Below, piece by piece: positions 1 through 21,724 of a stretch of DNA of 21,724 nucleotides. The position numbers and the translations under genes are program-made. The notes under the pieces were generated by a model. The model saw only the letters and a list, made by a program, of their open reading frames with translations. It was not told where the DNA came from and ran no database searches. Source of the stretch: a virus; the IMG/VR virus record IMGVR_UViG_3300037468_000790, positions 1 through 21,724 of that record. The stretch is one strand, 5' to 3'. How positions within the stretch are numbered: position 1 is the stretch's first letter; the number at the start of each line of letters is the position of its first letter.

Positions 1-358
1 TCGAGGCATCGCCTCGCCCGCCCCAGTGGCCCGATGCAGTCGTCTCGGCCTGAACGGGCTCACGGGCGCTCACGCTGTCCGCGAGCCGGCCCGCTTGGAC
101 CTTGATGCGACAATTCAAGGCGTCCGCCACATCCGCAACCGTTCGCAACGTGAGGTTCCGCCCTCCAGCGAGGATCTGAGAAACAAAGGGCTTGCTCTTG
201 CTGAGACGAGCCGCCAGTTCGGCCTTCGTGATCCCCTCTCGAGCCAGAGCCTGAGCAAGAACCTCGGTGACCTCGATGATCAGTTCCTCTTGACGAAGGA
301 GTCGACGGTTCGCCGTATCGGACAGGAGTTGACGCTCGTAGTCAGTTCGCGGATTCAT
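1..358 (-). CDS. XRE-family helix-turn-helix regulator, C-terminus beyond window
   Basis: A reading frame starts at ATG 358 and stays open to the window edge (119 codons seen). Residues about 43-87 read as a Cro/CI-type helix-turn-helix: ITKAELAARL, then SKPFVSQILAG as the recognition helix, then LTLRTVADVADAL. This is the usual HTH_3/XRE pattern, as found in phage repressors and HigA-type antitoxins. Residues 1-42 form a charged helical leader. The start overlaps the stop of the preceding gene (ATGA at 355-358), so it is co-translated with the small genes upstream. It probably binds operator DNA, but the target is not visible. A lysogeny repressor, an antitoxin and a general phage regulator are all possible. 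The HTH assignment is firm; the biological role is not. Confidence 0.85.
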   Translation of the reverse strand, partial: MNPRTDYERQLLSDTANRRLLRQEELIIEVTEVLAQALAREGITKAELAARLSKSKPFVSQILAGGRNLTLRTVADVADALNCRIKVQAGRLADSVSAREPVQAETTASGHWGGRGDAS

Positions 359-501
359 CGCTCTCGCTCCTCAGCTTCTTGGTTCTCGCGCAGAATTCGC
401 AAAGCAATCTGGACATCAGCTTCGCTTAGGCGATCGGTCTTCTTCCGTAGGTCCGGCGCGGAGCCTTGATGGGCGTCTCCAGCAGATCCGCGCTCGCCCA
501 C
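355..501 (-). CDS. Small acidic helical protein, unknown function
   Basis: This is a 48-residue frame ending in a charged amphipathic helix (KKTDRLSEADVQIALRILRE, then an Asp/Glu/Arg-rich tail). I chose GTG 501 because a GGTGAGG ribosome-binding site lies 8 nt upstream and the start falls just after the stop of the possible lipoprotein gene at 512. A longer version from ATG 558 is open but would overlap that gene, and its extra residues are Arg/Ala-rich and look non-coding. The stop overlaps the start of the XRE regulator (ATGA). It could be a small partner of that regulator, but nothing in the sequence proves this. I recognise no family. Confidence 0.5.
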   Translation of the reverse strand: MGERGSAGDAHQGSAPDLRKKTDRLSEADVQIALRILRENQEAEERER

Positions 502-511
502 TTGGCACGCC

Positions 512-634
512 TCACCAGCCGTCACCCGCCGACACGCCCGGCCCGCTCCCGGTGCCATCCTGACCAGGGTCAGCGCAGGCCCAGGCCACCAAGGCGATGG
601 CGAACAGCAGCACGTACACGATCGCTCGTCTCAT
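512..634 (-). CDS. Small membrane protein or lipoprotein, 40 aa
   Basis: This short frame starts at ATG 634, overlaps the upstream stop (ATGA at 631-634) and has a GGAGG ribosome-binding site 7 nt upstream. The product begins with a two-Arg N-terminus and a hydrophobic stretch (residues 4-19, AIVYVLLFAIALVAWA). Cys20 follows, then a Gly/Ser/Pro-rich hydrophilic tail. The layout resembles a small lipoprotein signal, although the AWAC site is a poor lipobox because Leu is usual at -3. Small lipoproteins near lysis genes can be outer-membrane spanins, but the hydrolase gene lies over 2 kb away, so I make no such assignment. A simple single-span peptide is equally likely. Confidence 0.55.
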   Translation of the reverse strand: MRRAIVYVLLFAIALVAWACADPGQDGTGSGPGVSAGDGW

Positions 635-888
635 CTCTCGGCCTCCAGCAATTCCCGCGCGATCAAGCGCAACACGGTCCCGTCCGCAACTTCAACTACA
701 GCCAGCAGCGCCCGCGTCGCGCGGGCCTCGTGGGTCGTCCACCAGGGCGCGTGGACCTGTCGCAGTAGGGCATCAGTCAGAGCCGCTCGCAGCAATTCCG
801 GCACGCCCTCTGCTCGGCAAGGCTGGCCTATCACCGCCACGCTGCACGCCATCAGCGGTCGATTATTACCCCCGGCTGTGAAGTTCAC
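631..888 (-). CDS. Hypothetical protein, 85 aa
   Basis: I do not recognise this protein. GTG 888 is the preferred start because it overlaps the upstream stop (GTGA at 885-888), the coupling style used all along this operon. A TTG at 897 would add three residues but lacks a good ribosome-binding site. The C-terminal half (about residue 30 onward) is predominantly helical and Ala/Leu/Arg-rich, ending in a charged helix (VLRLIARELLEAER). Two cysteines (in MACSVAVIG and QPCRAEG) are too isolated to call a metal site. The stop overlaps the start of the small lipoprotein-like gene. Confidence 0.55.
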   Translation of the reverse strand: MNFTAGGNNRPLMACSVAVIGQPCRAEGVPELLRAALTDALLRQVHAPWWTTHEARATRALLAVVEVADGTVLRLIARELLEAER

Positions 889-1175
889 GGTGTCCAACGC
901 AATTCAGCGCCAAACTTCAAACCCTTGCGTTTCAAATTATGAGTCGCAAATGCTACGAATGATAGCTCTTCTCCTATCCTATGATAAATAGCCCCCTTCA
1001 CTACTGGGCGATCACCATCATGAAGCACCTGAGCAACCACTACTATCGGGATGCTCGGATCCACCCGCCCGAGGATCTCGTTAGTCGTGTCACGGATCGA
1101 CTTGGGCACCCGAATATCGGTTCCGGGCACCCGAGTCGGAGTCGGACGGATCTCTTCAGAACTAGTCGCGCTCAC
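885..1175 (-). CDS. Hypothetical protein, 96 aa
   Basis: The gene starts at GTG 1175, two bases after the upstream stop at 1178-1180. Its first 25 residues are Ser/Thr/Pro-rich and look disordered. A compact alpha/beta-like region follows with a hydrophobic strand (SIPIVVVAQVL) and a C-terminal basic stretch (HNLKRKGLKFG). I recognise no family. It sits between two other unknowns in a tightly packed run, so it is probably co-translated with them. No signal peptide or membrane segment is evident. Confidence 0.6.
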   Translation of the reverse strand: MSATSSEEIRPTPTRVPGTDIRVPKSIRDTTNEILGRVDPSIPIVVVAQVLHDGDRPVVKGAIYHRIGEELSFVAFATHNLKRKGLKFGAELRWTP

Positions 1176-1177
1176 GG

Positions 1178-1636
1178 TCAGACACGTCCTACCTTAAGAT
1201 ACGCAGGCGATACGGTCCAGTCTTCCAGGGTCGCGCTGATCTCCATCACGCATCGAATGTCTGGGCAGTGGAGAATGAAGTAGTAGCCAAAGCTCGCGGC
1301 GTAGCGGCGCTCAGGCGCCTGCACCGCGACGAAGCCCTCGTCTGGCGAAGGGCCTTCGAAGGTCACCGCGCTGCGCACGAGGGAGTTGTCGTCGGGGTCC
1401 AGCTCTTTGATGACCCACCTGGGCCACTTGACGATATCGTCTGGGTTGTGGATCTTCTCCGGGACCGAGTCGAGCCAGATAGTGATGCGCGAGTCGAGGG
1501 GCAAGCCCTCCTGGCCTGCGAGGATCGCAGCCTTCTCCTCACTGGTTGCGGTGCCGCGCGTGTCGCCAGGCGTGCGGCCGAAGTAGTCGTGGTACATCTC
1601 GCCGAAGTGGACACCTGTGATGCCAGTCTGTTTCAT
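1178..1636 (-). CDS. Hypothetical protein, 152 aa
   Basis: ATG 1636 is chosen because it overlaps the upstream stop (ATGA at 1633-1636). A GTG 90 bases further upstream is open but would run far into the preceding gene with low-complexity sequence. The product is soluble and mixed in composition, with several aromatic clusters (GEMYHDYFGRTPG, WPRWVIKELDPDD, SFGYYFILHCPDIRC). It has no signal peptide, membrane span or metal motif that I can see. Its place between a short coiled-coil protein and small unknowns suggests an accessory phage gene. I do not assign a function. Confidence 0.65.
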   Translation of the reverse strand: MKQTGITGVHFGEMYHDYFGRTPGDTRGTATSEEKAAILAGQEGLPLDSRITIWLDSVPEKIHNPDDIVKWPRWVIKELDPDDNSLVRSAVTFEGPSPDEGFVAVQAPERRYAASFGYYFILHCPDIRCVMEISATLEDWTVSPAYLKVGRV

Positions 1637-1911
1637 GACACGCTGCTCGAACCGACCTGTTCCTCCGAGGGAACGCCGGCAGCCAGGAGCTGCTGAACAG
1701 CGCGCGGCTCCTTCTTCGCGAACCAAACAGCCGCTCGCTGTCCGGCCAACACATCCTGTCGCGCGACGATCTTGGCTTGCTCCGCAACCAGGGTCTCAAT
1801 CTTTGCCTCAATCTCAAGAGACGAAGCGTTGAGTTCTGCATCCACCTTTGCGATCTTGGCGAGCGTAGCTTCCGCTTCCGCCTGCACTTGCTCGACCGTC
1901 TTGTCGGTCAT
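1633..1911 (-). CDS. Coiled-coil protein, 92 aa
   Basis: The start at ATG 1911 overlaps the upstream stop (ATGA at 1908-1911). Residues about 5-65 are almost continuously helical with heptad-like spacing of Ala, Leu, Ile and Val among Glu and Lys, which predicts a coiled coil. The C-terminal 25 residues are less ordered and end in a Ser/Val tail. Small coiled-coil proteins are common in phage structural and lysis regions, where they act as scaffolds or oligomerising adaptors. Nothing here chooses between these roles. Confidence 0.65.
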   Translation of the reverse strand: MTDKTVEQVQAEAEATLAKIAKVDAELNASSLEIEAKIETLVAEQAKIVARQDVLAGQRAAVWFAKKEPRAVQQLLAAGVPSEEQVGSSSVS

Positions 1912-2423
1912 CTCGATTCTCCTTGAATCAGAGTGGGCTCGCCCACAATCTCTGTCCCACGAATTCCACCCGGCAGATAACGCCGGAGATCCCGATCGTC
2001 CCGCGCAATCTTCGCCGCCTCGGCTTGAATCGCGGCGTTCGATGTCAAACCGAGCGGCGCTCCGGCCCGAAGCAGGATCGCCGCGTCGCGCGCAAGTGCT
2101 TCGCGCTTCACCCACTCCTCCGCACGTCGCGCCACGATTATCAACGCTCTCCCGAACGCTTTCGCGCCGGGACGCGTCAGGACTGCACCGACTTGCCCGC
2201 CATTGAAAAGGGTCACGTCCTCGTGATCCCACATCACGCTACGCTTCATCCCAAGGGATGCGTGACCGCGGTCCACCTGGCTCTCGGAAATTGAGATCAG
2301 AACCTCACCTAGTTCGAGAGCCTCGTTCCAAACCATATCACCCACGAGTATTCCCGCCGGCGAGAGCACAACAACTCTCTCACCGTCCAGAAGCACGCGA
2401 GTGTGGACGTTGTCGGCGGTCAC
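1908..2423 (-). CDS. Hypothetical phage protein, 171 aa
   Basis: The frame begins at GTG 2423, overlapping the upstream stop (GTGA at 2420-2423). The N-terminal 60 residues are beta-like (RVLLDGERVVVLSPAG, then VLISISESQV). A helical, Ala/Arg-rich segment follows (about residues 85-145), then a short Gly-rich tail. No catalytic motif is visible. It follows a small beta-rich protein and precedes a coiled-coil protein in the same coupled run, so a virion-associated or accessory role is plausible. I do not recognise the family. Confidence 0.65.
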   Translation of the reverse strand: MTADNVHTRVLLDGERVVVLSPAGILVGDMVWNEALELGEVLISISESQVDRGHASLGMKRSVMWDHEDVTLFNGGQVGAVLTRPGAKAFGRALIIVARRAEEWVKREALARDAAILLRAGAPLGLTSNAAIQAEAAKIARDDRDLRRYLPGGIRGTEIVGEPTLIQGESR

Positions 2424-2842
2424 AGCTTGAAAATTTTATTGGCGCCGGCGTCCCACTGCACCGCGATGTCACCGCCGTTTGGTGTGACCGGGAGTGTGCT
2501 GTTCGCCGTGTCGATGTAGACAAGCAGCGCCGATGTGCTCGCCACGCCCGACGCATAGTAAAGGTTCAATGACTCGCACGTCGCTCCCGACACCGCGCTG
2601 AATGCGTCCGTGCTCGTCAAGTCAGCCGCATCGGCAACCCCTGACGTCGTCGTCTTGGAGCTGAAGTTGTTTGGGCTCGTCGCGACCGTTCCTGCCGAGA
2701 TGTCGTCCAGAAAGTCGTCCGTCGTCACGTTCGGCGTATCCGTTCCGTGATCTGTCAGGACCGCCTTGATTGCGTCATTATTCCACGAGCGCTCTCCTCG
2801 GAGAAACTTCTCGCGTCCTAAATCATATAGACTGTTCGCCAT
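2420..2842 (-). CDS. Small beta-rich phage protein, 140 aa, possibly structural
   Basis: The start at ATG 2842 has a GGAGGG ribosome-binding site about 6 nt upstream. Residues 1-30 include LYDLGREKFLRGERSW, and the rest is rich in Ser, Thr, Ala, Asp and Gly with short alternating hydrophobics (ALLVYIDTANSTLPVTPNGG). This composition is typical of small virion decoration or structural proteins. I have the impression of having seen similar proteins in phage structural regions but can name no family. The gene follows the hydrolase gene with its start 3 bases past that stop. Its function is inferred from composition only. Confidence 0.65.
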   Translation of the reverse strand: MANSLYDLGREKFLRGERSWNNDAIKAVLTDHGTDTPNVTTDDFLDDISAGTVATSPNNFSSKTTTSGVADAADLTSTDAFSAVSGATCESLNLYYASGVASTSALLVYIDTANSTLPVTPNGGDIAVQWDAGANKIFKL

Positions 2843-2844
2843 CT

Positions 2845-3306
2845 TCAGCCCTCCTCGAAGTGCAACCGCCTAACGGACAAGACTTGCTCACGAGGGAACC
2901 AGGCGACACTAACAGAATCGTCTTGATTCCCACCAAGCACTTGAACATGATTCTCAGTGAGACCTGCAAAGAACCCTACGTGTCCAGGCGCGCGAGCAAT
3001 CTCTGGTCCCGGCTCATGCGTTCCACCACGCTTCAACACGACCACATCATAACTCGGGACCGCATCCTCCAACCCGACTTCTACCCCAACATTGAGCCAG
3101 CTCCGCGCCGCGAGGCTCTTGCTCCGCGGCAGACGCAGAAGCCAACAGACATAACTCGGGAAAGACGAACACCACGGGACCTCATCGTCCTGAGGCCAAC
3201 GATTGTCCAATCGCAACATAGCGAGAATCAGCGGATTCGCGGTGGAACCTTTTACCTCGCGGATACCGACGAATCGTTGCGCTATGTCAAACGCTGTGAT
3301 ATTCAT
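2845..3306 (-). CDS. Peptidoglycan hydrolase, TIGR02594/NlpC-P60-like (putative endolysin)
   Basis: This 153-residue protein has the layout of the TIGR02594 cysteine peptidase/amidase family, related to CHAP and NlpC/P60. The candidate nucleophile Cys46 sits in VPWCSSF, a helix with ARSWLNVG follows at 67-74, and the candidate general base His109 sits in APGHVGFFAG. A GGNQ turn (125-128) may supply the third catalytic residue. Proteins of this family cleave peptide or amide bonds in peptidoglycan and often serve as endolysins or virion lysins. There is no signal peptide, so a cytoplasmic endolysin would need a holin, and I see no convincing one nearby. The start is ATG 3306, just after a run of three tiny frames. 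Family assignment is good; endolysin versus virion lysin is open. Confidence 0.75.
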   Translation of the reverse strand: MNITAFDIAQRFVGIREVKGSTANPLILAMLRLDNRWPQDDEVPWCSSFPSYVCWLLRLPRSKSLAARSWLNVGVEVGLEDAVPSYDVVVLKRGGTHEPGPEIARAPGHVGFFAGLTENHVQVLGGNQDDSVSVAWFPREQVLSVRRLHFEEG

Positions 3307-3329
3307 TTATTTCTGCTTCGGGAGCATCT

Positions 3330-3440
3330 TCATAGCACACCAACTGTAATCGCCGCAGCGTCTGCCGCGCTCTGTGTGGCAACAATGGCGCATACGATCA
3401 GCTCGAGGGGGGAGATGCGCTCGGGATCAGTCAGCGGCAT
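3330..3440 (-). CDS. Possible 36-aa hydrophobic peptide
   Basis: A short frame starts at ATG 3440, with GGAGGAG 4-5 nt upstream, inside the end of the preceding small gene, and stops at 3330-3332. The product has a polar N-terminus (MPLTDPERISPLE) followed by a hydrophobic stretch from about residue 14 (LIVCAIVATQSAADAAAI). It could be a small membrane-active peptide, but the stretch is interrupted by Gln, Ser and Asp, so a holin is doubtful. A still shorter 8-codon frame (ATG 3333) overlaps its stop and ends just before the hydrolase start, so coupling to the hydrolase gene is another possible role. Confidence 0.4.
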   Translation of the reverse strand: MPLTDPERISPLELIVCAIVATQSAADAAAITVGVL

Positions 3441-3567
3441 CAAGCTCCTCCTCGCGTATGCGCTTCAGCAACGCGGCCTCATATGCACGGCCTTCGACCT
3501 CGAGCCCCTGCTCAAACTCCGTCCACACGTCGTCGGGAGTGCGCTCGTCAGTACTTGTAGCTGCCAC
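3427..3567 (-). CDS. Small acidic helical protein, 46 aa
   Basis: The frame starts at GTG 3567 with an AAGGA ribosome-binding site 8 nt upstream, and overlaps the end of the nuclease-like gene by 20 bases. The product is acidic and helical: TPDDVWTEFEQGLEVEGR, then ALLKRIREEELDAAD. The clear ribosome-binding site, amphipathic pattern and lack of low-complexity translation make it likely to be real. I recognise no family. Its position straight after the nuclease-like gene would suit an immunity or accessory partner, but that is speculation from position alone. Confidence 0.6.
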   Translation of the reverse strand: MAATSTDERTPDDVWTEFEQGLEVEGRAYEAALLKRIREEELDAAD

Positions 3568-4249
3568 GATAGCTTTCCTTGGCTTGTGCGGACGACCACC
3601 CTACGCGCAGATGAAATCCCTCCATCACGTGAACGTCTACCGTCTTCGTCGCGGGATTGATGATCAAGCCCATGGTCGCGCCTTTGACCAAACGGCCCAG
3701 GCGCTGGCCCACCTCACGAACGGCGGCATGCTTGCGCTCGAGAATCGCCTGCATCTTCCGCTCGTTGTGCGCGGCCTTCGTGCGCTCAGAGACCCGCGCG
3801 AGCCACGCGGCTTCCTTCGGTCCGGGCTGTCCGATTGTAGCGCGCCACTGCTGAGCCTGTAGGCCGTTGCTCGCGAGACCGGCCTTCACTTCGTACACAC
3901 GGTGATCTTCCACCAGGTCCACGGGAAAGTTGTTGCGCTCTACGTTCAGAGTGCGAGCGTCCTTGAAGCCCTGGTCCTGTAAGAAGCGCACAGCCAGCTC
4001 CTCGCCGAGGCGACCCGTTTCCAGCTTCGAGGGGCGCTCACCAGTAGGCGCTTCCATGGCCCGCCGCGAGGTGGACTTGAGAGAGCCTCCGCCGCCTCGA
4101 GTGGTCCACTGATTGCCGTGGAACTCGTGACCAGGAAGGTCGCCCGCCGCTCGTAACTCGTCTGGCATCTCATCCGGCTCAAGAAGTTCCGCAAACAATG
4201 CGCGGTCGTCCATCTCACCGTTCTCATCTACCAATGCGAACTCAGGCAC
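3548..4249 (-). CDS. GHEFHGNQWT-motif protein with PD-(D/E)XK-like nuclease domain
   Basis: This 233-residue protein starts at GTG 4249, overlapping the MuF gene stop by 8 bases. Residues 1-35 form an acidic leader. The shared motif GDLPGHEFHGNQWT is at 36-49, followed by a Gly/Ser linker. From about residue 79 the pattern GRLGEELAVRFLQDQGF, then Asp111 (NFPVDLVED), then Glu120-Val-Lys122 (VYEVKAG) matches a PD-(D/E)XK restriction-endonuclease-like core of the UPF0102/RecB-nuclease type, with Glu84 as a possible further metal ligand. The rest is basic and helical, ending in a beta-like tail. I infer that a DNA nuclease-like domain is carried as motif-tagged cargo. The fold call rests on a short motif set; activity and target are unknown. 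Confidence 0.7.
   Translation of the reverse strand: MPEFALVDENGEMDDRALFAELLEPDEMPDELRAAGDLPGHEFHGNQWTTRGGGGSLKSTSRRAMEAPTGERPSKLETGRLGEELAVRFLQDQGFKDARTLNVERNNFPVDLVEDHRVYEVKAGLASNGLQAQQWRATIGQPGPKEAAWLARVSERTKAAHNERKMQAILERKHAAVREVGQRLGRLVKGATMGLIINPATKTVDVHVMEGFHLRVGWSSAQAKESYRGSYKY
4103..4144 (-). repeat. GHEFHGNQWT motif copy 6 (nuclease-like protein)
   Basis: This copy encodes GDLPGHEFHGNQWT, residues 36-49 of the nuclease-like protein. It is preceded by DELRAA, the same L/M-R-x-A lead seen before most other copies, and followed by Thr-Arg-Gly-Gly-Gly-Gly-Ser. Confidence 0.95.
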
Positions 4250-5879
4250 CCTTCTTCTCCTTCAGCTTCTTGTCCAGACGGGCCTTGAACTCCGTCGCGG
4301 CGGGCGTCCCGAAGTGCATGACCGCGGACCACGAGGTGCCGAGCATCGCGGTCTTACCGGCAGGGTGGTCCGCCACGCGAGAAGGGCCGTCGGGACCAGC
4401 GCTCAGGCGCAGCAACTCAGCGCGCTCTGCGAGACGTGCAGGAGTCAGAGCCATATTGCTATTCCTGAACTTCCGTGCGAGAGCAGAATAAAAAGCCAAC
4501 CCTTCCTGCTCGAAGCCGAGTTTGCCCCACGCGTATCCGCCCACGTTGAGGTTCGCCTGGAGCCTGACCTCGTCCACGCCCATCCTCTCGTACAGCGCGA
4601 CACTGTCCACGAGCATCTTCGTCGCGACACCCTCACCCTGGCGCGCGAGCGGCAGCGTGAAATACTCGTGCTCTGCGCGCAGGACATCTCCGTCTCGTTC
4701 GAAAACCCGCTGGATGTGCGCCGCGCTCTCGGATCCATGAACCACGTCCAGCTTCACGGTAAACTTCTCGAGGCTGAGTCGCAGGCTCACTACTGGATCC
4801 GTTCCCCCTACCGCCTCGGCCATGATGTCAGACGTACCACCCAGCAGCGCTTCGGTCTTTTCTCGGCTCAAATCCAAAACACTCGCTGCCGTTTCTAAAA
4901 ACTGCTCGCGCGATGTTGGATCCCCGTCCAAGTCATAGAACCGCGCGTCCTTAATAGATTTGAAAGAACCAGATCCCCCCGAACTACCCGCACCCTTGCC
5001 GGTCCACTGGTTGCCGTGGAATTCGTGTCCGGGGAGGTCACCGAGCCAGCGCGCCGCCGCGCGCCGCGGGAACGTCAGCACCGTCGTGCAGCGACAGTTG
5101 GGATGGAGCGGCGGATTCTCGATCTCCGTGCCGTCCTCGTCCGAGAACGGCTCCTCGAGATCAGCCGTCTCCTGGTCCATCGCCTCGCAGAGCGGGCAGA
5201 GCCTGTCGTCCGGCGTGACAATCCACTTGCGGAGAGTGCCGTCCGGCAGCTCGCCCGCGTCGCGCGCTGCGCGCCATTCAGCACGTTGGCCCTCGTTCGA
5301 GGCGCGCATCGTCTCGGTCCGCGCGATGAGCCTACCGCGGTCCGCGAGGAGCTTGTCGGCGTACGCCTGCACGCGTCGCTCCATCCACTCCGTCGTGACA
5401 TCCACCGGCACACGAATCGCGACGTTTCCGGCCCACAGCTTCGCGCCGGGGCTCGCGAGGATCTCTGCGCGCAGCGCCCGCACCGCCTCCGCTTGGTCGG
5501 AGCGCAGACCGACGATGGAGCGGAGCAGGCGCGCGGCCTCGGCCGGCGGGATGCCCTGCTCGAAGATCGCAGCAACCGTCTCGCGCAGCGCGGCACGCAT
5601 CTCAACCGTCGTCTCCGTGACGAGCCTCGCAGCGTGTGCTCGCGCCCATGCGACGGCCCGAGGATTCGTCAGCTCGAAGGAGCCGCGGAGTGGGCCGGCC
5701 TTCGGGGTCGGGCGCTTGGCGAGGCGCAAATGCCCTGCCTGCCCGACCTTAAGCGCATACCCCTCATACTTGGCAAAGCGATCCGCCCAGCTAAAGGTAG
5801 TGGACGCGAATGGGCGCACGCCTAGCTCGACGTCCAGCTCCTCTTCGTACAGTGCTGCGTCCCTCGTCACGGTCCGCAC
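4242..5879 (-). CDS. Mu gpF-like head morphogenesis protein fused to motif and GNAT domain
   Basis: This 545-residue protein starts at GTG 5879, immediately after the upstream stop. Residues about 60-270 are Mu gpF-like: a helical region, then TRTETMRASNEG-type sequence, then the metal-binding signature Cys228-x2-Cys231 (LCPLCEAMD) and His259-x2-Cys262-x-Cys264 (PPLHPNCRCT). Family members are minor head proteins linked to portal and head assembly. The shared motif is at 280-293, followed by a Gly/Ser linker. A C-terminal domain resembles a GNAT acetyltransferase: the acyl-CoA loop RQGEGVA (413-419), a helix (TKMLVDSVALYERMG) and GGYAWGKLGF (447-456). The last 70 residues are basic and helical. 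Fusion of MuF to enzyme or toxin domains is known from phages; here the joint is the same peptide used in three neighbouring genes. Confidence 0.88.
   Translation of the reverse strand: MRTVTRDAALYEEELDVELGVRPFASTTFSWADRFAKYEGYALKVGQAGHLRLAKRPTPKAGPLRGSFELTNPRAVAWARAHAARLVTETTVEMRAALRETVAAIFEQGIPPAEAARLLRSIVGLRSDQAEAVRALRAEILASPGAKLWAGNVAIRVPVDVTTEWMERRVQAYADKLLADRGRLIARTETMRASNEGQRAEWRAARDAGELPDGTLRKWIVTPDDRLCPLCEAMDQETADLEEPFSDEDGTEIENPPLHPNCRCTTVLTFPRRAAARWLGDLPGHEFHGNQWTGKGAGSSGGSGSFKSIKDARFYDLDGDPTSREQFLETAASVLDLSREKTEALLGGTSDIMAEAVGGTDPVVSLRLSLEKFTVKLDVVHGSESAAHIQRVFERDGDVLRAEHEYFTLPLARQGEGVATKMLVDSVALYERMGVDEVRLQANLNVGGYAWGKLGFEQEGLAFYSALARKFRNSNMALTPARLAERAELLRLSAGPDGPSRVADHPAGKTAMLGTSWSAVMHFGTPAATEFKARLDKKLKEKKGA
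5001..5042 (-). repeat. GHEFHGNQWT motif copy 5 (MuF-GNAT protein)
   Basis: This copy encodes GDLPGHEFHGNQWT at residues 280-293, exactly between the MuF zinc-type region and the GNAT-like domain. The lead differs (AARWL in place of LRxA). Several third codon positions differ from the copy at 4103. Confidence 0.95.
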
Positions 5880-7298
5880 TCAGAACACCCCAATCTGCTC
5901 GACGGTGATGATGTTCACCGTCTTCCAACGCCGGTTGCCGGTCTTCTGGTCCTCGAAATTGATACGGTCCTGCGTCCGTGACACCACTCGAAACCGGCCG
6001 GCGCTTGACAGCTCACGATCCGCGGAGACCGAGATGTGGTACCCGTGAGACGGGCCGAGCGGATGAACTGAGCGGTCCTTCGGCGTCTGCATGACTGGCA
6101 GCAAGATGTGTTCGTTTCCCTCTGCGGCGCGTTTGACATGCTCCAGCGCCTTCACGTCCAGCATCTTCGCACCTGGCTTGACGACGAACAGGTTCTTCCC
6201 CGCGTAGGTCAGCGCCACGTCTTGGTCCATGGTGAACGCTGTCGGCCCGCGAAGCTCGAACTCGTCTCCTTTTGGTGTGACGGACGCGCCGCGATAGACC
6301 TTGACGTCGGTGGATGGCACGTCGCGAACCGACGCGTAATATCCGGATGCCTCTGCGGCGAGCTGCTCCACGCGCTCCCTGGGCAACAGTGAAACCAATG
6401 CGTTTCCGGTCGGGTCGTCGCGATCGCGCTGCTGCCGGGCGTGCTGGGCAGCGACGTGCTTATTCGCCATGATCTGGTCCGTCGACTTACCCTGCGCGGC
6501 CATCTCCACTATCGCGCGCACAGCCAATCCGGTCCCCTGATCGAGGGACGCGTACTCAGTCACAACGTCCGCAGCGCCACGCATGTCGGAGCTCCGTTCA
6601 TACTCCTCCACGGCGCGAGCCATCGCGACCTTGTTCTCCGCGACGGACATATCTTGAATTGCCGACGGGCGGGGGACGACATTGACGCCTCCATTTCCCG
6701 TCCACTGATTCCCGTGGAACTCGTGGCCGGGGAGGTCGCCGGCGGTGCGCAGTGAACTGTGCCCCTCCAAAACCTTGTAATCGGCCACACGAACTGATTC
6801 CTTCAACTTGAAATCACTCTTGGAAATCTGGTCCTGCAACACTTGATGTATGTCGGTGGGAAGTACCTTGAAACTCACTACAATTCCAGGCTCATCATGA
6901 ACCTGAGTACTCGCGTAATAGTCCGCCGTCTCTCGGTCCGTCGTGAACACATTGGCACGGTTAGCTTCAATCGTCTTAGTGACTTGGAATTTCGCGAATC
7001 CCTCTTTGCTCATTCCGCGATAAAATGTTGTGTTGGGATCCACTCCTCCTTTCCATTGCTCTTCTTGTCCACCGGAGCCACTTGTCCACTGGTTCCCGTG
7101 AAACGGATGCCCTGGACCCTCACCCGCCGTGCGGAGCGCACTCTTCGCCGCGAGCTCACGTGGTTTCCCTGTGTCAATGGCTAGGGCCTGCATCTTCGCA
7201 CTTTTCTCATTCTCGTGATTACCGACCAAAGAGCCACGCAAGAAAACGGACCACACCTGCCACCCACCCACTTTGCGTAGCTGAACAGATGTATTCAT
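5880..7298 (-). CDS. Double motif protein with two ADP-ribosyltransferase-like domains
   Basis: This 472-residue protein starts at ATG 7298, overlapping the upstream stop (ATGA). Residues 1-45 form a small domain (GGWQVWSVFLRGSLVG). Motif copy one (59-72, variant GEGPGHPFHGNQWT) and a Gly/Ser linker precede an ADP-ribosyltransferase-like domain: Arg94 in FYRGM, Thr119-Thr120 in NVFTTDRETADYYA, and Glu167 as a possible catalytic residue. Motif copy two (187-200) precedes a helical region (215-325) and a second ART-like domain: Arg336 in VYRGAS, AFTMDQDVALTYA (354-366), and Glu396 in GNEHILLP. The usual Gln/Glu two residues before the catalytic Glu is Gly394 here, so activity is uncertain. ART domains move ADP-ribose from NAD+ onto targets, and phages such as T4 inject ARTs with their DNA. 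Cargo status is my inference from motif and location. Confidence 0.78.
   Translation of the reverse strand: MNTSVQLRKVGGWQVWSVFLRGSLVGNHENEKSAKMQALAIDTGKPRELAAKSALRTAGEGPGHPFHGNQWTSGSGGQEEQWKGGVDPNTTFYRGMSKEGFAKFQVTKTIEANRANVFTTDRETADYYASTQVHDEPGIVVSFKVLPTDIHQVLQDQISKSDFKLKESVRVADYKVLEGHSSLRTAGDLPGHEFHGNQWTGNGGVNVVPRPSAIQDMSVAENKVAMARAVEEYERSSDMRGAADVVTEYASLDQGTGLAVRAIVEMAAQGKSTDQIMANKHVAAQHARQQRDRDDPTGNALVSLLPRERVEQLAAEASGYYASVRDVPSTDVKVYRGASVTPKGDEFELRGPTAFTMDQDVALTYAGKNLFVVKPGAKMLDVKALEHVKRAAEGNEHILLPVMQTPKDRSVHPLGPSHGYHISVSADRELSSAGRFRVVSRTQDRINFEDQKTGNRRWKTVNIITVEQIGVF
6699..6740 (-). repeat. GHEFHGNQWT motif copy 4 (second copy in ART-like protein)
   Basis: This copy encodes GDLPGHEFHGNQWT at residues 187-200, preceded by SSLRTA. 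It lies between the first ART-like domain and the helical region leading to the second. Confidence 0.95.
7083..7124 (-). repeat. GHEFHGNQWT motif copy 3, variant GEGPGHPFHGNQWT
   Basis: This is the only copy with amino-acid changes: Asp-Leu to Glu-Gly, and Glu to Pro. P-G-H-x-F-H-G-N-Q-W-T is retained. It is preceded by AAKSALRTA, closely matching AAKSVLRIA before the copy at 7793, so similarity extends upstream of the motif in these two. Confidence 0.93.
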
Positions 7299-8776
7299 TT
7301 TTTCACGCCAATCCCAGTAGCAACAACGGCACGTATGGTATCAGCTCCTGACATGTAAGCCGCCGTTGCGCGATGGTAGCCGTCAACAATCTCGTAGCGC
7401 CCGTTGGCCTTGAGCACGACCTTAATGGTGGCTTTCGACGCCTTGCCCTCTAGCTTAGCCTTAATACCCCCTGGGAAAACCTTACCTTGCAGACCGGCAA
7501 CTAAGAGGCGCACCGGCACGTCACGAGTCTCCAGAGGTACCTTACGATCGCGACTGGCCCCAACGCGCAATGAATGTGGAAACGGATGAACAACCCCCTC
7601 TTTCCATTGTTCCTGGGTCGGCCAACCCTTCGTGTCACCAGCATACGCGGCGACACCATTCAATGCGGCTAGAGCCTCCTCACGATTGGAATAACGCTCC
7701 AGAGGCGACGCTATAACTTTCTCTGGAAAATCAAACTGCCCACGCGACGACGGTTCTGGCGGGAAGAAAGTAGAGACATTGCCAACACCAGTTGTCCACT
7801 GATTCCCGTGAAACTCATGCCCAGGCAAGTCACCTGCTATGCGCAGCACGCTCTTCGCCGCGAGCTGCGCGCCTTTCAGGGCGACGCCCACTAGGACCGG
7901 CTCCACCTCGCGCGCGAAGGTCGCCGCGAACACGCGCACCGCATCCTCGGCGACGGTCTCGGACTTGCCGGCGGAGAGCTCGGACTCGAGGCGATCGGCC
8001 GCATGGCGCAACCTTGGCCAGGACTTGTCGGCGAAGTGCCCCGCCGTGCGGAGTGTGCCCAGATCTTCAACCCCCACACCAAGCAATGCTTTTAGCTTAT
8101 ACTCTCTACCTGTGTCTTCTACATCTGCTCCGTGGGAAATGATTGATTTCCAGAAACGATTGGCATCAGGTGAGCGAGAGTCATGTTGACTCGCGATACC
8201 TGCGAATCCCTTCTTCTTCAAGTAGCCATGGACTTCTTTTAGAAGAGTAAACCCGGTGCCCTTCTGAGCCACCTCCATTGAAGTGATGTACGCCCAATCA
8301 TTTCCCAAAGAAGTCTCTAGTCGACGACCTCCAGGTGTAGCTGTTTCCACCTTCAGATAACCACCTTCGCCCGGCAATCTGAAGGTCAACGCAGGTATAC
8401 CACGCAAGGATTCGGTTTGAGAAACTGTAATATCGTGGCCCAGGACGTCACCACCGGCTCCGCCACCGGTCCACTGGTTCCCGTGGAACTCGTGCCCGGG
8501 CAAGTCGCCAGCAGCGCGCATTTCAGAATGACGTACGCCCCACGCCCCGATGCACTGCCCGGCGTTCTCGCCGTCCTCTACTCGCGGGTGCTGTGACTCC
8601 TCCCACTCGGCGAGAGAGCGCGCCAGCCCCGGCCCACCCAGCGCATGACGCGCGAGCTCAGCCGCGCGCAGGAAGGCCCTGCGGACGGCTCCTTCGGCGC
8701 GGGAGGCGACATCGAGGAGCTTGCGCCAGCTCTTGTCGGCTGCGACGCGCGGAACGAGCGTGAGAAGGGCGCTCAT
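7295..8776 (-). CDS. Double motif protein with GNAT-like and ParB/sulfiredoxin-like domains
   Basis: This 493-residue protein begins at ATG 8776, overlapping the portal stop (ATGA). An N-terminal helical segment contains ADKSW (13-17). Motif copy one (90-103) and a Gly linker lead to a GNAT-like domain: WAYITSMEVAQKGTG with acyl-CoA loop QKGTG (171-175), then a helix (LLKEVHGYLKKKG) and ANRFWKSI. A second ADKSW-containing helical segment starts at 249, followed by motif copy two (315-328). The C-terminal domain is ParB/sulfiredoxin-like: VPVRLL, Gly/Lys-rich strands, then YEIVDGYHRATAAYMSGA with Asp465-Gly-Tyr-His468-Arg469. Such folds bind nucleotides and occur as CTPases, nucleases or kinases. 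The gene is thus two tandem units of helical segment, motif and enzyme-like domain. The location after the portal suggests a head- or portal-associated protein; function is inferred. Confidence 0.78.
   Translation of the reverse strand: MSALLTLVPRVAADKSWRKLLDVASRAEGAVRRAFLRAAELARHALGGPGLARSLAEWEESQHPRVEDGENAGQCIGAWGVRHSEMRAAGDLPGHEFHGNQWTGGGAGGDVLGHDITVSQTESLRGIPALTFRLPGEGGYLKVETATPGGRRLETSLGNDWAYITSMEVAQKGTGFTLLKEVHGYLKKKGFAGIASQHDSRSPDANRFWKSIISHGADVEDTGREYKLKALLGVGVEDLGTLRTAGHFADKSWPRLRHAADRLESELSAGKSETVAEDAVRVFAATFAREVEPVLVGVALKGAQLAAKSVLRIAGDLPGHEFHGNQWTTGVGNVSTFFPPEPSSRGQFDFPEKVIASPLERYSNREEALAALNGVAAYAGDTKGWPTQEQWKEGVVHPFPHSLRVGASRDRKVPLETRDVPVRLLVAGLQGKVFPGGIKAKLEGKASKATIKVVLKANGRYEIVDGYHRATAAYMSGADTIRAVVATGIGVKK
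7793..7834 (-). repeat. GHEFHGNQWT motif copy 2 (before ParB-like domain)
   Basis: This copy encodes GDLPGHEFHGNQWT at residues 315-328, preceded by AAKSVLRIA. It differs from the copy at 8468 at several synonymous third positions while the peptide is identical. Confidence 0.95.
8468..8509 (-). repeat. GHEFHGNQWT motif copy 1 (before GNAT-like domain)
   Basis: This copy encodes GDLPGHEFHGNQWT at residues 90-103, preceded by SEMRAA and followed by a Gly-rich linker. It is the first copy in the direction of transcription, just after the portal gene. Confidence 0.95.
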
Positions 8777-10161
8777 GCCGAAGGCTCTGGAGGAGCATTT
8801 GGGCTCTGCCCACTGGCAATCGCCCGAGCCTTCTCCTCGCCCGCCTGCTTCTCCTCTTCGATCTTCGCCAGCTGCTCCTTCGTTAGGCGCGACCAGCCGA
8901 GCACGCGGTCGCGGATCTCCTCGGGCAGGACGATCGTTCCGCCGCTCTTCTTGTTGAGGTCGGCCAGTGCGCCGGCGACACCCGCCTTCTGGTCGAGGGT
9001 GAGCTCCTCGAACTCCGGCCAGCGTACGTCATACTTCTCGTCGTCTGCCGGAGGCAGCGCGCCACGCTCGATTAGCCTGTCCACAAACTGGCGCACGAGC
9101 GGCGTGGCGAACTGTTCCCTGCGGTCGCCGACGCGGTCGTCCCATGCCTTCGCGTCCTGCGTCGAAGCGAGCTCTCCGCGCTCCGAGCCGAGCAGGATAC
9201 GCTGCGGGATGCCGGTCGCGCCGCTGATCAGCGACACGATGCCCGTGATTTGGTTTACGAAGTTCGCAACGTCGGAGCCGAGAGCCTGAACGGTCGCGCC
9301 GCGCAGCGCCATCGTCCGCCGCATCCCCTGGGCGAGCTCGTCCGCCTCCTCCTTGAGCTTAGTGAGTTGCGCGGCCTCGAACTTCGTATCCTTATCGATG
9401 CTGTAGACGTGACCTTGATTCGCGCGCAACCAGAACGCCTCGGCACCTCCGCCCACGACCTTGTCGAGGTCGTCGAGCCTGTTCCACACGCGTAGCAGAT
9501 GCGGTTTGCCGATGACCTTGTTGTCGAGGACGTTGTGTGCGGCGTGCAGAACGCGCGACCAGTGCAGCCGGCGCGAGACCTGCTTCCTCTTGCCGACAGA
9601 GGCCGCGCTCAGCGCGTAGAACTGCGGCTGTCCGAAGCGTGGGCTCGCAGGGTCCTCGTCGTACGAGTCGATCTTCAAGGAGTCCTGCCCATAGGGCTGG
9701 AGGTAGAGGATGCCCTCTTGCGAAGACATCTTCGGCAGCTCGCCGGCAGGGTCGCCCTCAGCGCCGAGAACGAGGCCCGCATACTCACCCTGACCTGCAA
9801 GCACGTCCAGCCGGTAGAGCTCGACCCAGAGGTAGAGGCGCTCGTTCAGGTCGGCCATCGCCTGCTCGAGGTCGGTCGTGACCTCGGGATCTTCGTCGTC
9901 GATGATCTCGACGCCTACGCGCCACGTCTCCTTCGGATACGCCTCCACGAGCCGCGCGGCGATGTCGCCCCGCTCGTAGCGTGCCATCAAGTCGCGGTAT
10001 GTCACCACGCGCCTGTAGCCGAGCGCTCCGTACAGGTCGCGCCGTCCGCTGAAGGTCAGCCCCGCCATGCCCGCGATCTGTGCGCGCGACACCATGTCCG
10101 AGGCGAAGCGCAAAGCCTCAACTTCGTGGATCGCGGCGGTCACGGCCTTGGCGCGAGGCAT
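8773..10161 (-). CDS. Portal protein, DUF1073 type
   Basis: The 462-residue product matches the DUF1073-type portal family, the dodecameric ring at the capsid vertex through which DNA enters and leaves. Supporting features are the N-terminal ALGYRRVVTYRDLMARYER segment and WRVGVEIIDDED, a clip-like LYLQPYGQDSLKI strand region, and above all the stretch near residues 315-345 containing SGATGIPQRILLG and GELASTQDAKAWDDRV, a hallmark of this family. The C-terminal 45 residues are a charged helical tail ending in a Pro-rich sequence. Length is normal for the family. ATG 10161 follows directly on the stop of a 39-residue gene, and the stop overlaps the next gene (ATGA). The neighbouring terminase and MuF genes fit the standard order. 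Confidence 0.92.
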   Translation of the reverse strand: MPRAKAVTAAIHEVEALRFASDMVSRAQIAGMAGLTFSGRRDLYGALGYRRVVTYRDLMARYERGDIAARLVEAYPKETWRVGVEIIDDEDPEVTTDLEQAMADLNERLYLWVELYRLDVLAGQGEYAGLVLGAEGDPAGELPKMSSQEGILYLQPYGQDSLKIDSYDEDPASPRFGQPQFYALSAASVGKRKQVSRRLHWSRVLHAAHNVLDNKVIGKPHLLRVWNRLDDLDKVVGGGAEAFWLRANQGHVYSIDKDTKFEAAQLTKLKEEADELAQGMRRTMALRGATVQALGSDVANFVNQITGIVSLISGATGIPQRILLGSERGELASTQDAKAWDDRVGDRREQFATPLVRQFVDRLIERGALPPADDEKYDVRWPEFEELTLDQKAGVAGALADLNKKSGGTIVLPEEIRDRVLGWSRLTKEQLAKIEEEKQAGEEKARAIASGQSPNAPPEPSA

Positions 10162-10281
10162 CTACTTGTATCGCTTCAAGGAAGGAATACCGGAGTGTGC
10201 CTTGACGATATCAGTGAGATCAGGAAACGCTGATTCAACAGTTTCCGGCTTGGCCTCCTCCCCGTCTCTGACTCGAGTCAT
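10162..10281 (-). CDS. Small protein between terminase and portal genes, 39 aa
   Basis: The 120 bases between TerL and portal form a complete frame. Its ATG (10279-10281) overlaps the TerL stop (TAATG) and its TAG abuts the portal ATG with no gap. The product is soluble and charged: an acidic, Glu/Pro-rich start, then VESAFPDLTDIVKAHSG, then a basic end (IPSLKRYK). A GGGAGGAGG stretch within the gene cannot serve its own start, so translation probably depends on coupling to TerL. I recognise no family. Roles at the portal-terminase interface are possible but not shown. Confidence 0.7.
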   Translation of the reverse strand: MTRVRDGEEAKPETVESAFPDLTDIVKAHSGIPSLKRYK

Positions 10282-11777
10282 TACCAGAGCACCTCTAGTT
10301 GTGGCCCACCGACATCTGTCACAGGCGCAAAGGCTAGCATGACCGCCTCCGCTCTGTTAGGCGAGGGCACGCCGCGTCGTTTCGCATCGTCCTTCGATTC
10401 GATCAAGATCTTGCCAGCCGAGGTACGCTTATAGCGCAAGGACACGAGTTCTGCCGCGGTGTCCTCGTCGAGGGGGTCAAGGTCTACCTCCCCGCTCTCA
10501 AAGCGTTCACGCACGCCCCACCACAGTTCAGCCTTGAGGTTCGCGAACGTCTCAGCATCTCGCGCTTGCTCACCCACACTTACGCCCACGAAGGGCGCGT
10601 CGAGGACCTTCTCCTGGGCCAGCTCGATGCTGCGGTCGTAGATACCTTTGCCGATGCCGATCTTATCAACTTTGACCGACGTAGCGCCCGTCTGCCTTCT
10701 CAGTGTAACCACCTTGCCGCACGTCTGCATCGTGTCCGGGTTATGATCCTCGTGGATGAGACGCACGACGGGGCCGCGCCGGTGTGCTACGGTCGAGGAG
10801 TCCCCGCCCGCACCGACGTCTACGCCTAGCTCGTTAGGTTCACTCGGAGCAAGTTCGCGCTCCATCGCTGCTCGTACCCACACGAACGGAATCAACCCAT
10901 TCTCGAGGGAAGCGCGCGGAAACAAGCCCAACACTTTGCTTTGCCAAAACGGGTGCGTGTCTGTCGGGTCGATGCCCTCAGGCGGCACGACACGCTTGTT
11001 GTCGGCCGTCCAGCGCCAAGCCGGCGCCCACTTGCGCCGCTTCTCTTCCACGTACGTACGACTGATGAGCAAACCCGCAAGATCCTTTGGAATTAGTTCT
11101 CCCGTAAAGGCCGGTGTGTCAAACGCGCCTACTTGAATCACGTGCCACCCACTGCCCGGCTTGCAAAGGTCAGCAAACTCGGTCGTAGGATCATCAGGGT
11201 TGCCAATCGCGAGCGCTTTCGATTCCTCGTTAGCAATAAGCGAGTCGGCCGCATCCCACAACGGGCCGCGCACGCCGCACGCTTCATCGAGAGCTACAAG
11301 CACCCGTCTTGCATGGATGCCCTGAAAGGCGGCCGGATCATGCTCGTCTGGCTTTCGCCCATAGGCTACGAGTTCCTCTTTGCCGCTAGTACTCTCAAGG
11401 TGCCACTCTGTCTGATTCGTCCGTCCGGGCAAGTCACCGCGAGAGTGCGCACGGTTGATTTCGCGCCACAGGATGGCCTTAACCTGCGGGCCCGTAGGCG
11501 CGGTCGTAACGACAAAGGCCTCGCCAGGCACATCCGTAGAGATCCACCAACAGATCGCCACCGCTGTAATGAACGACTTGCCGATGTCGTGACAACTCTG
11601 CACCGCAACGCGACGATGATCACGCAGCGCATCGAGGACTTTACGCTGGGCAGACCAGAGCTTAACCCCCAGGACGTCCTCCGCCCACGCTACCGGGTGC
11701 TGGCGATAGAAGCGACGAAGAAGCTCCTGCTCTAAAAATTGCGCCTCGTCCTGAATCAGGGCGAGCTCGGCGCTCAA
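10281..11777 (-). CDS. terL: Terminase large subunit (DNA-packaging ATPase/nuclease)
   Basis: This 498-residue protein packages phage DNA into the prohead. The N-terminal ATPase shows a Walker A-type loop, VQSCHDIGKSF (59-69, Lys67), and a Walker B segment, RVLVALDEACG, with Asp164-Glu165. VVTTAPTGPQVK (89-100) is typical of phage terminases. The C-terminal nuclease has Asp320 in ELGVDVGAGGDSS and Asp371 in VDKIGIGKG, the RNase H-like acidic residues that cut DNA at the start and end of packaging. The start is TTG 11777, overlapping the upstream stop (TTGA at 11774-11777). No in-frame ATG lies close enough to be preferred. It follows a putative small subunit and precedes a 39-residue gene and the portal. 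Confidence 0.95.
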   Translation of the reverse strand: MSAELALIQDEAQFLEQELLRRFYRQHPVAWAEDVLGVKLWSAQRKVLDALRDHRRVAVQSCHDIGKSFITAVAICWWISTDVPGEAFVVTTAPTGPQVKAILWREINRAHSRGDLPGRTNQTEWHLESTSGKEELVAYGRKPDEHDPAAFQGIHARRVLVALDEACGVRGPLWDAADSLIANEESKALAIGNPDDPTTEFADLCKPGSGWHVIQVGAFDTPAFTGELIPKDLAGLLISRTYVEEKRRKWAPAWRWTADNKRVVPPEGIDPTDTHPFWQSKVLGLFPRASLENGLIPFVWVRAAMERELAPSEPNELGVDVGAGGDSSTVAHRRGPVVRLIHEDHNPDTMQTCGKVVTLRRQTGATSVKVDKIGIGKGIYDRSIELAQEKVLDAPFVGVSVGEQARDAETFANLKAELWWGVRERFESGEVDLDPLDEDTAAELVSLRYKRTSAGKILIESKDDAKRRGVPSPNRAEAVMLAFAPVTDVGGPQLEVLW

Positions 11778-12085
11778 TTTAGAAGCGTTTCTTCTTTCAC
11801 GTCGGGCCTCAGTTGCCTCGCGCGCTGCGCTAGCTCCTCGAGACGTTCGGCGAGCTGCGCGTCGTTCAAGCGATGCAACCCAGCAATGGACTTCTTAGTG
11901 AGGCGGTGCGTAACGCGCTGCGCGGGCCGTCCGTACGCCACGTTCCACAAGTGGATCTCGAGGCTCGGGTGCAACGTGCCTTCCTGCACCCTGATCTTGA
12001 GCGCATTACGATATGTCGAGGACTCTAGCACACCGCGACAAAAAGTCCGCATGCTGTCAGTGGGCTCGAGGTCATCATCTGACAT
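11774..12085 (-). CDS. Putative terminase small subunit
   Basis: A 103-residue soluble protein is encoded directly before the large terminase, with overlapping stop and start codons. The central stretch (ALKIRVQEGTLHPSLEIHLW, then NVAYGRPAQRV) resembles small proteins often encoded before TerL in uncultured phages, and the C-terminal third is a charged helix suited to oligomerisation. Small terminases recognise the packaging site and regulate TerL. Assignment is mainly by position, since no classical helix-turn-helix is obvious. The gene is the first after the promoter at 12096-12124. Its ATG lies only about 4 bases from the expected transcription start, so the message may be leaderless for this gene. 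Confidence 0.6.
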   Translation of the reverse strand: MSDDDLEPTDSMRTFCRGVLESSTYRNALKIRVQEGTLHPSLEIHLWNVAYGRPAQRVTHRLTKKSIAGLHRLNDAQLAERLEELAQRARQLRPDVKEETLLN

Positions 12086-12095
12086 GCTATTGAAT

Positions 12096-12124
12096 ATACT
12101 ATACTAACTGAGATTGCCTGTCAA
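12096..12124 (-). promoter_or_regulatory. Sigma-70-type promoter of the packaging/head operon
   Basis: On the minus strand a perfect -35 box TTGACA (12119-12124) is followed after 17 bases by TAGTAT (12096-12101), with an overlapping TATAGT at 15-base spacing. The spacer ends in TTAGTA, exactly as in the promoter at 16410-16438. Transcription should start near 12089 and read into the putative TerS gene and the packaging genes beyond. Confidence 0.75.
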
Positions 12125-12220
12125 CAAAAAATTGCCGTCATAGACCCGTCGTAACCCGAAAGTCTCGTTACACCGAAGGTTACTAGTCAGGTTTTAGTTT
12201 ATATTGTTGATATTATTATA

Positions 12221-12247
12221 GTTATATAAGTTATAGTAGTTATAATA
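12221..12247 (+). repeat. Three tandem 9-bp AT-rich repeats, GTTATAxxA
   Basis: Consecutive 9-mers GTTATATAA, GTTATAGTA and GTTATAATA share the core GTTATA. A degenerate fourth unit (ATTATTATA) precedes them at 12212-12220. Period and AT content resemble an iteron or DNA-unwinding element. Confidence 0.75.
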
Positions 12248-12310
12248 GAAAACAATTGAAAAGCACAATTTGTGAAGTCGGCCTAGGGCATTTTTCCAGT
12301 CTAATAGAAA

Positions 12311-12328
12311 GCTATAACCGCTATAACC
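12311..12328 (-). repeat. Two perfect tandem 9-bp repeats, GGTTATAGC
   Basis: The plus strand reads GCTATAACC twice without a gap. Its complement, GGTTATAGC, contains the GTTATA core of the array at 12221-12247, here in the opposite orientation. A single further GTTATAG lies on the plus strand at 12378-12384. Confidence 0.8.
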
Positions 12329-12466
12329 AGTCATGTTCGCCTGCCTGCAAAGTATTGAATCTACAGACTTTACTATCGTTATAGTTTTGAGATTCCCGAC
12401 CGAACCAAAAACGACGAATAACCTGGTAACCGCTGTTTTTACTGGCACTCCTAGGCATTTGTAAGC

Positions 12467-13000
12467 CTAAACACAACGAGTCCTCATACGCTTCCATGCC
12501 TTAACAACGCGCTTATTCACTCGAACGGCGACAATCTCTGCTCGAAGATTACGCATCTTAGTGCGTGCCCAGCGCTTCTCGATCCAGCTCGTCGCATTGG
12601 CCGCAGCGTACACCTCGGTTATACTCACCTCAAAAGGTTCTTGTCTTCCGTAAGCGTGATAAAGCCGGGCCTCTACCTCGAGCTTACGCACGCTCAATTC
12701 CCCCGGTAAAAGTTCTCGCCTCCATCCGCACACCACGACTCCGTTCAGCCTGTGCTTCCCGTGGCGCCATCCGAGCTCTTTAAGTCGTGCTCGTTCGTCG
12801 CTGCCCAACTCAGCACAGCGCACTACACCATCGATTGGTACACTCCCAAAATCTACTAGGCCTAAAGTCTTAGCAGGCGGATACAGTCTCCATCCGCACA
12901 CCACGACTCTGTTAAGTCTATACTTGCCGTGACGCCACCCAAGCGCTCTCAACTTAGACTTATCCTCGGACGACACTTCACTGCACCTTATTATATTCAA
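12467..13000 (-). CDS. Basic two-repeat protein, possible nucleic-acid binder
   Basis: This 177-residue protein starts at TTG 13000, overlapping the primase stop (TTGA at 12997-13000), the same arrangement as at TerL. Two units of about 36 residues, at 3-38 and 59-94, share the pattern R-C-x-E, then LGWRHGK, RLN and VVVCGWR, with a 56-residue period and two cysteines per unit. The DNA of the two units is also similar. The C-terminal half has a helical, strongly basic region (SWIEKRWARTKMRNLRAEI, then VNKRVVKAWKRMRTR). The basic charge and the place after the primase suggest DNA or RNA binding. I do not recognise the repeat. It is not an HNH endonuclease, because the required His/Asn pattern is absent. 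Confidence 0.7.
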   Translation of the reverse strand: MNIIRCSEVSSEDKSKLRALGWRHGKYRLNRVVVCGWRLYPPAKTLGLVDFGSVPIDGVVRCAELGSDERARLKELGWRHGKHRLNGVVVCGWRRELLPGELSVRKLEVEARLYHAYGRQEPFEVSITEVYAAANATSWIEKRWARTKMRNLRAEIVAVRVNKRVVKAWKRMRTRCV

Positions 13001-15042
13001 TCCTTCCCCCACCCCGGCGGCCGCCAGATGCCCTCGATAAGGTCGCGGCCCCACCCTCGGCACGAGCGCTTCTCCTCCTTCACCACTACACGTGAGAAGC
13101 CTAGCCGCTGCATAATTGCGATCACGCGCTCTGAGGCCCTCTCGTCGCGCTGTTGAAGCGGAACGTTCAGCACGGACCACACTGCCTGTGGTCCTACTCG
13201 CTGCTTCTCACCCTCAAGACCCTCGGTAAACGCGGCAAGAGGCTCCTCCCACGCATCCTCGATGCGCCGGGCCTCAGTCTCGCTAGCAGCGAACAGGTAC
13301 AAGCGCGGATCGAGCCGGACGCTGGCGCCGTTCTCCTCGAGGGCAACTGCCTCAGCCCACAGCTGATCCCGGTCAACCGTAAGACCGTCTACGTTGAACT
13401 TTTTCACTCGTACGGGCCAAAACCGCCGATTGCCCGTCATATCCTTGAGGTAAGAACCCGAATTTGTCGTGCCGATGATCACGAACTGGCGCGGCACGGC
13501 CACCGGGATACGGCCGTAAGCCATGCGCACTGGACCGTCGACCTGTCGCGACAGAGAAGCCTTGAGGTGATCGGTCTCTCTCTTTGAGCCGACGAGCTCT
13601 GCTACCTCGATTAACCACCGACCCGCGGTGCGTTCAATCATCTGCTTGGCGTCAAGCCCTAAAGGCAAATCGTCGGAGAACCACTCTTCTTTCGGGCACA
13701 GCGCGCGTAGCGCGGTCGACTTATTCCAGCCCTGGGCCGACTCAAGGACGAGCAGTTCATCGAACTTACAACCCGGCTGGCGCACGCGCCTTACTGCTGC
13801 TACCAGTACCAACTTACCTACGGCGCGGGTGTACTCGTTGTCAAGGGCCGACCCGTAGCGGGCCAGCCACGTCTCGACCCGAGGCACTCCATCCCAGCTT
13901 AGCGATGCCAAATAGTCGCGCACGGGGTGAAATCGGTGGCTCCTCGCGTCATCAAGCATCACGTCAATGAATAGATCCTTGGGCGGCCGAAACCCAAAAC
14001 GCGTGTCGGTCGCGAGCCAGAGTCGGGTGATCGCCGTATCGTCTAACGGAACGACCGACTGGCCATCCACAGAGATTAGTTGTTGGTCTGCGAAGGTATC
14101 GTGGGTCAGCTTTACGTTGAGTTTCGCTAATGCACGTCGTACGTTCTGCTGCGACGTAGAAAGAATCTTGCGGCCGTGGTCGTCTGTGATGAAGTCCGAT
14201 GCTCCTGAGCCCCAGATGCGCCGCAAAGACGCGATGAAATTCTTGCCCTTGTCACCGATCTCCTCAGCCAGCCGGGGCGCCCCCGCTAACGGATCGTCGT
14301 CCGGTTTAGCGTAAGTATTGCGAACAGCGTCTAGCCGGTCCTTCACCTCAGGGTCGCGCACGTGCTCGCCTGCCAGCCGCACCGCGGCCGTGCACTCCTC
14401 GAGGGTAAGCCCGAGCTGGTGCAGGAATCCTGCGAGGTATAGGCCCCAGAAGTGTCTCGCCTTACGCGGATTGTAATAGCGAGCGATCAGCGCGTAAGTA
14501 GCGAGGAGGTCCACGCCGCGCCGTAGGGCCTTCGGCTCGAGGACGAGAGCGGTAATGTCCTCGGCCAGCCACGCGAGGCGCTCGCCGTTCGGGTGTACAG
14601 AGGGCGGACACATGCTCTGGTGCTCGGCGCGCACCTCGATTAGCGTGGCGCGCGCTCGCTCATCGCGGGCGTCGGGCTCAAAGCAGAGATCCTTGTGAGC
14701 TAATGAGCGTTCGAATGGAGAAACAAAGAGCAGTTGTGAGATGGGCTTAGACGCACGTCCCCAGCCCGCGGTCTTGGGCAGGAACGCCGCCGCGGCGGCC
14801 GGCAAGATCTCCGGCGCGTCGAAGTCGACGGCCACGAGCTTGATTGAACGGTCCCGGTCGCGCGAGCTGACGAGGTGCAGACCTACGTTGTCCCCGGGTT
14901 CGAACTCCTCGGGAGTATACACCCGGCGCAGGCCGTCCCTGTCGCGTAGGTCCTTCGAACCCGGCTTGAGCGGTAGTGGGTACCATCCGAACGAGATGTA
15001 AAGCGCGGCCGCGTCCCGAGCGTTCTCGGTGAACACATGCAA
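12997..15042 (-). CDS. Primase-polymerase/VapE-type helicase fusion for phage replication
   Basis: This 681-residue replication protein carries an N-terminal Prim-Pol-like domain with Asp73-x-Asp75 in KLVAVDFD and a later RAEHQSMCPPSVHPNG segment (His141), the PPSxHPxG pattern of that family. A helical linker follows. Residues about 380-555 match a VapE/SF3-like ATPase: SWDGVPRVETWL, a Walker A-like LESAQGWNKST (Lys441) in which Asn replaces the last Gly, WLIEVAEL as Walker B, and IIGTTNSGSYL followed by GNRRFWPV. Such proteins prime and unwind DNA at phage origins. The start is TTG 15042, with AAGGGGAG 5 bases upstream; GTG 15036 is the alternative. Sequence before 15042 is open but GC-rich and unlike protein. 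The AT-rich repeat region lies one gene downstream. Confidence 0.9.
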   Translation of the reverse strand: MHVFTENARDAAALYISFGWYPLPLKPGSKDLRDRDGLRRVYTPEEFEPGDNVGLHLVSSRDRDRSIKLVAVDFDAPEILPAAAAAFLPKTAGWGRASKPISQLLFVSPFERSLAHKDLCFEPDARDERARATLIEVRAEHQSMCPPSVHPNGERLAWLAEDITALVLEPKALRRGVDLLATYALIARYYNPRKARHFWGLYLAGFLHQLGLTLEECTAAVRLAGEHVRDPEVKDRLDAVRNTYAKPDDDPLAGAPRLAEEIGDKGKNFIASLRRIWGSGASDFITDDHGRKILSTSQQNVRRALAKLNVKLTHDTFADQQLISVDGQSVVPLDDTAITRLWLATDTRFGFRPPKDLFIDVMLDDARSHRFHPVRDYLASLSWDGVPRVETWLARYGSALDNEYTRAVGKLVLVAAVRRVRQPGCKFDELLVLESAQGWNKSTALRALCPKEEWFSDDLPLGLDAKQMIERTAGRWLIEVAELVGSKRETDHLKASLSRQVDGPVRMAYGRIPVAVPRQFVIIGTTNSGSYLKDMTGNRRFWPVRVKKFNVDGLTVDRDQLWAEAVALEENGASVRLDPRLYLFAASETEARRIEDAWEEPLAAFTEGLEGEKQRVGPQAVWSVLNVPLQQRDERASERVIAIMQRLGFSRVVVKEEKRSCRGWGRDLIEGIWRPPGWGKD

Positions 15043-15140
15043 GGTCTCTCCCCTTGAATTAGAATGATGCGCCCCGGTCGCACGCCGACATCCCCGCCCG
15101 CCCGCGGCGCCCTGCACAGACGAGGACTTAGGGAGAGAGG

Positions 15141-15896
15141 TTACATGTCGTCGGCGCCGGGTTCACGCTCACGCTCGATCACCACGTTCTTAGTAGTGAA
15201 GTTAGCGTGCAGGTCGGCACACAGTCCGCGCACGTCGGGAGGCGTCACGCTCTTGAAACGCACGGTGAAGTTGGCCCAGGAATAAGCGTCCTTCTTCTGC
15301 ATCGCGGTGCCTACCGCAAAGGTGCGCGCCCAGCAGGGCGGCTGCATCACGATGTTCCCGTCCAGCTTGAGGGGCAACTTGATGAGCGAGTTGAGGTTCA
15401 CGGCGACCTTGAGCTGCGTGCCCTTCATGCTCAGGGCGAGCAGTTCCTGGGTCGTGGTCAACCACACCAGATAGTCGTAGAACTTCGTCGCCTGCGGCTT
15501 ACGGCGTTCGCCCGATTCGCTGGTAGTAAATTGCATCCGCGGGTCTTCGAGGGCTACGTTCGCTTCGAGGATGCCCCCGCCCTCCTCGAGAGGGGCGAAC
15601 AGCACGCCCCTCGCGCCCAAGCACGTTACGATGACGACCTCGAGCGGGCCCTCGCCGTACACCTCGCCGGACAGGTCGTTGTAGAGATCTCCCTCGCGCA
15701 GTCCATCAATGAACTTCACGTCGCCCCGCTTCACCTGCGGCGACATGGCTTGAGCCAGTGCCAACCGCGGGAGTCGGACGTCCTCGCGCCCGAGCGCCTC
15801 GGTGCCCTGACCGGTCGCGGTGGCCAGGTCGGTAGCTAACGATGCGGATGTGGCTCTTGCGACGGCCGCCGGTGGTGTTGAGTGTTGCTTCGCCAT
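15141..15896 (-). CDS. Conserved-looking replication-module protein, 251 aa
   Basis: The protein lies between a coiled-coil protein and the primase-helicase. Residues 1-40 are Ala/Thr-rich and probably disordered. The core begins with REDVRLPRLALAQAMSPQVK and GDVKFIDGLREGDLYNDLSG, a pattern I associate with conserved proteins in phage replication clusters. Beta-like strands follow (LEVVIVTCLGARGVLF), then a C-terminal region with WLTTTQELLALSMKGTQLKV and a charged tail ending in Asp-Asp-Met. Acidic tails and beta-rich cores are seen in phage single-stranded DNA-binding proteins, so an SSB-like or recombination role is possible but unproven. The upstream gene ends 15 bases before its ATG. Confidence 0.75.
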   Translation of the reverse strand: MAKQHSTPPAAVARATSASLATDLATATGQGTEALGREDVRLPRLALAQAMSPQVKRGDVKFIDGLREGDLYNDLSGEVYGEGPLEVVIVTCLGARGVLFAPLEEGGGILEANVALEDPRMQFTTSESGERRKPQATKFYDYLVWLTTTQELLALSMKGTQLKVAVNLNSLIKLPLKLDGNIVMQPPCWARTFAVGTAMQKKDAYSWANFTVRFKSVTPPDVRGLCADLHANFTTKNVVIEREREPGADDM

Positions 15897-15911
15897 TCTA
15901 ATCCCCTCCCT

Positions 15912-16388
15912 CTAACGCGTTAATACAGTCTTCGTTCGTACGTACGTCTTTACTCCGCTCGGCTCGGGCTCTCCGTCGAGCAGGCGCTCCTTCACAAGCG
16001 AGTTGGTCGTCTGATACGGCAGCATCAACTGTGCCTCGAGGCCGTTCTCCAAGCACCAGCGCCGAAACGCCTCGCGGTCCTCGATGCGCGCTACGGGCTC
16101 GAACTGTATCCGCACGCTCGAGCCGTCGTCGAGCTTCACCGAAGTGATGCCAGCGTGCTCGTAGGCTTCGTGAAGCAACTGTTCCGCTGCGGCGATGTCG
16201 AGGTTGACGACTGAGAGCAGGTCCTCGAGCTCGTCCTTGCGATCGCGCAGCTCGCGGTAACGACGCGCGGCGGGTGCCGGTTGCCCTACCCCGCCGAACT
16301 CGGCCTTGCGCGCCTCGACCTTTTGCTGATACGCTGAGATGTCCACCTCGCGCGGAAGCGCGCTCAGTAATCCGTCGTACTTTCCCAT
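15912..16388 (-). CDS. Coiled-coil replication-module protein, 158 aa
   Basis: This is the first gene after the promoter at 16410-16438. ATG 16388 has AGGAGG 5 nt upstream, so it is preferred over a GTG two codons earlier. Residues about 15-75 are helical with coiled-coil character (YQQKVEARKAEFG, YRELRDRKDELEDLL, AAAEQLLHEAYEHAG). A small alpha/beta region follows (ITSVKLDDGSSVRIQFEPV, then REAFRRWCLENGLE). The two-part layout is reminiscent of phage Gp157-type or recombination-mediator accessory proteins, but I cannot assign a family. It is likely co-transcribed with the 251-residue protein and the primase. Confidence 0.75.
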   Translation of the reverse strand: MGKYDGLLSALPREVDISAYQQKVEARKAEFGGVGQPAPAARRYRELRDRKDELEDLLSVVNLDIAAAEQLLHEAYEHAGITSVKLDDGSSVRIQFEPVARIEDREAFRRWCLENGLEAQLMLPYQTTNSLVKERLLDGEPEPSGVKTYVRTKTVLTR

Positions 16389-16409
16389 GACCACCTCCTA
16401 GCATAGTTG

Positions 16410-16438
16410 ATTATATACTAAGTTTTTAACTAAGTCAA
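16410..16438 (-). promoter_or_regulatory. Near-consensus sigma-70 promoter of the replication operon
   Basis: On the minus strand, TTGACT (16433-16438) and a perfect TATAAT (16410-16415) are separated by 17 bases. The -35 box overlaps the helicase stop codon. Two ACTTAGT repeats, 12 bases apart start to start, lie at 16417-16423 and 16429-16435 and could be operator half-sites. Transcription would start near 16403, giving a leader of about 15 bases with an AGGAGG site. Confidence 0.85.
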
Positions 16439-17973
16439 TCATCTTTCAGGGCGCTGACCCACGCAGAGCACGTCCAGGTCGCGAGGTCCTGCTTCTCACG
16501 CAACGCCTTGATGACCGCATGATCGATGGTGCGCTGCCCCCTCGGACCGGTGGCCATCACGTCGAAGTAGCTCACGGCTCTCGTCTGCCCGGGACGGTGC
16601 ACACGGTCCTCGGACTGCAGGCGGGTCTTGAGCGAGTGGTCATTGCTAACATACACCACTGCGCTGGCAGCGGCGAGGTTGAGCCCCATCGAGCCACTTG
16701 CGGGCGTTCCCACCACGACGACTGGGCCGGCAGGCGCGGAACCCGGGCTGAGCAAGCGCAATGTTAGCCCGCGCTCCTCGCGGCTCTGTCCACCCCAGAT
16801 GGCTCCGCGCTCGACGACGTCCGGCAGTGCGCCGAGCAGTCGCTCCACCTCGGCCCGAAAGCGACACCACACTAAGACTTTGAACCCTGGCTCGTCGGTG
16901 AGGCGCTCGTTGAGCCAGCCTAAGAACAGGTCGAGCTTCTCGCGGCCGATCTCTACGGGCGGCTTGCCGATCGTCACCACTCCAGTGCTTCCGCACCTCG
17001 AGCATTCTCCCTCACCGTCGCACGAACACGGCCGCTCCTCCTGAATGCCACCGAGAAAACCCGAGGTGATCTGGGCCAGGCGCATGGCCTTCACGCCCGC
17101 CTGGGCAGCCACGCTGACCGTCTGTTGCCCTAGCCAGGCCACCATCTCGTCACGCATTTCACGATACACGGCCCATGTCTCGGGCGCGAGCGACACCGTC
17201 AGCGTGACCGCGGGAAGCTTAGGCGGTAGATCGAGGCAGTCGGTCTTGAGGCGCCGTAGCACGTGCGGAGCGAAGCGCCGTTGCAAATCCTCGAGGTTTT
17301 GCCACCCGATGATTTGCTTTTGACGCCACCCGCCCATGATTGCGTAGCGGGCACGAAAGTGAAAGAAGCTCTTCACGTCGAGGATTTTCGGCGAGAGAAG
17401 TTGGCCCTGCGCATACATATCTAACGGGTTGTGTGCCACCGGGGTGCCGTTTAGTAGCCAGACTCGCCCGCAGGTTTTGCGCACAGCGTAGCATGCTCGC
17501 GTTTGGATCGCGCGGTGATTCTTGACGGCCGAGGATTCGTCGAGCACGAGCAAGGTGCGCGGCCCACCCAACGACGCGAGGTAGTCACGCCGCTCGCCGT
17601 CGCGTACGAAGTCGTAGTTCGTCACTAGCCACTCAAGAGGATGCCTCGCTTCAGGTCCGCTGAGCCACCGACGCACGCGAGCGTGATACTCGGTCACAAC
17701 AGCGGGCGTCTCGCACCAGAGGTGTTTAGCTAACTCTCCGATCTCGGGGTCCGGGTCGGCCCACACCGCGCGAACCGACGCGGGCGCGACGACGATCACA
17801 TGTCCGATCTCGCCGCGTCCGTAGAGCACCTGGGCGGCGTCGATCACCTGCTTAGTCTTGCCCGCGCCCATCTCGTCGAACAGACCGAGGAATGGCGCGT
17901 CGCTGAGACGTTGCACTCCGATCACCTGGTGCGCAAACGGAGGGTAGCGTGCGCTGTCAAGCCAGCCGCTCAC
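16435..17973 (-). CDS. SNF2/DEAD-type superfamily 2 helicase with a Cys cluster insertion
   Basis: The 512-residue protein has full superfamily 2 helicase motifs: Walker A DEMGAGKT (33-40, Lys39), HVIVVAPASV (motif Ia), Walker B LLVLDESSAVKN near residue 140, LLNGTPVAHN (motif III), HVLRRLKTDCLDLPPK (typical of Snf2 proteins) and motif VI QSEDRVHRPGQTRAVSYFDV. Between the two RecA-like lobes lies a Cys-x-Cys-x6-Cys-x2-Cys cluster (CSCDGEGECSRCGSTG) likely to bind zinc. Phage Snf2-like helicases remodel or unwind DNA in replication and recombination. GTG 17973 is chosen because it overlaps the upstream stop (GTGA) and has GGAG 5 bases before it. Length is usual for phage members. Confidence 0.92.
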   Translation of the reverse strand: MSGWLDSARYPPFAHQVIGVQRLSDAPFLGLFDEMGAGKTKQVIDAAQVLYGRGEIGHVIVVAPASVRAVWADPDPEIGELAKHLWCETPAVVTEYHARVRRWLSGPEARHPLEWLVTNYDFVRDGERRDYLASLGGPRTLLVLDESSAVKNHRAIQTRACYAVRKTCGRVWLLNGTPVAHNPLDMYAQGQLLSPKILDVKSFFHFRARYAIMGGWRQKQIIGWQNLEDLQRRFAPHVLRRLKTDCLDLPPKLPAVTLTVSLAPETWAVYREMRDEMVAWLGQQTVSVAAQAGVKAMRLAQITSGFLGGIQEERPCSCDGEGECSRCGSTGVVTIGKPPVEIGREKLDLFLGWLNERLTDEPGFKVLVWCRFRAEVERLLGALPDVVERGAIWGGQSREERGLTLRLLSPGSAPAGPVVVVGTPASGSMGLNLAAASAVVYVSNDHSLKTRLQSEDRVHRPGQTRAVSYFDVMATGPRGQRTIDHAVIKALREKQDLATWTCSAWVSALKDD

Positions 17974-18332
17974 CGCCCCTCCCACTCTCCACACCACTGT
18001 CCTTCAGCGACCTGCGGCCAGGCGGAGACTGTCTTCATCAGCATCGTGGCACCGGCCAGATAGTTCTGCGGTGCCAGCACCACGAACGCCTTCGGCGGAC
18101 GCCGTCGGCACTGTGACTCCCGCATGAATCGGCACGTCTCGCATCGCTCTTCCACAGTCACCTCACTCTTATCAATGCAAGGAGGCTCCTCGAATTGCGC
18201 GGATCCATCCTTGCTGAACTCTGTCAGTGCTTCTGGGCGCTCCAGTTTCCCCAGTCCGCACACCCAGCAGAGCCAGGTCCGAGCAGGCAGATCACCATAG
18301 CTGGTCGTCTCAACCCACTGGTGTTGTTTCAT
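17970..18332 (-). CDS. Cys-rich small protein, 120 aa, probable metal binder
   Basis: ATG 18332 starts a soluble protein with several Cys pairs: Cys-x2-Cys in LCWVCGLG near residue 22, Cys-x2-Cys in RCETCRFM near 66, then SQCRRRPP, and a C-terminal WPQVAEGQWCGEWEGR. The second half fits a small phage zinc- or iron-sulphur-type domain with the pattern CxxCxF, then Cys-rich basic sequence, then WP and WCGEW, which I have seen in unannotated phage proteins. The stop overlaps the helicase start, so the two are co-translated. It may be a helicase partner or nucleic-acid-binding adaptor; no function is proven. Confidence 0.7.
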   Translation of the reverse strand: MKQHQWVETTSYGDLPARTWLCWVCGLGKLERPEALTEFSKDGSAQFEEPPCIDKSEVTVEERCETCRFMRESQCRRRPPKAFVVLAPQNYLAGATMLMKTVSAWPQVAEGQWCGEWEGR

Positions 18333-18336
18333 GAGT

Positions 18337-18507
18337 CTATCTCACCCTCAGCTTCTCGCCGTCTCGATCAACGCTGGTCACGCGTTCGGTCGTCAGCATT
18401 GTCGCCTTGCACGTGTCGCAGCGCCTCGCCCTATTCACCGCGCCAGCGTTGTCAGAGACGGAGTCCGTCACCTTCGTCTTGCCTCGGCAGATCGGGCAGA
18501 TCATCAT
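18337..18507 (-). CDS. NrdR-like zinc-ribbon protein, 56 aa
   Basis: The start at ATG 18507 overlaps the upstream stop (ATGA). The product has Cys4-x2-Cys7 (MICPICRGKTKVTDS) and Cys30-x2-Cys33 (RARRCDTCKATMLTTERV), the zinc ribbon that opens the ribonucleotide reductase repressor NrdR. The rest of NrdR, including the ATP-cone, is absent, so this is a stand-alone ribbon. It probably binds nucleic acid. A role in nucleotide metabolism is not implied without the ATP-cone. Confidence 0.75.
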   Translation of the reverse strand: MMICPICRGKTKVTDSVSDNAGAVNRARRCDTCKATMLTTERVTSVDRDGEKLRVR

Positions 18508-18842
18508 CTCATCGCGACCATTCCGACCATTTTCAAGACGACCATTCCTGTCTCGCTGAACCCGACAGCAATGGCTTTGAACTCCCAGGTATAGGCGCGA
18601 AAAGCCGTCACGCGGAACTCCTTTGGGCGTGCCACGGCCGAGCACAATCTGCGACGCGACCTCCTGTCCACGATCCGTGCGGTCAGCGTCGCGCGCAACG
18701 CGCCGGGGATGAACGTCTCATAGCCTCCGGAACTTCCGGATGCGAGAGCAGGTCTCTCAGCTTGCGGAACGACATCGGTTGCTACGGGTGAACCCCACCC
18801 TCCACGCGTAAGACGCATGCGAAGCGTTGTTGCGTTTTTCAT
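18504..18842 (-). CDS. Hypothetical basic protein, 112 aa
   Basis: The gene is coupled at both ends: its ATG overlaps the upstream stop (ATGA at 18839-18842) and its stop overlaps the zinc-ribbon start. The product is basic and contains FIPGALRATLTARIVDRRSR and YTWEFKAIAVGFSETGMVVL, with a Met/Val-rich end. I see no signal peptide or known motif and do not recognise the family. Support comes from the overlap pattern rather than homology. Confidence 0.55.
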   Translation of the reverse strand: MKNATTLRMRLTRGGWGSPVATDVVPQAERPALASGSSGGYETFIPGALRATLTARIVDRRSRRRLCSAVARPKEFRVTAFRAYTWEFKAIAVGFSETGMVVLKMVGMVAMR

Positions 18843-19048
18843 GCTGTCTTCTCCGCATAGATCCGCTCGAGGACGTCAAATTGCTTGTCGGTTAGCGTAC
18901 CTCGCTCGTAGAACTGCTCCGACACGCTGCTCAGGAAGTTGAGCTCCCAGGCGGAGAGTTGCTTGGCCGGTCGCTCCAGCTCGGTGAGCCAAGTGCTGAT
19001 TGTCGTCCGGCGCGCTTCGGGTCCGAGGACACGACGGGTCTCTTCCAC
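18839..19048 (-). CDS. Small helical protein, 69 aa
   Basis: GTG 19048 has an excellent ribosome-binding site (AGGAG, 6 nt spacing). The protein is helical: RRTTISTWLTELERPAKQLS, then AWELNFLSSVSEQFYERG, then LTDKQFDVLERIYAEKTA, the last being a heptad-like helix. Small proteins of this shape are frequent in phage early regions. No function is assigned. The 5' 118 bases overlap the 3' end of the preceding gene in another frame. Confidence 0.65.
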   Translation of the reverse strand: MEETRRVLGPEARRTTISTWLTELERPAKQLSAWELNFLSSVSEQFYERGTLTDKQFDVLERIYAEKTA

Positions 19049-19269
19049 TCTCTTCTCCTAATCAGCACCGACGTTGATCCGCACCGCTCGCAGCGTTGGG
19101 CGGACGTTATCCCACAGGTAGCGTCGCAGTTCGCACATACCCCCAAGATCGGCGTCGTCGCTGTGCGCGGTGGCAGCCTCGGCTTGCTACGAGGGAACCA
19201 GACCTCCAAGAAGCGCAGCGAGGAGAGCAACAGGGCGAAGCCGAGCAGGACCTTTTCCAAGGGTGTCAC
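18931..19269 (-). CDS. Small membrane-anchored zinc-ribbon protein
   Basis: GTG 19269 overlaps the upstream stop (GTGA). Residues 1-25 include a hydrophobic helix (KVLLGFALLLSSLRFLEVWF) that would anchor the protein in the inner membrane. A zinc ribbon follows: Cys-x2-Cys in GVCANCDATC, then Cys-x2-Cys in QRCERCGSTS. From about residue 75 the sequence becomes Ser/Pro/Arg-rich and lies over the start of the next gene, so the tail may be poorly constrained. A 118-base overlap is unusual for this window. Confidence 0.55.
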   Translation of the reverse strand: MTPLEKVLLGFALLLSSLRFLEVWFPRSKPRLPPRTATTPILGVCANCDATCGITSAQRCERCGSTSVLIRRREWKRPVVSSDPKRAGRQSALGSPSWSDRPSNSPPGSSTS

Positions 19270-19691
19270 TTCTCTAGCCTGTTCCTATTCGCGACCAGCC
19301 ACTTCTCTGCCTGTTTGGCAGCATCCTTGCCCGCCGACCCGTATCCGGAGAACATGTTGTCCGGCAGGCCACGACCCTCGAACAACTCCTCGTGCTCCCC
19401 AACCATCACTCTCAGCCTGACAAGTGGTGTCCGGGGCTCTGACTTGCTGGTCAATCCGTAGCCATGGTGCTGCGTAACTACTGGTGCACCGATTATGTCG
19501 CCACGGTGGATAATCTCCACCCTTACTGCGCAGCCCTCTTCGACGATCGTGAACTTCTTGCGTAGGTGGCCAGCGACGTCCTTGGCGCTCTTCTGGAGCT
19601 CCCTAGTGTCGGCGCGGGCGAAGCCGGCCTCATCGACTTCCTGCGCCGAGACGCATATCGACAGAGCCAGCAGCATGTGTGCCATCATCAT
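19266..19691 (-). CDS. Exported protein with signal peptide, 141 aa
   Basis: The gene starts at a run of three ATG codons (19691, 19688, 19685). The first overlaps the upstream stop (ATGA) and the second has the best spacing to GGAGG. The N-terminus MMMAHMLLALSICVSAQ is a short signal peptide with a likely cleavage after VSA. The mature part has helical (TRELQKSAKDVAGHLRKKF) and beta-like (AVRVEIIHRGDIIGAPVV) regions and ends in a basic helix. It probably acts in the periplasm. I recognise no family. Confidence 0.65.
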   Translation of the reverse strand: MMMAHMLLALSICVSAQEVDEAGFARADTRELQKSAKDVAGHLRKKFTIVEEGCAVRVEIIHRGDIIGAPVVTQHHGYGLTSKSEPRTPLVRLRVMVGEHEELFEGRGLPDNMFSGYGSAGKDAAKQAEKWLVANRNRLEK

Positions 19692-19972
19692 GCACCTCCA
19701 GTCATTAGTTCCCCAAAAGTGATAACCCCCACGGAGTAGTACCACCATTCGCCGTCGAAGTGGGGCACGATTATCTCCATCCCGCCCAGGGCCGTCTCTG
19801 TCTTGGGGGTCGTCACTAGCACGACGAAGGTTCCGTCCCCCGTCACGAAAAGCTTGCTCATGACCCCTCCCTCTAATCGAGCTCTTGCGCTCGACGATCC
19901 CCTGCAGCACCAACGTACGTGGAACGCCAAGATGCGCTCCAGTTCTTTCGCCTCGTCGCTGATCTTAGTCAT
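19688..19972 (-). CDS. Hypothetical protein, 94 aa, with possible internal start at 19861
   Basis: ATG 19972 has an AAGGAG site 8 nt upstream. The first 25 residues are helical (KISDEAKELERILAFHVRW), the next 12 are low-complexity (RGSSSARARLEGG), and then a second start, ATG 19861, has its own strong GGGAGG site 5 nt away. The segment after it (57 residues) is beta-like: KLFVTGDGTFVVLVTTPK, GGMEIIVPHFDGEWWYYSVG. The frame is open throughout, so this may be one protein, a protein with two starts, or a small leader peptide gene fused by mutation. No family is recognised. Confidence 0.55.
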   Translation of the reverse strand: MTKISDEAKELERILAFHVRWCCRGSSSARARLEGGVMSKLFVTGDGTFVVLVTTPKTETALGGMEIIVPHFDGEWWYYSVGVITFGELMTGGA

Positions 19973-20003
19973 CACAATGTCTCCTTGGCCGCGATGTTGA
20001 GAG

Positions 20004-20588
20004 TCACGCGCTCCTCCCCTCTCGAAGCCAGCGCTCCCAGCGCCTCGGGTGTCGCTTCGCGATCAGCTCTTTGGCTTTGCGCAGTGCCTCAGGCGTCTTG
20101 CCGATCTCGTGCTGCGGGGCAGTCGGGTGGCAGATCCCAGCGTGCGGCATGAGCCCACAGTGCAGTCCGAAGTCCATCGCTCTCCAGCCAAGGTCCACGT
20201 CCTCCCATCCACAATTGTCGACGAAGTCCGTGCTGAAGCCGCTGAGGAGTTGCAGCGCCCGCACGGTGACCCAGAGCGCCGTTCCGGCAAACTGGCACTC
20301 CTCGGAGGTCTGGAATCCACCATACACGAGGCCGGTGCCGACGTCCAGGTTCTTCATCGCCTCCATGCCTTCAGCGACGTAGTCCGGATCTGGCACGGCG
20401 TCGTCGTCGCAGAAGCAGATGACTTCCGTCTCATAGAGCGTCGCCCAACCCTTATTTCGAGCATTGGAGATATTTCGCCAGTCGTCATACACCACGAGCA
20501 GCCGATGCCACGGCTGCAACGAGAGCGCCTCGAGGGTCCGTGCCAGCGTGGGCCGGCGGACGGTTGGGATCACCACCCCGACGCGCAT
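20004..20588 (-). CDS. Family-2-like glycosyltransferase (GT-A fold)
   Basis: The 194-residue product begins directly with the Rossmann-like strand MRVGVVIPTVRRPTLARTL, typical of GT2 enzymes. A DDD motif (CFCDDDAVPDPDYVAEG) would bind the nucleotide-sugar and metal, and NCGWEDVDLGWRA supplies the acidic ED motif of the acceptor site. ATG 20588 is chosen because AAGGA lies 8 nt upstream and the GT-A fold starts there; an ATG at 20645 would overlap the preceding gene. Phage glycosyltransferases modify phage DNA, virion proteins or host surface sugars. No signal peptide or membrane span is present. Donor and acceptor are unknown. Confidence 0.85.
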   Translation of the reverse strand: MRVGVVIPTVRRPTLARTLEALSLQPWHRLLVVYDDWRNISNARNKGWATLYETEVICFCDDDAVPDPDYVAEGMEAMKNLDVGTGLVYGGFQTSEECQFAGTALWVTVRALQLLSGFSTDFVDNCGWEDVDLGWRAMDFGLHCGLMPHAGICHPTAPQHEIGKTPEALRKAKELIAKRHPRRWERWLREGRSA

Positions 20589-20616
20589 CACAGTGTTCCT
20601 TTGCATCGTCCAGCCA

Positions 20617-21543
20617 CTAGGCTTGCTTGGCATCGGTCCCTCCATGTAATGGCACGTGCAGGGCGACGGCGACGAGCCACGCGATCCGGGCGTTGTTCTG
20701 CTCGTCGCCGTAGCGCAGGCACGCGATCACAGCTTGGGCAAGCTTCTCCGGGTCAAGGGCACCACCGATTCGCTTTCTGTCGGCCAGCCGCTCCATCACT
20801 CGTTCACCGATCTCACTGGCATTGCATGCCTCGATTGCGTGCAGCTTGTCGCGGAGGTCGGCTGCGGTCTTGGCTGCGGATACCCACGCCCCCCGCCGAT
20901 CCAGCTCTGCTTGTAGCGCATCCCGCTCCCGCTCAGCGACAGTTTCGCGGGTCAGCGCCGCGCCGATGCGATCTTGGGCCTCGTCGAAGTACGCCTGCAT
21001 CGAACGACATTTGGCGAGCGCCTCGTCCCGCTCGCGCACAGTTTCATCCAGCTTAGAATAGGACTTCTTCAAAGCTGCCTCGCAGGCCTCCGCCCGCTCC
21101 CACGACGCCAAGACCTGCTTCGCCTGTATCGCGGACTCAGCCTTTAGCTTGGCGAGCGCCTCGTCCCGCTCCAAGAGCGCACCGGCCTCACGATCTTCCC
21201 GAATCTGGGCTGCGTTTAACAAATCGGACAGCTGTTGCCGCGCCTCGTACCGCTCGCAGCGATCCATCTCGGCGGAAGTGAGGAGCACCTTGTCGGCCAC
21301 ATGCGCCTCCAGAGCGGCCAACTCGCGCTCGGCCTTCTCGGCCCGCTCCCACGATGCCAAGACCTGCTTCGCCTGTATCGCGGACTCGGCGCGGCCCTGC
21401 TTGTAGCCGGCCTCGAAGCCGGCCTCGCTCCCGGCCTCCGCGCCCTCGGCCCGCGCCTTGTCGAGCATGACGCGAAGACACTGCGGGTGCATGTTGGTGC
21501 GGCACGCACAGTCGCAGTCGTTGTCGTGAGTCTCAACAGCCAT
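20617..21543 (-). CDS. Long coiled-coil protein with internal duplications
   Basis: This 308-residue protein starts at ATG 21543 with GGAGG 4-5 nt upstream. A Cys/His-containing N-terminus (DNDCDCACRTNMHPQC) could bind metal. Residues about 28-245 are almost wholly helical and rich in Ala, Glu, Arg and Lys, with clear repeats: AESAIQAKQVLASWERAE occurs twice and ERDEALAK twice. The C-terminal 60 residues are a small helical domain (LAQAVIACLRYGDEQNNARI, then WLVAVALHVPLH). Such proteins may be scaffolds, tape-like spacers or DNA-organising factors; the sequence does not decide. Confidence 0.75.
   Translation of the reverse strand: MAVETHDNDCDCACRTNMHPQCLRVMLDKARAEGAEAGSEAGFEAGYKQGRAESAIQAKQVLASWERAEKAERELAALEAHVADKVLLTSAEMDRCERYEARQQLSDLLNAAQIREDREAGALLERDEALAKLKAESAIQAKQVLASWERAEACEAALKKSYSKLDETVRERDEALAKCRSMQAYFDEAQDRIGAALTRETVAERERDALQAELDRRGAWVSAAKTAADLRDKLHAIEACNASEIGERVMERLADRKRIGGALDPEKLAQAVIACLRYGDEQNNARIAWLVAVALHVPLHGGTDAKQA
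21011..21171 (-). repeat. Perfect 23-bp direct repeat in the coiled-coil gene
   Basis: The same 23 bases occur at 21011-21033 and 21149-21171, 138 bases apart (46 codons), encoding ERDEALAK. Both lie in frame within the coiled-coil gene. Confidence 0.85.
21092..21390 (-). repeat. 50-bp near-identical direct repeat in the coiled-coil gene
   Basis: About 50 bases at 21092-21141 recur at 21341-21390 with very few mismatches, 249 bases apart (83 codons, in frame). They encode AESAIQAKQVLASWERAE. The near identity points to recent duplication or gene conversion. Confidence 0.85.
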
Positions 21544-21625
21544 ACCGCCTCCAGCACCGCTCGCAAATATTTAGGCATGACTTGATCTGCACCATGTACC
21601 CACAGACCACGCACCGCGCTCTCAT
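21533..21625 (-). CDS. Zinc-ribbon micro-protein, 30 aa
   Basis: A complete 30-codon frame starts at ATG 21625, overlaps the upstream stop (ATGA at 21622-21625), and has GAGG 5 nt before it. The product has two Cys-x2-Cys pairs (RCVVCGYM and ICERCWRR) plus two further cysteines, which is the ligand set of a minimal zinc ribbon. Its stop lies 11 bases inside the coiled-coil gene. I recognise no family; nucleic-acid or protein binding is likely for such a ribbon. Confidence 0.6.
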   Translation of the reverse strand: MRARCVVCGYMVQIKSCLNICERCWRRYGC

Positions 21626-21724
21626 CTTTTCCTCGCCACGATGTGCGCCTCACCACCGTGGAAGTCGCAGCGCCGCGCGCCGATCACCTCAAACCCTCCC
21701 TCGGCCCAAGCCTTCGCCCACCAC
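21622..21724 (-). CDS. C-terminus of an unidentified protein, N-terminus beyond window
   Basis: An open frame enters from the right edge and stops at 21622-21624, overlapping the next start. The 33 visible residues include KAWAEGGFEVIGARRCDFHG, then a GEAHIVARKR end. The pattern of a helix, a beta strand with GFEVIGARR, and a terminal strand HIVARK resembles the last strands of class I SAM-dependent methyltransferases. Too little is visible to make that call firmly. Confidence 0.5.
   Translation of the reverse strand, partial: WWAKAWAEGGFEVIGARRCDFHGGEAHIVARKR

What the first reader, a model, noticed from the sequence alone, without database searches (positions are those of the whole stretch)
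5880..7298. Two different ADP-ribosyltransferase-like domains in one phage head-region protein
Seen: two separate Arg-Gly plus Thr/Tyr-Ala signatures (FYRG with FTTDRETADYYA; VYRG with AFTMDQDVALTYA), each after its own motif copy. The second has Glu396 but Gly at the usual -2 position. Known: ART active sites use Arg, Ser/Thr and Glu. Inferred: a bifunctional effector with two targets, or one active and one decayed domain.
Basis: partly seen in the sequence, partly recalled or inferred. Interest (0 to 1): 0.65.

Follow-up and report, generated by a model that had tools for sequence, protein, structure and literature searches.

The report
Phage effector modules behind shared tag
This virus gene encodes two small domains that resemble ADP-ribosyltransferases (protein-modifying enzymes), and each follows a copy of a short peptide that, in about 100 groups of phage sequences, sits in front of many different predicted effectors beside the head-building genes, so the peptide may be an undescribed label for proteins that ride in the virus head.

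Summary
The gene at 5880-7298 (minus strand, 472 aa) has two YRG ... F[TS]xD...A..YA signatures, each after its own GHxFHGNQWT copy. ART1 (residues ~88-180) is supported: it scores far above shuffles and non-ART families against a DRAT-like phage ART family, and its model, built on that family's alignment, matches ART-superfamily folds in the PDB. ART2 (~325-472) has the same signature and profile support but no usable model. Neither has the ExE of that family.

The larger find is the peptide. GDxxGHxF[HR]GNQ[WY]T occurs six times in four adjoining genes here and in 265 distinct ORFs of about 100 phage contig groups, up to eight times per protein. What follows it is effector-like (ART, HipA, Acb1, 2H, GNAT, ParB, RelA/SpoT, Zeta, Top1B). 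Copies within one phage share an amino-acid dialect while their codons are randomised, so selection acts on the peptide. Modules swap exactly at its borders. It lies next to, or is fused to, portal, MuF and DarA/DarB-like proteins. I found no description of it. Best reading: a head-cargo tag on injected effectors. The packaging role is inferred, not shown.

The parts
5880..7298 (-). The gene of the finding (P0001, 472 aa): leader - tag - ART1 - tag - helical region - ART2
   Evidence: overlaps the stop of 7295-8776 and abuts the start of 4242-5879
7083..7124 (-). Tag copy 1, GEGPGHPFHGNQWT (residues 59-72)
6759..7037 (-). ART1, about residues 88-180; candidate residues R94, T119/T120, Y127/Y128, E167
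6699..6740 (-). Tag copy 2, GDLPGHEFHGNQWT (residues 187-200)
5883..6326 (-). ART2, about residues 325-472; candidate residues R336, T356, E396 (G394 at -2)
   Evidence: single-sequence AlphaFold model unusable
7295..8776 (-). P0002: N-terminal region - tag - GNAT-like module - tag - ParB-like module
   Evidence: ParB, weak; GNAT read from sequence only
8471..8509 (-). Tag in P0002 (first)
7796..7834 (-). Tag in P0002 (second)
4242..5879 (-). P0003: MuF head-morphogenesis domain - tag - GNAT-like module
   Evidence: PF04233, E 1.2e-9; phrog_3517, E 2.6e-32
5004..5042 (-). Tag in P0003
3548..4249 (-). P0004: short leader - tag - PD-(D/E)xK-nuclease-like module (FPVDL...VYEVKAG)
   Evidence: nuclease read from sequence, weak YraN hit E 0.039
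4106..4144 (-). Tag in P0004
8773..10161 (-). Portal protein, directly upstream of the tagged genes
   Evidence: PF06381, E 3.7e-30
10281..11777 (-). Terminase large subunit
   Evidence: phrog_2, E 2.5e-29

Best explanation
The gene encodes a two-module cargo protein of the phage head. Each module is a small ADP-ribosyltransferase-fold domain, and each is prefixed by a ~14-residue tag, GDxxGHxF[HR]GNQ[WY]T. The tag marks cargo for the head: a head or portal component of the same phage recognises it, the protein is taken into the prohead, and it enters the next host with the DNA, where the ART modules modify host molecules or consume NAD+. Shown by computation: the two signatures, the ART fold of the ART1 model, the tag's recurrence, selection on the peptide, genome-specific dialects, effector-like cargo, head-gene neighbourhood and module swapping at tag borders. 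Inferred: packaging, a trans-acting reader of the tag, injection, catalysis, and any cleavage at the tag.
For: ART: window-free profile E 5.6e-6 with two hits in place. hhalign ART1 score 33.3 against a shuffle maximum of 16.8, ART2 28.6 against 17.8. Of 34 families from the same pool only the one holding this ART scores high (37.3 and 28.2; all others at most 21.5). Members of that family reach PF07357 DRAT at E 5.3e-9. ART1 model pLDDT 72, pTM 0.64; the 18 best PDB chains are DUF952 and Tpt1/KptA proteins, followed by Arr and PARP14, all ART-superfamily folds (superfamily assignment from own knowledge). Tag: 390 deduplicated copies, 101 contig groups, G, H, F, G, N, Q at 98-100%. Identity at variable positions 0.451 within a genome, 0.268 between, permutation maximum 0.308; codon identity at conserved residues 0.493 against 0.500 expected from own codon usage. 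Cargo nearly always C-terminal of the tag; single-domain proteins have a 20-40 aa leader, then the tag. Cargo families. Neighbours terminase, portal, minor head. Regions before the first tag match portal, MuF, head maturation protease, DarB-like. The tagged Rb1 'internal head protein' matches DarA at E 1e-23. Flanks 93-97% identical with an unrelated module between two tags (L037/L047/L049).
Against: No direct evidence that any tagged protein of this kind is in a virion or is injected. ART2 has no confident model. The ART1 model rests on an alignment of distant relatives, which may steer the fold, and no PDB match reaches E 0.001. A broader family profile scores the protein at only E 0.022. 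No single head gene was found in all tag phages: MuF in 19 of 39 contigs, S78 protease in 2 of 39, DUF2213 in 4 of 39, though the contigs may be fragments. P1, which packages Dar proteins, lacks the tag in the 30 kb read.
Confidence: 0.55

Rival explanations
1. The tag is a proteolytic maturation site: tagged polyproteins enter the prohead and a head protease cuts at each tag, releasing separate effectors.
For: Up to 8 tags in one 2,926-aa ORF, median spacing 234 aa; tags follow portal and MuF domains; P1 DarA loses an N-terminal ~9 kDa piece to the prohead protease (PMC12810830).
Against: S78 prohead protease found in only 2 of 39 tag contigs; the tag does not resemble the T4 [IL]xE site (own knowledge).
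Confidence: 0.3
2. The tag is only a conserved linker between domains, with no binding partner.
For: It lies between domains and is often followed by Gly/Ser-rich stretches.
Against: Near-invariant GH.F.GNQ, genome-specific dialects with saturated codons, and presence as an N-terminal prefix in single-domain proteins.
Confidence: 0.12
3. The tag DNA is a recombination site for shuffling modules, and the peptide is incidental.
For: Modules are swapped exactly at tag borders between otherwise 93-97% identical proteins.
Against: Synonymous positions are randomised within a genome (0.493 against 0.500 expected), so no DNA sequence is conserved; the six window copies differ at many third positions.
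Confidence: 0.04
4. One or both ART-like domains are catalytically dead and act as binding or decoy modules.
For: Neither keeps the family's ExE: ART1 has L165-K-E167, ART2 has G394-N-E396.
Against: Arg, Thr and a Glu are kept at plausible positions in both; ARTs without ExE can be active on other targets (own knowledge).
Confidence: 0.3

Closest known systems
Polyvalent proteins of phages and conjugative elements (Iyer et al. 2017, PMC5512222)
   Same: Large multidomain phage proteins encoded among virion genes, rich in ARTs, predicted to be packaged and injected; several ART copies per protein.
   Different: The word linker does not occur in that paper, and a full-text search for the tag's core peptides returned no phage paper. 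P0001 does not match Pfam ART-PolyVal.
Head-packaged phage ARTs (T4 Alt; MuF-ART fusions; PMC9503650)
   Same: ART gene next to portal, terminase and MuF, with an inferred virion role.
   Different: Here the ARTs are separate tagged modules in a gene between portal and MuF, not fused to MuF; no match to ADPrib_exo_Tox.
Dinitrogenase reductase ART (DRAT, PF07357) and its phage relatives
   Same: Best profile match for both domains.
   Different: The ExE of that family is missing in both; whole-family similarity is weak (E 0.022).
P1 Dar proteins (DarA, DarB, Hdf)
   Same: Internal head proteins released into the host; a tagged Rb1 protein is DarA-related and some regions before the first tag are DarB-like.
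   Different: The part of P1 read here lacks the tag.
T4 capsid-targeting sequence of internal proteins
   Same: Short N-terminal peptide that directs cargo into the head (the function proposed here).
   Different: Different sequence; the T4 signal is N-terminal only and ends in a gp21 cleavage site (own knowledge), whereas this tag recurs inside polyproteins.
MuF polymorphic toxins (Jamet et al. 2017, PMC5576092)
   Same: Variable effector domains attached to head proteins, including ARTs; the neighbour P0003 is MuF-tag-GNAT.
   Different: P0001 has no MuF domain; the words motif and linker do not occur in that paper.

Membership tests
ART superfamily (ART1) | Split beta-sheet ART fold | tested here: met
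   Model pLDDT 72, pTM 0.64; best PDB matches are ART-superfamily folds, TMq 0.36-0.54, best E 3.9e-3. Caveat: alignment of distant relatives.
ART superfamily (ART2) | Split beta-sheet ART fold | tested here: inconclusive
   Single-sequence model pLDDT 40.6; profile support only.
ART superfamily (both) | Catalytic Arg/His, Ser/Thr/Tyr and Glu in place | tested here: inconclusive
   R94/T119/E167 and R336/T356/E396 fit by position; geometry not examined.
ART superfamily (both) | NAD+ consumption or ADP-ribosyl transfer | not testable with these tools
   Needs an assay.
Pfam ADPrib_exo_Tox PF03496 / ART-PolyVal PF18760 | Score at the family model | tested here: not met
   No match in the window at E <= 10; no Pfam hit for the isolated domains.
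DRAT-like phage ART family | Family profile match | tested here: inconclusive
   E 5.6e-6 with the narrow profile, 0.022 with the broad one.
DRAT-like phage ART family | ExE motif | tested here: not met
   ExE is near-invariant in the family; ART1 has L-K-E, ART2 has G-N-E.
Polyvalent proteins | Several effector domains in one polypeptide encoded among virion genes | tested here: met
   Two ART-like modules between portal and MuF genes.
Polyvalent proteins | Packaged in the virion and injected | not testable with these tools
   Needs virion proteomics.
MuF polymorphic toxins | MuF domain in the same protein | tested here: not met
   No MuF in P0001; it is in the neighbour P0003.
T4-type capsid-targeting sequence | N-terminal peptide ending in an LxE/IxE cleavage site | tested here: not met
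   The tag consensus has no such site and recurs internally.

The most novel reading that the evidence does not exclude
GDxxGHxF[HR]GNQ[WY]T is an undescribed sorting tag that one class of phages uses to load effector modules into their heads, read by a partner that coevolves with it in each phage. Any domain behind the tag is then a candidate injected anti-defence or host-takeover effector, including the two ART modules here and the Acb1-like and 2H modules elsewhere.
Probability: 0.5. Interest if true: 0.82.

Novelty: new variant of a known kind. Interest (0 to 1): 0.63.

Why it matters
Phages are known or predicted to carry effectors in their heads, but how cargo is chosen is known for few phages. 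A short conserved peptide that prefixes many unrelated effector domains would make that question testable in a mass spectrometer and would let one list injected effectors straight from sequence. At most 19 of the 90 shorter modules behind the tag match any Pfam family at E 0.01, so it would also be a way to find new anti-defence proteins.

Tried and rejected
Direct relatives: none for either ART segment in viral contigs, none for the ART2 half in genome contigs, none for the whole protein in isolated phages; the whole-protein search of viral contigs found only tag matches. Pfam, PHROGs and NCBIfam: no domain hit for P0001; DUF433 at E 0.028 taken as chance. PDB sequence search: only antibody chains, chance. 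ART2 model without an alignment: unusable; an ART2 alignment was made, but the second job went to ART1, whose size fits the family. ART-PolyVal profiles: ART1 at E 0.32, not better than reversed controls, although hhalign with one such family gave 80%. Exo-toxin-type family from the same pool: no match. S78 protease or DUF2213 as the universal reader: not supported. Plasmids: no convincing tag. One bacterial match of the tag pattern (L145) looks like chance.

Full report
What is there. The window is the whole of one IMG/VR virus record of 21,724 bases, probably a fragment. On its minus strand run terminase large subunit (10281-11777), portal (8773-10161), then four tightly packed genes: P0002 (7295-8776), P0001 (5880-7298, the finding), P0003 (4242-5879) and P0004 (3548-4249). 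Neighbouring genes overlap by a few bases or abut. P0003 is a MuF head-morphogenesis protein. P0001 is therefore a head-cluster gene between portal and MuF. A distant relative (L338, portal 48% identical) has terminase, portal, a 220-aa ORF where MuF would be, and a next ORF that reads like DUF2213, with no tag-bearing ORF between (the last two were named by eye), so the tagged genes look like accessory insertions.

The two ART-like domains. P0001 matches no family in Pfam, PHROGs or NCBIfam and has no relatives outside the tag in the collections searched. ART modules from tagged phage proteins gave a family whose members match DRAT (PF07357) at up to E 5.3e-9. A profile of that family without the window finds P0001 at E 5.6e-6, with one hit on each signature. 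The two hits are weak alone (11 bits each), and a broader profile drops to E 0.022. In hhalign both domains score well above 40 shuffles each, and among 34 families made from the same pool only the one holding this ART stands out. With 48 relatives in the alignment, ART1 folds at pLDDT 72, and its best PDB matches are ART-superfamily folds: DUF952, Tpt1/KptA, then Arr and PARP14. The model puts E167 just before the last strand, a plausible place for the catalytic Glu. ART2 could not be modelled. Neither domain keeps the family's ExE, so the target is probably not arginine; this is inference.

The tag. P0001 to P0004 carry six copies of GDxPGHEFHGNQWT or close variants. After removing duplicates there are 390 copies in 101 contig groups, with G, H, F, G, N and Q at 98-100%. 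They lie in 265 distinct ORFs: 182 with one copy, the rest with up to eight, median spacing 234 residues. The tag is nearly always N-terminal to a domain (16 of 265 last copies lie within 60 residues of the ORF end, some of these probably cut by contig ends). In single-domain proteins it follows a leader such as MSGFTTNELLYPLTKGDVSGHEFHGNQWT.

Selection and dialect. Within one phage the copies resemble each other at the variable positions (0.451) much more than copies of different phages do (0.268; permutation maximum 0.308), while codons at the conserved residues agree no more often than chance under the phage's own codon usage (0.493 against 0.500). The copies are thus old or independent at the DNA level, and the peptide dialect is held by selection, as expected if something in the same phage reads it.

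Cargo and context. Behind the tag are MuF, several ART families, HipA and PI3/4 kinases, Acb1, 2H phosphoesterases, topoisomerase IB, pentapeptide repeats, GNAT, RelA/SpoT, Zeta toxin, M91 and another peptidase, ParB, NUDIX and HEPN. Neighbouring genes are mostly terminase, portal, minor head and head morphogenesis. Regions before the first tag match portal, MuF, head maturation protease and DarB-like proteins. In the isolated Xanthomonas phage Rb1 the tag sits in a protein annotated 'internal head protein' that matches DarA at E 1e-23; P1 DarA is annotated as an internal head protein released on infection (see also PMC12810830). Between closely related phages a whole module is replaced exactly between two tags while flanks stay 93-97% identical. 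ORFs with two or more ARTs are common (27 of 114), and two groups share the tag-ART-tag-ART layout of P0001.

Reading. The likeliest account is that P0001 is a head-carried pair of ART effectors and that the tag marks head cargo. Packaging, the reader of the tag, and whether it is cut are not shown. No single candidate reader was found: MuF is in 19 of 39 tag contigs, DUF2213 in 4, S78 protease in 2. The closest described concepts are polyvalent proteins, head-packaged ARTs and P1 Dar proteins; in the open-access library I found no description of the tag. Subscription literature was not searched.

Noticed in passing
L334 / L044 (862-aa ORF), L081, L116: A second peptide, PRDExG[QR][FW][ST]xGG, occupies the same kind of position between modules; one protein has three copies of it plus one GHxFHGNQ tag. 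Possibly a second class of the same tag.
   Followed up: partly
L283, L312 and about 120 other viral loci: A DRAT-like ART family is widespread in phage contigs, with up to four copies in one ORF, often without the tag.
   Followed up: partly
L142 (Rb1), L143 (Ideonella), L146 (Hydromonas): The tag is followed by a conserved His-rich helical-looking stretch (SG.AV.AS...AHR.A.HAH) shared by these proteins.
   Followed up: no
window 3548-4249: P0004 looks like a tagged PD-(D/E)xK nuclease (FPVDLVEDHRVYEVKAG).
   Followed up: no
window 7295-8776 and 4242-5879: GNAT-like modules in P0002 and P0003 and a ParB/sulfiredoxin-like module in P0002, read from sequence with weak or no database support.
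   Followed up: partly
window 12194-12448: An ORF ends in an odd Tyr/Asn/Ile run (YYNYYNLYNYNNINNIN), an AT-rich patch.
   Followed up: no

Follow-up and report, generated by a model that had tools for sequence, protein, structure and literature searches.

Facing iteron arms and AT-rich DNA downstream of a prim-pol/VapE-type primase-helicase gene: a probable replication origin in an uncultured phage

Introduction

Origins of PICIs carry two sets of iterons flanking an AT-rich region, a layout that has been stated to be unique to PICIs (PMC6092414). In SaPIs, the C-terminal domain of the Rep protein binds iterons located directly downstream of its own gene (PMC7581432). VirE/VapE domains fused to primases are predicted helicases (PMC5862659). 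PMC6356513, citing Foley 1998, describes the Sfi21 element as an origin that is independent and becomes active upon infection. P4 alpha is described as a primase and helicase in a single protein, whose C-terminal winged helix binds repeats at the origin, and the replication protein of the plasmid pRN1 has the domain order prim-pol, SF3 helicase, winged helix, with an origin downstream of the gene (PMC4234260). Stem-loops were expected by the pRN1 authors to accompany proteins of the prim-pol/SF3/winged-helix type (PMC4234260). Here, an intergenic region of an uncultured phage was compared with these systems and with the corresponding regions of its relatives.

Results

Gene Neighborhood

The window, meaning the whole stretch of DNA that was analysed, is a virus record of 21,724 bp (a fragment) in which all called genes lie on the minus strand. 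The gene order is SNF2-type helicase, Pam3 gp33-like and gp34-like proteins, a prim-pol/VapE-type primase-helicase (13000–15117, minus; Pfam VapE 4.7e-64, Prim-Pol 1.6e-4), a protein with two internal repeats (12467–12994, minus), an intergenic gap, a terS-like gene (11774–12085, minus), the terminase large subunit gene terL (10281–11777, minus; phrog_2, 2.5e-29), portal, and Mu F-like. The primase-helicase is the proposed initiator. The terS-like gene was assigned by position and relatives: it shares 43% identity over 53 residues with the gene preceding TerL in locus L022, and its equivalents in L012 and L014 weakly match phrog_2538, a terminase small subunit. A search of viral contigs with the TerS of the window returned no relatives. 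The two-repeat protein, encoded between the initiator gene and the gap and adjoining the latter, contains two copies of a motif close to RLKxLGWRHGKxRLNxVVVCGWR; its sole match was a weak one to phrog_4401, and it gave no useful relatives.

The Intergenic Gap and Its Repeats

The gap between the replication module and terS covers 381 bp (12086–12466) with a GC content of 37%, compared to ~61% for the window. A sequence-only reading had placed it at 12107–12466; the end stands, and the start is moved to 12086, the first position upstream of the terS-like gene. The repeats which that reading had pointed out were all recovered. Three tandem GTTATAxxA 9-mers on the plus strand, GTTATATAA, GTTATAGTA and GTTATAATA at 12221, 12230 and 12239, make up the left iteron arm (12221–12247), and two tandem copies of GGTTATAGC on the minus strand, at 12311–12319 and 12320–12328, make up the right arm (12311–12328). 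Outer iteron-like sites, in the word form seen in relatives, are GTTACACC (12167) and GTTACTAG (12179) on the plus strand (12167–12183), and GGTTATT (12418) and GGTTACC (12426) on the minus strand (12418–12430). Along the plus strand, the plus sites at 12167, 12179, 12221, 12230 and 12239 are followed by the minus sites at 12314, 12323, 12418 and 12426; with plus sites on the left and minus sites on the right, the two arms therefore face each other. Each half also holds one site oriented opposite to its own arm, a single GGGTTACG on the minus strand at 12151–12155 and the additional GTTATAG, also noted earlier, on the plus strand at 12378–12384. The GTTAC form of the site extends the array both ways, to 12151–12430.

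These repeats are far more frequent than the composition of the gap predicts. GTTATA occurs eight times in the whole window, six of them in the gap, while dinucleotide shuffles of the gap contained a mean of 0.66 copies and none of 5000 reached six; for the commonest hexamer of any kind, reaching six had a P of 0.008. Three same-word pairs at one spacing were observed (maximum of 2 in 2000 shuffles), and 11 GTTA(C/T) sites were present against 0.5 expected. In a scan of the window, GTTATA (n = 6) reached a −log10P of 12.3 over the 1.5 kb that follow the primase, with all other window bins at 5.2 or below. The sharp AT-rich dip described from the letters is borne out both by the GC of the gap and by the least stable 60 bp of the window, a candidate melting element (12193–12252; minimum GC60 0.13) that overlaps the left arm. 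The 60 bp from 12193 averaged −0.96 kcal/step, compared to −1.16 for the next such stretch outside the gap and a window mean of −1.55 (sd 0.10).

An Rfam search gave no match. The DnaA box of classical plasmid iteron origins (TTWTNCACA, ≤1 mismatch) was looked for within 12086–12466 and not found. GC skew showed no switch at the gap and is uninformative here because all genes lie on one strand. An exact search of viral contigs with GGTTATAGCGGTTATAGC returned 39 stretches, nearly all coding for Gly-Tyr-Ser repeats and unrelated.

The Proposed Initiator

A profile built from nine primases was compared with the PDB and matched PriRep1 (7pds, "Similar to D. nodosus vapE") with an E-value of 1.8e-56, covering the helicase and part of the C-terminus. 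Judged by this profile, the product of the gene at 13000–15117 is homologous to the SaPI initiator PriRep1. AlphaFold2 modeled the last 136 residues (pLDDT 88) with a helical part first and then the order H-E-H-H-E-E, which is that of a winged helix; this predicted domain (13042–13248, minus) is our candidate iteron reader. Foldseek returned no significant PDB match for the C-terminal domain (best E 0.06, RepE), and many of the weak matches were winged helices, F-plasmid RepE among them. A second structural look placed the PriRep1–dsDNA complex (7pds) in the first row with a Z of 5.6, tied with unrelated winged helices. The P4 origin-binding domain was absent among the structural matches listed, which excludes nothing. 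The whole-length primase model had low confidence in the helicase core and was left unused. The array lies 570–850 bp downstream of the initiator gene with one small gene between.

Comparison with Described Origins

The locus shares with PICI and SaPI origins a homologous VapE-type helicase initiator (PriRep1, 7pds), multiple short iterons 3′ of the initiator gene, and two iteron sets around AT-rich DNA (plus arm 12167–12247, minus arm 12311–12430), the flanking being imperfect as 12193–12252 overlaps the inner left arm. At the C-terminus, where SaPI Rep binds its iterons, the window protein has a predicted winged helix, and word similarity follows this domain in relatives (below). Unlike in PICIs and SaPIs, the window has a prim-pol domain fused to its initiator, a gene intervening between initiator and array, and GTTATA as the word. 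The window is not a small satellite, as it carries portal, terL, and Mu F-like genes and has relatives on contigs as long as 67 kb or more.

The origin/PER element (302 bp) of Streptococcus thermophilus phage Sfi21, whose record annotates an origin of replication at 34487–34784, is likewise non-coding, directly follows a D5-type helicase gene, and has GTTAC-type repeats in facing arms round an AT-rich tract. Its top word, AGTAAC (nine copies), scored 12.3, compared to a best of 7.5 elsewhere in that genome. In Sfi21, however, prim-pol and helicase are separate genes, the helicase matches Pox_D5/DUF5906 and not VapE, and array and helicase gene overlap at the end of the gene. The domain plan described for P4 alpha is similar to that of the window protein, although P4 has a Toprim primase where the window has prim-pol. 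The pRN1 protein shares its domain order and a downstream origin with the window, but pRN1 has a large stem-loop and no iterons, whereas the gap showed no excess DNA folding (z 0.12). As an origin, the gap is of the known PICI/SaPI- and Sfi21-type class.

Word Arrays beside Related Primases

Using the alignment of nine primases as a query, 80 viral and 80 bacterial loci were collected. Arrays were scanned for as the most over-represented hexamer, on both strands, in 350 bp, with a Poisson test on an order-2 Markov background, and a cluster was called at a −log10P of at least 9. Of 67 viral loci, 55% had a word cluster in the first 1.5 kb downstream of the primase; among five control bins, the frequency was 15% at 1.5–4 kb downstream and 0–6% in the remaining bins. 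The bacterial and prophage loci behaved similarly (44% of 59, compared to 2–5% in control bins). By the scan test, about a quarter of the relatives (17 of 70) had no cluster. Named phages have such arrays too: they lie directly after the VapE-type gene in Paenibacillus phage Bob (GTTGCA, 10 copies), Marinobacter phage PS3 (GGTCAC, 8), and Acutalibacter phage Fontainebleau (GGTAAC, 9), and a few hundred bases after it in Pseudomonas phage vB_Pae_U5 (GGGACA, 7). On conservation of the 9-mers in relatives, which the sequence-only reading had proposed as a check, arrays recur beside the primase gene in many relatives, with a word that is phage-specific. Words included GTTACA/GGTTAC, GTAACA, ATTACA/GTAATA, CTTAAC, CCTAAC, GCTAAC, ACTACA, and CGATAA, with CCTTAC, CGTTCC, AAACCG, GTGACA, GTTCCA, TAGACA, and others at further loci.

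The commonest same-strand spacing was 9 bp (37 of 53 arrays), with 18 bp in 24. At 30 of 52 loci, compared to 2.3 expected, the array window contained the 60-mer of lowest GC in the locus, and sites were grouped by strand, with runs clearly fewer than in shuffled arrays (z > 1) in 35 of 53. One locus (L145) was excluded from later tests as its long one-sided array resembles a coding repeat. Two loci showed individual arrangements. On a 161-kb contig, a GGTTTA/GTAAAC cluster (n = 12; L131, 6100–6450) is upstream, not downstream, of the primase, and in L012 an HNH endonuclease-like ORF (4773–5189) sits between primase and array.

Relation of the Word to the Winged Helix

Among 29 full-length proteins, word similarity correlated with similarity of the winged helix (rho 0.22, P 0.012); with five protein parts tested, this single-variable P is only suggestive after correction. 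Multiple regression gave the winged helix a beta of 0.315 (permutation P 0.003), and in the same proteins word similarity had no link to the other four parts, which include prim-pol, linker, and helicase core. At the 21 loci that have both the primase and TerS as neighbors, the word again followed the winged helix (rho 0.24, P 0.02) and tracked neither TerS (rho −0.03, P 0.57) nor helicase core (0.04, P 0.39). The correlation is modest throughout (rho ~0.22–0.24). These statistics show that each phage probably uses its own repeat word, apparently matched to its own initiator protein. Separately, the primases of L142 and L143 have C-terminal regions that are 83% identical and top words that differ (GGGCTA and GGTAAC), which makes them a useful pair for locating specificity residues.

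Relatives of the Terminase and Other Functions of the Gap

The gap abuts terS, and a packaging site before terS had been the alternative named from the letters; it would be a pac/cos site bound by TerS. TerL lies within 1.2 kb downstream of 19 of 52 arrays, and at loci where the array is 2–4 kb from the primase (L086, L087, L104, L120), it stays near terS and adjoins it. Relatives of the terminase (TerL identity 53–61%) keep an intergenic stretch before terS. Where a primase is on the record (L007, L012/L013, L014, L015), a GTTAC array lies in or near this stretch, in both orientations and often with 9-bp spacing; L002, a 4-kb fragment without a detected primase, also has a GTTAC array. Other relatives with a primase have a different word, GTAAAC nearby in L003/L134 and GGTTTA upstream of the gene in L009/L131. 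No GTTAY array was found in L004, L006, L011, L016, L017, L019, and L020, which have no primase on the record and some of which are short fragments; such absence on records lacking the primase speaks against a TerS site. The closest primase (50%) is that of L022, where a homologous terS-like gene (43%) and the array are also present; the terminase there belongs to another family, Terminase_3. In L026/L027, the array follows the primase and no terS or terL was found beside it, and among arrays with 2.5 kb or more of sequence downstream, 21 had no detectable TerL. The Sfi21 array is far from the terS on its own record. Given that the word does not track TerS, that 21 arrays have no detectable TerL downstream, and that GTTAY arrays are absent without a primase, a TerS site is unlikely, and we regard packaging as a poor prospect for this gap. 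Gene order accounts for the closeness of array and terS: the replication module comes first, then the origin, then the late genes.

One TerL relative (L011, 3658–5000) has an AAA_25 protein in place of the VapE gene, with its own GCGGGA cluster (10 copies) immediately after it and ahead of terS; replication gene and origin look as though they had been swapped as a unit.

The repeats might also be an operator region, bound by a regulator (perhaps the two-repeat protein, whose gene adjoins the gap) that controls a late promoter before terS. A sigma70-like match, TTGACA-17-TAGTAT (12096–12124, minus), lies between array and terS within the gap and is a possible late promoter; ~1.2 such matches are expected by chance in the scanned region. 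However, phages that differ widely in their next genes also have the array after the primase gene, the two-repeat protein was searched for in array-bearing loci and had no relatives there, and the AT-rich melting element and facing arms suit an origin better. We consider the operator function slightly less probable still than packaging. A sigma70-like promoter before terS may occupy the same gap as the array, and a dual role as origin and operator is possible. From the start point implied by the promoter-like site, the transcript would have hardly any leader ahead of the terS ATG (12085).

That the repeats are due to chance or to the low complexity of an AT-rich spacer, where TATA-like words are more likely to arise, is refuted by conservation in relatives, whose arrays are far stronger and include GC-rich words, and with the shuffle results above the probability of this reading is next to nil.

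Discussion

The gap is very probably the replication origin of this phage, as the sequence-only reading had proposed. This is supported by the array and AT-rich element beside the replication gene in relatives, by the layout of the Sfi21 origin, and by PICI/SaPI origins. Counting against it are the one gene between initiator and array in the window, the overlap of the left arm with the AT-rich element in place of strict flanking, and the two sites inverted within the arms. The same holds for the relatives that have no cluster or an array 2–4 kb from the primase, for the lack of a GC-skew switch, for the modest size of the word correlation, and for the weak fold matches of the C-terminal domain. 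We infer that the primase-helicase (13000–15117) would bind 9-bp-spaced GTTA(C/T)A iterons through its C-terminal winged helix, with two groups of molecules loading on the two facing arms. The AT-rich stretch would then melt, the helicase domain would unwind the DNA, and the prim-pol domain would prime synthesis.

On these statistics, a layout once called unique to PICIs appears to be widespread in tailed phages, with an iteron word that seems to change fast, and the published claim of a PICI-only layout (PMC6092414) is called into question. We lean toward a broader proposal, that in tailed phages the initiators of prim-pol/VapE type and their origins make up an extensive natural set of matched pairs, in which winged helix and word would change together, fast and independently of the helicase core, under a layout common to a broad class of phages and prophages. 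If this is true, origin specificity could be read from sequence. For an uncultured phage such as this one, placing the origin reduces to a simple rule, namely to seek a repeated word just after the VapE-type helicase gene, and the many words of the relatives are ready data on how a winged helix picks its DNA site. Cells that carry additional copies of the Sfi21 origin are protected against phages (PMC6356513), and for this reason origins with distinct words would also predict which phages could be blocked by a decoy origin.

Outside the replication module, the peptide PGHEFHGNQWT (once PGHPFHGNQWT) was found in six copies in head-module proteins, one of which is Mu F-like. The copies, encoded on the minus strand at 4106–4135, 5004–5033, 6702–6731, 7086–7115, 7796–7825, and 8471–8500, each precede a different stretch, and the peptide resembles a linker or targeting tag common to these proteins.
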